The translations under genes were made by a program, and so were the position numbers. A DNA stretch of 64,000 bases from Hyphomicrobiales bacterium (lineage in GTDB: Bacteria; Pseudomonadota; Alphaproteobacteria; Rhizobiales; Rhizobiaceae), in assembly GCA_900473915.1 (NCBI GenBank), contig UCNG01000004.1:62001-126000 (forward strand), in the 5' to 3' direction. Below the pieces are notes generated by a model. That model saw only the letters and a list, made by a program, of their open reading frames with translations, searched no databases and was not told the origin of the DNA. This document shows, piece after piece, positions 1 to 64,000 of the stretch (within the stretch, counting starts at the first letter, position 1; every line of letters begins with the position of its first letter).

Positions 1-189
1 GACAACTATTATGTCGCGGTACTTCTGGTCAGCGCTGCCTTCGCGATTGTGAATTTGCCGAGCGTTTCGGTCTGGGCGGGATTTGGCACATTGCTGCGCA
101 ACTGGCTTTCCGATCCTGTTCGGTTGAAATGGTTCAATCTAGTCATGGCCTTGCTGCTCGTCTTGAGCCTTTGGCCGATGCTGAAATAA
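1..189 (+). CDS. LysE/RhtB-family amino-acid exporter, C-terminal end (partial)
   Basis: The window opens inside a gene; 62 codons are visible before the stop. The visible part is two hydrophobic helices around a loop with an NLPSVSVWAGFGT-like stretch and ends in NLVMALLLVLSLWPML, which resembles the last two membrane helices of LysE/RhtB amino-acid exporters. The start lies outside the window, so family assignment rests on the tail alone. It ends only 18 bp before the threonine dehydratase start, so the two may be co-transcribed, which would pair amino-acid export with amino-acid breakdown. Confidence 0.6.
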   Translation, partial: DNYYVAVLLVSAAFAIVNLPSVSVWAGFGTLLRNWLSDPVRLKWFNLVMALLLVLSLWPMLK

Positions 190-207
190 AGAATGAAGAG
201 GCGAATG

Positions 208-1176
208 ATGAACAAGCTTCCAACTTACGATGACGTGGTTTCGGCTGCAAAGCAGATCGAAGGCTACGCACACCATACGCCGGTGTTCACATCGTCAACC
301 ATCGACCGTGAAACCGGTGCGCAGTTCTTCTTCAAATGCGAGAATTTTCAGCGCATCGGCGCGTTCAAGTTTCGCGGTGCTTTCAATGCACTGTCGCGGT
401 TTACGGACGAGCAGAAGGCGCGGGGCGTGTTGGCTTTTTCGTCCGGCAATCACGCCCAGGCGATAGCGCTTGCAGCAAAATTACTTGGCATCGGCGCGAC
501 CATCATCATGCCCGAGGACGCACCGCGCGCCAAGCTTGATGCGACGCGAGGCTATGGCGCGAAGGTAGTAACCTATAACCGTTATGAAGAAGATCGCGAT
601 GCTATTTCAAACCGGCTGGCGGAGGAGGGCGGGCTGACCCTCATTCCGCCGTTCAATCATTCTGATATCATCGCCGGTCAGGGGACTGCCGCCAAGGAAT
701 TGATCGAAGAAACCGGTCCTCTCGACGCATTGTTTGTCTGTCTGGGCGGCGGTGGCCTGCTTGCAGGTTCGGCACTGGCCGCGAAAGCCCTATCGCCTGC
801 TTGCGATGTCTACGGCGTAGAACCGGAGGCTGGAAATGACGGTCAGCAATCTTTGCGCTCCGGCAAGATAGTCCACATCAATGTGCCAAAGACGCTGGCG
901 GATGGTGCCCAGACGCAGGCGCTGGGGGACATGACCTTTGCCATCATTCGCGACACTGTTCGCGATATTCTGGCGGTCAGCGATGATGAACTCGTGCAAG
1001 GCATGAAGTTCTTCGCCAGCCGGATGAAAATGGTCGTGGAGCCAACCGGCTGTCTCGCCTTTGCCGGAGCGTGGCAGATGGCGTCGATGTTGCAGGGCAA
1101 GCGGGTGGGCGTGATCGTCAGTGGCGGCAATGTCGATCTCGACAGGTTTGCAACTTTGGTGAGCAAAGGCGTTTGA
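208..1176 (+). CDS. Threonine/serine dehydratase (PLP-dependent, catabolic type)
   Basis: Fold-type II PLP enzyme predicted to deaminate L-threonine (or serine) to the 2-oxo acid and ammonia in the cytoplasm. The PLP lysine is in GAFKFRGA (about residue 54), the substrate/phosphate loop is SSGNHAQAIALAA, and the PLP-phosphate glycine loop is GGGGLLAG. At about 322 residues it has only the catalytic domain and no C-terminal ACT-like domain, as in catabolic TdcB-type enzymes rather than feedback-regulated IlvA. ATGs occur at 193, 205 and 208; GAAGAGG at 195-201 fits a start at 208. A hydroxyaspartate dehydratase or serine racemase is an alternative within this family. Confidence 0.85.
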   Translation: MNKLPTYDDVVSAAKQIEGYAHHTPVFTSSTIDRETGAQFFFKCENFQRIGAFKFRGAFNALSRFTDEQKARGVLAFSSGNHAQAIALAAKLLGIGATIIMPEDAPRAKLDATRGYGAKVVTYNRYEEDRDAISNRLAEEGGLTLIPPFNHSDIIAGQGTAAKELIEETGPLDALFVCLGGGGLLAGSALAAKALSPACDVYGVEPEAGNDGQQSLRSGKIVHINVPKTLADGAQTQALGDMTFAIIRDTVRDILAVSDDELVQGMKFFASRMKMVVEPTGCLAFAGAWQMASMLQGKRVGVIVSGGNVDLDRFATLVSKGV

Positions 1177-1224
1177 TCACGGTTTGATCTTGTTTTCAGG
1201 CGGCGAATCCTGTCTGAAGGAGCC

Positions 1225-2346
1225 ATGCAGTTTTCACCGGAACAGGATCAGGCGCTGAAAGCGGTCGGGCAATGGCTCAAAGACGGCCGCAGCCCCATTT
1301 TCAGATTGTTCGGCTATGCGGGTACGGGCAAGACAACGCTCGCCCGCTATTTTGCCGAGCATGTGGATGGCGACGTGCAGTTTGCTGCCTTTACCGGCAA
1401 GGCAGCACAGGTGCTGCGCTCGAAAGGCGCCAGCAATGCCCGCACGCTTCATTCACTGATCTATCGCCCGCGTGGCGAAGAAGCGATTGAGGACGAAACG
1501 ACCGGCAAGACTTCCATCGCGCCGACCTTCTCGCTTAACCGGCAGAGTCCGGTCGCCAAAGCAGCTATGATCGTGGTGGACGAATGTTCCATGGTCGATG
1601 AGGCGCTTGGGCGGGACCTGATGAGTTTCGGAACGCCTATTCTTGTCCTTGGCGATCCGGGACAGTTGCCTCCGATTTCCGGCGGCGGGTTTTTCACGGA
1701 ACATGAGCCGGATTATCTCCTGACCGAGATTCATCGTCAGGCACAGGACAATCCGATCATTCGCATGGCGCTTGACGTGCGCGAGGGGCGTGAGCTTCCC
1801 TATGGCGACCATGGCGCTGCGAAGGTTATCGGCAAGGGTGATGTCAATCAGGAAATGGTGCTGGCTGCCGATCAGGTGCTCGTCGGGACCAACCGGACGC
1901 GGCGTCGCTACAATCAGCGCCTGCGGGAGTTGAAGGGCTTTACTGCGGATTATCCGCAGGCTGGCGACAAGCTGGTGTGCCTCCGCAACGATCCCGCCAA
2001 GGGGCTTCTGAACGGATCGCTCTGGAAGGTGATGACATCATCCAAGGAAACCGTGAAACCCGGCATCAACCTGCTCGTAACGCCCGAGGACGATGATCGC
2101 GGGGTTGCCAAGATCAAGCTGTTGAAGGCGCAATTCGAAGATCCCGACAGCGAAATTCCGTGGCAGACCAAAAAACGCTATGACGATTTCGATTATGGCT
2201 ACGCCCTGACCGTTCATAAAGCGCAGGGTTCCCAATGGGACGAAGTGGTGCTTTTTGATGAGAGTTTTGCGTTTCGCGATACGCGTGAGCGCTGGCTTTA
2301 TACGGCCATTACGCGCGCCGCCGAACGCCTGACCATCGTAAAATAG
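1225..2346 (+). CDS. RecD/Dda-like ATP-dependent DNA helicase (SF1)
   Basis: Superfamily 1 helicase of 373 residues. Walker A is GYAGTGKTTLA (about residues 30-40), Walker B is VVDECSMVDE, motif III is LGDPGQLPPI, and the C-terminal motifs are YALTVHKAQGSQWDEVV and YTAITRAAERL. Compared with RecD it lacks the long N-terminal partner-binding region, so it is closer to the stand-alone phage Dda-like helicases common in Rhizobiales. An AAGGAG ribosome site precedes the ATG. It probably acts on DNA ends or stalled forks; the exact role is not deducible. Its stop abuts the stop of the convergent gene that follows. Confidence 0.85.
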   Translation: MQFSPEQDQALKAVGQWLKDGRSPIFRLFGYAGTGKTTLARYFAEHVDGDVQFAAFTGKAAQVLRSKGASNARTLHSLIYRPRGEEAIEDETTGKTSIAPTFSLNRQSPVAKAAMIVVDECSMVDEALGRDLMSFGTPILVLGDPGQLPPISGGGFFTEHEPDYLLTEIHRQAQDNPIIRMALDVREGRELPYGDHGAAKVIGKGDVNQEMVLAADQVLVGTNRTRRRYNQRLRELKGFTADYPQAGDKLVCLRNDPAKGLLNGSLWKVMTSSKETVKPGINLLVTPEDDDRGVAKIKLLKAQFEDPDSEIPWQTKKRYDDFDYGYALTVHKAQGSQWDEVVLFDESFAFRDTRERWLYTAITRAAERLTIVK

Positions 2347-2745
2347 TCATTCTTCGGTTGGTCTCGCACCGAGCCATATCCAAGCCTCTTCTTCTTCGTC
2401 CGCTTCAAATGCCCGGAGTTCTATCGAGAGGAACGGCTGCATGAGAGTTATGCTGGCCTGTATCCACAGGGGGCCGCCGACGATAGCATAGCGGCGAAGC
2501 TTTTTGAGCGATTTGGCACGCATGGACAACATGCTCTCCGAGAACGCAGCGGTCCAGTCGAATCCTTCATAGCCAGTGAGGCGGATCAGCAGATCGATTT
2601 CGTCGTGTGTTTCGTAAGCAGCATCAAGAAGCCCGTAAAGGTTCTCCAGCGAGGCATCGTCAAGATGGCCTTCGATAGCAAAAGCGAAAACGTCGTCCCG
2701 GTTTGTTGGAATGCGGCGAATGACGGGTATGTCTTCGTTTCGCAT
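2347..2745 (-). CDS. SpoIIAA-like (STAS/SEC14-type) protein
   Basis: Soluble 132-residue protein. The pattern AFAIEGHLDDASLENLYGLL, then EIDLLIRLTGYEGFDW, then RYAIVGGPLWI and a C-terminal ELRAFEADEEEEAWIWL, resembles the SpoIIAA-like family (STAS fold, DUF3478-type), in which a DWTAAF-like loop follows the second strand. There is no membrane segment. These proteins bind small ligands or partner proteins, but the role of this one is unknown. A GGAGGT ribosome site precedes the ATG. It converges on the helicase gene with no intergenic space. Confidence 0.7.
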   Translation of the reverse strand: MRNEDIPVIRRIPTNRDDVFAFAIEGHLDDASLENLYGLLDAAYETHDEIDLLIRLTGYEGFDWTAAFSESMLSMRAKSLKKLRRYAIVGGPLWIQASITLMQPFLSIELRAFEADEEEEAWIWLGARPTEE

Positions 2746-2770
2746 TATGGACCTCCATCATTGATCAGAC

Positions 2771-2875
2771 TTAGAGCGCGTTTCGATCTGATGAATCAGA
2801 TCGGCGCACTAACCCATTGTTGTTGGCGCGCATCTTATCCGAAAACCGTTTCACACTTTTCGGGATGCGCTCTAA
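2771..2875. repeat. Short palindromic dispersed repeat (RIME-like)
   Basis: A 105-bp element bounded by TTAGAGCGC (2771-2779) and its exact inverse GCGCTCTAA (2867-2875). Inside are two palindromes: CGATCTGAT-GA-ATCAGATCG (2784-2803), and CCGAAAA...TTTTCGG around an ACCGTTTCACAC loop. This is the structure of non-coding mobile palindromic repeats seen in many copies in Rhizobiales genomes. It fills most of the gap upstream of pdxJ. Confidence 0.75.
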
Positions 2876-3058
2876 ACGCCAAAGCAACGGCAAAGGTTGC
2901 GTCACGTCTTAAATTGATGTGAACTGGAAAAACTCTGCAAACCCAATTTGTTACAAGCAATTGCGCTATTGGGGATTGTGGCTGCGGTGCGACGGCAAAA
3001 CACTCACATTTTTTCGTAGCAGGCGTTATAAAGCGGAATATTCATCCGGGAGTCTCCA

Positions 3059-3796
3059 ATGCCTGCGAAATTATCGGTCAATCTCAATGCCATAGCAATG
3101 CTGCGAAACCGGCGCGATCTGCCGTGGCCAAGCGTTACCGGTCTGGGGCGCGCCGCTCTGGTTGCCGGTGCGGCAGGATTGACCGTTCATCCGCGCCCCG
3201 ATCAGCGGCACATCCGGTTTTCCGATCTCGGTGATATACGGGCTTTGATCGATGACGAGTTCCCGCAAGCCGAGTTCAATATTGAAGGCTTTCCGAGCGA
3301 GGCCTTCCTTGATCTGGTGGAGAAACACCAACCGGAACAGGTGACGCTTGTGCCTGATGACCCGACACAGGCGACGTCGGATCATGGCTGGGATTTCGTG
3401 TCGAAAGCTGATTTTCTCGCGCCGATCGTGACCCGCCTGAAAGCCGGTGGAATGCGGGTGTCATTGTTCGCCGATCCCGATCCTCTGGGGTACGAACAGG
3501 CAAAGGCCATTGGTGCGGACCGCGTGGAACTCTACACCGGACCCTATGGCGCAACTTATGATGATCCGGCGGCTGCAGCGCGTGAACTGGATCGTTTGGA
3601 AAAAGCTGCAAATGTTGCTACGACGTTGGGACTAGCTATCAATGCGGGGCATGATCTGACAGTAGACAACCTGCCTGCGCTGGTGAAACGTATCCCGCAG
3701 TTGAGCGAAGTTTCCATCGGGCATGGATTGACAGCTGATGCACTGATGTATGGGATGCCGATGACGGTGAGCCGCTACATCGCAGCCTTGGCATAA
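3059..3796 (+). CDS. pdxJ: Pyridoxine 5'-phosphate synthase
   Basis: Condenses 1-deoxyxylulose 5-phosphate with 3-amino-2-oxopropyl phosphate to pyridoxine 5'-phosphate, the last ring-forming step of DXP-dependent vitamin B6 synthesis. The 245-residue length and the motifs [35 protein letters not shown] (glutamate of the catalytic region), ELYTGPYG and [11 protein letters not shown] fit PdxJ throughout. The loop [15 protein letters not shown] differs from the enterobacterial VPEKR...TTEGGLD form; I believe this is usual in rhizobial PdxJ. GGGAG lies 8 bp before the ATG. The gene stands alone between a repeat and an empty gap. Confidence 0.95.
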
Positions 3797-4164
3797 TGCA
3801 TCAGTCAATGCGCCTAATGCATGGCTCAGATTGGAGCTTTGCAAAAAGTGCATTTGCATTCGGACGAGACAAGCTTTAGGCGTCCGCCACTATTTATATG
3901 CGTTGGGGGCGCGCAGGATTGTATGAGGGAAGCATTGAAGCAGTTTTCCGACGTCCGCTTTCCGCGCCGAGGCAATTCTATAACTATTGCATTCGGGCAG
4001 ATTGCTACGCTCAATCGGCATAACGTCCATGATTAAAAGCGATTTGGGCAAAGATGCGGCCACGATGCTGCAATCCGCAACTTTTTGCGAATACCTTCAT
4101 TATCTCAAATCTACCCCATTAACGCCAGCGGAAACCGTTTCAGGAAGTTGCGAGGTGCCTGCGC
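3797..4164. other. Intergenic gap before kup, no recognised feature
   Basis: 368 bp. Short overlapping frames on both strands (about 60-70 codons) have no good ribosome site and no recognisable family. I see no clear terminator or riboswitch. Confidence 0.5.
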
Positions 4165-6120
4165 ATGAGCGGTGAGCTAAATGGCAATGACACGCCGGTA
4201 CAGGCCGCTATGCCTGCTGTTGGTGTTCCTGAAAGCGCGGCTTTTGCTGAAGACGCAGAGCATCACAATGAGGGCATGAAGACGCTGGTACTCGGAGCGC
4301 TGGGCGTCGTCTATGGTGACATCGGTACCAGCCCTATCTACGCTTTTCGAGAGGCACTCCATGCGGCGGCAAGTGACGGTATTCTTGCCCGCAGCGACAT
4401 TCTGGGTGTTGTTTCGTTGATTTTCTGGGCGCTGACGCTGATCGTTACGATCAAGTATGTCCTGTTCGTACTGCGCGCCGATAATAATGGCGAAGGCGGA
4501 ATTCTTTCGCTGATGGCTCTTGTCAGAAGTGCGCTGAAAGGCAGGCCCGACCTGATCCTTGGCGCAGGCATTTGCGGAGCGGCGCTGTTCTTCGGCGATG
4601 CGGTCATCACGCCTGCAATTTCGGTTCTTTCGGCGATGGAAGGTCTTGAGATTGTCGCACCCGATCTCACGCCGTTCGTGGTTCCCATCACTGTCGTTAT
4701 TCTTGTGACACTGTTTTCGGTCCAGAAACTGGGCACCGGCAAGGTGGCCATCGTTTTCGGACCGATCATGGCCTTGTGGTTTCTGGCGCTGGCTGCGTCC
4801 GGCCTTTGGCATATTTTCGACGACCCTACGGTAATGGTGGCGCTTAATCCCTATTATGCGGTACGCTTTCTGGTGGTTAGTCCGGGCATCGCATTCATTA
4901 CGGTGGGTGCTGTCTTCCTCGCGATGACTGGTGCAGAAGCCCTTTATGCCGATCTCGGGCATTTTGGGCGCAAACCGATCGTGCGGGCATGGCTATGGGT
5001 TGTGTTTCCAAGCCTGCTTCTCAATTATTTCGGGCAGGCTGCATTTATTCTTTCTCACGGTGAAGCGGCTGCGCTGCCGTTCTTCCAGATGATGCCAAGT
5101 TTCGCGCTCCTGCCCATGGTTTTGCTGGCAACTGCTGCAACTGTGATTGCGAGCCAGGCGGTGATTACAGGCGCATATTCCGTGGCGCGTCAGGCCGTTC
5201 AGCTCAACATTCTTCCACGCCTCGAAATCCAGCACACCTCGGAAAAACTGCACGGCCAGATTTATATTCCGCGCGTCAATCTGCTTCTGGGACTGGCGGT
5301 GGTCATTCTGGTGCTCGGCTTCGAAAAATCCAGCAATCTGGCGGCAGCTTATGGCATTGCCGTCACCGGCAACATGCTGGTCACAACGGTTCTGCTCTAT
5401 ATCGTGATGACCCGTATCTGGAATTGGCGGGTTAGCCGCGCCTTGCCGATTATTCTGGGTTTTCTCATCATCGATATAATGTTCTTCAGTGCGAACATCA
5501 TCAAGGTTCACGAAGGAGGGTGGGCGTCGATCGGTATCGCGGTGGTACTCGTCCTCATCATGTGGACCTGGGTACGCGGAACGCGTCACCTCTTTCACAA
5601 GACCCGCAAGGCCGAAGTTCCGCTTGATCTGATCGTTCAGCAGATGACCAAGCGTCCGCCGACCATCGTGCCGGGTACGGCCGTGTTTCTGACGGGCGAT
5701 CCGAAAAGCGCTCCGACCGCACTCATGCATAGCCTGAAGCACTATAAGGTTCTGCATGAAAACAACGTCATATTGACGGTTGTGACCGCCTCGAAGCCAT
5801 GGGTTTCAAGTGCTGATCGGGCACGCGTGTCCCAATACAATGAGCGCTTCATGCAGGTAACGCTTACCTTCGGTTATATGCAACAGCCGAATATTCCACG
5901 AGCATTGGGTATCTGTCGCAAGCTCGGCTGGAAATTCGACATCATGACGACGTCCTTCTTCCTGTCGCGCCGGTCGCTCAAGGCGTCCGCTCACTCCGGT
6001 CTGCCGCTCTGGCAGGACAAGCTGTTCATCTTGCTCGCTCGAACGGCATCGGACGCAACGGAATATTTCCAGATTCCCACCGGTCGTGTCGTCGAGATTG
6101 GAACGCAGGTAAACCTTTAA
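4165..6120 (+). CDS. kup: Low-affinity potassium uptake protein Kup (KUP/HAK/KT family)
   Basis: Inner-membrane proton-coupled potassium transporter of 651 residues. The family signature GALGVVYGDIGTSPIYAFREAL begins near residue 40, followed by about 12 membrane helices including a GEGGILSLMALV loop, GDAVITPAISVLSAMEGLE and TGAEALYADLGHFG. A soluble C-terminal region of roughly 150 residues ends the protein. The first 35 residues (to HHNEGMK) are a hydrophilic extension with no family motif. The gene is monocistronic and closed by a strong hairpin with a T tract. Confidence 0.95.
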   Translation: MSGELNGNDTPVQAAMPAVGVPESAAFAEDAEHHNEGMKTLVLGALGVVYGDIGTSPIYAFREALHAAASDGILARSDILGVVSLIFWALTLIVTIKYVLFVLRADNNGEGGILSLMALVRSALKGRPDLILGAGICGAALFFGDAVITPAISVLSAMEGLEIVAPDLTPFVVPITVVILVTLFSVQKLGTGKVAIVFGPIMALWFLALAASGLWHIFDDPTVMVALNPYYAVRFLVVSPGIAFITVGAVFLAMTGAEALYADLGHFGRKPIVRAWLWVVFPSLLLNYFGQAAFILSHGEAAALPFFQMMPSFALLPMVLLATAATVIASQAVITGAYSVARQAVQLNILPRLEIQHTSEKLHGQIYIPRVNLLLGLAVVILVLGFEKSSNLAAAYGIAVTGNMLVTTVLLYIVMTRIWNWRVSRALPIILGFLIIDIMFFSANIIKVHEGGWASIGIAVVLVLIMWTWVRGTRHLFHKTRKAEVPLDLIVQQMTKRPPTIVPGTAVFLTGDPKSAPTALMHSLKHYKVLHENNVILTVVTASKPWVSSADRARVSQYNERFMQVTLTFGYMQQPNIPRALGICRKLGWKFDIMTTSFFLSRRSLKASAHSGLPLWQDKLFILLARTASDATEYFQIPTGRVVEIGTQVNL

Positions 6121-6152
6121 CCTGGGACAATTTACGTCGGCTCCGAAAATCT

Positions 6153-6193
6153 AAAAACGCTTTCCAGACCCCCATATCTGGAGGGCGTTTTTT
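6153..6193 (+). terminator. Rho-independent terminator of kup
   Basis: AAAACGCTTTCCAGA pairs with TCTGGAGGGCGTTTT (with G-U pairs) around CCCCCATA, followed by a T run. Confidence 0.85.
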
Positions 6194-6251
6194 AGTGTGT
6201 TCAGCGGACCGAAATTGGGAGTGCGAGTTTCCGCAATTTGTGAAAACATGC

Positions 6252-6280
6252 TTGACCTGTGGCGGAACAATAATTATGTA
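6252..6280 (+). promoter_or_regulatory. Sigma-70-type promoter of the tetR gene
   Basis: -35 TTGACC (6252-6257) and -10 TATGTA (6275-6280) with a 17-bp spacer, placing transcription start near 6287, just upstream of the palindromic operator. Confidence 0.6.
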
Positions 6281-6290
6281 ATCAAGAACC

Positions 6291-6304
6291 GTACCGTACG
6301 GTAC
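6291..6304. promoter_or_regulatory. Perfect palindrome, probable TetR operator
   Basis: GTACCGTACGGTAC is a perfect 14-bp palindrome about 5 bp after the predicted start site and 20 bp before the tetR start codon. The position fits autorepression. Confidence 0.65.
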
Positions 6305-6324
6305 AAGTTGGAGGAAAAGGTTCC

Positions 6325-8042
<1,718 letters not shown>

Positions 8043-8065
8043 GCTCCGGCTTCCACAATTCGAGT

Positions 8066-8092
8066 AAGGGGGCGTTTCATGCGCCCCCTTAT
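8066..8092 (+). terminator. Rho-independent terminator of ilvC
   Basis: AAGGGGGCG (8066-8074) pairs perfectly with CGCCCCCTT (8082-8090) around a 7-nt loop; the T run is short. Confidence 0.75.
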
Positions 8093-8094
8093 TG

Positions 8095-8346
8095 CTTGGT
8101 GCGGAGGAAGGCTTGCGTGTTCCTCGCGAACGAAAAGAACTCAAAATCTGCGCCAGGTTTTTCGTTTCATGCACTTTGGGAGCCAAAACAATTCCGAATA
8201 TCTTTATTCCATAGAAGCATGGGGAAAGCTGTTCTCGTCTGCCCAAAAGTGCGCTAGAGCTTCATATCCAATAGCCAAGTTTTGAGGAGACTTTGCTATT
8301 ACAAGTTCCGTAAAATGTACGGATAGTCTAATTGAGGAGATTTCCC
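8095..8346. other. Intergenic region with a repeat remnant
   Basis: 252 bp between the ilvC terminator and the aminotransferase gene. On the minus strand around 8240-8262 it reads GCGCACTTTTGGGCAGAC, similar to one arm of the dispersed palindromic repeats elsewhere in the window. Short frames here have no support. Confidence 0.35.
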
Positions 8347-9579
8347 GTGTTGGACTGGGAAAATGTATTTGCAACGCGCTCGAAACGTATGCGCGCATCG
8401 GAAATCCGCGAACTGCTGAAGCTTCTGGAACGTCCCGATATTATTTCGTTTGCGGGCGGAATTCCTGATCCGGCGCTTTTCCCGCACGAAGAATTCCAGG
8501 CGGCCTATAAGGACATTCTTACCGGCCCTGAAGCCAATGCAGCGCTGCAATATTCCATTTCGGAAGGCTACAAGCCGCTGCGTATCTGGCTGGTGGGTGA
8601 GCTTTCCAAGATCGGCATTCCCTGCACGGAAGACAATGTGTTCATCACATCGGGTTCGCAGCAGGCTCTCGATTATCTCGGCAAGCTGTTCCTGTCGCCC
8701 GCCGATACGGCGCTCGTGACCGCCCCGACCTATCTGGGTGCGCTTCAGGCTTTCAACGCATATGAGCCGAATTACGATATACTGGCGATCAAGGGCAATC
8801 GCACGCCAGAATCTTATGCGCAGGCAGCGGAAAAAGCTGGCGGTCAGGTGAAGTTCGCTTACCTGTCTGCTGATTTCAGCAATCCGACCGGCGAAACCGT
8901 CGATCTTGCTGGCCGCGAGAAATTGCTCGCGCAGGCGGACGAACTCGACATTCCGGTGATCGAAGATGCAGCCTACCAGTATCTTCGCTACAATGGCGAT
9001 GCGATTTCGCCGATCCTGGCGCTCGACATTGCGCGCAACGGCGGAGATATCGAGAAGACCCGCACCATCTACTGCGGTTCCTTCTCCAAGACACTGGCGC
9101 CGGGTCTGCGTGTCGGCTATGTGGTGGCGTCAAAGCCAGTCATCCGCAAGCTTGTTCTGATGAAGCAGGCAGCCGACCTTCATTCATCGAGCATCAACCA
9201 GATCGCCATTCAGCGCGTAGCGAGTGGTGGCTTTGATGCCCAGGTGGCGAAGCTGCACAGGGTCTATAAGCATCGTCGCGACAAGATGCTCGAGGCGCTG
9301 GCGAAGTATATGCCGGAGACCACAAGCTGGACGAAGCCAGAGGGCGGCATGTTCGTCTGGGTTACGCTGCCGGAAGGCATGGATGGCGCTGCACTTCTTG
9401 CGGCATCTATCGATAGCGAGAAAGTCGCATTCGTTCCGGGCAGGGCGTTCTTCGCCGATGGCAGCGGAGCCAACACGCTGCGTCTCAGCTATTCCTGCGC
9501 CAATGACGAGATGATCGATGAAGGCATAAAGCGGCTGGGTCGCCTGATACGCGCCCACACAAAATCTGCCGCTGCCTGA
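8347..9579 (+). CDS. PLP-dependent aminotransferase (class I/II, 2-aminoadipate/MocR-like subgroup)
   Basis: Fold-type I aminotransferase of about 410 residues. It shows ISFAGGIPDPALFP near the N-terminus, LQYSISEGYKPLR, the PLP aspartate region VIEDAAYQYLRY, the PLP lysine in CGSFSKTLAPGLRVGYV, and the substrate-carboxylate arginine in NTLRLSYS. These features match the group that includes LysN-type 2-aminoadipate transaminases and the catalytic domains of MocR regulators; no DNA-binding domain is present. GTG at 8347 is chosen as start because GAGGAGA lies 6 bp upstream; an in-frame TTG at 8332 precedes the ribosome site. The true amino donor is not deducible. Confidence 0.85.
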   Translation: MLDWENVFATRSKRMRASEIRELLKLLERPDIISFAGGIPDPALFPHEEFQAAYKDILTGPEANAALQYSISEGYKPLRIWLVGELSKIGIPCTEDNVFITSGSQQALDYLGKLFLSPADTALVTAPTYLGALQAFNAYEPNYDILAIKGNRTPESYAQAAEKAGGQVKFAYLSADFSNPTGETVDLAGREKLLAQADELDIPVIEDAAYQYLRYNGDAISPILALDIARNGGDIEKTRTIYCGSFSKTLAPGLRVGYVVASKPVIRKLVLMKQAADLHSSSINQIAIQRVASGGFDAQVAKLHRVYKHRRDKMLEALAKYMPETTSWTKPEGGMFVWVTLPEGMDGAALLAASIDSEKVAFVPGRAFFADGSGANTLRLSYSCANDEMIDEGIKRLGRLIRAHTKSAAA

Positions 9580-9586
9580 TTAGCAG

Positions 9587-9618
9587 AAAAGCCGGGCTGT
9601 GACCCGGCTTTTTCTTTT
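9587..9618 (+). terminator. Rho-independent terminator
   Basis: AAAAGCCGGG pairs with CCCGGCTTTT around CTGTGA, followed by TTCTTTTCT. With A residues on the other side it could also serve the convergent BA14K gene. Confidence 0.85.
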
Positions 9619-10038
9619 CTAGAAAGGCGAATTGCAGCCTGTCCTTGGACCGGCCAGTGGCTGGTATGTATTGTCGGATGTTCGGTAGCTGCGATAGCGG
9701 TTCGAACACCACTGGATATGGTTGCTGCTCGGGCTCGCACCTGCAGTCGGCGGCTGCATTGTACGACGATATTGCAAAGCGTCGCCGTTCTTGTAATTCA
9801 ATACGCCGTGCTCGGTAATATAAGTTCCGCTTTCCCGGCAAAGCGTTGAGCCATAGCAATTGCGGGCGCTCGGATCGGTACGATTGGCTCCCGCCTGGCC
9901 GCCGATAATCAACGGACCGCTTGGCTTCAATGAGGGAAGATACTGGCTGTTGCGCAGCTCGACGGCTGAAGCCGCACTCGCAATACCGGCAACAAAAAGT
10001 CCCGTCAGTATCGTCAGGCGCAGAATTTTTCCCATCAT
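9619..10038 (-). CDS. BA14K-family secreted protein
   Basis: The C-terminus WCSNRYRSYRTSDNTYQPL...GPRTGC is the signature of the BA14K family, named for a 14-kDa immunoreactive Brucella antigen with lectin-like activity. The N-terminus MMGKILRLTILTGLFVAGIASAASA is a signal peptide, so the protein is predicted to be periplasmic or surface-associated. A longer frame starts at 10092, but adjacent ATGs at 10038 and 10035 place the signal peptide correctly. Between signal and motif is a region of about 75 residues with two cysteines (CYGSTLC) and no known domain, longer than in the classic protein. Confidence 0.8.
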   Translation of the reverse strand: MMGKILRLTILTGLFVAGIASAASAVELRNSQYLPSLKPSGPLIIGGQAGANRTDPSARNCYGSTLCRESGTYITEHGVLNYKNGDALQYRRTMQPPTAGASPSSNHIQWCSNRYRSYRTSDNTYQPLAGPRTGCNSPF

Positions 10039-10173
10039 CTCGGCTCGCTTCAATTCCTGTGCTTCGCATATATGGGTATCTTCCATGCCCAAATCACGGT
10101 TTCAGCAGAAATTTATTGGTTTCGGAATTCATGCTCTTGCCAATCGCCCGGCAAGCGGAGAAATTGCGAAGAG

Positions 10174-11283
10174 ATGTTTACTATAGCCACTTTCAATGTC
10201 GAAAATCTGATGCGCCGCTTCGATTTTTCCGGCTTTCGCAATGAATTGCATCAGGATCGCACCTTGCAATTGTTCGAAATCAGCGATGAGGCGCAGTATC
10301 GCCTTCTCGAACAGGCACGTGCCATCGCGCATGCCGACGATACGCGACAGATGACGGCCCTTGCTATAGCCGAAACGCGGGCCGACATTCTTTGCCTGCA
10401 GGAGGTGGACAATCTCGCTTCGCTCAATGCGTTCGAGTATGGCTATCTTTTCAAGATGATAGGCCATGGCTTCCGGCATAAATATCTGATCGACGGAAAC
10501 GACAGCCGTGGCATCGATGTTGCCGTTATGATGCGTGACACGACACGGGATGGACAACCCATCGAGGTCGATGAAGTTACAAGCTACGCTTATGTAACCT
10601 ATAATGATTTTGGTCTTTATGAACCTGCCCTTGGCGAGCTGGGCCTTGAACCTCATGACCGCATTTTCAAGCGTGATTGCCTGAATGTGGATATTCGCAT
10701 TGCAGGAAAGCCCATATCGCTTTTTGTGACACATTTGAAATCGATGACGGGTGCCCGCAACGGTTTTGACGGACGGACAGCGTCTTTGCCGGTGCGCCGC
10801 GCGGAAGCGCGAGCGATACGCCGTATCATCGAAGACAAGTTCGGGCCCTCCAATGTTGCTGACCGCCGCTGGTTGATCTGCGGCGATTTTAATGACTATC
10901 GCGAGCGGATCATCATCGGCGGCGATGAATGGAACGGCTATCAGTTCACGCCGACAGTTGAAGAAGAAAGTGCGCTCGATGTGCTTTTAGGCGATGGGTT
11001 TGCGGTCAATCTGGTTGATCGCAGGCCTGTGATGGACCGCTGGACGCTTTATCACACACGCGGGCCACAGGAGCGCCATCTTTGCCAGCTCGACTACATC
11101 ATGGCATCGCCTTCATTGGCGCAGAAGAACGAAAAGGCGGTTCCGAACATTATCCGGCGCGGACAGCCTTGGCGGACGATCTTTCCGCCCGGCCAACAGG
11201 TTGACCGTTATCCGCGAACCGGATGGGATCGCCCGAAAGCAAGCGATCATTGTCCGGTCGCGGTGACGCTGAATATGGTTTGA
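10174..11283 (+). CDS. Endonuclease/exonuclease/phosphatase-family protein
   Basis: Metal-dependent EEP-fold hydrolase of 369 residues. Signature pieces are TIATFNVENLM at the start, ADILCLQEVDN (metal-binding glutamate), WLICGDFNDYRER and the closing SDHCPVAVTL with the catalytic Asp-His. The family spans nucleases, phosphodiesterases and lipid phosphatases, so the substrate is open. No signal peptide is visible when the start at 10174 is used. An upstream in-frame ATG at 10072 would add 34 residues without family similarity and overlap the divergent BA14K start, so it is rejected. The Nudix gene starts 3 bp after its stop, suggesting one operon. Confidence 0.8.
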   Translation: MFTIATFNVENLMRRFDFSGFRNELHQDRTLQLFEISDEAQYRLLEQARAIAHADDTRQMTALAIAETRADILCLQEVDNLASLNAFEYGYLFKMIGHGFRHKYLIDGNDSRGIDVAVMMRDTTRDGQPIEVDEVTSYAYVTYNDFGLYEPALGELGLEPHDRIFKRDCLNVDIRIAGKPISLFVTHLKSMTGARNGFDGRTASLPVRRAEARAIRRIIEDKFGPSNVADRRWLICGDFNDYRERIIIGGDEWNGYQFTPTVEEESALDVLLGDGFAVNLVDRRPVMDRWTLYHTRGPQERHLCQLDYIMASPSLAQKNEKAVPNIIRRGQPWRTIFPPGQQVDRYPRTGWDRPKASDHCPVAVTLNMV

Positions 11284-11286
11284 GCG

Positions 11287-11997
11287 ATGGAACAGGTTCT
11301 GGAAAATACCGTCTACGTCATCGACAGTGCCAATGTCCGGGTTCTGCCCGGTCGTTTGTCGTATGCCGAGCAAAATAGCGAAGCGATTGCACTGAATTGG
11401 TCACGCGAGCGGGCTGCGAAACCAACATTGTTCGATGGCGAGTTCTATCTTGCTCCGCAAGCTGAATTGGCCGGGGGCCTATTTCAAGCCGGTTTTCAGC
11501 GCACCAGCTTCAAGACCCTGATGCACTGGCGGCACGATGCATCGCAGGCGCGACCGTGGCATATTTTTGGTGTCGGTGTGATTGTCTCCAGCGAAGGACA
11601 TTTGATCGCCGGACGTATGAGCGCACAAAACGCGGGAGCGGGAAGGGTCTATTTTCCGGCTGGTTCGGTGGACGATAATGACATTGTCGATGGATATGTC
11701 GATTACGACGCCAACCGGTGGCGCGAAGTGCGGGAGGAAACCGGTCTCGATCTTCGTGATGCCAGAGCAGAGCAGCAAATCAATCTTGTGACCGGCAACC
11801 GTAGCGTAGCTCTTTTCCGCCGTTATTATTTCGATGCGCCGTCAACAGAGCTTGTATCGCAGATTGAACAGCATCTTTCCGCAGAGGCAGAACCGGAATT
11901 GTCGGAGATCATGCCGGTGACGACTGCAGGGGCGATGGGCGAGGCCACGCCGACTTATGTGCGAGCCTTTGCAGACTGGCATTTCAACAATCTCTAA
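11287..11997 (+). CDS. Nudix hydrolase family protein
   Basis: 236 residues with a Nudix-type core: FGVGVIVSSEGHLIAGRMS, then YFPAGSVDDNDIVDG, then the Nudix helix RWREVREETGLDL, which matches REUXEEXGU. The segment between the leading glycine and the REVREETGL helix is longer than the canonical spacing, so this is an atypical member. It probably cleaves a nucleoside diphosphate linked to another group. The ATG follows the EEP gene by 3 bp, so translation is probably coupled. Confidence 0.75.
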   Translation: MEQVLENTVYVIDSANVRVLPGRLSYAEQNSEAIALNWSRERAAKPTLFDGEFYLAPQAELAGGLFQAGFQRTSFKTLMHWRHDASQARPWHIFGVGVIVSSEGHLIAGRMSAQNAGAGRVYFPAGSVDDNDIVDGYVDYDANRWREVREETGLDLRDARAEQQINLVTGNRSVALFRRYYFDAPSTELVSQIEQHLSAEAEPELSEIMPVTTAGAMGEATPTYVRAFADWHFNNL

Positions 11998-12128
11998 AGC
12001 TTGGTCAGACTTGCAGATGACAGCGCTGCGAAATTGGCTATGCTCGCAAATAATGCGAAGCACGAAGCATTGAAGTGACACAATCTTCGCAGTCTGTCTC
12101 ATGAGCATGTTCGAGGGGAGAATGAGGG

Positions 12129-13055
12129 ATGAGTGACGCCGCAGTTTCCGGCAGATTTTACGAGGTTTTCGACGTTTTCGCCGACAAGGCTCTGGCTGGA
12201 AATCCGCTGGCTGTCGTTCATGACAGCGAAGGTCTGAACGATACGAGCATGCAGGCTATCGCACGCGAGTTCAATCTTTCTGAAACGGTGTTCATTTTTC
12301 CGCCGAGCAACCCGGCGCATGAGGCAGCGGTGCGTATCTTCACGCCTGATTATGAGCTTCCCTTTGCCGGGCATCCGACGGTAGGGGCGGCCGTGTCGCT
12401 GGCCCGTCGTCGCGCAACGGGCGATGAAACAGACAGGCTCGTCGCTCTGGAAGAGAAAGTCGGTATTGTTCGCTGCGGTGTCATACTTGGCGAAAATAGT
12501 GCTTTTGCCGAATTCGATCTGCCTCGTTTGCCAGAGCGCCTCGACGTCAAGATCGAAAAGGAGGAAGCGGCGGCGGCGATCGGTCTGGGTACGCATGAGA
12601 TCGGATTTGAGAACCACGTGCCAGCTGTATGGAGCGCAGGCACGCCTTATCTGCTTGTGCCAGTGCATAATCTGATTGCAGCGGCGAAAGTCTCCATTGA
12701 TCCGGTCTATGTCAACGAGAGCCTGCCGCATGTCGATGGCCGATCCTTGCCAATTTATGTCTATTGTCGGGAAACGATCCTGTTCGACAGCAATTTCCAT
12801 GCACGCATGTTTGTAACGGGTGCCAATGTCTATGAAGATCCCGCTACCGGTTCTGCCGCCGCAGCCTTTGCAGGTATGATTCAGAAGAACGACAAGCCCG
12901 TTGATGGCAGCTCTCAGTGGTGGATCGAGCAGGGTATGGAAATGGGGCGACCTTCACGGATTCGTCTTGAACTGGACGTTGCCAAACAGCAGCTCACCGG
13001 CGCCCGGATCGGAGGCACAGCGGTCAAGATCGCGGAAGGACGCATGTTCGTCTGA
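12129..13055 (+). CDS. PhzF-family isomerase/epimerase-like protein
   Basis: 308 residues with the two-fold hot-dog-like architecture of PhzF and diaminopimelate epimerase. Typical motifs are [30 protein letters not shown] (catalytic glutamate region of PhzF), [12 protein letters not shown] and [14 protein letters not shown]. Most family members are housekeeping proteins of unknown substrate; there is no phenazine cluster here, so phenazine synthesis is not implied. A GAGGGGAGAATGAGGG ribosome region precedes the ATG; the ATG at 12122 opens a frame that stops after four codons. Confidence 0.85.
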
Positions 13056-13150
13056 TAAAATTACCGCCCCTTGCGATTTGACTACGGTCAAGGCTGGAAC
13101 TCCGCCCTATGTTAACCTGTCAGCAGACAAGCGAACGGCGGAGGTGAGCC

Positions 13151-13585
13151 ATGATGATCGGGGAAATGTCGGAATACGATATCCGGAACATGATACAGCA
13201 CACTCAACTGGGGCGGCTGGCTTACGTTCTCGACAATCGTCCGTTTATCGTGCCGCTCAGTTTCCGGTTCAGCGGCGGCTCGCTCTACTCCTTCACAACG
13301 GATGGCCAGAAGACCGAGGCTTTGCGCAAGAACGATGCCGTTTGTATCCTTTTCGATCATATTGAATCCCGGACCAACTGGCGCACCGTGGTGCTGAACG
13401 GTCGATATCGGGAGATCGAACGCGAAGACGAGAAGAACTCGATCGTCGCGCTCATGGCTTCGGAGCCAACCTGGTGGGAACCCGCATACACAAAAACGGT
13501 TGCGAAAGACGGGCACGAACGCAAACTGGCACCCGTCTTTTTTCGCGTTGATATCGAAAGCGCGACAGGGCACCAAACCGGCTGA
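13151..13585 (+). CDS. Pyridoxamine 5'-phosphate oxidase-related FMN-binding protein
   Basis: 144 residues of a split-barrel flavin-binding fold: [61 protein letters not shown]. These match the PNPOx-like / nitroimidazole-resistance (NimA-like) group rather than true PdxH. Function may be flavin- or haem-linked reduction; the substrate is unknown. A GGAGGTGAGCC ribosome site precedes the tandem ATGs at 13151/13154. Convergent with the universal stress gene. Confidence 0.75.
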
Positions 13586-13623
13586 AATGATAAGCCGACA
13601 TTTCAAGCCGTTTCGATTTTGAA

Positions 13624-14067
13624 TTACTTTACCACCAGAACCGGTGTGTTGCTCCGGGTCAGGACTTCATAGGTCTGGCTGCCTAGCAGCATTCCTTTGA
13701 GGCCGCGGCGTCCATGGGAAGCCATGACGATGAGATCGTTGCGCAATTCTTTGGAGGTCTCGATGATGGATGTCGCCGGGTGCGGGGCGACCACATGCAG
13801 CGTATGAATTTCGAGCTCTGCATCCTTCGCCAATTCGCGTGCGCGGGCGAGGGATTTATCGGCGTATTCGTTCCATTCCTGCTCGAAGCGCTCGATGAAA
13901 GCCGGGCTGTCGGTCCAGCCGCCGGGAAGGCCCGAAACGGAATAGGGGGCGGTAACGGTCAGCACCGTCACCTTCGCGCCGACACTATGCGCCAGTTTAA
14001 ATGCATGGGTGAGACCACGCTCCGCAAACTCCGATCCATCGGTCGTGACGAGAATATTCTTGTACAT
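13624..14067 (-). CDS. Universal stress protein (UspA family)
   Basis: 147-residue single Usp domain: YKNILVTTDGSEFAERGLTHA at the start, LIVMASHGRRGLKGMLLGSQTYEVL near the end, closing with NTPVLVVK. The G-x2-G-x9-(S/T) ATP-binding pattern is met by GRRGLKGMLLGSQT, so it is probably an ATP-binding Usp. Cytoplasmic. A GAGGGC ribosome site lies before the ATG. Such genes are often induced by starvation or low oxygen in alphaproteobacteria; no FNR box is obvious directly upstream of this one. Confidence 0.9.
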   Translation of the reverse strand: MYKNILVTTDGSEFAERGLTHAFKLAHSVGAKVTVLTVTAPYSVSGLPGGWTDSPAFIERFEQEWNEYADKSLARARELAKDAELEIHTLHVVAPHPATSIIETSKELRNDLIVMASHGRRGLKGMLLGSQTYEVLTRSNTPVLVVK

Positions 14068-14161
14068 GCTGCCCTCGCTGCTGGTTTTTCATCTTTAAGC
14101 TAGTGCGTTAAAGCGCCATATCAAACCCTTGCCGGACAGGTTATTTGGATGGAACGATTTC

Positions 14162-15355
14162 ATGCCCCTCGACTGTGACGCATTTCACGCCGCCTGGATA
14201 GCGACGGTTCTCAATCTCGATTGGCCGTCGCGGAGTTCAGCCCGCATTGAGGACGATTCCGAGCGTATAAAGCGTCAGAAACAGGAGTTGGTGCGGCTTT
14301 TCGATGAAGCGTCAGAGCATGGCATCAACGCTGTCATCTTTCAGGTGTCACCGACTGCCGATGCGCTCTATCAGTCATCTTATTTGCCATGGTCTTCCTA
14401 TCTGACTGGAACTCTCGGCAAGAATCCGGGCTTTGATCCGCTGAAATTTGCTATTCAGGAAGCGCATAAGCGCGGCATAGAACTGCATGCATGGCTGAAC
14501 CCCTATCGCGTTTCGATGGATACAAAGCCGTCAACGCGCAAGGAGTTGCGAAATTCGTCGAAGGAGTCGCCAGCCAGTGTTTATAAGACCCACCCTGATT
14601 GGGTTGGCGTATCGGCAGATCGTTATGTTCTCGATCCCGGCATTCCGGCGGTTCGCGAGTGGGTGACGAATGTAACGGCGGAGGTCGTGCAGAAATATGA
14701 TGTCGATGGCATCCAGTTCGATGACTATTTCTACTACGAAACGGCATCGTCGCAACTTGATGACGCCAAATCATATGCGCAGTTTGGCACACGTTTTTCG
14801 AGTAAATACGAATGGCGTCGCTACAACACTCATACGTTGGTGCGGGAAATTTCCGACAAGATAAAGTCTATCAAACCAAACGTTCGTTTTGGCATCAGCC
14901 CGAGCGGTGTTTGGCGCAATGTTGCAGACGATCCGCGTGGTTCTGCGACGAAAGCCGGCAAAACCAATTATGACGGGGACTTTGCCGACACGCGGCGATG
15001 GGTCAAGGAAGGTCTGATCGACTATATCGCGCCTCAGATTTACTGGTCTTTTGGCCGCAAGGAGGTGTCCTACGGGACTATCGCCAAATGGTGGGCAGAG
15101 ACGGTTCGGGGGACAAAGACCGATCTTTATATCGGCCTGGCACTTTATCGGGCCGGTTCGGGGACGACGCTCGAGCCCGGATGGCAGGCTGGCGATGGCG
15201 TGACAGAAATCAAACGTCAGCTTGAACTCAATGATTCCCTGCCGGAAGTGAAAGGGAGCATTCTATTTCGTCAGGGTTTCCTTTCCGATCCCAAAGTCAA
15301 AGGTGTGTCGGACTATCTGAAAAAGACATGGGGCAAGTGTGATCGCCGAAAATGA
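14162..15355 (+). CDS. GH10-like (YngK/DUF187-type) glycosyl hydrolase-like protein
   Basis: About 397 residues with the TIM-barrel pattern of the GHL10/DUF187 family: HAAWIATVLNLDWPS near the N-terminus, HGINAVIFQVSPTADALY, GIELHAWLNPYRV, YVLDPGIPAVREWV, YDVDGIQFDDYFYY and DYIAPQIYWSF. Known members are mostly secreted or lipoprotein glycosidases of unclear substrate. This copy has no signal peptide: the frame is closed upstream at 14096, and only TTG 14129 or ATG 14162 are available. GGAA lies 8 bp before 14162, which I chose. It is therefore predicted cytoplasmic, or exported by another route. Confidence 0.75.
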   Translation: MPLDCDAFHAAWIATVLNLDWPSRSSARIEDDSERIKRQKQELVRLFDEASEHGINAVIFQVSPTADALYQSSYLPWSSYLTGTLGKNPGFDPLKFAIQEAHKRGIELHAWLNPYRVSMDTKPSTRKELRNSSKESPASVYKTHPDWVGVSADRYVLDPGIPAVREWVTNVTAEVVQKYDVDGIQFDDYFYYETASSQLDDAKSYAQFGTRFSSKYEWRRYNTHTLVREISDKIKSIKPNVRFGISPSGVWRNVADDPRGSATKAGKTNYDGDFADTRRWVKEGLIDYIAPQIYWSFGRKEVSYGTIAKWWAETVRGTKTDLYIGLALYRAGSGTTLEPGWQAGDGVTEIKRQLELNDSLPEVKGSILFRQGFLSDPKVKGVSDYLKKTWGKCDRRK

Positions 15356-15395
15356 CGGAAGCAGAGGATAATTATCCGCAGGAATTGCCGCTTGT

Positions 15396-15409
15396 TTGAT
15401 TGAAATCAA
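15396..15409 (+). promoter_or_regulatory. Perfect FNR/FixK-type box (site 1)
   Basis: TTGAT-TGAA-ATCAA matches the FNR/FixK/FnrN consensus TTGAT-N4-ATCAA in every fixed position, with arms extending to TTTGAT/ATCAAA. Its centre (15402.5) is 41.5 bp from a predicted start at about 15444, and TAACCA lies at the -12 to -7 position (15432-15437), the class-II activator geometry. No annotated gene follows; a hairpin-rich segment does. Confidence 0.6.
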
Positions 15410-15443
15410 AGAGCCTCGTTTGAGCGGGTGCTAACCAGCCATC

Positions 15444-15640
15444 GTTGCCGGTTTCCACCAGAGCTGGTGACCCGGGGTGCCGAGGCCCTACTCGAATGGC
15501 ACCCCGGCTATATCAATCTGTCGAGCGCATGAGCGCGATCTTTCTGCAACGTCGCCTGTCGACAGCCAGCGGGTGCTGTCGGCGTTGCTCCCCTCTGTTT
15601 CATCAAACCAGCACCCGCGCCCAATCTAAAAAAATGAGCA
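15444..15640 (+). ncRNA. Candidate oxygen-responsive small RNA or leader
   Basis: The segment after FNR site 1 holds consecutive inverted repeats: CACCA-GAGC-TGGTG (15456-15469); CCGGGGTGCC...GGCACCCCGG (15472-15507, perfect 10-bp stem, 16-nt loop); GCGC-ATGA-GCGC (about 15525-15536); and GCGGGTGCTG...CAGCACCCGC (15569-15618, perfect 10-bp stem). No strong T tract closes it, so the 3' end is uncertain. It also holds two overlapping tiny frames (one ending and one starting in the ATGA at 15529; the latter runs to 15669 and has a CCRRC motif). No known RNA family was recognised. This is inference from structure and promoter only. Confidence 0.35.
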
Positions 15641-15699
15641 TTTTAAATGCGTGTCGCGTTTTATCGTAGTCATATGACACCCTTTAAGTTTTTGTTTTC

Positions 15700-15748
15700 A
15701 TGCATGTCTTGATCCCAAAACCGGTTCCCACTTTTGGGAGACAAGCAT
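15700..15748. repeat. Short palindromic dispersed repeat, half-length copy
   Basis: ATGCATGTCT at one end pairs (one mismatch) with AGACAAGCAT at the other, enclosing TCCCAAAACCGGTTCCCACTTTTGGGA-like sequence. The core CC-AAAACCG-TTC-CACTTTT-GG is shared with the element at 2771-2875. It lies just 8 bp before FNR site 2. Confidence 0.6.
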
Positions 15749-15756
15749 TAGTAGTC

Positions 15757-15770
15757 TTGATCTTGATCAA
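15757..15770 (+). promoter_or_regulatory. Perfect FNR/FixK-type box (site 2) and -10 for the exporter operon
   Basis: TTGAT-CTTG-ATCAA (arms extend to CTTGAT/ATCAAG) matches the FNR/FixK consensus. TAGAAC at 15793-15798 sits exactly where a -10 belongs for a start at about 15805, 41.5 bp from the box centre. This would give an approximately 200-nt leader before the hlyD-like gene. Confidence 0.65.
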
Positions 15771-16007
15771 GGCTGGCAACCGTAACCGTGGTTAGAACAA
15801 GCTCAGCCGGGAGTTTGCGATTCACAATCGCTTCCCCCAATTTCACCGGTTGCTAAATGAAAAGGTAGTTCCATATTTTCCCAGAAGATTCCGGCGGATG
15901 CCGGAGGCGGGGCGGTGGGAACAATGAACCCTTGCAGACAGCGACCGCTCGCCGATGCTTCGTTCGAAGACGGTGTTGTGACGCGACGTTGGTAAAGGGT
16001 GGTTCAT

Positions 16008-17075
16008 ATGGCATTCAACCGCAAGCAATTGATACTGGCTGGAGCGATTATCGTCCTTGCTGCAGGCGGATATTATGCCTGGAAAGCATTTAATGGCGAT
16101 GGATTGCCGGACGATATCGCCAAGGGCAATGGGCGTATAGAGGCGGTTGAAATCGACATTTCGACAAAGAGCCCGGGCCGCATTCGCGAAATTCTCGCGG
16201 ATGAAGGTGATTTTGTGCAGGAAAACGACATTCTTGCACGCATGGATACAGATCAGCTGGAAAGCCAGCGCAAGCAGGCGGAAGCACAGTTGCGCCGGGC
16301 CGAGATCGGTATCGAAACGGCGCGCAGCTTTGTCACGCAGCGCGAGGCCGAGCACACGGCCGCCGAAGCAACTGTGGCACAGCGCGAAGCGCAACTGGAT
16401 GCTGCTCAACGCCGCCTGGTTCGATCTCAGCAGTTGACGCAATCACGCACGGTATCTCAACAGGTTCTCGACGATGACCGCGCGACCGCGCAGGGCGCAG
16501 AAGCGGCTGTCGGCGCAGCCAGAGCGCAGCTTGCCGCCACTGAGGCAGCCATAAGTGCTGCAAAGGCGCAGGTCGTTGATGCCGAGGCATCGGTCGAAGC
16601 CGCCAGGGCGGCAATCGCAAGCATCGAAGCAGATATCAACGACGCCACTTTGAGAGCGCCGAAGCCGGGACGTGTTCAATACCGCGTCGCTCAACCGGGG
16701 GAGGTGCTTTCTGCGGGTGGCAGGGTGCTTAATCTTGTAGACGTGAGCGACGTTTATATGACCTTCTTCCTGCCGACGGCGCAGGCAGGGCGGGTAGCCA
16801 TGGGCGCAGATGCCCGGATCGTTCTCGATGCCGCACCACAATATGTCATTCCCGCAAAGATCAGCTTTGTCGCCGATGTGGCCCAGTTTACGCCGAAGAC
16901 CGTTGAGACGGAGGAAGAGCGCCAGAAGCTGATGTTCCGCGTGAAGGCGAAGATTCCGCAAAAACTTCTCCAAAAATATATACAGCAGGTGAAAACGGGT
17001 TTGCCGGGCATGGCCTATGTCAAGCTTGATCCCGATGCCGATTGGCCGAAGAATCTTGCGGAAACCGTGCAATGA
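16008..17075 (+). CDS. HlyD-family periplasmic adaptor subunit (YhiI-like)
   Basis: Membrane-fusion protein of about 355 residues linking the inner-membrane ABC exporter to the outer envelope. An N-terminal anchor [18 protein letters not shown] (about residues 7-24) is followed by a lipoyl-like half ([20 protein letters not shown]), a long alanine/glutamine-rich coiled-coil hairpin (about residues 85-215), and the second lipoyl/beta-barrel half ([20 protein letters not shown]). AAAGGG lies 8 bp before ATG 16008; an in-frame GTG at 15999 overlaps that site and is rejected. First gene of a three-gene exporter operon downstream of FNR site 2; its stop overlaps the next start (ATGA). Confidence 0.85.
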
Positions 17076-19852
17076 AGGATGATCCTGTCAAAGCTGGCGC
17101 TAATGACGACAGCTTTGTCGTCCGGGCGCAAGGTGTAGGGCTGTCCTACGGAAAAACGCGTGCACTGCGCGAGGTCAATCTTGATATTCCTGCCGGCTGC
17201 ATGGTCGGCCTGATCGGGCCCGACGGGGTGGGAAAATCGAGCCTGCTATCGTTGATTGCCGGGGCGCGAACGATGCAACAGGGCCGCATAGAAGTCCTGG
17301 GCGGGGATATTTCTGATAAGCGGCATCTTCAGTTCGCTTATCCGCGCATCGCCTATATGCCGCAAGGGCTCGGGAAGAACCTCTATCCCACGCTTTCGGT
17401 CTTCGAGAATATCGATTTTTTTGGACGGTTGTTCGGGCATAATCGAAAGGAGCGCGAGCGGCGTATCGCCGATCTTCTGGGGCGCACGGGCATGTCGCCC
17501 TTCGCAGATCGTCCGGCTGGCAAGCTTTCAGGCGGCATGAAACAGAAGACAAGTCTCTGTTGCTCACTCATCCACGATCCTGACCTGCTTATTCTCGATG
17601 AACCGACCACCGGCGTTGACCCATTGTCCCGACGCCAGTTCTGGGAGCTGATTGACGATATTCGCAAGGATCGTCCGGGAATGAGCGTCATCGTCGCGAC
17701 GGCCTATATGGAAGAGGCCGAGCGCTTCGACTGGCTGGTAGCTATGAATGACGGGCAGATTCTGGCGGCGGGCACGCCGCAGGAATTACTGCAGCGCACC
17801 GGCACGCCGAATCTGGATGCTGCCTTTATCGGGCTTCTGCCGGAAGAATTGCGAAAAGGTCATCAGGAGATCGAAATCCCGCGCCGTGATTTCGGTGCCA
17901 ATGCTGAAATCGCCATTGAGGCAGAACACGTCACTGTTCGTTTTGGCAATTTCACTGCGGTGAATGATGTAAGTTTTCGCATCGCGCGTGGTGAAATCTT
18001 CGGCTTTTTGGGCTCCAATGGTTGCGGCAAGACCACAACAATGAAGGTGCTGACCGGGTTGCTGCCTGCCAGTGAAGGGACAGCGAAACTGTTCGGGCGC
18101 GAAGTCGACCCCAAGGATATCGATATACGTCGCCGTGTCGGCTACATGACGCAAGCATTCTCACTCTATTCGGAACTGACGGTTCGTCAAAATCTGGAAC
18201 TTCATGCCAAGCTCTTCGGTATGGAGCCGGTATTGACCGAACAGCGTATCAAGGAATTGAGCGAGCGTCTGGACCTAACCAGTGTCATGGATGCGTTGCC
18301 GGATGCTATGCCGCTTGGCATCCGCCAGCGCCTGTCATTGGCTGTGGCCTTGATCCACTCGCCCGACATTCTCATTCTTGATGAGCCCACATCTGGTGTG
18401 GACCCGGTGGCACGTGATGCTTTCTGGCAAATCCTCGGCGATCTGTCGCGCAAGGACAATGTGACGATCTTCGTTTCTACCCACTTTATGAATGAAGCCG
18501 AACTTTGCGACCGGATTTCGCTGATGCACGCTGGTAGGGTTTTGATCAGCGATACGCCGAAGGCGATTACGGAAAGTCGCCATGCGGAAACTCTGGAGGA
18601 GGCCTTCGTCGCCAATCTTCAGGATGCGATTGGCGAGACAGAGCAGCCCGTGCAAGCGCCAGCAGCACTGCCGGATCAAACTGCAGAGATAGATGAACTG
18701 CCTCCAAAGAAAGCTTCAAGCTGGTTGCCCGACCTGCGACGAATGCTGGCCTACACACGTCGTGAGGCGCTGGAACTGAAACGTGATCCGATCCGCGCTA
18801 CGCTGGCGATCCTCGGTAGCGTTATCCTGATGTTCGTCATCGGCTACGGGATCAATCTGGATGTCGAGGATTTGAAATTTGCGGTGTTGGACCGTGACGA
18901 TACGACGATCAGCCGCGATTATACGCAGCAGATCGCCGGTTCGCGCTATTTCTCTGAACAGCCTCCCTTGACCGACTACGGCGATCTGGACCAGCGGATG
19001 CGTGATGGCGAGATCAGTTTGGCTATCGAGATACCGCCGAATTTCGGCGCAGATGTCATGCGCGGACGCCCGGTCGAAGTCGCGGCCTGGATCGATGGCG
19101 CGATGCCAACGCGGGCCGAGACAGTCAAAGGTTATGTCCAGGGCATGCATGCCAGCTGGCTGGCACAGAAGGCCCGCGAGCTTTATGGCAGCGCGGCGAG
19201 CAACGGCAGTTTCAATCTGGAGATACGCTACCGGTATAACCCCGATGTGCAAAGCCTCGTGGCCATGGTGCCAGCGGTCATTCCGCTGCTGCTTCTCATG
19301 ATCCCTGCGATGCTGGCAGTACTGAGTGTCGTTCGCGAAAAGGAACTGGGTTCGATCATCAATTTTTACGTGACGCCAGTGACGAAATTCGAGTTTCTGT
19401 TTGGCAAGCAATTGCCTTACATCGGATTGGCGTTTCTCAATTTCCTGATGCTGACAGCCTTTGCGGTCTTTATTTTCCGGGTGCCGTTTACAGGGAGCTT
19501 CCCTACTTATGCGTTGGCCGCGCTGCTCTACGTCATGGTCGCAACCGGCATGGGGCTGGTTCTGTCCACCTTCATGAACAGCCAGATAGCCGCGATCTTC
19601 GGAACCGCGCTTCTGACCCTCATTCCGGCTGTACAGTATTCTGGTATCATTGATCCCGTATCGTCGCTGCAAGGCGCGGGTGCGTTTATCGGTAAAATCT
19701 ATCCGGCGACCTATTTTGTAGCCATCTCGCGCGGCGTTTTCTCCAAGGCACTGGGGTTTGCTGATCTCGCAGGTTCGTTGTTGCCCCTAGTGATAGCGGT
19801 GCCGGTACTTATGGCGCTCGCCATTGTTCTCCTCAAGAAACAGGCGAGCTAA
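17072..19852 (+). CDS. ABC exporter: two ATPase domains fused to an ABC-2 permease (RbbA-like)
   Basis: 926 residues. The first ATPase domain (about residues 15-240) has Walker [10 protein letters not shown], signature LSGGMKQK and Walker [14 protein letters not shown]. The second (about 285-500) has Walker [10 protein letters not shown] and Walker [14 protein letters not shown], but its signature reads LGIRQR instead of LSGGQ. After a Pro/Gln-rich linker, residues about 555-926 form an ABC-2 permease with one N-terminal helix, a periplasmic domain and a membrane bundle. This layout matches RbbA/YhiH of the YhiI-RbbA-YhhJ exporters. The substrate is unknown (small molecules or drugs). ATG 17072 overlaps the upstream stop. 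Confidence 0.88.
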
Positions 19853-19853
19853 G

Positions 19854-20966
19854 ATGCGGATATCCAACATATTCCAGCTTGGCGTGAAGGAACTGCGCGG
19901 TCTTGCGCGTGATCCGATGTTGCTGATCCTGATCGTTTATGCCTTTACACTTGCCATCTACACAGCGTCCAAGGCGATGCCTGAAACCCTCAACAATGCG
20001 GCGATAGCGATTGTTGATGAAGATCAGTCACCGGTTTCGAGCCGGATAACAACGGCTTTTTACCCGCCGTATTTCGTACCCCCGAAGCTGATTTCGTCCT
20101 ATGAAATGGATGCCCGGATGGATGAAGGGCTTGACACATTTGCACTGAACATACCGCCGAATTTCCAGCGCGATCTTCTGGCTGGCCGTTCGCCGACAAT
20201 CCAGCTCAATGTCGATGCGACCCGGATGAGCCAGGCCTTTACCGGTGGCGGCTATGTGCAGTCGATTGTATCGAGTGAGGTGAGCGAGTTTCTCAATCGT
20301 TATCGCGGCAGCGCGCAAGCGCCGGTGGAACTCAATCTCAGGGCGCGGTTCAATCAGGATTTGAACAAGGGTTGGTTCGGCGCGATCAACAACGTGATTT
20401 CATCCGTAACGATGCTCTCGATCATCCTGACGGGTGCTGCCCTTATTCGAGAACGCGAACACGGAACCATCGAGCATTTATTGGTGATGCCGGTGACGCC
20501 CGTTGAAATCATGGTCAGCAAGATATGGTCGATGGGGCTGGTCGTGCTGGTTGCTTCTGCTTTTGCACTAGTCTTTGTGGTGCAGGGCCTGCTTGCCGTT
20601 CCGATCTATGGGTCGATATCGCTGTTTCTCGTTGGCGCGGCACTGCAGCTTTTTGCGACGACTAGCCTTGGCATTTTTCTGGCAACGGCGGCTGGTTCCA
20701 TGCCGCAGTTCGGTATGCTACTGATGCTGGTGCTTTTGCCGCTACAAGTGCTTTCGGGAGGGACAACACCCCGCGAAAGCATGCCCGAGATCATCCAGAC
20801 AATCATGCTGGCCGCGCCAAACACGCATTTCGTCATACTGGCGCAATCGATCCTGTTTCGCGGTGCGGGACTGGGCGTCGTCTGGCCGCAATTTCTGGCC
20901 CTCATCGTCATTGGTTGTGTGCTGTTCTATTTCGCGCTCCAGCGTTTTCGCGCATTTCTGCGATAG
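19854..20966 (+). CDS. ABC-2 type exporter permease (YhhJ-like)
   Basis: 370-residue permease partner of the fused ABC protein. An N-terminal helix (MLLILIVYAFTLAIYTASKA) is followed by a periplasmic domain of about 150 residues, then five or so helices with the ABC-2 signature (GAALIREREHGTIEHLLVMPVTPVEIMVSKIW) and LLPLQVLSGGTTPRESMPE. Together with the fused permease it would form a heterodimeric channel. Start at 19854, 1 bp after the upstream stop; the upstream in-frame ATG at 19824 lies inside the previous gene. Confidence 0.88.
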   Translation: MRISNIFQLGVKELRGLARDPMLLILIVYAFTLAIYTASKAMPETLNNAAIAIVDEDQSPVSSRITTAFYPPYFVPPKLISSYEMDARMDEGLDTFALNIPPNFQRDLLAGRSPTIQLNVDATRMSQAFTGGGYVQSIVSSEVSEFLNRYRGSAQAPVELNLRARFNQDLNKGWFGAINNVISSVTMLSIILTGAALIREREHGTIEHLLVMPVTPVEIMVSKIWSMGLVVLVASAFALVFVVQGLLAVPIYGSISLFLVGAALQLFATTSLGIFLATAAGSMPQFGMLLMLVLLPLQVLSGGTTPRESMPEIIQTIMLAAPNTHFVILAQSILFRGAGLGVVWPQFLALIVIGCVLFYFALQRFRAFLR

Positions 20967-21087
20967 GAAAATTCTTTGAAAACAGGAGGCTGAGTCCATT
21001 CCTTGCGAATGTGATTCAGTTTTCTGTGCCGGATTGCGCTTTAGTTGAGTTGCGAATCCTTAACCATGTTGCTATCGCAGTTCTCAG

Positions 21088-21283
21088 GAAACGGTTCCGC
21101 TGTTCAGGCGGATGAAAAGGGAACACGGTGAAGCCATTCTGGCTGATGCCGCGACTGCCCCCGCAACTGTAACCGGAGAGCTATCCTCCACAGCCGCGCA
21201 AGCGGTGAAAGCCACTGAAAGCAAGCATGCGATCGGGAAGGCGGAGGTAAGGCGATGACCCGGAAGTCAGGAGACCTGCCGTA
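21088..21283 (+). ncRNA. Cobalamin (B12) riboswitch
   Basis: The conserved elements occur in order: AAAAGGGAACACGGTGA (about 21115), CCCCCGCAACTGTAACCGGAGAG (B12 box region, 21158-21180), GAAAGCCACTG (about 21207), GGGAAGGCGG (21235) and GACCCGGAAGTCAGGAGACCTGCC (21257-21280). This is the textbook AdoCbl aptamer layout. It precedes the B12 uptake operon and should lower its expression when cobalamin is abundant. Confidence 0.95.
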
Positions 21284-21308
21284 TCCTGTCACCCATGCAT
21301 GGATACGG
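21279..21308 (+). promoter_or_regulatory. Hairpin downstream of the B12 aptamer (expression platform candidate)
   Basis: CCGTATCC (21279-21286) pairs perfectly with GGATACGG (21301-21308). The 5' arm overlaps the closing strand of the aptamer, so aptamer closure and this hairpin would compete. It is not followed by a T tract, and the btuB start lies about 140 bp downstream. Confidence 0.4.
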
Positions 21309-21447
21309 GGTGTGTCCAGGCGCGGCTGTCCGTGGCGGTGACATTGTTGAAATGTTGCCGTCGGGAAGAAGGGCGTTTTGCGCCACAATCACTTCAACCT
21401 GCGGTGCGAGGAAAAGCCGGATTTCCGGTTCGGCGGGTTGAGGAAAA

Positions 21448-23313
21448 ATGCACCTTTTGAAATCATCAGTTCTGCTGGCATCGGCCAGTATTCTTGCGCT
21501 GTCATCCACGGCATCGGCACAAAATCTGCCGGACGGCGATGACGTTGTGGTTCTCGACACAATCGTGGTCACACCATTGCGCCGCGCGTCTTCGCTCCAG
21601 CGCTCGACATCATCTGTGACAGTCATCGATTCAGCGGATATCGAGCGTTCAGCCGCTCCCGATCTGCAATCCTTGCTGAAATCCTATAGCGGCATCTCCA
21701 TAAAGACGAATGGCGGGCAGGGTGCATCTTCGGATATTTATATGCGCGGCATGTCGTCCAAGCAGACGGTCGTGTTGATTAATGGCGTACGCACCGCATC
21801 GGCTACGTCCGGTTCCACGGCGCTTGCGAACATTCCCTTGAGCTCCATCGATCGCATCGAGATCGCAAAGGGTGCCCATTCTGCGCAATATGGGGCCGAT
21901 GCGATGGGTGGGGTAATCAATATCATCACCAGGCAGGGTGGAGCTTGCGGTGAGCGCTCCTGGTGCGGCAGTCTTTCTAGCGGTGTCAGCCATCCCTGGG
22001 GCGGGTATGTGTCGGGGTCCGTTCAGGGGCGAAGCAGCGACGGCATCGACTATGCTTTTGGTGCGGCGATCACAGGCACGCAAGGCTATGATTTCACGAC
22101 ACTGGACGCGTTTGGCCATGAGCCGGATCGCGACGGATTTCTGCAAGGATCGTTCAACTTTGCGCTGTCGAAAGATTTCGACTGGGGCAAAATCTATGCC
22201 GATAGTCTCTTCAGCCGGGGACGGAACCAATATGATGCCAAGGCACCATCTCCGAACCAGGCCGACAGCACGGCATTTGCCGGCAAGCTTGGAACGCGCA
22301 TCGATCATTCAGCGGATTGGTCGTCTACGCTGGAGTTTAGCACCGGCATCGACAGCAGTCGTAATTTCCGCAAGGGCGTGAACGGGTCTGACCGGTTTGA
22401 AACCAAGCGTTATGGGGTCTTTGCGTCGACCGAGAAGAGTTTCGACACAGGCAATGCCAATCATATCGTGACTGCTGGTGTGGAAGCCTATCGGGAGGAG
22501 ATCAACACCACGGTTGCCTATGATGAAACCAGTCGCGATCTGGCTGCCATATTTGGCCAGTACTCGCTGGAATACGAGGCGCTACGCGTCGATAGCGGAC
22601 TGCGTTACGACCACAACAGTCAGTTCGGTGATGTCGTGACCTACAATCTCGGTACGAGCTATGAGGTTTTGCCGGATCTGGTTTTGCGGTCATCCTATGC
22701 CACGGGTTTTCGGGCCCCGACGTTCAACGAACTTTATTATCCCGGTTTCGCCAATCCAGATCTGCAACCGGAAAAGTCCCGTTCCTATGAAGTCGGCTTG
22801 AACTGGCAGGCTACGGCTTCGACCAGTCTCGATATGGCATTTTATCAGACGTGGTTGCGCGATGCGATCATGAGCACGGCGCCATCCTATTTGCCGTACA
22901 ATATCGCCAGTGCGAAAGTTACCGGATTCGAGGCCACGCTGGCGCATCGTTTTGATGATCGCTGGGGCGTCAAGGGCTCGGTCGATCTCAAACAGCCAGT
23001 CGATGAGGATACAGGCGGGGACCTTCCTTATCGTGAACGTTTCAAGGCTGCGGCCGAGATCAACTTCATGCCGATTCAAAAGCTCGATCTGACGGCAAGA
23101 TTGATTTATGGCGGTTCGCGCTATGCCGATGCTGCGAATAACAAGAAGCTGGGAGACTATGTGACCGCTGATTTCGTGGCACTTTATTCCATCGACAGCC
23201 AATCGCAGTTGAAGTTCTCGGTCGAGAATATCTTTGACAAGGATTATCAGAGCAGCTCTGGCTATATTGCACCGGGACGGACCATCAATATCGGATTGAC
23301 CCGGAATTTCTGA
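21448..23313 (+). CDS. btuB: TonB-dependent vitamin B12 receptor
   Basis: Outer-membrane TonB-dependent receptor of 621 residues. A signal peptide (SVLLASASILALSSTASA, cut about residue 24) is followed by a TonB-box-like DTIVVTPL, the plug domain (TIDSADIER...IYMRGMSSKQTVVLINGVR...GGVINIITR, to about residue 150), and a 22-strand barrel ending in TINIGLTRNF with the terminal phenylalanine. The riboswitch and the downstream BtuFCD genes identify cobalamin as the likely substrate. First gene of the operon; the next starts 13 bp after its stop. Confidence 0.92.
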   Translation: MHLLKSSVLLASASILALSSTASAQNLPDGDDVVVLDTIVVTPLRRASSLQRSTSSVTVIDSADIERSAAPDLQSLLKSYSGISIKTNGGQGASSDIYMRGMSSKQTVVLINGVRTASATSGSTALANIPLSSIDRIEIAKGAHSAQYGADAMGGVINIITRQGGACGERSWCGSLSSGVSHPWGGYVSGSVQGRSSDGIDYAFGAAITGTQGYDFTTLDAFGHEPDRDGFLQGSFNFALSKDFDWGKIYADSLFSRGRNQYDAKAPSPNQADSTAFAGKLGTRIDHSADWSSTLEFSTGIDSSRNFRKGVNGSDRFETKRYGVFASTEKSFDTGNANHIVTAGVEAYREEINTTVAYDETSRDLAAIFGQYSLEYEALRVDSGLRYDHNSQFGDVVTYNLGTSYEVLPDLVLRSSYATGFRAPTFNELYYPGFANPDLQPEKSRSYEVGLNWQATASTSLDMAFYQTWLRDAIMSTAPSYLPYNIASAKVTGFEATLAHRFDDRWGVKGSVDLKQPVDEDTGGDLPYRERFKAAAEINFMPIQKLDLTARLIYGGSRYADAANNKKLGDYVTADFVALYSIDSQSQLKFSVENIFDKDYQSSSGYIAPGRTINIGLTRNF

Positions 23314-23326
23314 GGCTGAACAGAGA

Positions 23327-24166
23327 ATGAAAAGGGCATCCGCACAATGGATCACCAGCTTCTGCCTCGCCGTGGGGCTGGCCCTTTTTGCTCGAAATCC
23401 AGCAGATGCGGCGGAAATTCCCCAACGCGTCGTTTCAATCAACGTATGTACCGATCAGCTGGCATTGCTGCTGGCCGATGAGGGGCAGCTAGAATCGGTT
23501 TCGTACTTGTCGCAGGACCCGGAGCTGTCCGTCATGGCTGCGAAAGCCCGTAAGATGCCGGTCAACCACGCACAGGCGGAGGAAGTCTTTCTGATGAAAC
23601 CTGATCTTGTGCTAGCGGGAACCTTTTCATCGAGAGCAACGGTTGGGCTATTGCGGAGGCTTGGCGTTCGTGTGGAAGAGTTCGCGCCCGCCCGCTCATT
23701 CGGCGATATAGAAGATCATCTGCGTCGCATGGGTGAGCTGCTCGGAAGACAGGTAGAAGCGCGCAGGGAAATCGATAAAATGAAAGCTGCCTTGGCGGCA
23801 ATTCGGCCTCCTGCTCGCCACAAGACGGTCGCACTTTATTATGCCAATAGTTACACATCAGGCCGGGGAACGCTGGTCGATGAAGCTGTGCGCCTTGCAG
23901 GGCTTGATAATCTGGCCGACAAGGCAGGCGTCAGTGGTTCTGCTCCGCTATCGCTGGAAAAACTGGTGCTTGAGAAGCCGGACATTCTGGTGCGCAGTTC
24001 CAGGGATCGTGCGCCTGCGCTGGCTTTCGAGAATTTCGAGCACCCGGCATTGCGGGCTTTGGAAAAACAGGCGAGGGCGGTGACGATAGCAGATAATCTG
24101 ACCGTGTGCGGTGGGCCATTCAGCGTCGAAGCCGTGGCAGAACTCGCGGAGGCGGCGCGTGACTGA
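23327..24166 (+). CDS. btuF: Cobalamin ABC transporter, periplasmic binding protein (BtuF-like)
   Basis: 279-residue class III (helical backbone) binding protein. A signal peptide (to about DAAEIP) is followed by RVVSINVCTDQLALLLADEGQLESVSYLSQDP, EVFLMKPDLVLAGTFSSRATVGLLRRLG and the C-terminal CGGPFSVEAV. Captures B12 delivered by BtuB in the periplasm and passes it to BtuCD. Sits between btuB and the permease gene, whose GTG start overlaps its last codons by 8 bp. Confidence 0.88.
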   Translation: MKRASAQWITSFCLAVGLALFARNPADAAEIPQRVVSINVCTDQLALLLADEGQLESVSYLSQDPELSVMAAKARKMPVNHAQAEEVFLMKPDLVLAGTFSSRATVGLLRRLGVRVEEFAPARSFGDIEDHLRRMGELLGRQVEARREIDKMKAALAAIRPPARHKTVALYYANSYTSGRGTLVDEAVRLAGLDNLADKAGVSGSAPLSLEKLVLEKPDILVRSSRDRAPALAFENFEHPALRALEKQARAVTIADNLTVCGGPFSVEAVAELAEAARD

Positions 24167-25160
24167 ACGTAACCGCTTCTATCTTCTGCTGGTCGGGCTC
24201 GCCCTGCTCGTGGCTTTGCTTTTCGTGGTTTCGTTGCTGACGGGTCCCGCTGCTATCAGTATTGCCGACAGTCTCAAGGCACTTTTCGGCAATGACAGCG
24301 AAATGATCGTACTGGTCATGCGCGAAATTCGTCTGCCCCGGGCATTGCTCGCGCTCCTTGTCGGAGCTTCGCTTGGATTGTCCGGTGCTGCCTTGCAGGG
24401 CTATTTGCGGAACCCGCTCGCAGAACCCGGTCTGCTGGGGGTGAGCGCATCCGCGTCATTTGGTGCTGTCATCGCTATCTATAGCGGCCTGTCGCTTCTG
24501 TTTCCGCTGGCCTTGCCGCTACTCGCATTGGCAGGCGCTTTTGTTTCGGTGTTTCTCGTCAAGCTTTTGGCAGGGCGCAATGCCGGTACGCTCGCCGTCA
24601 TACTGGCTGGCGTCGCGGTGACGAGCCTTGCCGGTGCGTTGACGGCGCTGGCGCTCAACCTTTCGCCCAATCCATTTGCGGCAATGGAAATCGTCTTCTG
24701 GATGCTGGGATCGCTGGCCGACAGATCAATGACCCATGTGGTTCTTGCCGCGCCGTTTATCCTGATTGGCTGGGCGTTGCTGCTGGCGCTCGGGCGGTCG
24801 TTGGACAGTTTGACATTGGGCGCGGATGCTGCGGCCACGATGGGCATCAATCTGGCTCGCGTGCAGCTCTTTGCGGTGCTGGGAACCGCAGCTTGCGTGG
24901 GCGCTTCCACTGCTGTTGCCGGCGCAATCGGTTTTGTGGGACTGGTGGTCCCCCATCTTTTACGTCCGCTGGTCGGTGCACGCCCCTCGCGATTGCTGGT
25001 TGCCAGCGGACTGGGTGGCGCCGCATTGTTGTTGGCGGCGGACATCTTGGTGCGCATTGTCATGCCGGGACGGGAACTGAAACTGGGCGTCCTGACCGCG
25101 ATCATCGGTGCGCCATTCTTTCTTTGGCTGGTGTTTAAATACCGGAGGCAGCTCATATGA
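24159..25160 (+). CDS. btuC: Cobalamin ABC transporter permease (FecCD/BtuC family)
   Basis: 333-residue inner-membrane permease with about ten helices. Family signatures are REIRLPRALLALLVGASLGLSGAALQGYLRNPLAEPGLLGVSA and GAIGFVGLVVPHLLRPLVG, the latter near the coupling region for the ATPase. The start is GTG at 24159 because GGAGG lies 7 bp upstream and the hydrophobic N-terminus begins immediately after. It overlaps btuF by 8 bp and btuD by 4 bp (ATGA), so translation is probably coupled. Confidence 0.9.
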   Translation: MTERNRFYLLLVGLALLVALLFVVSLLTGPAAISIADSLKALFGNDSEMIVLVMREIRLPRALLALLVGASLGLSGAALQGYLRNPLAEPGLLGVSASASFGAVIAIYSGLSLLFPLALPLLALAGAFVSVFLVKLLAGRNAGTLAVILAGVAVTSLAGALTALALNLSPNPFAAMEIVFWMLGSLADRSMTHVVLAAPFILIGWALLLALGRSLDSLTLGADAAATMGINLARVQLFAVLGTAACVGASTAVAGAIGFVGLVVPHLLRPLVGARPSRLLVASGLGGAALLLAADILVRIVMPGRELKLGVLTAIIGAPFFLWLVFKYRRQLI

Positions 25161-25930
25161 CATCGCTTTCGGTAAAAAATCTTTCCGTTACGCTTGGCGG
25201 CAAGGTGGCACTCAACAATGCAAGTTTCGATATTCATGGTGGTGAATTCATCGGGCTGATCGGACCCAACGGTGCCGGGAAAACGACATTGTTGCGCGCC
25301 ATTTTGGGACTTGTGGCTTCGCGGGGCGAAATTTCCCTTGATGGCGATGACGTTCGCCAGATGAGCACTTCGACAAAAGCGCAGAGCCTTGCCTATCTGC
25401 CACAGGAACGTGATGTGGCGTGGCCAGTATCCGTTGAAATGCTCGTTTCGTTGGGGCGCTCAGCATCGAAGCCGGTTTTTGCGAGCCTGAGTACGCAAGA
25501 CGAAACGCTTATCGAGAATGCGATGCAGCGCATGGACGTGACCCGATTTCGGGAAAGGTCGGCGATGGAGCTTTCCGGCGGCGAACGCGCGCGTGTCTTG
25601 ATTGCGCGTGTTTTGGCGCAGGATACGCCCGTAATACTTGCCGATGAACCGGTGGCAGGGCTCGATCCTTCGCATCAGCTTGGATTGATGGAGAGTTTTG
25701 CCGCACTCGCGAAGGAGGGAAAGACTGTTGTTGCTTCATTGCATGAGTTGAGCCTTGCGGCACAGCATTGCACGCGGCTTATTCTGCTCGACAAGGGACG
25801 TGTCGTTGCGGACGGAGCGCCGATGGAAGTGCTCACGCCGCAACTGCTGCACGATGTCTACGGAATTAGGGCAAAAATCATGACTGTGGATGGCGAGTTC
25901 ATCGTCCATCCCACCTCCCGTATAGGCTAG
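25157..25930 (+). CDS. btuD: Cobalamin ABC transporter ATP-binding protein (BtuD-like)
   Basis: 257-residue ABC ATPase: Walker A GPNGAGKTTLLRAI (about residues 38-51), Q-loop YLPQERDVAWPVSVEMLVSLG, signature LSGGERARVLIARVLAQ, Walker B VILADEPVAGLD and the H-loop ASLHELSLA. Drives B12 import with the upstream permease and binding protein. Its TAG stop shares the four bases CTAG (25927-25930) with the stop of the convergent dehydrogenase gene. Confidence 0.9.
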   Translation: MTSLSVKNLSVTLGGKVALNNASFDIHGGEFIGLIGPNGAGKTTLLRAILGLVASRGEISLDGDDVRQMSTSTKAQSLAYLPQERDVAWPVSVEMLVSLGRSASKPVFASLSTQDETLIENAMQRMDVTRFRERSAMELSGGERARVLIARVLAQDTPVILADEPVAGLDPSHQLGLMESFAALAKEGKTVVASLHELSLAAQHCTRLILLDKGRVVADGAPMEVLTPQLLHDVYGIRAKIMTVDGEFIVHPTSRIG

Positions 25931-27057
25931 ATATTTTTCCACTGGCGTTCGCGGGATGAAGCATAGATCGTTTCGACCGTCTTCTGAACTTCATAACCTT
26001 CGCGGAAGTCGGCATGGTTGTTCTTCTGCCCTGCAATGGCAAGCAGGAAGTCGCGGACTTCGATTGTCTTCAGGTCATTGAAGCCGACCTGGTGGCCGCC
26101 TGCCACGCAAAATGCTCCGTACGGTTCGTGTTCAGGTCCGGCGAAAATCTTGCGGAAGCCCTGTTGTCCCTTCTTGTCGGAGAAAAGAAACAGATCGAGT
26201 TCATTAAAGCGCTCTTGCGAAAAGAACAGCGACCCTTTCGATCCGGAAATCTCAAAGTCGTGCTGCATCTTGCGGCCGCTGGCGATCCAGCTTGCCTCCA
26301 GTGTGCCGGTCGCTCCGTTTTCGAAACGTACGAAGGCACGAGCAACATCGTCCACCTTAACGGGTTTCATCTGCGAAAGGTTGGAGCTATCCGGGCGCTC
26401 GCCGATGATTGTGACCGCATCCCCCATAACGGCTTTGATCGGTCCAACGAGATAGCGTGCAGCGGCGATGATATGGCTGCCGATATCGGCTAGCGCACCG
26501 CCGCCGCCCGCCGGATCAAGCCTCCATGTCCAGGGAATGCGAGCATCGGCCATGAAGTCTTCTGCATGGATGCCGCGAAAATTGCGGATTTCGCCCAGTT
26601 CACCGCTGTCGATGATCTCTCTGGCCAGTTTTATCATCGGGTTTTTCAGATAGTTGAAGCCAACGGCTGTCTGAATGCCCATTCTTTCCGCCGCAAGCGT
26701 CATTTCGAGGCATTCGGTGGCGGTTGGCGCAAGCGGCTTTTCGCAATAGACGTGTTTGCCCGCTTCAATGGCGGCAAGCGCCATTTCTTTATGAAAACGG
26801 TTTGGCGTTGTGATGTCGATAAGATTGATATCCGGGTTGGAGATCAGCGTTCGCCAATCGCCGGTGGCATTCGCAAATCCCAGTTGTCTTGCGGCTTTTG
26901 CCGCTGTTTCAGGATTTACGTCGGCCAATGTATGAAGCTGGACACCAACCGGTAAGTCAAAGACGCGGTTGACGTTTGCCAGTGCAAGGGCGTGCGTCTT
27001 GCCCATGAAACCGGAGCCGATCAAACCTGTTACCACTAGCTCAGCCTTGTCAGCCAT
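25927..27057 (-). CDS. Gfo/Idh/MocA-family oxidoreductase
   Basis: 376-residue NAD(P)-dependent sugar or cyclitol dehydrogenase. Rossmann motif GLIGSGFMGKTHALAL (about residues 11-26), the family lysine motif VYCEKPLAPT, and the catalytic-domain GGGGALADIGSHIIAAARYL containing the usual D-x3-H pair. Start ATG 27057 has GGAGG about 8 bp upstream; the frame continues to 27123 without family similarity. It is divergent from a CUT2 sugar importer, so the imported sugar or inositol is its likely substrate (inference). The shared intergenic region carries a perfect palindrome. Confidence 0.85.
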   Translation of the reverse strand: MADKAELVVTGLIGSGFMGKTHALALANVNRVFDLPVGVQLHTLADVNPETAAKAARQLGFANATGDWRTLISNPDINLIDITTPNRFHKEMALAAIEAGKHVYCEKPLAPTATECLEMTLAAERMGIQTAVGFNYLKNPMIKLAREIIDSGELGEIRNFRGIHAEDFMADARIPWTWRLDPAGGGGALADIGSHIIAAARYLVGPIKAVMGDAVTIIGERPDSSNLSQMKPVKVDDVARAFVRFENGATGTLEASWIASGRKMQHDFEISGSKGSLFFSQERFNELDLFLFSDKKGQQGFRKIFAGPEHEPYGAFCVAGGHQVGFNDLKTIEVRDFLLAIAGQKNNHADFREGYEVQKTVETIYASSRERQWKNI

Positions 27058-27163
27058 CACCAATCCTCCTGAAACGATGGTCGAAGCGCCTGGCGCTGCG
27101 CAACTCCTTTGGGAAATAAGCATATCGTTGGCAGCTTATGCGATTGACATGGGCTAGCAGAAA

Positions 27164-27179
27164 TGGAATTATAATTCCA
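27164..27179. promoter_or_regulatory. Perfect 16-bp palindrome, probable shared operator
   Basis: TGGAATTATAATTCCA is self-complementary and contains GGAA-N6-TTCC, the pattern reported for the RpiR-type regulator IolR in Sinorhizobium. It lies between the divergent dehydrogenase and sugar-transport genes. A weaker repeat, GAATG-TTT-CATTC, lies at 27195-27207. Confidence 0.6.
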
Positions 27180-27335
27180 CGAGAATTTCGTTATGAATGT
27201 TTCATTCTATTGAATTGAATGGCCATCTGCATGTGGCACCGGGAAAATGCTTGGAGGAGCGCCGGGACGCTGCGGGTGAAGGATAAGAGCGTTAACGCAG
27301 ACCGGCGGGGAGTGCCGGACAAGGGAGGAATGGAC

Positions 27336-28265
27336 ATGCAATCTCTATTGAAGTCGGCAGTAGCAGGTGTGGCCTTGCTGGCTGCGTCTTTCGCGGCCCA
27401 GGCAGCCGATATCAGCATCGTTGTCGTCAGTCATGGTCAGGCTTCAGATCCGTTCTGGTCTGTCGTGAAAAATGGCGTTTCCGAAGCGGCAAAGGATACG
27501 GGCGTGAAGGTTGACTATCGCGCGCCGGAAACCTTTGACATGGTGCAGATGGCTCAACTTATCGACGCTGCGATCAATCAGAAGCCGCAAGGCATTGTGG
27601 TTTCCATTCCCGATGCCGATGCGCTTGGGCCGTCGATCCAGCGGGCTGTGGCGGCTGGCATCCCGGTCATTTCCATGAATTCCGGCTCCGATGCTTCGAA
27701 GAAGCTGGGGGCTATGCTGCATGTCGGTCAGGATGAGTTCGATGCCGGTAAAGCTGCCGGTGAAGCGCTGAAGAATGCTGGCGGCAAGAAAGGCCTTTGC
27801 GTCAATCACGAGGTCGGCAATGTCTCGCTCGATCAGCGCTGTGCAGGCTTCAAGGAAGGTTTCGGCGACGTAACGGTTTTGCCGACATCGACTGATCCTG
27901 CCGAAAACGAAGCCAAGGTCCGCGCTGCCCTGGCATCTGACGCTACGGTCGACACGATCCTGACGCTCAATGCGACACTGGCGGGGGAACCTGCCGTGAA
28001 GGCGGCGGCTGAAAGCGGTCGCACCGGAATCCATGTCTCGACATTCGATATGTCGGCTGGCTTTCTTGAGGCCGTTGAAAAGGGGCAGGCAGATTTCGCC
28101 ATCGACCAGCAGCAGTTTCTGCAAGGCTATCTGCCAGTATCGTTCCTGGCGCTTAATGCGAAATACGGCTTGATGCCGGGTGGGAATGTTCCATCAGGCC
28201 CGAACCTGATCACGAAGGATAAGGCCAAGCAGGTCGTGGAACTTTCGGCCAAGGGTATCCGGTAA
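27336..28265 (+). CDS. Sugar ABC transporter, periplasmic binding protein (CUT2, RbsB-like)
   Basis: 309-residue type I periplasmic binding protein. Signal peptide MQSLLKSAVAGVALLAASFAAQA, then IVVVSHGQASDPFWSVVKNGVSEAAKDTGVKVDYRAP, typical of pentose/fructose/inositol binders. Two ATGs follow GGAGG (27324-27328): 27330 leaves only 1 bp and 27336 leaves 7 bp, so I use 27336. First gene of an importer operon; the gap to the permease contains a very stable hairpin that may protect the upstream message. The exact sugar is not readable from sequence; FrcB- and IbpA-type proteins are the nearest guesses. Confidence 0.87.
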   Translation: MQSLLKSAVAGVALLAASFAAQAADISIVVVSHGQASDPFWSVVKNGVSEAAKDTGVKVDYRAPETFDMVQMAQLIDAAINQKPQGIVVSIPDADALGPSIQRAVAAGIPVISMNSGSDASKKLGAMLHVGQDEFDAGKAAGEALKNAGGKKGLCVNHEVGNVSLDQRCAGFKEGFGDVTVLPTSTDPAENEAKVRAALASDATVDTILTLNATLAGEPAVKAAAESGRTGIHVSTFDMSAGFLEAVEKGQADFAIDQQQFLQGYLPVSFLALNAKYGLMPGGNVPSGPNLITKDKAKQVVELSAKGIR

Positions 28266-28292
28266 GCATCATCTCGACCATTCAATATCGAA

Positions 28293-28314
28293 CCCGCCCA
28301 TCACAATGGGCGGG
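28293..28314 (+). other. Intercistronic stem-loop after the binding-protein gene
   Basis: CCCGCCCAT pairs perfectly with ATGGGCGGG around CACA. There is no T run, so it is more likely an mRNA-stabilising or attenuating element that raises binding-protein levels relative to the membrane components. Confidence 0.6.
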
Positions 28315-28352
28315 AACGGGTATCTGTACCCAGAATGCATCAGGAGAAGATC

Positions 28353-29483
28353 ATGAGTGAGCCACTTCCCCATCAAAAGGCCAGCACCGCAGTGCTCTCG
28401 AAGGATGAGCGATTGCAGTCGGCCAGCCCGTTGCAGCGGCTTCTGAGCCGACCGGAGCTGGGTGCGGTATCCGGCCTGATCCTCATTTCGATCTTTTTTG
28501 TCTCGGTTGCCAATCCGGCGATGTTTACGGCTGCAGGCATCATGAACTTCATGGCTCCCGCTTCGCAACTTGGAATTCTGGCCGTCGCTGCCGCACTTCT
28601 TATGATTGGCGGTGAATTCGATCTCTCCATCGGGTCTATGGTGGCTTTTGCGGGGCTGATCTTTGCCGCTGCCCTTGTCGTCTGGCAGGTGCCGCTTGGC
28701 GTCGCCATCATCGTGACCCTGCTGTTTGCGGCATTCGTAGGCGTGGTCAATGCGCAGATTGTTATTCGAACCGGTTTGCCATCCTTTATTGTGACGCTTG
28801 CTTTCCTGTTCATTTTACGCGGTCTGTCACTGGTCGGGCTGAAATGGGCGACAGGTGGCGCCACGCAGTTGCGGGGCGTGAAGGAAGCCGTAGCGGGCAG
28901 TTATCTGGCCGGCCTTTTCTCCGGTGATGCCTTTCAGGGAGTTTTTGCCTGGATGGCTGAAAACGATCTGATTGCCAAATTTCCCAATGGCGAGCCTTCT
29001 GTGAAAGGCGTGCCGGTGGAAGTTTTATGGTTCATCGCCATTGCACTTATCGCAACATATGTTCTGGTGCGCACACGCTTCGGCAACTGGATTTTTGCAG
29101 CCGGTGGCGACGCCCTGGCGGCACGCAATTCCGGTGTTCCCGTGCGCCGTGTCAAGACCACGCTTTTCATGTGCACGGCCATGGCCGCAGCGCTGGTCGC
29201 AATCCTTACGGTTCTTGATGCGGGTTCGACCGATGCGCGCCGCGGTTTCCAGAAGGAATTCGAGGCAATCATCGCTGCGGTCATTGGCGGTTGTCTGTTG
29301 ACCGGCGGCTATGGCTCTGCAATTGGCGCGTTCTTCGGCGCGATCATCTTCGGCATGGTGCTGATCGGACTCACCTACACCCAGATCGATCAGGACTGGT
29401 ACCTCGTTTTCCTTGGCGGAATGCTTCTAATCGCGGTGCTCTTCAACAATTTCATTCGCAAGCGCGCTACCGGCGAGCGCTGA
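28353..29483 (+). CDS. Sugar ABC transporter permease (CUT2 family)
   Basis: 376-residue inner-membrane permease of the RbsC/FrcC group. About ten helices; signatures are [51 protein letters not shown] and the cytoplasmic coupling segment [21 protein letters not shown], followed by [29 protein letters not shown] hydrophilic loop of about 60 residues between two helices (roughly residues 170-220) is longer than in E. coli RbsC. AGGAGAAGATC precedes ATG 28353. Confidence 0.9.
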
Positions 29484-29497
29484 GGGGAGGATTTGCC

Positions 29498-30277
29498 ATG
29501 ACGACACCCATCATCGAAGTCCGCAATCTCGTTAAACATTTCGGCCCGGTCATTGCTTTGAACGGCGTTTCGCTGAGCGTCGAGCCGGGGCAGGTGCATT
29601 GTCTGCTTGGCGACAACGGCGCGGGTAAATCGACCCTGATCAAAACGCTTTCGGGCGTGCATAAACCGACGAGCGGCGATTTTCTGGTCGAAGGAAAGCC
29701 GGTCTCGTTCAATAGCCCGCGCGATGCGCTCGATCATGGCATTGCCACGGTCTATCAGGATCTTGCGATGATTCCGCTGATGTCGGTGATGCGCAATTTC
29801 TTTCTTGGGCGCGAGCCGACCAAGGGTGTCGGGCCTTTCCGCTGGTTCGATGCGCAACAGGCCGAAGAAGTGACGCGCGAAGAAATGCGCAAGATCGGGA
29901 TCGATGTCCGTGACCCGCAGCAGGCTGTGGGAACACTTTCCGGCGGGGAGCGGCAGTGCGTGGCGATTGCGCGCGCCGTCTATTTCGGCGCAAAGGTGCT
30001 CATCCTTGATGAACCGACCTCGGCGCTGGGTGTGAGGCAAACGGCTATGGTCCTCAAATACATCAATCTCGTGCGCTCACGCGGGCTTGGTGTCATCTTC
30101 ATCACGCACAATGTTCGCCATGCTCATGCGGTTGGTGACAAGTTCACTGTTCTCAATCGCGGTGTAACCCTTGGAACGCGCACGAAAAACGACGTCGACA
30201 TGGATGAGCTGCAGAGCCTTATGGCGGGCGGGCAGGAACTCGCCGACCTGACGGCCGAACTGGGCGGTCGGGTCTGA
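29498..30277 (+). CDS. Sugar ABC transporter ATP-binding protein (single-domain, FrcA-like)
   Basis: 259-residue ABC ATPase: Walker [16 protein letters not shown]-loop [21 protein letters not shown], signature [15 protein letters not shown], Walker [17 protein letters not shown]-loop FITHNVRHA. It has one ATPase domain, unlike the duplicated RbsA-type, as in FrcA of the fructose transporter of Sinorhizobium. Walker B is followed by SALG rather than the usual SALD. GGGGAGG lies before ATG 29498. Last gene of the operon. Confidence 0.9.
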
Positions 30278-30418
30278 TCGAAATTGCAGAGTGTAGAATG
30301 AACCATCGTTCAGCGGCATAAGAGATCACAGATTGCTTTTCCCGAGTAATGCTTGAGCAAATGGTAAAATATTGTGAGAAACTTTTGCGATCCTGCTTGC
30401 GCTTGCAATTTCAGGTAG

Positions 30419-30470
30419 TTAGAGCATCTGTCTGCCTGACTGATTCAGGCTGTGTGTTTTAAGCCGTTGT
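30419..30470. repeat. Degenerate dispersed repeat fragment
   Basis: TTAGAGC start followed by the hairpin GCCTGA-CTGAT-TCAGGC (30434-30450) resembles the left half of the element at 2771-2875. The right half is not recognisable. It sits in the 300-bp gap before the next gene, which otherwise shows nothing. Confidence 0.35.
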
Positions 30471-30577
30471 TTCAGTCGTATTAACGCGATGTCGAAGCCT
30501 CCCTTTCGTCTGCGAATTCGTCTTGGGCGCTGGCTTGCACAGACACCGTTTTAATTTGCGCTGAAAGGACCAGCATC

Positions 30578-32626
30578 GTGGAGCAGGCAAAGAACGGAAC
30601 CCGTAAGGGTGGGCGCAAGGCGCTGTGGGCGGCTGTTGCGGTAGTCGCTATAGCTGCCGCCGGTTTGACCGGATACAAGATCACACTTGAGAAGACCATT
30701 ACATCGCAGCTTGAAAAGCGCGGCGGCAAGGCCTCTTCCGTCGAAGCGGATTTTCTCGGACGTATCCACCTGCGCGACGTGACGTTGCCGCTGAAGGATG
30801 GTTCCAACATCCATATCGCTTCGGTTGATGGCCGTCCGAAGTTCCTGTTCCTTACGGGGATGCTGAATGCGTCCGGTATCGACACAGAGTTCGGAAACTA
30901 CAAGATTTCCATTCCAAGTGTGGTGATCGAAGACGCCAATTTCGATAGCGCCATGCTGAAGGACACTTTCGGCAATAGCGGTCTCACCTTGCCGGAGCGC
31001 GTTGGTCGTTTCTCGGCAAAGCGCCTCACCGCGCAGGAAATCAAGGTCGTCCAGACCGTTGCGGATAACGAGCAGAATATCGTCTACAAGGACGTTGCGC
31101 TGGAAGATATCAATCTCGGTAAGGTTGCTCGTTATACGGCTGGCAGCACCGATTTCGACTTTACCGTCGAAGTGCCCGGCGAGGACGGCGAAAACGTCAC
31201 GGACAAGATGACAGGCACAATGGGTGCCGCGGAAGGCAAAGACATTGACGGTGTCTTCCTCGCCCGTCTCTATACCGAGAAGGCAGGCCCGGACGACAAG
31301 GAAGCCAAACCGGTCTATGGTCCGTTCTCGGCGAAGAATATCGTCATGAAGACGAAGGATGCGAGCTTCAGCTATGATGAAATTCGCAGCAATGGTTTTA
31401 CGGCTCGTCTGCCGGCCGTGCCGTTCACCGAAACTTTGCAAAAGCTCCAGTCTCTCGAAAAGGCGGACGAGCTTTCACCAGCAGAAACGCGTGAGCTTAT
31501 TCTCCAGCTGACTTCATTGTTCGAAACGATCGGCAAGGGCGACGTCGAAATGCTCGGCATGAAGATCGAACCTGCCGATGCCTCGAAGGGGAAGGGCGGT
31601 ATCGAACGGATCGCGGTCGCTTTCGACAATCAGAAGATGGACGCTACCATCAAAGGTTTCGATTTCGCGGAAGGCCAGGATTACATGAAGATGGAAGAAG
31701 CTTCCCTGAAGGGCTTCTCCTGGGCGACGTCGATCGAAGCGTTGAAGAAGTTTGCGTCGCTGAGCGACGATCAGGTTGAGAACTTCCCTTATACGACCAT
31801 GCTTCCGGAATTCGGCACGCTTCGGATTGCTGGCATCGACGCCGACCTGCCATACGACCAGTCTGAAGATGTGGACGCAGGCGAGGAAAACGCGGACGAT
31901 GCAGATCAGGCTTCAACCGAAGAAACGTCGGTTCCTTCGCTGCCCGAACGCATTCAGTTTGCGTTGAAGAGCTATGAAGTGGCTCTCAATAAGCCGTACA
32001 ACGGCATTCCGACAGATGTGCGCGTGGCTTACGAAGATATGTCGCTCAAAGTCCCGGCACAGGGCAGTGACGAGTTCTACCAGCAACTTCGGAAACTTGG
32101 TTATGATCGTCTCATCATTTCCTCAAATTTCGAGGCCAACTGGGATGAAGCAAACCAAAATCTGATCATCAAGGACATTTCAATCAGCGGCAAGGATATG
32201 GGGTCGGTGTCCATGTCCGGCTTGATGGGGGGCTTCACCAAGGAGTTCTTCTCAGGCGACAAGGTGATGACGCAGGTTGCTTTGCTCGGGCTCAAGGCCA
32301 GGCAGGTGAACCTCAAGATTGAGGAAAAGGGCATCATCGCCAAGGGCATCAAAATGTATGCCGAAGAAAATAATATGTCCGAAGATGAAGTGCGCAGCAC
32401 TGTGTCTCTGGTAGCCGCAGCCGCTCTACAGGAACTGGCAGCGGATCAGCCCCAGTTGCAGGACGTTGCGGCGGCGTTTTCTACCTTCCTCGCGAAGCCG
32501 AATATCTTCGAGCTGGCTGTCAAAGCCAAAGCCGATAAGGGAATTGGCGCTCTTGAAATGGTCGCAGCATCGCAAGACCCGCTCACTTTGCTCGACAAAG
32601 TCGATATCGAAGCCAAGACGGAATAA
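30578..32626 (+). CDS. Large envelope protein of unknown function, membrane-anchored
   Basis: 682 residues. One N-terminal membrane segment (ALWAAVAVVAIAAAGLTGYKI, about residues 15-35) and a large periplasmic part. After the anchor comes FLGRIHLRDVTLPLKDGSNIHIASVDGRP, a beta-rich pattern like the start of AsmA/DUF945-like proteins; an acidic linker near residues 430-450 is followed by a C-terminal region with GLKARQVNLKIEEKGII. I do not recognise a specific family, so an AsmA-like lipid or envelope role is only a guess. Start is GTG 30578 with GAAAGGA upstream. Single gene with its own terminator. Confidence 0.7.
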   Translation: MEQAKNGTRKGGRKALWAAVAVVAIAAAGLTGYKITLEKTITSQLEKRGGKASSVEADFLGRIHLRDVTLPLKDGSNIHIASVDGRPKFLFLTGMLNASGIDTEFGNYKISIPSVVIEDANFDSAMLKDTFGNSGLTLPERVGRFSAKRLTAQEIKVVQTVADNEQNIVYKDVALEDINLGKVARYTAGSTDFDFTVEVPGEDGENVTDKMTGTMGAAEGKDIDGVFLARLYTEKAGPDDKEAKPVYGPFSAKNIVMKTKDASFSYDEIRSNGFTARLPAVPFTETLQKLQSLEKADELSPAETRELILQLTSLFETIGKGDVEMLGMKIEPADASKGKGGIERIAVAFDNQKMDATIKGFDFAEGQDYMKMEEASLKGFSWATSIEALKKFASLSDDQVENFPYTTMLPEFGTLRIAGIDADLPYDQSEDVDAGEENADDADQASTEETSVPSLPERIQFALKSYEVALNKPYNGIPTDVRVAYEDMSLKVPAQGSDEFYQQLRKLGYDRLIISSNFEANWDEANQNLIIKDISISGKDMGSVSMSGLMGGFTKEFFSGDKVMTQVALLGLKARQVNLKIEEKGIIAKGIKMYAEENNMSEDEVRSTVSLVAAAALQELAADQPQLQDVAAAFSTFLAKPNIFELAVKAKADKGIGALEMVAASQDPLTLLDKVDIEAKTE

Positions 32627-32649
32627 TCGACTATCCTATCAATCTGCGC

Positions 32650-32677
32650 GAAACGCCGGCCCTTGGCCGGCGTTTCT
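32650..32677 (+). terminator. Rho-independent terminator
   Basis: AACGCCGGCC pairs perfectly with GGCCGGCGTT around CTT, followed by a short T run. Confidence 0.75.
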
Positions 32678-32765
32678 GTAATCAGAGCTTCACCAAAACA
32701 TTACACAAGGGTCATGCCCTTGAAATACAAGGGTCCTAGTAAGCCTCGGAAATAACGAGGCCAAC

Positions 32766-34310
32766 ATGACCAGAAAAAACGTCCTGCTTATCGTCGTTGA
32801 TCAATGGCGAGCAGATTTTATCCCTCACCTGATGCGGGCGGAGGGACGCGAACCCTTCCTTAAAACTCCCAATCTTGATCGTCTTTGCCGGGAAGGCTTG
32901 ACCTTCCGCAACCATGTCACGACGTGCGTGCCATGTGGCCCCGCAAGGGCAAGCCTGCTCACAGGTCTCTACCTGATGAATCACCGGGCAGTGCAGAACA
33001 CCGTTCCACTTGACCAGCGTCATTTGAACCTTGGAAAAGCCCTGCGTGCTATTGGCTATGACCCCGCGCTTATCGGTTACACGACAACCACACCCGATCC
33101 GCGTTCCACGTCTCCCAGAGATCCGCGTTTTACGGTTCTGGGCGACATCATGGATGGATTTCGCTCTGTTGGCGCATTTGAGCCCAATATGGATGGGTAT
33201 TTTGGCTGGGTGTCACAGAACGGCTTTGAACTGCCGGAGAACCGCGAAGATATCTGGCTGCCGGAAGGTGAGCATTCCGTTCCCGGCGCAACCGACAAGC
33301 CATCGCGCATCCCGAAGGAATTTTCGGATTCGACATTTTTCACTGAGCGCGCACTGACATATCTGAAGGGCAGGGACGGCAAGCCTTTCTTCTTGCATCT
33401 TGGCTATTATCGCCCGCACCCGCCTTTCGTAGCCTCTGCGCCCTACCATGCGATGTACAAGGCCGAGGATATGCCTGCGCCTATACGTGCGGAGAACCCG
33501 GATGCCGAAGCGGCACAACATCCGCTTATGAAGCACTACATCGATCACATCAGACGCGGTTCGTTCTTCCATGGCGCGGAAGGCTCGGGAGCAACGCTTG
33601 ATGAAGGCGAGATTCGCCAGATGCGAGCCACCTATTGCGGCCTGATCAGTGAGATTGACGACTGTCTGGGACAGGTCTTTGCTTATCTTGATGAAACCGG
33701 TCAGTGGGATGACACGCTTGTCATCTTCACGAGCGATCATGGTGAGCAGCTGGGCGATCATCACCTTCTCGGCAAGATCGGCTACAACGCCGAAAGCTTC
33801 CGTATTCCTTTGGTCATAAAGGATGCGGGGCAGAACAACCACGCTGGCCAAATCGAAGATGCCTTTTCCGAAAGCATTGACGTCATGCCGACCATCCTTG
33901 AATGGCTGGGCGGAGAAACGCCTCGTGCCTGCGACGGCCGTTCTCTGTTGCCGTTTCTGGCAGAGGGAAAGCCTGCCGACTGGCGCACCGAACTGCACTA
34001 CGAGTTCGATTTCCGCGATGTATTCTACGATCAGCCGCAGAATTCGGTCCAGCTTTCCCAGGATGATTGCAGCCTCTGCGTGATCGAAGACGAGAACTAC
34101 AAGTACGTGCATTTTGCGGCCCTGCCGCCGCTGTTCTTCGATCTGAAGGCGGACCCGCATGAATTCAACAATCTGGCTGATGATCCCGCTTATGCGGTTC
34201 TCGTTCGCGACTATGCCCAAAAGGCACTGTCGTGGCGGCTGTCACACGCCGACCGGACACTCACTCATTACAGATCCGGCCCGCAAGGGCTGACAACGCG
34301 CAACCATTGA
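32766..34310 (+). CDS. Phosphonate monoester hydrolase / sulfatase-family enzyme
   Basis: 514-residue alkaline-phosphatase-superfamily hydrolase. The formylglycine motif C-x-P-x-R is CGPARASLLTG with the cysteine at residue 57, the position reported for the phosphonate monoester hydrolases of Rhizobium and Burkholderia, whose length also matches. Metal-binding parts are LLIVVDQWRAD (residues 8-17) and IFTSDHGEQLGDH. Such enzymes cleave phosphonate monoesters, phosphodiesters and sulfate esters promiscuously; activity needs a formylglycine-generating enzyme or equivalent, not seen in this window. No signal peptide, so its substrate must be imported. First gene of a six-gene operon with a peptide-type importer. 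Confidence 0.85.
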   Translation: MTRKNVLLIVVDQWRADFIPHLMRAEGREPFLKTPNLDRLCREGLTFRNHVTTCVPCGPARASLLTGLYLMNHRAVQNTVPLDQRHLNLGKALRAIGYDPALIGYTTTTPDPRSTSPRDPRFTVLGDIMDGFRSVGAFEPNMDGYFGWVSQNGFELPENREDIWLPEGEHSVPGATDKPSRIPKEFSDSTFFTERALTYLKGRDGKPFFLHLGYYRPHPPFVASAPYHAMYKAEDMPAPIRAENPDAEAAQHPLMKHYIDHIRRGSFFHGAEGSGATLDEGEIRQMRATYCGLISEIDDCLGQVFAYLDETGQWDDTLVIFTSDHGEQLGDHHLLGKIGYNAESFRIPLVIKDAGQNNHAGQIEDAFSESIDVMPTILEWLGGETPRACDGRSLLPFLAEGKPADWRTELHYEFDFRDVFYDQPQNSVQLSQDDCSLCVIEDENYKYVHFAALPPLFFDLKADPHEFNNLADDPAYAVLVRDYAQKALSWRLSHADRTLTHYRSGPQGLTTRNH

Positions 34311-34325
34311 TCTCAGGAGCAACCA

Positions 34326-35960
34326 ATGATCAACCTGACCCGACGCGGGATGCTTGGACTTTCGGCGGGTGCCGCCGGTTCGCTTATCCTGCCGCGCTTT
34401 GCTATCGCGCAGGCTGACAATCGCCCATCGATCACCATTGCCGTGCAAAAGGTGGCGAACAGTAATACGCTCGACGTCCTTCGCGAACAGTCGAATGTCG
34501 GCGAACGCGTTTTCTTCTCCAGTATCTGGGAGGCGCTGATCGACCGTGACTGGTTGGGCGGGCTTTCTGCCGTACCGGGCCTTGCGACCGAATGGACCCG
34601 CATTGACGACAAGACCGTGGAACTGAAGCTCCGGCAAGGCGTGAAATTCCACAATGGCGATGAGATGACCGCCGAGGACGTTGCCTTCACCTTCGGCAAG
34701 GAACGCATGTTCGGCGACACGCAGCCTGCCGAAGGCAAGACGATTTATGTCTCGGAGAAAAACCCGCTTGGTCGCGAAAGCAAGGAACTGCCGCTCGAAG
34801 TGCCTGCGACGGCACGCCGTTCGTGGCCATCCCTGCTGGGTGTCGAAGTCGTCGACAAATATACGGTGCGTTTCAAGAACGGTACGCCGGACGTGACCAT
34901 GGAAGGCCGGATCTCGCGCTACGGCAGCCAGATCATGAGCCGTCGTGGCTGGGAGGAGTCGCCGAGCTATCTCGACTGGGCACGCAAGCCAATCACCACC
35001 GGGCCTTACAAGGTCGTCGAGTTCAAGCCAGACAACATGCTGGTGCTCGAAGCTCATGACGAATATTGGGGTGGGCGCCCGCCGCTGAAGCAAATTCGCT
35101 TCATCGAAGTGCCGGAAGTTGCTTCGCGCATCAATGGTCTGCTCTCAGGTGAGTATCAGTTTGCCTGCGACATTCCGCCGGATCAGATCGAGGGCATCGA
35201 AAAGAATGATGCTTTCGAGGTTCAGGGCGGTACGATCCTCAACCACCGTCTCACCGTTTTCGACAAGTTCCATCCGCAACTGGAAAACCCGCTAGTGCGC
35301 CGCGCATTTACCCATGCGATCGATCGTCAGGCGATCGTGGATTCGCTGTGGGCAGGCCGAACGGTCGTTCCAGCGGGTCTTCAGTGGGATTATTATGGCG
35401 ATATGTTCGTTCAGGGCTGGAACGTTCCGGAATATAACCCTGATCTCGCTAAGCAGCTTCTGAAGGAAGCCGGTTACAAGGGCGATGCAATCCCTTACCG
35501 CCTGCTCAACAACTATTACACAAACCAGACCCCGACGGCCCAAATCCTCGTGGAGATGTGGAATCAAGTGGGCCTGAACGTCGAAATTCAGATGAAGGAA
35601 AACTGGCAGCAGATTCTGGAAAAGAGCCCGGGACGCGCCGTGCGTGACTGGTCCAATTCTGCGCCCTTCAACGATCCTGTTTCTTCCATCGTCAGCCAGC
35701 ATGGCCCGAACGGTCAACAGCAGCAGGTCGGAGAATGGACGAATGAGGAAGCGAACAAGCTTTCCGTCATTCTGGAAACCAGCACGGATCACGCAAAGCG
35801 CAAAGAAGCATTCAAGCGGATGCTGGAAATCTGCGAGCGTGAAGATCCAGCCTATACGGTCCTCCATCAGAACGCGACTTTCACGGCGAAGCCGAAGTCG
35901 CTGAAGTGGAAAGCGGCACCTGCTTTCGCAATGGACTTCCGCAAGAACAACTGGGCTTGA
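34326..35960 (+). CDS. ABC transporter substrate-binding protein (family 5, DppA/OppA-like)
   Basis: 544-residue periplasmic solute-binding protein. The N-terminus LTRRGMLGLSAGAAGSLILPRFAIAQA is a twin-arginine (Tat) style signal, suggesting export of a folded protein. Then WEALIDRD, LATEWTRIDDKTVELKLRQGVKFHNGDEMTAEDVAFTFGKE and RRAFTHAIDRQAIVDSLWAG are typical of peptide/nickel binding proteins. AGGAGCAACC precedes the ATG, 15 bp after the hydrolase stop. The linked hydrolase suggests the ligand is not a simple peptide. Confidence 0.88.
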   Translation: MINLTRRGMLGLSAGAAGSLILPRFAIAQADNRPSITIAVQKVANSNTLDVLREQSNVGERVFFSSIWEALIDRDWLGGLSAVPGLATEWTRIDDKTVELKLRQGVKFHNGDEMTAEDVAFTFGKERMFGDTQPAEGKTIYVSEKNPLGRESKELPLEVPATARRSWPSLLGVEVVDKYTVRFKNGTPDVTMEGRISRYGSQIMSRRGWEESPSYLDWARKPITTGPYKVVEFKPDNMLVLEAHDEYWGGRPPLKQIRFIEVPEVASRINGLLSGEYQFACDIPPDQIEGIEKNDAFEVQGGTILNHRLTVFDKFHPQLENPLVRRAFTHAIDRQAIVDSLWAGRTVVPAGLQWDYYGDMFVQGWNVPEYNPDLAKQLLKEAGYKGDAIPYRLLNNYYTNQTPTAQILVEMWNQVGLNVEIQMKENWQQILEKSPGRAVRDWSNSAPFNDPVSSIVSQHGPNGQQQQVGEWTNEEANKLSVILETSTDHAKRKEAFKRMLEICEREDPAYTVLHQNATFTAKPKSLKWKAAPAFAMDFRKNNWA

Positions 35961-35972
35961 ACCATTGTAGAC

Positions 35973-35997
35973 GCGAGCCCGGCTTGGCCGGGCTCGC
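35973..35997 (+). other. Intercistronic stem-loop after the binding-protein gene
   Basis: GCGAGCCCGGC pairs perfectly with GCCGGGCTCGC around TTG (11-bp stem). Only TT follows. It probably dampens or processes the transcript between the binding protein and the transporter subunits rather than fully terminating. Confidence 0.6.
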
Positions 35998-36052
35998 TTG
36001 TCCTTTGGGGCATTTAGCCCCGCGAATATGAATGAACCAGAAGGATTGCATG

Positions 36053-37084
36053 ATGCCGCTGGTCGAAATTTCCAATCTGCAAGTAGCTTTTGATGGCGTG
36101 CTGGTTCTGCATGGTATCGACCTCTCAATTGAGCGTGGCGAAGCTGTGGGGCTTGTCGGGGAATCCGGCTGTGGCAAGTCTGTGACCTGGCTGGCAGCAC
36201 TCGGCCTCCTTCCTAAGAAGGCGTCGATCTCCGGCAGTGTCCTTCTCGAAGGAACGGAATTGCTGACCGCGTCTCGCAGCACGCTCGAAAGTGTTCGCGG
36301 CGGTCGCATAGCCATGATCTTTCAGGACCCGTCGAGTTCGTTGAACCCGGTTATCCGGGTAGGGCGGCAGATTGAGGAAGCAGTGCGACTACATCGCGGC
36401 CTGACAGGACCTGCGGTTCGGGCAGAGGCTTTGCGATTGATGGAACTTGTTGGAATTCCCGATGCTCGCCGACGTATTGATAATTATCCGCACGAATTTT
36501 CGGGTGGCCAGAACCAGCGTTTGATGATCGCCATGGCGCTGGCAGGAAACCCCGACATTCTTATCGCGGATGAGCCGACGACAGCACTTGATGCGACGAT
36601 CCAGGCTCAGATACTCGATCTGCTGGCCGGGCTGCGAGCGGAAACGGGTATGGCTGTAGTCTTTATCAGTCATGATCTTGGCGCTGTTTCGCAAATCTGC
36701 GAACGGGTTTCGGTTATGTATGCGGGACGCATTGTCGAGCAGGCCCGGACCGAGGCGCTTTTCGCCGCTCCGCGCCATCCCTATACACATGGGCTGTTTG
36801 ATTCCATTCCCAGCCTTGATGGCGGACGCAATCGCCTGATCCCCATTGAGGGCACAGTTCCCGAACCCGGCAAGCTTCCGCAAGGTTGTGCATTTTCGCC
36901 GCGCTGCCTGAGCGCGAGCGATCTCTGCGCGCGAAGCCTCCCAAGGCTTGGTGTTCCGCAGGATGACGCCGGCGAAGGGCGCACGGTCGCCTGTTTTCAC
37001 CCTTATCCGGCAGCGTCGTCTTTGCTGCCATCAATGCGTGGGCATGTTTCAATGCAAGCGAGCACAGAGGCGATAGCACAATGA
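36053..37084 (+). CDS. Peptide-type ABC transporter ATP-binding protein (DppD-like)
   Basis: About 343 residues. Walker [19 protein letters not shown]-loop [23 protein letters not shown], signature [17 protein letters not shown], Walker [18 protein letters not shown]-loop FISHDLGAV, and the oligopeptide-type C-terminal cysteine cluster [22 protein letters not shown], which in this family binds an iron-sulfur cluster or metal. The signature has N for R (GGQNQR). In-frame ATGs at 36032, 36050 and 36053; AAGGA at 36041-36045 favours 36053. Overlaps the next ATPase start by 4 bp. Confidence 0.88.
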
Positions 37085-38070
37085 CAGCCGCTCTTCTCGA
37101 AGCCCGCGACCTTGTCAAAACCTATACGTCACGCAAAGGGCTGTTCGCGCAACCCGTTACGGTTCGCGCTGTTGATGGCCTTTCCCTATCGGTCGCTCCG
37201 GCGACGACACTGGGAATCGTTGGCGAATCCGGTTCGGGTAAATCCACGACGGGGCGTCTGCTTCTGGGTCTGGAAGACCCCAGCGAGGGAGACGTCACGT
37301 TCGAAGGCTCAGCCCTGCCTCGCCAGAAGACCCCGAGCTGGCGCGCTCTACGAGCGCGTATGCAACTCGTTTATCAGGACCCTCTTGCAGCCCTGGATCG
37401 ACGGTTACCGATTGGCCCTCAGATAGCCGAGCCGCTGGAAATCCATGGCATTGGAACCCCAGATGAGCAGAAAGCTCGTGTCGTCGAACTGATGCGGGCG
37501 GTCGGGCTTCGTCCCGATCAGGCTTCATGCCACCCGCACGAGCTTTCCGGTGGACAGCGCCAGCGCGTCGTCATCGCGCGGGCCATCGCGTCCAAACCGC
37601 GCCTCATCGTGTGCGATGAGCCCGTGTCGGCGCTGGATGTTTCTATTCAGGCGCAGGTCGTAAACCTTTTGCGGGATTTGCAGGAACGCGAAGGCATTGC
37701 GATGGTTTTCATCAGCCATGATCTGAAGGTGGTGCGCAATATATCGGATCGTGTCGTGGTCATGTATCTGGGCCGTATCGTCGAAGAAGCTTCCTCTGAC
37801 GAAATTTTTGCCAAGCCGCTTCATCCTTATACGCAGGCGCTTGTATCCAGTGTCCCGGTTGCCGGAACGCCGCTCAGCGATCGTATCATCTTGCAGGGGG
37901 GGCCGCCGAACCCTGCCGCGCGACCGAGTGGCTGCGCCTTTCATCCCCGCTGCCGTTTTGCCGCTCCGCGCTGCAGCAGCGAGACACCTGAACTCCTCGA
38001 CATGCCCGCGGGGCGCAAAGTGGCCTGCCATTTTGCAGAGGCCCTTCAGACGGACGTTATTCATGCTTAG
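37081..38070 (+). CDS. Peptide-type ABC transporter ATP-binding protein (DppF-like)
   Basis: 329 residues. Walker A GESGSGKSTTGRLLLGL, Q-loop LVYQDPLAALDRRLPIGPQI, signature LSGGQRQRVVIARAIA, Walker B LIVCDEPVSALDVSIQ, H-loop FISHDLKVV and the C-terminal cluster GCAFHPRCRFAAPRCSSETPEL. Second of two ATPases that pair as DppD/DppF. Its end overlaps the permease start by 8 bp, so the whole transporter is translationally coupled. Confidence 0.9.
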   Translation: MTAALLEARDLVKTYTSRKGLFAQPVTVRAVDGLSLSVAPATTLGIVGESGSGKSTTGRLLLGLEDPSEGDVTFEGSALPRQKTPSWRALRARMQLVYQDPLAALDRRLPIGPQIAEPLEIHGIGTPDEQKARVVELMRAVGLRPDQASCHPHELSGGQRQRVVIARAIASKPRLIVCDEPVSALDVSIQAQVVNLLRDLQEREGIAMVFISHDLKVVRNISDRVVVMYLGRIVEEASSDEIFAKPLHPYTQALVSSVPVAGTPLSDRIILQGGPPNPAARPSGCAFHPRCRFAAPRCSSETPELLDMPAGRKVACHFAEALQTDVIHA

Positions 38071-38992
38071 ATTTCTGATGGTTCGCGGGTTCCGCGCATT
38101 TGTGACCATTCTTCTGGTGGTAACATTTGCCTTTGTGGTGTTGCGCATGTCTGGTGATCCGGCCCAGATCATCATGGGGCCGGATGCACCGCCGGAAGCC
38201 ATAGCTGCGTTCCGAAAGAACTGGGGTCTCGACGATCCGCTCTGGCAGCAATATTTGCGCTATTTCGGAGCCATTGCACGCGGCGATCTTGGAATATCGA
38301 TGCGCGACGGCCAATCGGCAATCGCACTCGTGGCAGAACGGATACCTGCCACGCTTCAACTCACGATACCGGCTTTGCTGATCAAACTTGGGCTTGGCAT
38401 TCCCGCCGGAATCTATGCGGCGCTGCACCGCAACAGCTTCATTGACCGGGCTGTCATGGCGACTGCTGTCATTGGCTTCACGTTACCGAGCTTTGTACTC
38501 GGCCTGTTGCTTGTGCTGGTGTTCTCGGTATCGCTTGGATGGTTGCCTTCGGGCGGACAGGATAGCTGGATGCACGCCATTCTCCCTATCATCACGATGG
38601 GGCTTGGCGGCGCGGCTATTCTGGCGCGGTTTTCCCGCAGTGCGATGATCGAGATTCTGGGGCAGCCATATATTCGCACGGCGAGCGCCAAAGGTGTGTC
38701 GTGGCGCGATGTCGTCTGGCGGCACGCGCTACCCAATGCGGCCATTCCGATCGTTACCATCGTCGGTTTGATGGTGGGGTCGTTGATTGCAGGCGCAGTG
38801 GTTGTAGAGTCGCTCTTTTCCTGGCCGGGGGTGGGCAGATTGCTCGTGGTTTCGGTTGCCAATCGCGATCTCGCAATCGTGCAATGCATCCTGCTTCTCG
38901 TGGCCGCGACGATGGTAATCTCCAATTTCGTTGTCGACCTTCTCTACGGTTATCTCGATCCGCGTCTGCGTCAGGCGCAGGGCAAAGCGTGA
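38063..38992 (+). CDS. Peptide-type ABC transporter permease (DppB-like)
   Basis: 309-residue permease with about six helices: FRAFVTILLVVTFAFVVLRMSGDPAQ at the N-terminus, WGLDDPLWQQYLRYFGAIARGDLGIS, and the coupling loop YIRTASAKGVSWRDVVWRHALPNA, followed by GAVVVESLFSWPGVGRLLV. These are the standard DppB motifs. The frame is open much further upstream, but that part is a shadow of the ATPase gene; ATG 38063 gives the normal N-terminus. Confidence 0.9.
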   Translation: MLRFLMVRGFRAFVTILLVVTFAFVVLRMSGDPAQIIMGPDAPPEAIAAFRKNWGLDDPLWQQYLRYFGAIARGDLGISMRDGQSAIALVAERIPATLQLTIPALLIKLGLGIPAGIYAALHRNSFIDRAVMATAVIGFTLPSFVLGLLLVLVFSVSLGWLPSGGQDSWMHAILPIITMGLGGAAILARFSRSAMIEILGQPYIRTASAKGVSWRDVVWRHALPNAAIPIVTIVGLMVGSLIAGAVVVESLFSWPGVGRLLVVSVANRDLAIVQCILLLVAATMVISNFVVDLLYGYLDPRLRQAQGKA

Positions 38993-39002
38993 GGCCGAAC
39001 TG

Positions 39003-39869
39003 ATGACGGATATGACCGCCAATACAGCTACTCTTTCTACACAGCCCCAAAAGACCCATAAACGCCTTCCGCTGATGGTCATCATCGGCTTCATCTGGAT
39101 CGCGGCGATGATTCTGATTGCTCTGACTGCGGATTGGATTAAGCCTTACAACATCACGGCTTTCGATCTGAAAAACCGCCTCGCATTGCCGGGCAATCCG
39201 CAACATTGGCTGGGTACCGATGAGCTCGGACGTGACGTGCTCTCGCGTCTTATCGAGTCCATCCGTATTTCACTGCTCATTGCATTCGGTGCGACTGTCA
39301 TTTCTGCAGTGTTCGGTACGACGCTCGGTTTCCTCGCAGCTTATTTTCGCGGTGTGGTGGAGCAGGTGGTGGTCATGCTGGCTGATTTTCAGGCGGCACT
39401 GCCATTCCTCATTTTGTCGCTTGCCGTGCTTGCCTTCTTCGGAAGCTCGCTTCTGCTGTTGACCTGCCTGATGGGTTTCTATGGCTGGGAGCGTTATGCC
39501 CGTATCGCTCGCGGGCTGGCCGTTTCTGCCAATGCGCAAGGTTACGCGGCGGCGGTTACGCAGCTCGGCGCCGCGCCGTCACGCGTTTATCTCAAGCATA
39601 TTCTCCCGAATATTGCTTCGACCCTGATCGTCTCGATGACGCTGACATTTCCGGAGATCATTTTGCTCGAAAGCAGTCTGTCATTTCTTGGTCTCGGCGT
39701 GCAGCCACCAATGACCAGCCTCGGCAATATGGTCGGTTATGGCCGCGAGTATCTCACCCGTGCGCCGTGGATCATGCTCGCGCCGTCATTCGTGATCATG
39801 TTCACGACTCTGTCGATCAGTTTTGTGGGCGATTGGCTGCGTGACAAGCTGGACCCGACAACCCGATAA
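39003..39869 (+). CDS. Peptide-type ABC transporter permease (DppC-like)
   Basis: 288 residues. A hydrophilic start, then helix LPLMVIIGFIWIAAMILIALTADWI, then HWLGTDELGRDVLSRLIESIRISLLIAFGATVI and the coupling loop GLAVSANAQGYAAAVTQLGAAPSRVYLKHILPNI, with SLSFLGLGVQPPMTSLGNMVGYGREYL near the end. Standard DppC pattern. ATG 39003 begins 10 bp after the DppB-like stop. Completes the operon begun by the hydrolase. Confidence 0.9.
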   Translation: MTDMTANTATLSTQPQKTHKRLPLMVIIGFIWIAAMILIALTADWIKPYNITAFDLKNRLALPGNPQHWLGTDELGRDVLSRLIESIRISLLIAFGATVISAVFGTTLGFLAAYFRGVVEQVVVMLADFQAALPFLILSLAVLAFFGSSLLLLTCLMGFYGWERYARIARGLAVSANAQGYAAAVTQLGAAPSRVYLKHILPNIASTLIVSMTLTFPEIILLESSLSFLGLGVQPPMTSLGNMVGYGREYLTRAPWIMLAPSFVIMFTTLSISFVGDWLRDKLDPTTR

Positions 39870-39961
39870 GCCTGTCCCCCTCGCCAGCACTTGGGCCTTG
39901 CGATTCTGAAAGCGAGTTGCTTAGTGTGATCTGTTCGAATTTTTGTGGGAAATGACGTCTT

Positions 39962-40384
39962 ATGTTGAAGAATATCAATCCATTGCTGACCGGCTCGCTG
40001 CTGGAAGTCCTCGCAGATATGGGGCACGGCGACGATCTGGTGATTGTCGATGCCAATTATCCGGCGCAGTCTTCCGGTGTGCACGTACTGGATTTTCCGG
40101 GAATCACTGCAACGGATATGGCTGAGGCTGTTCTGTCGCTGCTGCCTTTGGACGATTTTGTCGATAAGCCAGCGGCTGTCATGCAGGCGCCAAATGAAAC
40201 GCCAGCGATTTTCAAAGAGTTTGAAGCTGTCATTGAGAAGGCCGAGGGGCGAAAGATTTCTGTCGATCCAATGGAGAGATTTGCCTTTTATCATCGCGCT
40301 CGTGACGCTTTCGCGATCATTCGGACGGGTGAAAAGAGATTGTATGGCAATATCATCTTCAAGAAGGGCGTCATCCGCTCCTGA
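39962..40384 (+). CDS. RbsD/FucU-family sugar mutarotase
   Basis: 140-residue RbsD/FucU-type protein: MLKNINPLLTGSLLEVLADMGHGDDLVIVDANYPA near the N-terminus, FYHRARDAFAIIRTGEKRLYGNIIFKKGVI at the C-terminus, including the catalytic-type histidine and tyrosine positions. The length and the closing YGNIIFKKGV fit FucU (L-fucose mutarotase) more than RbsD. Converts anomers of a free sugar in the cytoplasm. It lies 92 bp after the ABC operon in the same direction and could be co-transcribed. Confidence 0.85.
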   Translation: MLKNINPLLTGSLLEVLADMGHGDDLVIVDANYPAQSSGVHVLDFPGITATDMAEAVLSLLPLDDFVDKPAAVMQAPNETPAIFKEFEAVIEKAEGRKISVDPMERFAFYHRARDAFAIIRTGEKRLYGNIIFKKGVIRS

Positions 40385-40407
40385 TGTGTCGTTGATATCT
40401 ATGTAAA

Positions 40408-40440
40408 AATAGCCCGGACGTTGAGCCCGGGCTATTTGTT
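40408..40440. terminator. Bidirectional terminator
   Basis: AATAGCCCGG pairs perfectly with CCGGGCTATT; A residues precede and T residues follow, so it can stop both the fucU-like gene and the convergent EF-hand gene. Confidence 0.85.
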
Positions 40441-40446
40441 TAAGGC

Positions 40447-40974
40447 TTATTCCTGCGGCTTTTCTGCCTGGCCCTTCATCGGGCCTTTGTGCTCTACACC
40501 CTTGTGGTGGCCCATGTGATGGGAACCCTTGTGAGAACCTCGGGCGTGGTGCATTTTCGCTGCGCGCATTTCGCTGCGATCAATCTTGCCGTCCTCATTC
40601 CGATCCAGTGCAGCGAATTCTTTCTTGCGCTGGTTTTCAACTTCCGCAAGCGTGACCTTGCCGTCGCCGTTGACGTCAAGTCGGCGCTCCATGCGGTCAG
40701 CTGCACGGCTCACGATGCGCTTTTGTGCCAGTGCTTCGATTTCAGCGCGAGAAAGTACCCCGTCGCCATCGGTATCGGCTGCCTTGAGATCATCCATGCG
40801 TGAGAATTTTTCGAGGTCGACGGGGCCATGTCTGCCCTTCATATCTTTGTTTGGTGCAACGGCCGTCTCTGTCACCGGTTTATCAGTATTTTTACTGCTA
40901 TTTTCTTGCGCCAGTGCGGGTGCGGCAAGCAAAGATGTTGCAATTACAGCGATAAATGCGGTCTTGGATTTCAT
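40447..40974 (-). CDS. Secreted EF-hand calcium-binding protein, His-rich C-terminus
   Basis: 175 residues. Signal peptide KTAFIAVIATSLLAAPALAQ. Three EF-hand-type loops: DTDGDGVLSRAE (about residue 67), DVNGDGKVTLAE (about 99) and DRNEDGKIDRSE (about 124), each with acidic residues at the calcium positions. The tail is rich in His, Lys and Gly (HHARGSHKGSHHMGHHKG) and might bind a transition metal. Predicted periplasmic. No partner gene is obvious. Confidence 0.85.
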   Translation of the reverse strand: MKSKTAFIAVIATSLLAAPALAQENSSKNTDKPVTETAVAPNKDMKGRHGPVDLEKFSRMDDLKAADTDGDGVLSRAEIEALAQKRIVSRAADRMERRLDVNGDGKVTLAEVENQRKKEFAALDRNEDGKIDRSEMRAAKMHHARGSHKGSHHMGHHKGVEHKGPMKGQAEKPQE

Positions 40975-41238
40975 GGTTATTTTACTCCATTACTCTTTTA
41001 CAAGGGGCGCCGCTAGATGGCGTGTGAGTAATGTCTGTCATCCTAGATGAACTGCATATGAATATGCGAATTAATTATCGGTAATGTGTCGGAGGAAAAG
41101 CCGCAGTCCAACGAGGACATTCTTAATGGTGCGGGAAGCTGAAAGAATCGAAGCGTATTTTCAATACGGAAGAGTCTGGTTTTGTCCAGTCAATGAAGAC
41201 GGTATATCAGCGGAAGCGTTTGTTTTCAGAAGAGAAAA
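40975..41238. other. Intergenic gap, no recognised feature
   Basis: 264 bp between the EF-hand gene start and the 3' end of tRNA-Lys. A small hairpin GTATT-TTC-AATAC near 41155 is all I see. Confidence 0.4.
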
Positions 41239-41314
<76 letters not shown>

Positions 41315-41884
41315 ACTCGCTTTGCCGAGGCAGCGGCCCCGGTGAAGTGAGCGGTTCTATAACGGCCTCTTTTCCACCTGTCCAGCCTCCAACTGCAAAT
41401 TTTCTGAAAAAAATGAAAGTTAGCGCAAAAAGCCCGGAAATGCGGGGCTTTTGAATTCGGGATTTTGCGCGCCATCAGTGTTTATTTAAAATATACATAC
41501 TGAGGTTGCATATATGAGGCATGCATTGGAGAATCAAAAAAGAGAAATTCTTGATTTGATTCATTTTTTTACGGTTCGACGTTGTAAGGAGACGCAGGCG
41601 GCTCCATATTCGACGTTGCCGGTACAATATGTGGGCGGGAAGTTTATCAGGGAGTAGGGCCACGCTGCAAATGTCGCAGCCATGTCATCAATTATTGATG
41701 CTTGTCTGAGAAACTACTGCATATAAAAGACTTGATCGGTTGGTAGTTGTCCTGAATCAAAGGATACCGACGCGGCCCAGAAAAAAATTCAGAGCAAGGC
41801 GCTTTATGCACCGGGTTGCCCTTGCTGCATAACAGGAACGGCTCATAGCGGTTCAAAACCCGGTTTGCGACATTTGAGGACGGA
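41315..41884. other. AT-richer intergenic gap upstream of tRNA-Lys and dedA
   Basis: 570 bp with a lower GC content than the surroundings, especially 41460-41580. It holds no recognised gene on either strand; one possible 47-codon frame is listed separately. No integrase or repeat boundary is visible. Confidence 0.5.
41514..41657 (+). CDS. Possible 47-residue small ORF, unrecognised
   Basis: ATG with GAGG 8 bp upstream. The predicted peptide begins MRHALENQKREILDLIHFF and ends GGKFIRE. It matches nothing I recognise and sits in an AT-rich gap with possible -10-like sequences before it. Listed only because ribosome site and spacing are good. Confidence 0.2.
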   Translation: MRHALENQKREILDLIHFFTVRRCKETQAAPYSTLPVQYVGGKFIRE

Positions 41885-42547
41885 ATGGAAAGCATAATAG
41901 GCGATCTCGGACAGTTTATTTCCGATCATCGGGCATGGGCTGGGCCTATCGTAGGCGCTATCGCCTTTGGCGAATCTCTCGCCATTATTGGAATGTTCAT
42001 TCCGGCCACCCCTATCATGATTGCCATCGGCGGCCTTGTGGGCGCCGGAATCATTGAACCCATTCCCGTCATTATCGGCGCAATCATTGGTGCTGTGATT
42101 GGCGATATCATCTCCTATTTCCTGGGATGGTGGCTCGGCCGCAATATCATTCACAAATGGCCGCTCAACAAGCACCGTAGCGGCGTGGCGCGTGCGCGCC
42201 TGCTGTTCCGCCGTTACGGCTTTTCGGCGGTGTTTCTGGGGCGTTTCTTCGGTCCTATACGCTGCACCGTGCCGATGGTTGCCGGCATAATGTCCATGGA
42301 TCAGACGCGTTTCCAGACCGCCAACGTGCTTTCTGCGCTGGTATGGGCCCCGGCTATGTTCCTTCCGGGCTGGCTGGTCGGTCGCGGTGCAGGCATTTTC
42401 GCCAGAATGGACGGCGATCACATGTTCTGGTTTGTCATCGGGATCACGGTTGCCACCATCATCGTGACGGTCATTGGCGTTCGCTTTTTCAAAGCCCGTC
42501 CGCGACGCGAGCGGAAACGGCGTGTACAAGTTACGCCAGCGGAATAA
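41885..42547 (+). CDS. DedA-family membrane protein
   Basis: 220-residue DedA/SNARE-associated (VTT-domain) inner-membrane protein with about five helices. The conserved parts are FGESLAIIGMFIPATPIMIAIG, GAVIGDIISYFLGWWLGRNI and FRRYGFSAVFLGRFFGPIRCTVPMVAGI, containing the E-x-(L)-(P) and F-x-R-x2-P motifs of the family. DedA proteins are involved in lipid-carrier flipping, membrane potential and antimicrobial-peptide tolerance. Monocistronic. Confidence 0.9.
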   Translation: MESIIGDLGQFISDHRAWAGPIVGAIAFGESLAIIGMFIPATPIMIAIGGLVGAGIIEPIPVIIGAIIGAVIGDIISYFLGWWLGRNIIHKWPLNKHRSGVARARLLFRRYGFSAVFLGRFFGPIRCTVPMVAGIMSMDQTRFQTANVLSALVWAPAMFLPGWLVGRGAGIFARMDGDHMFWFVIGITVATIIVTVIGVRFFKARPRRERKRRVQVTPAE

Positions 42548-42869
42548 TCGGCCTCTTGTATGGCGGGCTCCAGACTGCATAATAACAGGACCATATGTTT
42601 CATATGGCAACCGGTTTCGCTAAGGCTTATGCCTCGCAAACCTCTTACATAAGGTTCATCGCGCTTTATGCCCGACGACAGTTCTGACGATTCGTCTTCT
42701 CGAAGTCCGAATTTCCCAGAGGGATGTTCGGGCTTCCTCTGCATTGAACAATTCCCGATAAGCTTCGCCATTTCGAGACTGGACCGTAGGATGCGGCCCG
42801 GTCACAAATTGTTTGCGACAATATCTCCAATTTCCATTTCCGCTGATCTTTAAGAGGAGCCGACATATC
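42548..42869. other. Intergenic gap before the terC-like gene
   Basis: 322 bp. It contains the palindrome CCATATG-TTT-CATATGG (42591-42607). I looked for a yybP-ykoY manganese riboswitch, common before terC-like genes, and did not recognise one. A 61-codon frame (42668-42853) is Ser/Asp-rich and unsupported. Confidence 0.4.
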
Positions 42870-44438
42870 ATGGACTGGTCCATGGACTGGATTGCCGACC
42901 CCAATGCCTGGATAGGTTTGGTGACATTGGTGGTACTCGAGATCGTTCTCGGTATCGACAATCTCGTCTTCATCGCCATTCTGGCCGACAAACTGCCCCC
43001 GCATCAACGCAATCGTGCGCGGCTGGTCGGTCTTACCCTGGCTCTTCTGATGCGTTTGGTGCTGCTCGCTTCGATTTCATGGATCGTTACGCTTCGCGAG
43101 CCATTGATCTCGTTGATGGGCATGTCCTTCTCGGGGCGGGACATCATCATGCTGATCGGCGGTCTGTTCCTCCTTGCCAAGGGCACCATGGAACTCCATG
43201 AACGACTGGAAGGCGATCACGGGCCCAAAAGCTCCAAGGCAGTCCATGCCGTGTTCTGGCAGGTGATTGTCCAGATTGTCGTTCTGGACGCCGTGTTCTC
43301 GCTCGACAGTGTCATCACGGCCGTTGGCATGGTTCAACACCTGCCGGTCATGATGATCGCTGTGGTGATCGCCATCGGCGTGATGATGCTTGCTTCCAAG
43401 CCGCTGATGGATTTTGTCAACAAGCACCCGACCGTTGTGATCCTGTGTCTCGGTTTTCTTATGATGATCGGCTTCAGTCTGGTCGTGGAGGGCTTCGGCT
43501 TCCATATCCCGAAGGGCTATCTCTATGCGGCGATCGGCTTCTCGGTGTTGATCGAGGCTGCCAATCAGATGTCGCGGCACAATCGTGAAAAATTGGTCAC
43601 TACCAATGATTTGCGTGAACGCACGGCAGGTGCCGTTTTGCGCCTGCTGGGTGGCGGTCGTGGCGAAAACCCGCTCTCCGATACTGTGGACGTGATCGCC
43701 CAGCAGACAGCGGCCAGCGATGTCTTCCTGCCCGAAGAAAAAGAGATGATCCGCGGCGTTCTCGATCTGGCCGACCGGCCTGTGCGTTCCATCATGTCGC
43801 CGCGCAACGAGATCGAATGGCTTGATCTTGATGAAGATCAAGCGGAACTCGATGCGGCCATTCGCAAGCTGTCGCATTCCCGCGTCATCGTTGCACGCCG
43901 TCAGGTGGATGAATTCGTTGGAGTGGCACTGGTCAGGGATCTTCTGCTGGATATCGGCGACAGGAAACCTGTCGACTGGGACAAGACTGTGAAGCAGCCG
44001 CTTGTCGTGCATGAAAATGCAAATGTGCTGCGCGTGATGGAACAGTTGCGCAATTCACCTGTTCAGATTGCGGTCGTCGTGGATGAGCATGGCTCTTTCG
44101 AAGGTGTGGTGACGCCCACCGACGTTCTGGAAGCCATTGCCGGTGAATTTCCGGATGAAGACGAAGAGGCCGCTGTCGCGCAGTCGGACGGGCAGGGTGG
44201 TTATCTCGTGGACGGCTTCACGGATATCCGCCGTTTGAGTGGGCTTCTGGAGCGCGATCTTCTCGACGATGGCGATCGCTATACGACCCTTGCCGGCTAT
44301 GTTCTCTGGCATCTGGGACATCTGCCTCTGGGCGGGGAAAGTTTCGTCGCCGATGGTCTGGAGTTCAAGATCGAGTCGATGAATGGTCGTCACATCGGCA
44401 AGGTCCGTATTACGCCCTCAATCGACTATGAGGTATAA
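42870..44438 (+). CDS. TerC-family membrane protein with CBS pair and CorC/HlyC domain
   Basis: 522 residues. The N-terminal TerC domain (about residues 1-240) has seven helices with paired acidic motifs [15 protein letters not shown] and [15 protein letters not shown], which are metal-site candidates. It is followed by two CBS repeats (about 300-425: [18 protein letters not shown]... and ...[21 protein letters not shown]) and a CorC_HlyC transporter-associated domain ending in KVRITPSI. E. coli YoaE/YegH share this architecture. Related proteins export manganese or calcium. AGAGGAGC lies before ATG 42870. Confidence 0.87.
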
Positions 44439-44613
44439 CAGGAATGAATTTGCGGGCTGGTGGATATGGCTCGCAAATTATTTCACGCAGTTAACTCCGA
44501 TCAAATAAGTGGGTTATTGACAAAAGCCGAGAAGCCTTCAAAATTAACCTCTCGTTCATTGTTGCGGCGAAAGCGCGGCAATATTGGAGCGTAAGGCAAC
44601 GAGGAGGCCAAGC

Positions 44614-44802
44614 ATGAAGCGAACCGTTCAACTGCTCGCTATGAAAATGAAGAATACGTTTTTGCGTGTTCCGGCCTTTCTGGAACAGCCTTGGCGTGAG
44701 ATGAAGCTGAATGCTGAAGAAATCGCAGCCCGCCGCCGCAATCGGCTGGAACGTGGCGAGCATAATTTCCTCTGGTGCTGGCAGCATCGCGGCTTCTGGT
44801 AA
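44614..44802 (+). CDS. Small basic protein, 62 residues, unknown
   Basis: A strong GAGGAGG ribosome site lies 6 bp before ATG 44614, and a strong terminator follows, so this is very likely a real gene. The protein is basic with a helical MKLNAEEIAARRRNRLERGE core and an aromatic C-terminus FLWCWQHRGFW. No membrane segment, no family recognised. A frame start at 44584 precedes the ribosome site and is rejected. Confidence 0.65.
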   Translation: MKRTVQLLAMKMKNTFLRVPAFLEQPWREMKLNAEEIAARRRNRLERGEHNFLWCWQHRGFW

Positions 44803-44827
44803 ATTCGCTCAGGCGAGTACAGTTTTG

Positions 44828-44860
44828 AAGGCAGGAGGCGAAAGCCTCCTGCCTTTTGCG
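44828..44860 (+). terminator. Rho-independent terminator
   Basis: AAGGCAGGAGGC pairs perfectly with GCCTCCTGCCTT around a GAAA tetraloop, followed by TT and GCGTTT. Confidence 0.9.
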
Positions 44861-44963
44861 TTTCATTTTAAGGTTTTGCTCCAGGTGAGAATTATTTTCT
44901 CACGCTGACATATTGATTGGGCGCAGGTTCCATGAATGGCTTTGAAAGTAGTTTATATATTTA

Positions 44964-44984
44964 AATCAATGATTTAGATTGATT
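44964..44984. promoter_or_regulatory. Inverted repeat upstream of the sulfate-uptake genes
   Basis: AATCAAT (44964-44970) and ATTGATT (44978-44984) are exact inverses 7 bp apart, about 85 bp before the binding-protein start. Possible operator; the regulator is unknown. Confidence 0.4.
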
Positions 44985-45069
44985 TTGTCTCTTCTCTCGT
45001 TAGATTTGTTTTCCGAAAACAATCCAGTTTAGAGCGCTTTTCGCAAACGGCGCGGTGGGGATGGGTCTA

Positions 45070-46074
45070 ATGAGAAAAATTATTCTATATGCGGCGGTGG
45101 CTCTTGGTCTCGGCTCCGCACCGGTTCACGCGCAGGAGCCAAAGGAAATCCTCAATGTTTCCTATGACATCGCGCGGGAACTCTACGAGCAGATCAACAA
45201 GGCATTCGTCGCTGACTGGAAGACCAAGACCGGTGAGGATTTGACCGTCAACCAGTCCCATGCTGGATCATCGAAGCAGGCGCGTTCGATTCTGGAAGGG
45301 CTTGAGGCGGATGTGGTGACCTTCAATCAGGTGACCGACGTGCAAGTTCTCCATGACAAAGGCAATCTCATTCCAGCCGACTGGCAGAAGCGATTGCCCA
45401 ACAACTCGTCGCCTTATTATTCGTTTCCCGCGTTCCTCGTTCGTGAAGGCAATCCAAAGAACATCAAGAATTGGGATGATCTGGCACGCGACGACGTCAA
45501 GGTGATCTTCCCGAACCCCAAAACCTCGGGCAATGCGCGTTACACCTACCTTGCCGCGACGGCTTACGCGAACGAGGCGTTCAAGGGCGATCAGGCAAAG
45601 GTGCATGAATTTATCGGCAAGATTTTCAAAAACGTTCCGGTCTTTGATACAGGCGGTCGCGGGGCAACGACAACTTTTGCCGAGCGTGGGATTGGCGACG
45701 TGCTGGTGACTTTCGAAGCAGAAACGCGCGGGACCGAAAAGGTGCTCGGGCCTGACAAGTACGATGTTGTCGTACCGGAAGTCAGCCTGCTCGCGGAATT
45801 TCCCGTTACGGTCGTGGACAAGGTGGTGGACAAGCGTGGCTCGCGCAAGATTGCCGAAGCTTATCTGAATTATCTCTACGCCCCGGAAGGCCAGGAAATC
45901 CTGGCTCAAAACTTCAACCGCGTGCATGACAAGGACGTCATTGCAAAGCATAAGGATATCTATCCTGATGTGCGCCTTGTGACGGTTGAAGATGCTTTTG
46001 GTGGCTGGGAGAAAGTGCAGAAAGAACATTTCGCCGAAGGCGGAGTGCTTGATCAGCTCTTCAAAGGCAAATAA
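45070..46074 (+). CDS. Sulfate/thiosulfate ABC transporter binding protein
   Basis: 334-residue periplasmic binding protein of the Sbp/CysP family. Signal peptide RKIILYAAVALGLGSAPVHAQ. Family motifs are LNVSYDIARELYEQINKAF, SHAGSSKQARSILEGLEADVVTFNQVTD, IFPNPKTSGNARYTYLAA and FDTGGRGATTTFAERGIGDVLVTFEAE. GTG 45055 and ATG 45061 are in frame, but GGTGGGG (45054-45060) overlaps or abuts them; ATG 45070 gives a normal spacing and a clean signal peptide. First gene of a sulfate-uptake operon. Sbp and CysP cannot be told apart by eye. Confidence 0.9.
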   Translation: MRKIILYAAVALGLGSAPVHAQEPKEILNVSYDIARELYEQINKAFVADWKTKTGEDLTVNQSHAGSSKQARSILEGLEADVVTFNQVTDVQVLHDKGNLIPADWQKRLPNNSSPYYSFPAFLVREGNPKNIKNWDDLARDDVKVIFPNPKTSGNARYTYLAATAYANEAFKGDQAKVHEFIGKIFKNVPVFDTGGRGATTTFAERGIGDVLVTFEAETRGTEKVLGPDKYDVVVPEVSLLAEFPVTVVDKVVDKRGSRKIAEAYLNYLYAPEGQEILAQNFNRVHDKDVIAKHKDIYPDVRLVTVEDAFGGWEKVQKEHFAEGGVLDQLFKGK

Positions 46075-46127
46075 CGAAGCCGACTGGCGATCCCGGGCGG
46101 GGTCGCCTCGCATTTTGGAAAAATCCA

Positions 46128-46964
46128 GTGGCGCTGCTCAGCATGAAACGTAATTCGGTGTTGCCAGGGTTTGGGCTGACCCTCGGTTGCACCTTGCTTT
46201 ATCTGGTTGTGATCGTGGCATTGCCGCTGCTGGCCATGATCCTGAAAACGGCAAGCCTTGGCTGGAGCGACTTTTGGAGTATCGTGACTTCAGAGCGGGC
46301 GCTGGCGACTTACAAGATCACCTTGAGCGCTGCTGCGGTGGCGACTGTGTTCAATGGCCTGTTCGGCCTTCTGCTGGCCTGGGTCCTGACTCGATATGAA
46401 TTTCCAGGCAAACGTCTGATCGATGCCGCTGTCGATCTTCCTTTCGCGTTGCCGACTGCCATTGCTGGTTTGGCGCTTGTAACACTGTTCGCCCAGAATG
46501 GCTGGTTCGGGCGGCTTCTTGAGCCGATCGGGGTTAAGGTCGCTTACGCGCCCCTTGGCATCATGATCGCGATGTTTTTCACCAGCATCCCATTTGTCAT
46601 CCGCACGGTTCAGCCTGTCCTTGAGGATATGAGCGCGGATGTGGAAGAGGCTGCGCGCAGCCTTGGGGCCAGTTCCTGGCAGACATTCTCGCATATTATC
46701 TGGCCGACCATCTTTCCGGCTTTCCTTGCGGGCTCGTCGCTTTCCTTTGCGCGCAGCCTTGGCGAATTCGGCTCAATTGTCTTCATCTCGGGCAATCTGC
46801 CCTTCGAAACCGAAGTGACATCGCTGCTCGTTTTCATTCGGTTGGATGAATATGACTATCCGGCCGCGGCTGCGCTTGCATTCGTGATGCTTGTTACGGC
46901 TTTTGTCATGCTTCTTGTAACCAATCTCATTCAGGCAAGGCAGCTTCGTTATGCGGAACGCTAG
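46128..46964 (+). CDS. cysT: Sulfate ABC transporter permease CysT
   Basis: 278-residue inner-membrane permease: PGFGLTLGCTLLYLVVIVALPLLAMILK, DLPFALPTAIAGLALVTLF and the coupling segment EEAARSLGASSWQTFSHIIWPTIFPAFLAGSSLSFARSLGEFGSIVFISGN are CysT/CysU hallmarks. I use GTG 46128 because GGAA lies 7 bp upstream; ATG 46143 has no ribosome site. It overlaps cysW by 14 bp. Confidence 0.92.
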   Translation: MALLSMKRNSVLPGFGLTLGCTLLYLVVIVALPLLAMILKTASLGWSDFWSIVTSERALATYKITLSAAAVATVFNGLFGLLLAWVLTRYEFPGKRLIDAAVDLPFALPTAIAGLALVTLFAQNGWFGRLLEPIGVKVAYAPLGIMIAMFFTSIPFVIRTVQPVLEDMSADVEEAARSLGASSWQTFSHIIWPTIFPAFLAGSSLSFARSLGEFGSIVFISGNLPFETEVTSLLVFIRLDEYDYPAAAALAFVMLVTAFVMLLVTNLIQARQLRYAER

Positions 46965-47781
46965 CGCGAGCATGCAGGCGCGAAATTCAGGGCCGATGCG
47001 TAACCTGCTGATCTGGCTGGCAGCCGGGTTGTCTGTGATCTGTATCGGAGCGCCGCTTGCGGTCATCTTTTCCTATGCTTTCAGCAAGGGTGTCGGTGTC
47101 TTTTTCGGCGAGATATTGAAGCCGGATACGCTCCATGCGGTGTGGCTGACCATTCTGACGGTTATTGTCGTCGTGCCGATAAACATGGCCTTCGGTGTCT
47201 GTGTCGCATGGCTTGTCACCAAGTTCCGTTTTCCGGGCAGGCGGTTGCTGATTACTTTCGTTGAGATACCGTTCTCAGTTTCGCCCATCGTGGCGGGCGT
47301 GACCTATCTCTTCCTCTATGGGTCGCAAGGCCTGCTGGGTCCATTGCTGGAAAGCTATGATATCAAGATCATGTTTACGGTCCCGGCGATTTTTCTTGTC
47401 AGCCTCTTCGTGACTTCGCCTTTTGTCGCGCGTGAATTGATCCCGCTCATGGAAGTGCAGGGAAGCGATGAAGAAGAGGCGGCGCTGACGTTGGGGGCCA
47501 ATGCCTGGCAAACTTTTTTCTATGTCACCTTGCCCAATATCAAATGGGCATTGCTTTATGGTGCGGTGCTTTGCAATGCGCGTGTCATGGGGGAATTTGG
47601 GGCAACGTCAGTTGTGTCGGGCGCAATACGCGGCAAGACAAACACGTTGCCGCTACAGGTGGAATTGCTGTTCAATGACTATAACGTCGCCGGTGCTTTC
47701 GCGGCAGCCTCGACACTGGCATTGATTGCTCTTCTAACTCTTGTTTTGAAGGTTTTGCTTGAGCGCAGGCAGGGCGCGTGA
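46951..47781 (+). CDS. cysW: Sulfate ABC transporter permease CysW
   Basis: 276-residue permease partner of CysT: FGVCVAWLVTKFRFPGRRLLITFVEIPFSVSPIVAGVTYLFLYGSQG and ARELIPLMEVQGSDEEEAALTLGANAWQTFFYVTLPNIKWALLYGAVLCNARVMGEFGATSVVSG match CysW. Expected to form the CysTW channel. The usual third partner, the CysA ATPase, does not follow: a hairpin and a convergent hydrolase gene come next. Confidence 0.92.
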   Translation: MRNASASMQARNSGPMRNLLIWLAAGLSVICIGAPLAVIFSYAFSKGVGVFFGEILKPDTLHAVWLTILTVIVVVPINMAFGVCVAWLVTKFRFPGRRLLITFVEIPFSVSPIVAGVTYLFLYGSQGLLGPLLESYDIKIMFTVPAIFLVSLFVTSPFVARELIPLMEVQGSDEEEAALTLGANAWQTFFYVTLPNIKWALLYGAVLCNARVMGEFGATSVVSGAIRGKTNTLPLQVELLFNDYNVAGAFAAASTLALIALLTLVLKVLLERRQGA

Positions 47782-47787
47782 GTAAGG

Positions 47788-47816
47788 AAGCCGCCCATTC
47801 GAGGAATGGACGGCTT
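47788..47816. terminator. Hairpin between convergent genes (terminator candidate)
   Basis: AAGCCGCCCATTC and GAATGGACGGCTT pair with one mismatch around GAG. Closes cysW and the convergent hydrolase gene; no long T tract. Confidence 0.6.
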
Positions 47817-47820
47817 GCGG

Positions 47821-48384
47821 TCACGCTGCTTGGGAAAGCGTGTTGTTTACCGGTTCTCTGTGAAGAGAGGATGCCAGAATAATTCCCTCCGGCCAGCGGC
47901 TGAATCCGCTTGCCACGTTGATGTGACCGGCATGGCCGAGATCAACGAACCCCGATCCCCACACATGCGAAAGAGCTTCAGCCTTGGCAAAGCTCATATA
48001 TTCATCGTTGCGGCTTGCCACGACGATGGAAGGGAAGCCCAGTTCATGGCGGGGCAGCGGGGCAAAGCTCTGGAAGCGGCTGTCCTTGCGGGCCATGGTC
48101 TCGGCGTCGGCAGGAGCAACGAGAAGCGCGCCTGCCACATGAGCAGCCGATGGGCGACTGGACAGATGGGCGACGAGCGCACAGCCGAGGCTATGGGCAA
48201 CCAGAACTGCGCCCGGATTTTCGGCGAGTTTGGCTTCCAGCGCATGCATCCAGTCGGATAGCACCGGATAATGCCAGTCGTCCTGTTCGACAAGCAATGC
48301 TGACGGATCGTCATGCAACCATTGGCGCTGCCAGTGGCCTGCTTCCGATCCCTTGTAGCCGGGGATGATCAATGTCGCAGGCAT
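47821..48384 (-). CDS. RBBP9/YdeN-family serine hydrolase
   Basis: 187-residue alpha/beta hydrolase: TLIIPGYKGSEAGHWQRQW, nucleophile motif VLVAHSLGCALVAHL (Ser about residue 65), IVVASRNDEYMSFAKAEALS with the catalytic Asp, and GHAGHINVASGFSRWPEG with the catalytic His. All three catalytic residues are visible. Function of bacterial members is poorly known. Single gene, convergent with the sulfate genes. Confidence 0.85.
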   Translation of the reverse strand: MPATLIIPGYKGSEAGHWQRQWLHDDPSALLVEQDDWHYPVLSDWMHALEAKLAENPGAVLVAHSLGCALVAHLSSRPSAAHVAGALLVAPADAETMARKDSRFQSFAPLPRHELGFPSIVVASRNDEYMSFAKAEALSHVWGSGFVDLGHAGHINVASGFSRWPEGIILASSLHREPVNNTLSQAA

Positions 48385-48546
48385 GCGTCTTTCCTCTTGG
48401 ATTAAAGCCTTGGGAGGGCGTTCAATTTCGCGATGCTTGTGCTTTGCGAAACTGGTTCCAAGATAGGCGGCTGAAGCCGCCTTTTTAAGGAAAACAAATT
48501 CAATTTGGAGCGATTATGTGAAAATTATGCTCCACGTCTGGCCTGT

Positions 48547-49497
48547 CTATTTTCGCTGTTTTTCATTCCAGCGCAAAAGAAACTGGGACTTTTCGAACAC
48601 CAGCACTACCACGAGCGACATCGCGAAAGGGATGAGGAGATAGAGCAACCGGAAAACGATTAGCGCAGCCAGCACGTCAGCTTGATTCATATCCGGCAAG
48701 CCGGTCAGGAAAACGAGTTCCAGAACGCCTAGTCCACCTGGAGCGTGCGAGATTAATGCCGCAGAGAATGAGACCAGGAAAATGCCGAGAATGATGAGGA
48801 AACCGGGATTGCCGGCCTCTGGCAAGGCAAAGTAGATGATACCGGCGGCGCCGATCAATTCCAGCGGCGCGACGATGAGCTGCTGCACAACCACCGACAT
48901 ACGTGGATATTCCAGTCGGAAACTGCCGATCTGGAGCGGGCGCAGGCGTAACCAGCTGCCGAAGACATAAAGTAGCACAAATGCCAGCATCAAAAGGGCG
49001 ATGACGATGGAAACGGTCGGCGTCAGCTCCTCGTTGAAACGCATCAGAATGTGCGGTTCCAGCAGAAGAACGACGCTGGAGGTTATGATGACACCAAGAA
49101 TGAAGGTAAAAGAGCAAAAGGCAATCAGGACGGCGATTTCACTGCCAGGCATGCCTTGAGAGGAATAGGCCCGATAGCGCACCACAGCGCCTGAGACGAC
49201 CGAAGCGCCGATATTGTGCGACAAAGCATAGGTGGTGAAGGAACAGAGCGCGATAAACAGCCAGGAAATTTTGCGTTTGAGATGCAGGAGCGCGATACGA
49301 TCGTAGCCTGCAAGCGAACTGTAGGCCAGCAGTGCTGACGCTGTTGCCAGAACCCAATGATGGGCCCGGATCGCGTAAAGACTGTCCAGAACATCCTCAA
49401 GCGAAATGCTGCGAAGTTCGCGATAAAGAAGCCAGGCCGAAACTCCAACTGCGCAAATGCCTATGACCGGCCAGATGTAATCCTTTGCTTTCATCAA
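48547..49497 (-). CDS. YbhN/UPF0104-type membrane protein (LPG-synthase flippase-like)
   Basis: 316 residues, about eight helices. SVVSGAVVRYRAYSSQGMPGSEIAVLIAFCSFTFILG and LISHAPGGLGVLELVFLTGLPDM resemble the lysylphosphatidylglycerol synthase transmembrane (flippase-like) family, UPF0104/YbhN. The synthase domain of MprF is absent, so it would only move or bind a lipid. Its ATG overlaps the stop of the antiporter gene (ATGA), so the two are translated together. Confidence 0.8.
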   Translation of the reverse strand: MMKAKDYIWPVIGICAVGVSAWLLYRELRSISLEDVLDSLYAIRAHHWVLATASALLAYSSLAGYDRIALLHLKRKISWLFIALCSFTTYALSHNIGASVVSGAVVRYRAYSSQGMPGSEIAVLIAFCSFTFILGVIITSSVVLLLEPHILMRFNEELTPTVSIVIALLMLAFVLLYVFGSWLRLRPLQIGSFRLEYPRMSVVVQQLIVAPLELIGAAGIIYFALPEAGNPGFLIILGIFLVSFSAALISHAPGGLGVLELVFLTGLPDMNQADVLAALIVFRLLYLLIPFAMSLVVVLVFEKSQFLLRWNEKQRK

Positions 49498-51338
49498 CCG
49501 GTCACCACACGTTCATGCTTCATATCATCCCCATTTTTGCCCATCATATCGGTCGATCCGTCCGATACTATTCCCATTATGCCGTTCTGCGTTTCGCGTT
49601 CCGAAACGGTGTCGGCCTCGTTCTTTTTGATTTCGGTTCCGATTGCCTTCGCCATGGCGGCTGCAATCTCTTCTTCTCCCAGAATGACCGAGTTTGCGCC
49701 AAGATCATGCAGATATTGTGCCTCTGCTTTTGAACAGGCGCGCACGACGATGTTGATTTCCGGGTTGGCAGCTCGAGCCAGCGCGATCACACGACCGGCC
49801 TCAAAAGCGTTGGGTATCGCGATGACCAGGTTTCGAGCAGCCGACAGGTTGGCTGCCGCCAGTATTTCTGAATCCGAAGCATTGCCGGTAATCGCTTCAA
49901 TACCTTTGTCTTTCGAAGATGCGCTGACTTTCGGCGAATCTTCAATCACGAGAAAAGGTGAAGTTTCCGCCTGCAATCCTCCCGCGATACCCGCGCCAAT
50001 CTGGCCATAGCCAACCACAATCGTGTGTCCGGCCAGCGATGTTTGCGGCAACGGCTCGGGCTCGGAAATGCTGAGTTCGACATCGGCATTCTCGCCGGGC
50101 GTTGTTTCGCTTTTGCTTCGCTTTTCGATCCATGGCCGCATCCGTTCCGCGACGATGAACATGAGCGGATTGAGGAAGATCGAGAGGATTGCGCCCGCGA
50201 GAATGAGATCGCGCCCGGCTGGGGGGAGAAGATTGAGGCTGACGCCTAACCCTGCCAGAATGAATGAGAATTCACCGATTTGCGCAAGGCTTGCCGAAAT
50301 GGTGAGCGCCGTGCTGACCGGACGACGGAAAGCGCGCACGATGAAGAATGCAGCAACGGACTTTCCGACGAGAATAATGGCGAGCGTCCCGAGCAGGGGC
50401 AGCGGATCGCGGACAAGGCTCATCGGATCGAACAGCATGCCGACAGAAATGAAGAACAGCACCGCGAAGGCATCACGCAGGGGGAGGGACTCTTCCGCTG
50501 CCCGATGGCTGAGCTCGGATTCGCTCATGACCATACCCGCGAAGAATGCGCCCAGCGCGAAGGAAACGCCAAAGAGATGTGCAGCGCCGAAAGCCACGCC
50601 CAGCGCAATGGCCAGCACGCCGAGACGAAACAGTTCGCGGGAACCTGTTTGAGCCACGACATTGAGAAGCCACGGTATGACCTTGCGGCCGACAATCAGC
50701 ATCAGCGCGACGAACAGAATGACCTTGGCAATGGTGAGAAGGATGATGCCGCCGATGCCGAGACCGAGCCATGAAACGATGGGGTCGCTTGCCGCTGTCC
50801 CTTCTGCGCGGCCCGTTACGCTGGCGACTGCCGGAAGCAGCACCAGTGCCATGACCATTGCGAGGTCTTCGACGATCAGCCAGCCGACAGCGATGCGTCC
50901 GCGTTCGGTATCGATCAAGCGGCGTTCCTGCATGGCGCGCAGAAGGACGACGGTACTAGCCGTCGAAAGAGCAAGGCCGAAAACGAGGCCCGCCTGCACA
51001 TCCCAGCCGAGCGCGAGGCCGAGACCGGTACCAAGGGCTGCGGCGGCAGCGATCTGCGCAAGTGCGCCGGGTACCGCGATGGCTTTGACGGAAAGAAGAT
51101 CTTTGAGGGAAAAATGTAAGCCTACACCGAACATCAGCAGGATAACGCCGATTTCAGCGAGCTGCAGAATAAGGTCCTGATCTGCAACGAAACCGGGTGT
51201 GTGGGGACCGGCGATGACACCAGCTAGAAGATAGCCGACGAGGGGGGAGGTTTTCAGACGGGTGGCTATCGCACCGAAAATGAAGGCCAGGCATAACCCG
51301 ATGACGATTGTCGCTATCAAAGGCGTGTCATGGGGCAT
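49494..51338 (-). CDS. CPA2-family cation:proton antiporter with RCK domain (YbaL/KefB-like)
   Basis: 614 residues. The membrane part (about residues 1-390, 12-13 helices) includes LVGYLLAGVIAGPHTPGFV, LLMFGVGLHFSLKDLL and GAFFAGMVMSESELSHRAAEESLPLRDAFAVLFFISVGMLFDP. The C-terminal RCK/TrkA-N domain begins TIVVGYGQIGAGIAGGLQAE (about residue 430) and binds nucleotide. This is the YbaL/RosB arrangement: potassium or sodium exchange for protons controlled by a nucleotide-binding domain. The last 50 residues are acidic and methionine-rich. Co-translated with the YbhN-like gene. Confidence 0.87.
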   Translation of the reverse strand: MPHDTPLIATIVIGLCLAFIFGAIATRLKTSPLVGYLLAGVIAGPHTPGFVADQDLILQLAEIGVILLMFGVGLHFSLKDLLSVKAIAVPGALAQIAAAAALGTGLGLALGWDVQAGLVFGLALSTASTVVLLRAMQERRLIDTERGRIAVGWLIVEDLAMVMALVLLPAVASVTGRAEGTAASDPIVSWLGLGIGGIILLTIAKVILFVALMLIVGRKVIPWLLNVVAQTGSRELFRLGVLAIALGVAFGAAHLFGVSFALGAFFAGMVMSESELSHRAAEESLPLRDAFAVLFFISVGMLFDPMSLVRDPLPLLGTLAIILVGKSVAAFFIVRAFRRPVSTALTISASLAQIGEFSFILAGLGVSLNLLPPAGRDLILAGAILSIFLNPLMFIVAERMRPWIEKRSKSETTPGENADVELSISEPEPLPQTSLAGHTIVVGYGQIGAGIAGGLQAETSPFLVIEDSPKVSASSKDKGIEAITGNASDSEILAAANLSAARNLVIAIPNAFEAGRVIALARAANPEINIVVRACSKAEAQYLHDLGANSVILGEEEIAAAMAKAIGTEIKKNEADTVSERETQNGIMGIVSDGSTDMMGKNGDDMKHERVVTG

Positions 51339-51380
51339 CGGGTGCCTTCCCCCTCTGGCTGCTCAATTCTGTATGTGGGA

Positions 51381-51408
51381 GCCGGGCAAGGCCTGAACCT
51401 TGCCCGGC
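51381..51408. other. Stem-loop between secDF and the antiporter gene
   Basis: GCCGGGCAAGG pairs perfectly with CCTTGCCCGGC around CCTGAA, 8 bp after the secDF stop. No T tract on the minus strand, so a strong terminator is uncertain. Confidence 0.55.
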
Positions 51409-51415
51409 AAGCGGG

Positions 51416-53950
51416 TTATTTCTGCGCTGCGGCGCTGTCTTCAATTGCCTGATGGGCTTCCTTGCGATGCTGCCACCAGTTGCCCAGCAGAAGCAGAATC
51501 GGAGCCGCGATGAAGATCGACGACGATGTAGCGATAAAGATACCGAACAGCATCGGCACGGCAAAATTATGAACCGCGCTGCCGCCCCAGATAGCCATCG
51601 GGAGCATACACAGGAATGTTGTTACCGATGTATAAATACAGCGGACCAGTACCTGATTGATACTCATGTCCACGATCTCGCGCAGTGGCTTTGATTTATA
51701 AAGGCGCATGTTTTCACGCATGCGGTCATAAACCACGACCTTATCGTTTACCGAGTAACCGATAGCAGTCAGAAGTGCTGCGATGGCGGTCAGGTTGAAG
51801 TCGAGCTGGAACAGCGCGAAAAAGCCAACCATCTTGGTGGTGTCGAGGACAAGCGTGATGATCGCGCCCATCGCGAAGAACCATTCGAAACGCCACCACA
51901 GATAGATGAGCATACCGAGCGCCGAAAGCACAACGGCGATGAAGCCTGAGCGGGCCAGTTCGCCGGAAACCTTCGGGCCGACGACTTCCGTCCGCTCGAT
52001 TTTCACGCCGGGATCGAGCTCGGTTACGGCCTGGCGCATCTTGTTGACGGCGGCCGTCTGTGCTTCTTCGCCGCCGTCCTGGCGCTGCACCCGGATAAGA
52101 ACATCGTTCGGGCTGCCCGCGGACTGGAGTGCTACTTCACCAAGGCCTAGCGAGCCAAGCTTGGCACGAAGCTGTGCCAGATCCGCAGGTTGTGACGTAA
52201 CGATTTCCGCCTGAATGCCGCCCTTGAAGTCGATGCCGTAATTCAGACCTGGCTTGAAGAACAAGCCAATCGACAGGATGGACAGGACGATCGAGACACC
52301 AATGCCGACGAAGCGAGCGTTCATGAAGCTGATATTCGTCTTTTCGGGAACGAATTTCAGGAGCGGCTCGATAACGAGCACCTTCAGCTTACGCTTGCGA
52401 ACATACCAGGCCATGACCATGCGAACGAGGGTGACGTCCGTGAACATGGAGATTGCGATGCCGAGCATCATGGTGATCGCAAAGCCGCGAACCGGGCCGG
52501 TGCCGAAGGTGAACAGCAGCAAGGTCGAGATCAGCGATGTGACATTCGCATCCACAATGGTGGAGAAGGCGCTATGGAAGCCCTTGTCCAGCGCGGCCAT
52601 GGCTCCGAGACCTCGCCGCGTTTCTTCACGGATACGTTCGTTGATGAGAATGTTCGCGTCAACCGCGATACCAATACCGAGAATGATACCGGCGATACCG
52701 GGCAATGTCAGCGTTGCACCAATAAGGCTCAGGGCCGAGAAGGTGAGCAGGGTGTGGAGCAGAAGCGCGACATTGGCGATGGTTCCCCAGACCCCGTACA
52801 GGAGCTGGATGAAGACCGCGACAAGCACGAAGCCGATGACGCCGGTGATCAAGCCCATCTTGATGGCATCGCCACCAAGATCCGGTCCGACTGTGCGTTC
52901 TTCGATAACGGTCAGCGGAGCGGGTAGGGCGCCTGCACGCAGAAGCGCGGAGAGGACGACCGTGTCCTGAACCGTGAAGCTGCCGGAAATCTGACCCGAC
53001 CCGCCGGTGATCGGTTCGCGGATGACCGGAGCGCTCAGCACCTTGCCATCGAGGACGATTGCAAACGGGCGATTGACGTTCTTTGTGGTGATGTCCGCGA
53101 ACTGACGTGCGCCGAGACTATCGAAACGGAAGGACACAATCGGCTCGTTAGTGCGCTGGTCGAAACCTGCACGCGCGTCGGTAAGACGTTCGCCGGAAAG
53201 CGCGATCTGATCTTCGATCGGATATTTGATGCTCGGGTCTTTGGAATCCGGCATGATGCTTACGCCGGGAGGCGGCGCATCGTTCGGATTGGCGTCAGCG
53301 ACCATATGGAAGCTCATTTTTGCCGTGCTTCCGAGAAGCTGGCGAAGCTGCGCCGGGTCCTGGAGGCCGGGGAGCTGAACGACGATGCGATCCGACCCCA
53401 CACGCTGGATGGAAGGTTCGGCGACGCCAACCTGGTCGACGCGCTGACGGATGATTTCAAGGCTCTGCTGGAGAGCGGCATCGAGGCGGTAGTTGAAGCC
53501 AGCTTCCGTCAGGGTCAGGCGTACCTGATTGTCGTTCGATGCAACATCAATATCGTTGATCGCCGTACCGAAACCGCTGGTGTTGACCTGCGAAATCAGG
53601 GTGCGCAGTGCAGTCTCTGCCTTCGAACGCTGGTCGGCATCAGGGATGGTCACGACAACAGCATCACCGACGGCGCGGATAGACTGCGGCTGGATGCGTT
53701 CTGCGCGCAGCTTGCTGCGGGCATCGTCGAGCAGAGTCCGCAAGCGATCCTTCTTCAGGCTGGCTGCATCGACTTCAAGCACGAGATAGGAGCCGCCGCG
53801 CAGATCGAGGCCGAGCGTGACCTGGCGCTTGGGGAACCAGGACGGCATCGCGTCAAGGTGCTTTTGGGTAAAGAAGTTGGGCAAGGCGATGATAACGCCG
53901 ATCGCAACGATCAGGCTATATAGCACAACCACCCATTTCGAAGTACGCAT
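51416..53950 (-). CDS. secDF: Fused protein-export subunits SecD-SecF
   Basis: 844 residues. SecD part (to about residue 530): first helix SKWVVVLYSLIVAIGVIIALPNF, GLDLRGGSYLVLEVD, periplasmic P1 domain, then GIGIAVDANILINERIREE. SecF part (from about residue 545): GLNYGIDFKGGIQAEI and GYSVNDKVVVYDRMRENM. Twelve helices overall. SecDF uses the proton gradient to pull exported proteins out of the SecYEG channel. The fused form is common in Rhizobiales. No yajC is visible immediately upstream, where it often sits. Confidence 0.95.
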   Translation of the reverse strand: MRTSKWVVVLYSLIVAIGVIIALPNFFTQKHLDAMPSWFPKRQVTLGLDLRGGSYLVLEVDAASLKKDRLRTLLDDARSKLRAERIQPQSIRAVGDAVVVTIPDADQRSKAETALRTLISQVNTSGFGTAINDIDVASNDNQVRLTLTEAGFNYRLDAALQQSLEIIRQRVDQVGVAEPSIQRVGSDRIVVQLPGLQDPAQLRQLLGSTAKMSFHMVADANPNDAPPPGVSIMPDSKDPSIKYPIEDQIALSGERLTDARAGFDQRTNEPIVSFRFDSLGARQFADITTKNVNRPFAIVLDGKVLSAPVIREPITGGSGQISGSFTVQDTVVLSALLRAGALPAPLTVIEERTVGPDLGGDAIKMGLITGVIGFVLVAVFIQLLYGVWGTIANVALLLHTLLTFSALSLIGATLTLPGIAGIILGIGIAVDANILINERIREETRRGLGAMAALDKGFHSAFSTIVDANVTSLISTLLLFTFGTGPVRGFAITMMLGIAISMFTDVTLVRMVMAWYVRKRKLKVLVIEPLLKFVPEKTNISFMNARFVGIGVSIVLSILSIGLFFKPGLNYGIDFKGGIQAEIVTSQPADLAQLRAKLGSLGLGEVALQSAGSPNDVLIRVQRQDGGEEAQTAAVNKMRQAVTELDPGVKIERTEVVGPKVSGELARSGFIAVVLSALGMLIYLWWRFEWFFAMGAIITLVLDTTKMVGFFALFQLDFNLTAIAALLTAIGYSVNDKVVVYDRMRENMRLYKSKPLREIVDMSINQVLVRCIYTSVTTFLCMLPMAIWGGSAVHNFAVPMLFGIFIATSSSIFIAAPILLLLGNWWQHRKEAHQAIEDSAAAQK

Positions 53951-54058
53951 GGATTAAGGTTCCGGTTGGTAAGCCCCAATTGCCACTCGAAGGTGCGGCG
54001 CGGGCATTGTTTTCAATGGCGATAGGATTGGTAAGGGCCAATCATCAAGAATGGCGTA

Positions 54059-54475
54059 TTATGCGCTTTTCGGGGGCGCACGGGCAGAGCCAAAATGTCC
54101 CTGCAAGACCGCAAGGCGCTGGAATTTCCGCGCCGCTTCGGCTGAACCTGTCTTTGGAAGAAAAACGGTCGCCGCTGCAACCGGGAGTGCTGCTCCCGAG
54201 CTGTCGAGATAAGCAACTTTGATCTTGGCTGCTATGGCTTCGATCAGGATCGCCCGCATGGGTTGCGGGGAGGGGGTGGATTGCTGGCGAACAGGCGCTG
54301 ACGGATTACCCTCGACCTGCCTTGCCACAATGCCGCCGGAGTGCCCGCGAGCCGCATCGTCATCGAGTGTTGAAAAATCGACGGCAAAGAGAAAAGCGGT
54401 AAACGACAGAACGCACGTCACGAACAGCATGAAACCATGCCGTTTGTGCTGTTCCGTGTTTTTCATGCCCTTCAT
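54059..54475 (-). CDS. Hypothetical single-pass membrane protein
   Basis: About 138 residues. One N-terminal hydrophobic helix (FMLFVTCVLSFTAFLFAVDF) and a Pro/Ser-rich region, then a hydrophobic middle. No family recognised. Start could be ATG 54475 or ATG 54466 (AAGGGC just before the latter). It lies upstream of secDF on the same strand and may share its transcript. Moderate doubt whether it is a gene. Confidence 0.4.
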   Translation of the reverse strand: MKGMKNTEQHKRHGFMLFVTCVLSFTAFLFAVDFSTLDDDAARGHSGGIVARQVEGNPSAPVRQQSTPSPQPMRAILIEAIAAKIKVAYLDSSGAALPVAAATVFLPKTGSAEAARKFQRLAVLQGHFGSARAPPKSA

Positions 54476-54695
54476 CAAATCGCCAAGACTTTCTTTAGAG
54501 TCTATCCGTGGAGTTGAGCCAGCTTTTCACACTCATTGCGAATCCTCATTAATCATTTGTGTTCGCACGAACAAGGAAATACTGGCATCAAGGCTCGTCT
54601 CATACGCTATTGATCCGCTTCTCGCGCATTCTGAAATCTTGTAAGAACCCTATGCCTTGCAACCGTTTTAGGGCGCTTTATGTTGAAACCATGTC

Positions 54696-57287
54696 TTGTT
54701 TAACGGCAGAATTGAATTGGCATATTCACCGACGCTTCGTGTTCTTGCATTTTCTCTTCTAATCAGCGCCTGGTCGCTGGGCAGCATTGCGCCCACCTTT
54801 GCGCAGGACAATAAGCCGTCGCCGCCGCCAGCGACACAGTCAACGCCGCCGCCAGGCAGCGCCACTCAGCAGGCGCCAGCGGTCACTGAACAGCCAGTCC
54901 CGGCACCCGTTTCCGGCGTCGTTCAACAGCAAAGGCCGGTCATCAACGATCTGAAGCAACAGACGAAGCAGATCAGCGATCAGCTTCCGAAGGCAGCTTC
55001 GAATGATGAATCTCTTGCCAATCTCAAGCTCAAGCTGGACTCTCTTTCAAAGAAGCTTCTGGAGGCGGGCGTTGCATTTCGTCCGCGTCTTGCGGAAATA
55101 AATACGCGCCTCGAACAACTGGGCCCGGCACCCTCCGGCGATCAGCCGCCGGAACCGGCAATCGTCAGCGAAGAGCGTGCGAGGCTGACTTCCGAAAAAG
55201 CGGAAATCAATGCGATTGTCGGTGAGACGGAAGATACTTCGCTTTCCGTCAATCAGATGTCCGCAAAAATCGGGGATATGCGCCGGGATCTTTTTGCGAA
55301 GACACTTTCTCAGCGCGTGAACCTCGATACGACGCTCGGCACGGAGGTCGCTTCTGCCGCCAGCAACCAGATGGTTTCTCTCTGGCGCATCGTTCAATCA
55401 TGGTGGCGCTTCGTCAGCACCTTCAAGCTCAATTCTTTTCTCGCCGCCGCTTTTTTTGCGTTTGTGGCCGCACTGGTCATCCAGCTTGGTGCAAGGCGCA
55501 TTCTCGGAACCCTTTATCAACGTGACCCGACGGTGGAAACGCCATCCTATCTAAGCCGTCTTTCGGTGGCGTTCTGGTCTACCGTGATACCATCAGCGGC
55601 CGTTGGCGTATTTCTGGCTACGACTTACTTTTTTCTGAACTATTTCAACGTTTTGAGAACAGACATTGCGGCTCTTTTTCAGTCGCTTTTTCTTGTGCTG
55701 GGGCTTGTGTTCTTCATTCACAGACTGGCGTCCGCGTGTATCAGTTCGGATATGCCGCAGTGGCGCTTGGTTCCGGTTGCACCACGCCCGGGACGGGTAT
55801 TGGGCTGGCTGATAACGGGGACCGCATTGACCAGTGGTCTCGATTCCTTCTTCGGAAAGGTCAACCAGATTTTGTCGTCGCCGCTGTCGCTGACGATGGC
55901 GAAAAGCCTGCTGGCCACGGTGATGGTCGGTGTTCTCATTCTGGCGATTGCATTCCTGAAGCCCGTCGAGCGCGAAAGGGACGGCGCCATCCGGTCATGG
56001 CCGCGTGCTTTCAGAACATTCCTCATCATATTGGGGCTTTTGCCTATTCTGGCTGCGCTTTTTGGCTATATCGGTCTGGCGCGCTTCATATCGCAGCAGA
56101 TTGTGGTGACAGGCGCATTCCTCGTCACGATGTATATGGGTTTCCTGACTGGGCGCGCGATTTCCGAGGAACAGGCTTTTGCATCCAGCCAGATTGGCAA
56201 GGCTATGCGGGAGCGTTTTCATTTCGATGACGCGACGCTCGACCAGCTTGGGCTTGTGGCGGGGATTCTCATCAATCTCGTCGTGGCCTTGATCGGCATT
56301 CCGCTTGTTCTGATGCAGCTCGGTTTCCAGTGGGCTGAACTGAAAAGCACATTCTATCAGCTCATGACCGGCTTCCAGATCGGCAATATTTCGGTCTCCC
56401 TTATGGGCCTGCTCACCGGTGTCCTGCTGTTTGTGGTCGGCTATCTATTGACGCGCTGGTTCCAGAACTGGCTCGACACCAGCGTCATGGCGCGCGGACG
56501 TGTGGATTCCGGTGTGCGCAATTCGATCCGCACGGTCATAGGTTATGTCGGGCTTTGCCTTGCCGCTCTGGTGGGCATATCGGCAGCCGGGTTCAATATG
56601 TCGAACCTGGCTCTCATCGCCGGCGGTCTGTCTCTCGGTATCGGTTTTGGTCTTCAGAATATCGTTCAGAACTTTGTTTCCGGCCTGATCCTCCTTGCCG
56701 AGCGTCCGTTCAAGGTTGGCGACTGGGTGGAGGCTGGCACAGTCAGCGGTATCGTCAAGAAGATCAGCGTGCGTGCGACCGAAGTGGAAACCTTCCAGAA
56801 ACAGTCGATCATCGTGCCGAATTCAACGCTTATCAACGGCAACGTTGGCAACTGGACCCATCGCAACAAGCTTGGGCGGATCGACATCAATGTGCAGGCC
56901 GCCTACACGGCAGAGCCGCGCCGCGTCCATGCATTGCTGCTCGAAATCGTTCGCGGCCATCCATCGATCCTGAAGAATCCCGAGCCATCTGTTTCGTTCC
57001 AAAGCATGAATGATTCAACGATGGTTTTTGACGTTTACGCCCATGTTGCTGACATCACGTCCACTGGCGGTATCAAGAATGAGCTCCGCTTCCAGATTGT
57101 CGAGCGTTTCCATGAAGAAGGGGTACACCTGTCTTCGTCTTCGACCGATTTGGTGCTGAGCGTTCCAGAGATCGAAAAGCTTTCAGACCTGTTGCAGAAG
57201 GAAAGGGAACTTTCGTCTGCCGTCAAAAAGAAAAAGGCAAGTGCAGATAAGGCGGATAACAAGGAAGATGCAGACGACCGGGCTTGA
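54696..57287 (+). CDS. Mechanosensitive channel protein, MscS family with DUF3772 N-terminal domain
   Basis: 863 residues. A signal-like N-terminus (LAFSLLISAWSLGSIAPTFA) is followed by a Pro/Thr/Gln-rich linker (about residues 40-75), a periplasmic helical DUF3772-type domain (to about 230), many membrane helices, and the MscS core GLSLGIGFGLQNIVQNFVSGLILLAERPFKVGDWVEAG (about 650-690) with its beta domain and a charged Lys-rich tail. Acts as an emergency valve on osmotic downshock. Start codon is uncertain: TTG 54696 is the longest, TTG 54717 also fits; no in-frame ATG exists near. Confidence 0.85.
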   Translation: MFNGRIELAYSPTLRVLAFSLLISAWSLGSIAPTFAQDNKPSPPPATQSTPPPGSATQQAPAVTEQPVPAPVSGVVQQQRPVINDLKQQTKQISDQLPKAASNDESLANLKLKLDSLSKKLLEAGVAFRPRLAEINTRLEQLGPAPSGDQPPEPAIVSEERARLTSEKAEINAIVGETEDTSLSVNQMSAKIGDMRRDLFAKTLSQRVNLDTTLGTEVASAASNQMVSLWRIVQSWWRFVSTFKLNSFLAAAFFAFVAALVIQLGARRILGTLYQRDPTVETPSYLSRLSVAFWSTVIPSAAVGVFLATTYFFLNYFNVLRTDIAALFQSLFLVLGLVFFIHRLASACISSDMPQWRLVPVAPRPGRVLGWLITGTALTSGLDSFFGKVNQILSSPLSLTMAKSLLATVMVGVLILAIAFLKPVERERDGAIRSWPRAFRTFLIILGLLPILAALFGYIGLARFISQQIVVTGAFLVTMYMGFLTGRAISEEQAFASSQIGKAMRERFHFDDATLDQLGLVAGILINLVVALIGIPLVLMQLGFQWAELKSTFYQLMTGFQIGNISVSLMGLLTGVLLFVVGYLLTRWFQNWLDTSVMARGRVDSGVRNSIRTVIGYVGLCLAALVGISAAGFNMSNLALIAGGLSLGIGFGLQNIVQNFVSGLILLAERPFKVGDWVEAGTVSGIVKKISVRATEVETFQKQSIIVPNSTLINGNVGNWTHRNKLGRIDINVQAAYTAEPRRVHALLLEIVRGHPSILKNPEPSVSFQSMNDSTMVFDVYAHVADITSTGGIKNELRFQIVERFHEEGVHLSSSSTDLVLSVPEIEKLSDLLQKERELSSAVKKKKASADKADNKEDADDRA

Positions 57288-57407
57288 TGAACATTTCGTT
57301 CAGTTGCAGTTCAGTTTTGTCTGTTTATAAACGGGATGACAAAGGGCAATAAGGCTCAGACGACATCGGACATATCGCTGCGGGAGCGATGGAAAGGTCG
57401 GGACGAT

Positions 57408-57698
57408 ATGAACAGAAATCAGGTCAACAGCTTAGGCAAGCTTGTTCTCGGTGCAGCCATTGGTTTTGCGGTCTCGGCTGGGAGTGCCTATGCCGCCCAG
57501 ATTTCCAACAATGATAGCGGTCCTCAGACGATTGTAGTCACCGAAGGTGCTTCCAAGCGCGAAATGATCGTCGCGCCCGGCGAGACAGTGGATTTCTGCG
57601 CTTCAGGCTGCTTCGTGACCTTTCCCAATGGCGACCGCGAAGCATTGACCGGTGATGAAAAGATCACGATCAGCGGTGGCAAGGCTACGTTGAAATAA
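57408..57698 (+). CDS. Small secreted protein of unknown function
   Basis: 96 residues. Signal peptide LVLGAAIGFAVSAGSAYAAQ, then a mature region of about 65 residues beginning ISNNDSGPQTIVVTEGASKREMIVAPGETVDFCASGCFVTFPNGDRE. A close cysteine pair (C-x3-C) might form a disulfide. The frame runs to 57336, but ATG 57408 has GGTCGGGACG upstream and places the signal peptide correctly. No family recognised. Confidence 0.65.
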   Translation: MNRNQVNSLGKLVLGAAIGFAVSAGSAYAAQISNNDSGPQTIVVTEGASKREMIVAPGETVDFCASGCFVTFPNGDREALTGDEKITISGGKATLK

Positions 57699-57718
57699 CA
57701 ATTTCATTCTGTATTGCA

Positions 57719-57752
57719 AAAAGCCGAGGCGACAGAGACCTCGGCTTTTTTA
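57719..57752. terminator. Bidirectional terminator
   Basis: AAAAAGCCGAGG pairs perfectly with CCTCGGCTTTTT around CGACAGAGA, flanked by A and T runs. Shared by the small secreted protein and the convergent dehydrogenase gene. Confidence 0.9.
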
Positions 57753-57760
57753 CAGAGTGT

Positions 57761-60322
57761 TTAGCTGCGGGGCTTCAAGTTTTCCGGGTCGTAGAGCGGT
57801 TTATAGCCGATAGAGCGCACCTCAACCGGATAAGTCTCGCCGAAATATTCCACGTTCAGTTTGCGGCCTTCCTGACAATAAGCCCAGGGCAGATAAGCGA
57901 GGGCAATGTTCTTGCCGATGGTCGGACCATAAGCGACGGACGTCGTGAAAGACCGGCGGCCAAGCTCATCGACGAGTGTTTCTCCCGTTTCAGGGTCCTG
58001 TACCGGCATGATGCCGACTGGGAAACGGGCCACGCCTTGCTTATCGATATTGTCGGTCATGACCAGCGTGCAAAGCATGGCAGGCTGATGCTCGCGGGCA
58101 CGATATTCCACATGCTTTGCCTTACCGCGGAAATCGGCCTCCTTGACCTTGGGACGGGCAAGGTCTGCTTCCAGAAGATTGTACTCGGTCAGGAGGTCGG
58201 CATTTTGCAGCCGCAGACTCTTTTCCATGCGACGCGTGTTGGCATAGGTCTCGACGCCGACCGCGATCACACCGGTAGAGCGAAGCGCATCCCAGACGGC
58301 GAGACCGTCGTCATAGCGCATATGCAGTTCCCAGCCCTGTTCACCGACATAGGAAATGCGGAAAGCGGTAACGTCTTTGCCTGCAATCCGGATCGGCTTG
58401 ATCGCCGCAAACGGGAAGTTTTCCGCGTCGAGGCCTGCAGGATTCTCGACAACCTTTTTCAGATTTTCGCGCGCATTCGGCCCCCAGATGCCGATGGTAA
58501 CGTATTTCTCCGTCACATCGGTGATCGTGACATCGAAACCCTTATCTTCGGCCACACGGCGCATATAGTGGAAATCGCGTGGGCCCGCATCGGCGCCATT
58601 GATCATGCGAATGCGGTCAGCCATGCGGATTGCCGTGAAGTCGGCTCGCACCATGCCTTCGTCGTCGAGGAAGTGGGTATAGATGCCCTTGCCGATATTG
58701 GCGTCGCCGCCGATCTTAGCCGCGCAGAGCCACTCCATCAGCTCGACATGGTCGGGGCCTTCGATGTCATACATCGCAAAGTGCGAGAGATTGATGATGC
58801 CGCAATTTTCGGTCAGTTCGAGATGCTCGGCATTGGAGACGCGCCAGAAATGGCGGTTGTCCCACTCGTTTTCGCGTACCGGCACACGGTCGCCGTATTT
58901 CTCCAGCAGGTGTTCGTTGGCGGCATAGCCATGGGCGCGTTCCCAGCCGCCCAGCTCCATGAAATAGCCGCCGAGTTCGACTTCACGTTCATAGAATGGC
59001 GAGCGGCGAATATTACGGCCCTTTGAGAAAGGCTCGCGTGGGTGAACCGCCGGATTATAAACCTTCATCGCGGTTTCAGTGCAGCGGTCCCAGATGAACT
59101 GTTCCGTCATCTGGTGCGGATAAAAACGGGAATAATCGATGGCGTGATGATCAATGGAAGTGCGTCCGTCCGTCATCCAGTCGGCGATGAGCTTGCCCAT
59201 GCCGGGGCCGTCCTTCACCCATATGGCCACCGCATACCAGAGGCCGCGCACCTTCTGGCTTTCGCCCATTGAAGGGCCGCCATCGGTTGTGACCTGCAGG
59301 AAGCCATTGAAGGAGTGGCTTTCATTGTAGCCAAGCTCACCCAAAATGGGCGTCAGTTCGATTGCCCGTTCGAGCGGTTCCAGAATCTGCTCCATTTCGA
59401 GGTCGCGCTGTGAAGGCGACAGGCGCGCTTCGTGCTTTTCCAGAAGATCGCGCGGATGGCACAGGCGAGGATTGGTTTCCTCGTAGTAACCCCATTCGAT
59501 CTGGCCGCCTTCGGCGGTCTTCGGATCACCCGTGTCGCGCATATAGGCGGAATTGCCCTGATCGCGCAGGAGCGGCCAGCCGATTTCCTTGCCGGTTCCC
59601 TCGAACTCGTTATAGGGGCCGAAGAATGTCAGCGGATGGTCGATCGGCATCACTGGCAGGTCTTCGCCGACCATTTCGGCGATAAGGCGGCCCCAAAGCC
59701 CGGCACAGATGATGACATAATCGGCTTCGATGGTGCCGCGATGGGTGACGACGCCCTTGATGCGGCCATTTTCGACGACCAGCGATTGGGCTGGTGTATT
59801 GGCGAAACTCTTGAGCTTGCCGGCGGCTTCTGCCTGATCAATCAGCTTGCCGGCAACGGTCTGCGAGCGCGGGATGACGAGGCCCGCATCCGGGTCCCAC
59901 AGACCGCCCTGCACCATGCTTTCTTCGATCAGCGGGAATTTTTCCTTGATCTCTGCTGGCTCCATCAGGCGCGCGCGGGTGCCGAAAGCCTTGCCCGACG
60001 CTACCTTGCGCTTGATTTCGTCCATGCGCGCATCGTCGCCGACGCGCGCCACCTCGATACCGCCGACGCGGGCGTAGTGGCCCATCTTTTCATAGAAGTC
60101 GATGGAATAAAGCGTCGTCCAGCACGATAGAAAATCGTGACTCGTCGCATAGCAGAAATCGGAAGCATGGGCTGTGGAACCGATATCGGTCGGAATGCCG
60201 GACTTGTCGATGCCGACGATATCGTCCCAGCCACGCTCAATCAGATGATGTGCAACCGAGGCGCCGACGATGCCGCCAAGCCCGACAATCACAACTTTCG
60301 CCTTCTTAGGAAACTCTGCCAT
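57761..60322 (-). CDS. Dimethylglycine/sarcosine dehydrogenase-like FAD enzyme with GcvT domain
   Basis: 853 residues. FAD-binding oxidoreductase (DAO fold) begins KVVIVGLGGIVGASVAHHL, with GSTAHASD where relatives have GSTWHA and bind FAD covalently to the histidine. A middle FAO domain follows (about 390-450), then the folate-binding GcvT domain (SNAEHLELTENCGIINLSHFAMYDIEGPDH) and the GcvT C-terminal barrel. This is the layout of dimethylglycine and sarcosine dehydrogenases, which oxidise N-methyl groups and pass formaldehyde to tetrahydrofolate. ATG 60322 preceded by AGGATCGC is chosen over 60379. A GlxA-type regulator lies upstream. Confidence 0.85.
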   Translation of the reverse strand: MAEFPKKAKVVIVGLGGIVGASVAHHLIERGWDDIVGIDKSGIPTDIGSTAHASDFCYATSHDFLSCWTTLYSIDFYEKMGHYARVGGIEVARVGDDARMDEIKRKVASGKAFGTRARLMEPAEIKEKFPLIEESMVQGGLWDPDAGLVIPRSQTVAGKLIDQAEAAGKLKSFANTPAQSLVVENGRIKGVVTHRGTIEADYVIICAGLWGRLIAEMVGEDLPVMPIDHPLTFFGPYNEFEGTGKEIGWPLLRDQGNSAYMRDTGDPKTAEGGQIEWGYYEETNPRLCHPRDLLEKHEARLSPSQRDLEMEQILEPLERAIELTPILGELGYNESHSFNGFLQVTTDGGPSMGESQKVRGLWYAVAIWVKDGPGMGKLIADWMTDGRTSIDHHAIDYSRFYPHQMTEQFIWDRCTETAMKVYNPAVHPREPFSKGRNIRRSPFYEREVELGGYFMELGGWERAHGYAANEHLLEKYGDRVPVRENEWDNRHFWRVSNAEHLELTENCGIINLSHFAMYDIEGPDHVELMEWLCAAKIGGDANIGKGIYTHFLDDEGMVRADFTAIRMADRIRMINGADAGPRDFHYMRRVAEDKGFDVTITDVTEKYVTIGIWGPNARENLKKVVENPAGLDAENFPFAAIKPIRIAGKDVTAFRISYVGEQGWELHMRYDDGLAVWDALRSTGVIAVGVETYANTRRMEKSLRLQNADLLTEYNLLEADLARPKVKEADFRGKAKHVEYRAREHQPAMLCTLVMTDNIDKQGVARFPVGIMPVQDPETGETLVDELGRRSFTTSVAYGPTIGKNIALAYLPWAYCQEGRKLNVEYFGETYPVEVRSIGYKPLYDPENLKPRS

Positions 60323-60447
60323 TTTATGCGATCCTGGTTGGTATTTCACAAAACCATAGTCGTTGGCCGGTCGCGACATTTGCCTTTATACGACATATTC
60401 GAAGCGGCAGACGACTGCATTGCAGCTTCCGGAAATCCCTGAGGATC

Positions 60448-60469
60448 GAACATGAACTATTCTGTTCGC
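60448..60469. promoter_or_regulatory. Inverted repeat upstream of the dehydrogenase gene
   Basis: CGAACA and TGTTCG are exact inverses 10 bp apart, about 130 bp before the dehydrogenase start. Next to it TCGCGACAT occurs twice (60371-60379 and 60466-60474). Candidate sites for the adjacent GlxA-type regulator. Confidence 0.35.
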
Positions 60470-60614
60470 GACATGCCTTCAATCGAAGGTCAATAGACAG
60501 TTCGACCTGGTGAACTGATTCCAGAAATGCCTGTATGGTTTTGATTTTCTTTTGAAAGCTGACAGGGCGGGACGCGCCATTGAAAATGCAACTCATCCTT
60601 TCTCGATATTGGCC

Positions 60615-61613
60615 TCAAGCAGCGATGAGCATTTTGCGCTCGGCGCGCTCCTGTTGCGGCGAGCGTCCATATAGTTCTCGGTAGCATTTGGAAAAATGCG
60701 ACGCCGAGACGAAGCCGCATGCAACGGCCACCTCCACAACAGGCATGGACGATTGCAGCAGGAGATGGCGCGCTCGGTCGAGCCGGATTTCGAGATAATA
60801 GCGCGCAGGAGACCGGCCCATTTCCTGACGAAAGAGACGCTCCACCTGGCGGCGAGACAGGCCTATCGTGTGGGCGACATTGATCAGCGCCTGCGGCTCT
60901 GAAAGATTGGCTTCCATCATCTCTATAATGGTCAGTACCTTCGAGTTCTGGATGCCGAGGCGGGCGCGCAGCGGCAGGCGCTGGCGATCCTGAGGGCTGC
61001 GGACACGGTCCGTCAGGGCCTGTTCGCAGATCTTGTTGACCAGATTGGCGTCGAAATCATCGCCGATGAGCTTCAGCATCATGTCGAGAGAAGCCGTGCC
61101 GCCCGCACAGGTGTAGAGATTGCTGTCGACTTCGAAGAGATCGGCATAGACCTCAGCCTTTGGGAATGCTTCTGCGAAGCCTGGCAGGTTTTCCCAGTGG
61201 ATGGCGCAGCGCTTTCCCGACAGAAGCCCGGCGGCTGCCAATATATGTGCGCCGGTGCATAGTCCGCCAACCGCCACGCCGCGATTATATTCTTCGCGCA
61301 GCCATGCGAAGACGGATTTGTTCCGAAATTCTTCGACATAAACGCCCGAGCAGACAAAAACCATGGAAGGCCGCTGTTCGCGCTGGAGATAGCGGCGCTC
61401 GTCTTCCAGTGAAGCGTTGACCGCGCATTCCACGCCGTTGGACGCCGTTACCGGTTTTCCATCCAGCGATGTCAGGCGCCACTGATAGGCGTCATAGCCC
61501 AGCATTCGATTTGCTATGCGTAACGGCTCTATGGCTGTTGCGAAAGCAATCATCGAAAAATTTGGAACAAGAAAAAAGACAATAGACCGCTTAACCGATG
61601 AAGCCTGAATCAT
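60615..61613 (-). CDS. GlxA-type transcriptional regulator (DJ-1/PfpI domain plus AraC HTH)
   Basis: 332 residues. N-terminal glutamine-amidotransferase-like domain (VFFLVPNFSMIAFATAIEPLRIAN, then GLCTGAHILAAAGLLSGKRCAIHWE) and C-terminal AraC-type double helix-turn-helix (INVAHTIGLSRRQVERLFRQEMGRSPARYYLEIRLDRARHLL, then VACGFVSASHFSKCYRELYG). This architecture includes GbdR and CdhR, which control glycine betaine and carnitine catabolism. Placed directly upstream of the dimethylglycine dehydrogenase-like gene on the same strand, it is the probable activator of that gene. Confidence 0.87.
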   Translation of the reverse strand: MIQASSVKRSIVFFLVPNFSMIAFATAIEPLRIANRMLGYDAYQWRLTSLDGKPVTASNGVECAVNASLEDERRYLQREQRPSMVFVCSGVYVEEFRNKSVFAWLREEYNRGVAVGGLCTGAHILAAAGLLSGKRCAIHWENLPGFAEAFPKAEVYADLFEVDSNLYTCAGGTASLDMMLKLIGDDFDANLVNKICEQALTDRVRSPQDRQRLPLRARLGIQNSKVLTIIEMMEANLSEPQALINVAHTIGLSRRQVERLFRQEMGRSPARYYLEIRLDRARHLLLQSSMPVVEVAVACGFVSASHFSKCYRELYGRSPQQERAERKMLIAA

Positions 61614-61910
61614 GCCCTATCGTTCCCATTCTCGAAAGCTTCGCCTGCGGTTCCCGACGCAGTTGAAGCCTTGTGTCTCCGTCACGACTCCGGGTCGTTT
61701 TTGGGCCCGGTTTTATCCGGTCGCTTTCAGACCGGCGATCTTGTCGCGTCAGCCCGGATTTGCAGGGGGACGATGATGACGCAAACAAGATAGGGTTATA
61801 TTGAGACACAGAACGGCTAGGTTGCAAAGTGCGGCTAAATGCCTGCCGCTAAAAGGTGTTTTCATGTCGCGAAATTGAGGGCGGATCGCATGATCGCCCT
61901 CAATTCGATT
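61614..61910. other. Intergenic gap with two hairpins
   Basis: 297 bp between two minus-strand genes. Contains CCGGG...CCCGG followed by TTTT (61690-61714) and CCGGTC-GCTTTCA-GACCGG (61717-61735). No gene is supported. Confidence 0.35.
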
Positions 61911-62189
61911 TCAGTTTCTGCGCTGTAATTCGCCCTGGTTTCTTGGAATGCCGGGCAGACGATCATCCACGTTAGGCCAGCCAATATCGTGCAATATGTG
62001 CTCAGGCAACGATTCCAGTACCCGGCGGCTGCGCCTCACGCGACCTTCATAAGCCCAGATTTGCAGCTGCTTCTGTATTTTGGAGCGAAGCTCCAGAAGC
62101 CATGAGGGCCCATTCATAACGGTCCAGGTTGGCATGGAGCGAACGGTCGTCGCCTTGCCACTGGAAGCGGATTGGCATTGAACGGTCAT
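61911..62189 (-). CDS. DUF1127 (YjiS-like) small protein
   Basis: 92 residues. The C-terminal part with RRSRRVLESLPEHILHDIGWPNVD is the DUF1127 signature (arginine-rich helix ending in L-x-D-I-G). The start is ATG 62189 with GAGGAG 7 bp upstream; the frame extends to 62204. In Brucella and Agrobacterium, small DUF1127 proteins are targets of LysR regulators and trans-acting sRNAs and have been linked to RNA or phosphate/carbon control. Divergent from a LysR gene. Confidence 0.8.
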   Translation of the reverse strand: MTVQCQSASSGKATTVRSMPTWTVMNGPSWLLELRSKIQKQLQIWAYEGRVRRSRRVLESLPEHILHDIGWPNVDDRLPGIPRNQGELQRRN

Positions 62190-62268
62190 TTTCTTTCTCC
62201 TCATTCAGGAAGTCCGGTTGATGCGTTCGCTGCAGCTCGCTTGTTGGGGTCCTGAATATGTATTCCAC

Positions 62269-62279
62269 TTGACGTTCAA
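62269..62279. promoter_or_regulatory. TTGA-CGT-TCAA palindrome, LysR-site candidate
   Basis: Small palindrome in the 157-bp region between the divergent DUF1127 and lysR genes, where LysR regulators normally bind. Confidence 0.35.
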
Positions 62280-62346
62280 TCAAACGAAATATAGAAAGGC
62301 TTAAGATCAGAAAATTTGAACATTCAGCACGAAAACGGAGACCGTC

Positions 62347-63267
62347 ATGACAGCGCCCGTTCAACATCCCCTTCCAATGCTTGATATTGATGTGCTGCGC
62401 ACTTTTGTGGCGATTGCCGATACGGGAAGTTTTTCATCTGCAGCAAATGCCGTGTTCCGCACGCCTTCAGCCGTATCGATGCAAATCAAGAAACTGGAAG
62501 AGCAGCTCGGTGTTGCGGTTTTCGATCGGGATGCGCGCTCGGTCACGCTAACGAGCGATGGCGAGATTCTGCTCGGATATGCGCGCCGTCTTCTGGCTCT
62601 CAATCGGGAGGCCGTATCGAAGTTTGTTGCCCCGACGGTTACAGGCGTTGTTCGACTGGGATCGCCCGATGATATTGGCGAATGTGTCCTGCCCCTCGTG
62701 TTGAAGCGTTTTTCTGAAAGCCATCCGGGGGTAACGGTCGATGTGGTGATCGACCAAAGCAGCAACCTGCGCAAGCGGCTGGATGAGCGCCGACTGGATG
62801 TGACGCTGATCAATATTTCCCACACGGTGCCCAACAAAGGCGATGTGGAAGTTCTGTTGGACGAGGAACTGGTATGGGCTGGCGCCAAGTGTGGTACGGC
62901 TTATCGCCGGGACCCTTTGCCGCTCTCCATTTGGGAAGAGGGCTGCGCCTGGCGGGGCAATGCGCTCGAAGCGCTTGAAAGCAGCGGGCGTCCTTATCGG
63001 ATCGCTTATATGAGTTCACACTCGACCGGGCAGCGGGCCGCGATCATGGCTGACCTCGCGATAGCGCCATTCGGTAAGACACTTTTGAGTGACGGGATCG
63101 TAGCGCTCGGGCCGGAACATGGTCTGCCTGCTCTGGGGCGTTATCAGCTAGGTATGGTGGTAAAGCCGGAAGCCGGTCCGCACATTCAGGTTGTTGCCGA
63201 CCATCTGCGGAATGTTTTCGAAGCCTATCGTCGCTCAGGTCGCTTCGAGACGTTCCGCTCCTGCTGA
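62347..63267 (+). CDS. LysR-family transcriptional regulator
   Basis: 306 residues. N-terminal winged helix-turn-helix LDIDVLRTFVAIADTGSFSSAANAVFRTPSAVSMQIKKLEEQLGVAVFDR (about residues 11-61), then the two-lobed effector domain starting GVVRLGSPDDIGECVLP. GGAG lies 7 bp before ATG 62347. It is divergent from a DUF1127 gene, its most likely direct target. In Brucella the LysR regulator VtlR controls DUF1127-type small proteins and sRNA AbcR2; this protein may be VtlR/LsrB-like or a paralogue, which I cannot decide by eye. Confidence 0.85.
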   Translation: MTAPVQHPLPMLDIDVLRTFVAIADTGSFSSAANAVFRTPSAVSMQIKKLEEQLGVAVFDRDARSVTLTSDGEILLGYARRLLALNREAVSKFVAPTVTGVVRLGSPDDIGECVLPLVLKRFSESHPGVTVDVVIDQSSNLRKRLDERRLDVTLINISHTVPNKGDVEVLLDEELVWAGAKCGTAYRRDPLPLSIWEEGCAWRGNALEALESSGRPYRIAYMSSHSTGQRAAIMADLAIAPFGKTLLSDGIVALGPEHGLPALGRYQLGMVVKPEAGPHIQVVADHLRNVFEAYRRSGRFETFRSC

Positions 63268-63489
63268 CGGCAAATTGCAGCTTATGGGGATGGGCTAATT
63301 CCTTCTCTTGCCACGGAAAAACGCTGCGCTAAATTTCTTCCGTGACAGCCGAGTGAATCGGCTTCACCGCCAGATGCCGGGCAGGGCCCAGCATGTGGCG
63401 GAAGCATAACTGCTTTGAATGGACCTGGAACTCTATGCGCCTGCTTTTTCAAAAAGGGCAGAAACGCGCATCCCATTGGAGAGACTGTG

Positions 63490-63624
63490 ATGAAGCTGAC
63501 CCGACTTGTCCCTGTTGCTATCGTTCTCTGCGCATTTACGCTTGCGTCCTGCGCAAATACCGTTCGCGGCGTTGGCCGCGACGTAAAGAACACTGCCCAT
63601 GCGGTTCAGGAAACTGTGGAATAA
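63490..63624 (+). CDS. Entericidin-like small lipoprotein
   Basis: 44 residues. MKLTRLVPVAIVLCAFTLASC has a lipobox (LASC) and is followed by ANTVRGVGRDVKNTAHAVQE, the typical entericidin A/B pattern. GGAGAG lies before ATG 63490. Predicted lipid-anchored envelope protein; relatives have been proposed as toxin/antidote lipoproteins but are usually constitutive small membrane proteins. Confidence 0.85.
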   Translation: MKLTRLVPVAIVLCAFTLASCANTVRGVGRDVKNTAHAVQETVE

Positions 63625-63635
63625 AGAGAACGGAT

Positions 63636-63660
63636 GGCCCAGGTGTATCCCGGGCCTTTC
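63636..63660. terminator. Terminator candidate between convergent genes
   Basis: GGCCC and GGGCC pair, extended by GG/CC inside (GGCCC-A-GG-TGTAT-CC-C-GGGCC), followed by TTTC. Confidence 0.5.
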
Positions 63661-63662
63661 GG

Positions 63663-64000
63663 TCATGGCACCAGAAAATAGCTGACCGCCAAGTGTTCGT
63701 CGGGCCGGGTTTTGTATTTAATATCAGTGGTTACTACGCCGTTTTGAGGCACGACGACGTTCGCATTGTGCAATAAGGTTGCAATGCGGTCGTTGGGTTC
63801 AGGCCCGCCAAACCACATCACGAGAAAAGGTGGTGTTAAGTTTGTTGTGCCGCCCGGCGTTTCGGGATGTACCACACGCAAGGACGAATCAAACAATCGG
63901 AAGTTTCCCGGTATCTGGGCATTGTCCGTCAGGATCGTCTTGAATGGGCCTTTCGCCTGCACCTCTTCATAAAGATGCCGATAATCGAGCTGACCGTAAG
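63663..64000 (-). CDS. C-terminal part of an unrecognised protein (runs off the window)
   Basis: 112 codons are open to the window edge on the minus strand; the start is outside. The visible part contains HLYEEVQAKGPFKTILTD and PPFLVMWFGGPEPNDRIATLLHNANVVV and ends HLAVSYFLVP. No helix or known motif. A GTG at 63962 could start a shorter form, but the open frame beyond it reads like coding sequence. Confidence 0.5.
   Translation of the reverse strand, partial: YGQLDYRHLYEEVQAKGPFKTILTDNAQIPGNFRLFDSSLRVVHPETPGGTTNLTPPFLVMWFGGPEPNDRIATLLHNANVVVPQNGVVTTDIKYKTRPDEHLAVSYFLVP

What the first reader, a model, noticed from the sequence alone, without database searches (positions are those of the whole stretch)
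15396..15640. Perfect FNR box driving a hairpin-rich segment with no gene: candidate low-oxygen small RNA
Seen: TTGAT-TGAA-ATCAA at 15396-15409, with TAACCA exactly at the -12 to -7 position for a class-II promoter (start near 15444), then four consecutive inverted repeats, two with perfect 10-bp stems. No recognised protein gene follows for about 560 bp. Known: FNR-type regulators activate small RNAs in other bacteria (FnrS, PhrS, AniS). Inference: an FnrN/NnrA-dependent sRNA in Brucellaceae. Weak point: no clear terminator.
Basis: partly seen in the sequence, partly recalled or inferred. Interest (0 to 1): 0.75.

Follow-up and report, generated by a model that had tools for sequence, protein, structure and literature searches.

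The report
FNR-driven small RNA with phage relatives
A stretch without a protein gene in an Ochrobactrum/Brucella-type genome very probably encodes a small folded RNA switched on when oxygen is low; it is kept across most of the genus examined and has look-alikes in the genus's temperate phages, but nobody here has shown the RNA being made or what it does.

Summary
A perfect FNR box lies 22 nt before an extended -10, followed by hairpins and no gene for ~560 bp. The RNA segment is conserved in 32 of 35 genomes of the genus. The box is perfect, 41.5 or 42.5 nt before the conserved block, in 33 of 33 rows. Stems H1, H2 and a loop-loop helix X1 show compensatory changes (14 of 50 pairs). In 7 of 32 relatives the downstream transporter gene is absent, yet box and RNA remain; the three genomes without the RNA also lack the box there. 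So it behaves as an autonomous unit, not an operon leader. Rfam has no match. The same layout, with other stem sequences, occurs in temperate phages/prophages of this genus; a model built only from chromosomal copies scores 18 of 20 such loci. Best reading: an FnrN-dependent trans-acting sRNA of a new family shared with phages. Transcription, FnrN binding, targets and direction of phage-host transfer are not shown. The 3' end has a stem but only a weak U-tract.

The parts
15396..15409 (+). FNR box TTGATTGAAATCAA, centre 41.5 nt before the predicted start
   Evidence: perfect in 33 of 33 rows
15429..15437 (+). extended -10 (TGC TAACCA), 22 nt after the box
15444..15622 (+). predicted small RNA, about 175-180 nt; start inferred from box spacing and onset of conservation, end from the last conserved stem
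   Evidence: alignments; R1 match 15440-15622
15444..15471 (+). hairpin H1, loop CCACCA at 15455-15460
   Evidence: 5 pairs with changes on both sides
15472..15507 (+). hairpin H2, perfect 10 bp
   Evidence: 5 pairs with changes on both sides
15518..15565 (+). hairpin P3 (15518-15524 with 15559-15565), inner hairpin 15525-15536
   Evidence: paired in 32 of 32 distinct rows but hardly varying; pair 2 is U-A in chromosomal copies, C-G or A-U in phage types
15546..15588 (+). loop-loop helix X1 (15546-15553 with 15581-15588) between the P3 and T loops
   Evidence: 4 pairs with changes on both sides; other sequences in phage types
15569..15618 (+). hairpin T, perfect 10 bp, closing the RNA
   Evidence: paired in 32 of 32 distinct rows but hardly varying; pair 9 is U-A/U-G, C-G or A-U across types
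15590..15595 (+). unpaired CCCCTC in the T loop, candidate anti-Shine-Dalgarno contact (inferred)
   Evidence: CCCTC (15591-15595) invariant in 33 rows

Best explanation
Under low oxygen an FNR-type activator, most likely FnrN, binds 15396-15409 as a class-II activator and starts transcription near 15444 (inferred). The product is a ~175-nt noncoding RNA ending at stem T. It folds into H1, H2 and a compact 3' domain in which hairpins P3 and T are joined by loop-loop helix X1 (helices supported by covariation; that P3, X1 and T coexist is inferred). It most likely acts in trans, pairing C-rich loops (CCACCA, CCCCTC) with Shine-Dalgarno regions of mRNAs to lower their translation when oxygen falls (inferred, no target shown). 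It belongs to an RNA family also carried by temperate phages of the same genus (similarity shown by a sequence-structure model).
For: Perfect box at fixed spacing in 33 of 33. Conserved block begins at the predicted start and ends at stem T. Covariation: 14 of 50 pairs change on both sides, 0 of 500 shuffles reach this; partners slid by 1-3 columns give 2-4 pairs. Autonomy: 7 of 32 relatives lack HlyD here but keep box and RNA; HlyD has its own FNR box in 13 of 13; G026, G043 and G009 lack both RNA and box beside GHL10. No frame of constant length from shared start codons. FnrN-like protein in 6 of 6. Phage relatives: R1 found L094 unprompted at E 9.2e-9 and scores 18 of 20 phage loci.
Against: No transcript data. 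No clear terminator in the window; tails after stem T are only mildly T-rich (42% against 31%). P3 and T hardly vary within the chromosomal copies, so their covariation comes only from phage types. In phages the region also overlaps a minus-strand ORF (20 of 20), so part of the phage conservation may be coding. Most of the 20 phage loci were picked by patterns or models made from these RNAs, so one search is only partly independent. X1 alone is not significant in phage types 2, 2b and 4 (292, 500, 429 of 5000 shuffles). FnrN-like proteins also occur in two genomes without the RNA (G026, G043). Targets were not searched.
Confidence: 0.72

Rival explanations
1. A long 5' leader or cis-regulatory element of the downstream operon (hlyD/rbbA or the btuB-like gene), not a separate RNA.
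For: It lies on the same strand upstream of hlyD in 25 of 32 relatives; no strong terminator.
Against: What follows differs in 7 of 32; hlyD has its own box in 13 of 13 and the btuB-like gene its own cobalamin riboswitch; conservation stops at stem T.
Confidence: 0.08
2. A low-oxygen structured RNA that binds or sequesters a protein, rather than pairing with mRNAs.
For: Compact core with an invariant unpaired GATC beside P3 and long invariant stretches.
Against: C-rich hairpin loops resemble base-pairing sRNAs; no protein candidate was looked for.
Confidence: 0.25
3. The 3' half is a switch: X1 plus an inner helix X2 alternate with P3 plus T, instead of P3, X1 and T coexisting.
For: Step-wise folding of the window sequence predicts P3, then X1+X2 at 146-172 nt, then P3+T from 174 nt.
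Against: P3+T is more stable than X1+X2 in 33 of 33 by 2.9-12.3 kcal/mol. X2 (7 bp in the window) has no equivalent in L094 or L154. X1 strands do not overlap P3 or T strands in the window; in the phage types this was partly imposed by my scripts.
Confidence: 0.25
4. A phage-derived remnant with no low-oxygen role; the box is coincidental.
For: Same layout in phages and prophages of the genus.
Against: One chromosomal site beside GHL10 and an invariant box at fixed spacing in 33 of 33; no box with fewer than 2 mismatches within 600 bp upstream of the 12 phage cores checked, 12 of 20.
Confidence: 0.04
5. A small-protein gene or dual-function RNA.
For: Short frames exist on both strands.
Against: Three start-codon columns are shared by at least 80% of rows; followed to their stops they give 12-143, 10-80 and 14-76 codons; indels are not multiples of three.
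Confidence: 0.03

Closest known systems
FnrS of E. coli (FNR-activated sRNA; passages of PMC10653809 seen)
   Same: FNR-dependent noncoding RNA of anaerobic cells.
   Different: No sequence or structure relation found: no Rfam match here. A loop-loop core or phage relatives are not known to me for FnrS (recalled).
alpha-r14 / NfeR1 sRNAs of Rhizobiales (passage of PMC7143759 seen)
   Same: Several hairpins with unpaired anti-Shine-Dalgarno motifs in the loops; Alphaproteobacteria including Brucellaceae.
   Different: No Rfam match; loop sequences here are CCACCA and CCCCTC; here an FNR box and a loop-loop helix.
PhrS and AniS
   Same: sRNAs under FNR-type activators.
   Different: No match found here; other bacterial classes (recalled).
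Phage-type loci of this study (L094, L149, L154, L406, L408, L410 as examples)
   Same: P3/X1/T order, inner hairpin, GATC or GTTC stretch beside it.
   Different: No FNR box in those checked; overlap a minus-strand ORF; mostly downstream of a GapR-like gene.

Membership tests
FNR-activated small RNA (functional kind) | FNR box at class-II spacing before a -10 | tested here: met
   33 of 33 rows, 41.5 or 42.5 nt before the conserved block
FNR-activated small RNA (functional kind) | Noncoding and separately encoded | tested here: met
   by sequence only:
FNR-activated small RNA (functional kind) | Transcript induced by low oxygen and dependent on FNR | not testable with these tools
   no expression data available
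FnrS, alpha-r14 or any other Rfam family | Match to the family's covariance model | tested here: not met
   no match in the segment at gathering score; at E up to 10 only four sub-threshold hits, none of these families
Base-pairing trans-acting sRNA | mRNA targets with conserved complementarity | not tested
   no whole genome of the window is held
Phage-shared kissing-hairpin RNA family (proposed here) | Sequence-structure similarity to phage copies, with a model lacking phage sequences | tested here: met
   L094 found unprompted at E 9.2e-9; 18 of 20, L406 and L410 missed; most loci were pre-selected with related patterns
Phage-shared kissing-hairpin RNA family (proposed here) | P3 and T kept by compensatory change across types | tested here: met
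   12 chromosomal, 7 type-1 and 3 type-2 copies
Phage-shared kissing-hairpin RNA family (proposed here) | X1 kept in every phage type | tested here: inconclusive
   12, 25, 292, 500, 20 and 429 of 5000 shuffles reach the observed helix in window, types 1, 2, 2b, 3, 4; for L410 pick different helices; L408 and L409 failed the script

The most novel reading that the evidence does not exclude
An RNA of the early operon of temperate phages of Brucella/Ochrobactrum was domesticated as an FNR-controlled low-oxygen RNA of the host. The family has a conserved kissing-hairpin core and no Rfam match. Because the phage copies lie antisense to a small phage ORF, the host copy might still act on phage transcripts and link oxygen level to prophage behaviour.
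Probability: 0.3. Interest if true: 0.85.

Novelty: new variant of a known kind. Interest (0 to 1): 0.7.

Why it matters
I found no FNR-controlled sRNA reported for Brucella/Ochrobactrum in the held library: the listings (25 of 65 shown; 10 of 18 shown) show none by title or abstract start, and a term search of a Brucella sRNA review finds neither FNR nor oxygen. If true, it adds an RNA layer to low-oxygen control in a genus where FnrN matters for adaptation (passages of PMC5435760). It would also give a structured RNA family shared by temperate phages and their hosts, whose fold can be tested directly.

Tried and rejected
Operon-leader, coding and chance-box readings were tested and set aside. 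X1+X2 as the final fold was set aside after energies and a check of L094 and L154. Rfam at E up to 10: no meaningful hit for the segment or for L094. Wider homologues: 6 of 199 family genomes match R1 at E up to 0.01, 4 of them strong and in the genus, 2 marginal at about 0.0096 (stricter filters); 1 of 297 order genomes matches R3 (stricter filters). A pattern search of 394 family genomes matched in 7: G001 and G035 are copies, 5 others lack the downstream arm. Viral contigs: one search gave 39 stretches, 12 of them copies. Searches gave 45 and 47 stretches; R3 on their new loci (44 and 46) gave no new member, best E 0.02. The architecture script also flagged many GC-rich stretches that look like chance; shuffled control 4 hits in 641,565 bases. 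GenBank phages: no match for the phage RNA; for the window RNA only weak mycobacteriophage hits over 36 bases. Plasmids: no match for the phage RNA. My first regular expression for phage cores missed type 1. A target search was not attempted: no genome of the window is held, and I did not pull another genome piecewise.

Full report
What is there. A perfect FNR box (15396-15409) lies 22 nt before TGC-TAACCA; a class-II start would be 15444. The segment to 15620 folds into four hairpins. The upstream gene is a GHL10 glycosyl hydrolase-like protein ending at 15355; downstream are a HlyD-type adaptor from 16008 and an RbbA-like ABC transporter. Three perfect boxes occur in the window against 0.13 expected.

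Conservation. A search with the HlyD protein gave 80 loci (capped at the best 80); 13 of them (L001-L011, L013, L016) are syntenic Brucella/Ochrobactrum loci, and all 13 keep the box and the segment to about 15620. Five further loci of close HlyD relatives (L012, L014, L015, L017, L029) gave no match to this region; L029's genome carries box and RNA elsewhere. A covariance model from the 13 plus the window (R1) matches 32 of 35 genomes of the genus at E of 1.2e-40 or lower. Misses are G026, G009 and G043. Of 199 genomes of the family sample 6 match at E up to 0.01: 4 strong, known members of the genus, and 2 marginal.

Promoter. In the window and the 32 carriers (33 rows) a perfect box lies 41.5 nt (13 rows) or 42.5 nt (20 rows) before the start of the conserved block. 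The spacer sequence changes, the half-sites do not. A Crp-family protein with ETVSR and an N-terminal cysteine cluster is present in 6 of 6 genomes examined, including G026 and G043 that lack the RNA. Passages of PMC5435760 describe FnrN for Brucella suis and NnrA for B. melitensis.

Autonomy. HlyD follows in 25 of 32 relatives; in 7 (L087, L113, L114, L119, L121, L123, L127) it does not, and a cobalamin riboswitch follows instead (L087 and L121 read through L128 and L129). HlyD has its own box in 13 of 13 syntenic loci, 9 perfect and 4 with one mismatch. In G026 and G043 GHL10 is followed by the riboswitch, and in G009 by another gene, without a box of up to one mismatch and without the RNA.

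Structure. On 33 aligned sequences (32 distinct) the proposed structure has 98.5% of cells paired and 14 of 50 pairs with changes on both sides; 0 of 500 shuffles reach this, and partners slid by 1-3 columns give 2-4. H1 and H2 have 5 such pairs each and X1 has 4; P3, its inner hairpin and T scarcely vary. X1 joins the loops of P3 and T: the order P3, X1, P3', T, X1', T' is that of kissing hairpins. Nested P3+T is more stable than the alternative X1+X2 in 33 of 33 by 2.9-12.3 kcal/mol. No pseudoknot energy was computed.

Coding. Three start-codon columns are shared by at least 80% of 33 rows (31, 33 and 28 rows); followed to their stops they give 12-143, 10-80 and 14-76 codons. Indels are not multiples of three.

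Phage relatives. R1 gave a second match in G003 at E 9.2e-9, locus L094, in a prophage-like region (repressor, DNA methyltransferase). A pattern scan of viral contigs found 39 stretches, 12 of them copies. A core model (R3, which includes type-1 and type-2 phage copies) found phage-like copies in 8 of 35 genus genomes: G003, G027, G028, G032, G035, G036, G039 and G043, the weakest at E 0.0085; in G043 it is the only copy. Outside the genus it found nothing in the order sample: 1 of 297, the known member G001. R1, which holds chromosomal sequences only, scores 18 of 20 phage loci at E from 3e-10 to 0.021; L406 and L410 are missed. Most of the 20 were picked with related patterns or models, so this is only partly independent. 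P3 pair 2 is U-A in 12 of 12 chromosomal copies, C-G in 7 of 7 type-1 and A-U in 3 of 3 type-2 copies; T pair 9 likewise takes three forms. X1 differs in sequence between types; the best helix between the two zones is matched or beaten in 12 (window), 25 (type 1), 292 (type 2), 500 (type 2b), 20 (type 3) and 429 (type 4) of 5000 shuffles, so types 2, 2b and 4 are weak alone, and types 2 and 2b share one X1. The script did not find the full layout in L408 and L409; one search found a 10-bp X1 further downstream for L408. For L410 the two scripts chose different helices. A GapR-like gene lies upstream in 17 of 20 loci (named by Pfam in L149 only), and a minus-strand ORF reaches into the core in 20 of 20, though in L406, L407 and L410 only its first 32-33 residues match. 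G-U pairs in the T stems of types 1 and 2 fall on the plus strand, which favours a plus-strand RNA. No box with fewer than two mismatches occurs within 600 bp upstream in the 12 phage cores checked. Only L094 and L149 were examined for surrounding phage genes.

Three-prime end. Conservation stops after GCACCCGCG. Tails of 32 relatives have 42% T in 12 nt against 31% in the next 85; the window's own tail is poor. Type-1 phage copies printed continue with CCTTTTT or TCTTTTT. The end is thus marked by stem T, but how transcription ends is open.

Interpretation and limits. Shown by sequence: box, spacing, conservation, covarying stems, independence from the neighbour, similarity to phage copies. 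Inferred: transcription start and low-oxygen induction, FnrN as activator, coexistence of X1 with P3 and T, action in trans through C-rich loops. Unknown: targets and direction of transfer. Literature seen: listings; term search, abstract and outline of PMC12772402; term search of PMC9751625; passages of PMC4842269, PMC10653809, PMC7143759 and PMC5435760. None of what I saw reports this RNA; absence from this library is not absence from print.

Noticed in passing
window 15641-15751: Dispersed repeat of about 110 bp; similar stretches in 88 plasmid records, nearly all rhizobial, absent at this place in the 13 relatives printed. It resembles RIME elements (name recalled).
   Followed up: partly
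window 15757-15770 and 15804-16007: Second perfect FNR box with 22 nt to TAGAAC, in front of hlyD and an RbbA-like ABC transporter; the ~200-nt leader is similar in L001-L005.
   Followed up: partly
window 21075-21297: Cobalamin riboswitch before a BtuB-like TonB receptor gene at 21448; in genomes without hlyD here it follows the small RNA directly.
   Followed up: partly
window 43828-43841: Third perfect FNR box, inside the ORF 42813-44438.
   Followed up: no
L149 7933-8154 (minus) and 19 other phage loci: Conserved small phage ORF (MEHIG..AAWRVLQNARKAAIAR) antisense to the RNA; no Pfam match, no PHROGs match for the type-2 form.
   Followed up: partly
L106: GHL10 and HlyD matches are each split into two pieces in this relative, possibly frameshifts or assembly errors.
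   Followed up: no
L015: Record titled Bacillus subtilis SK6B4 carries a HlyD gene 80% identical to the window's; probably mislabelled.
   Followed up: no
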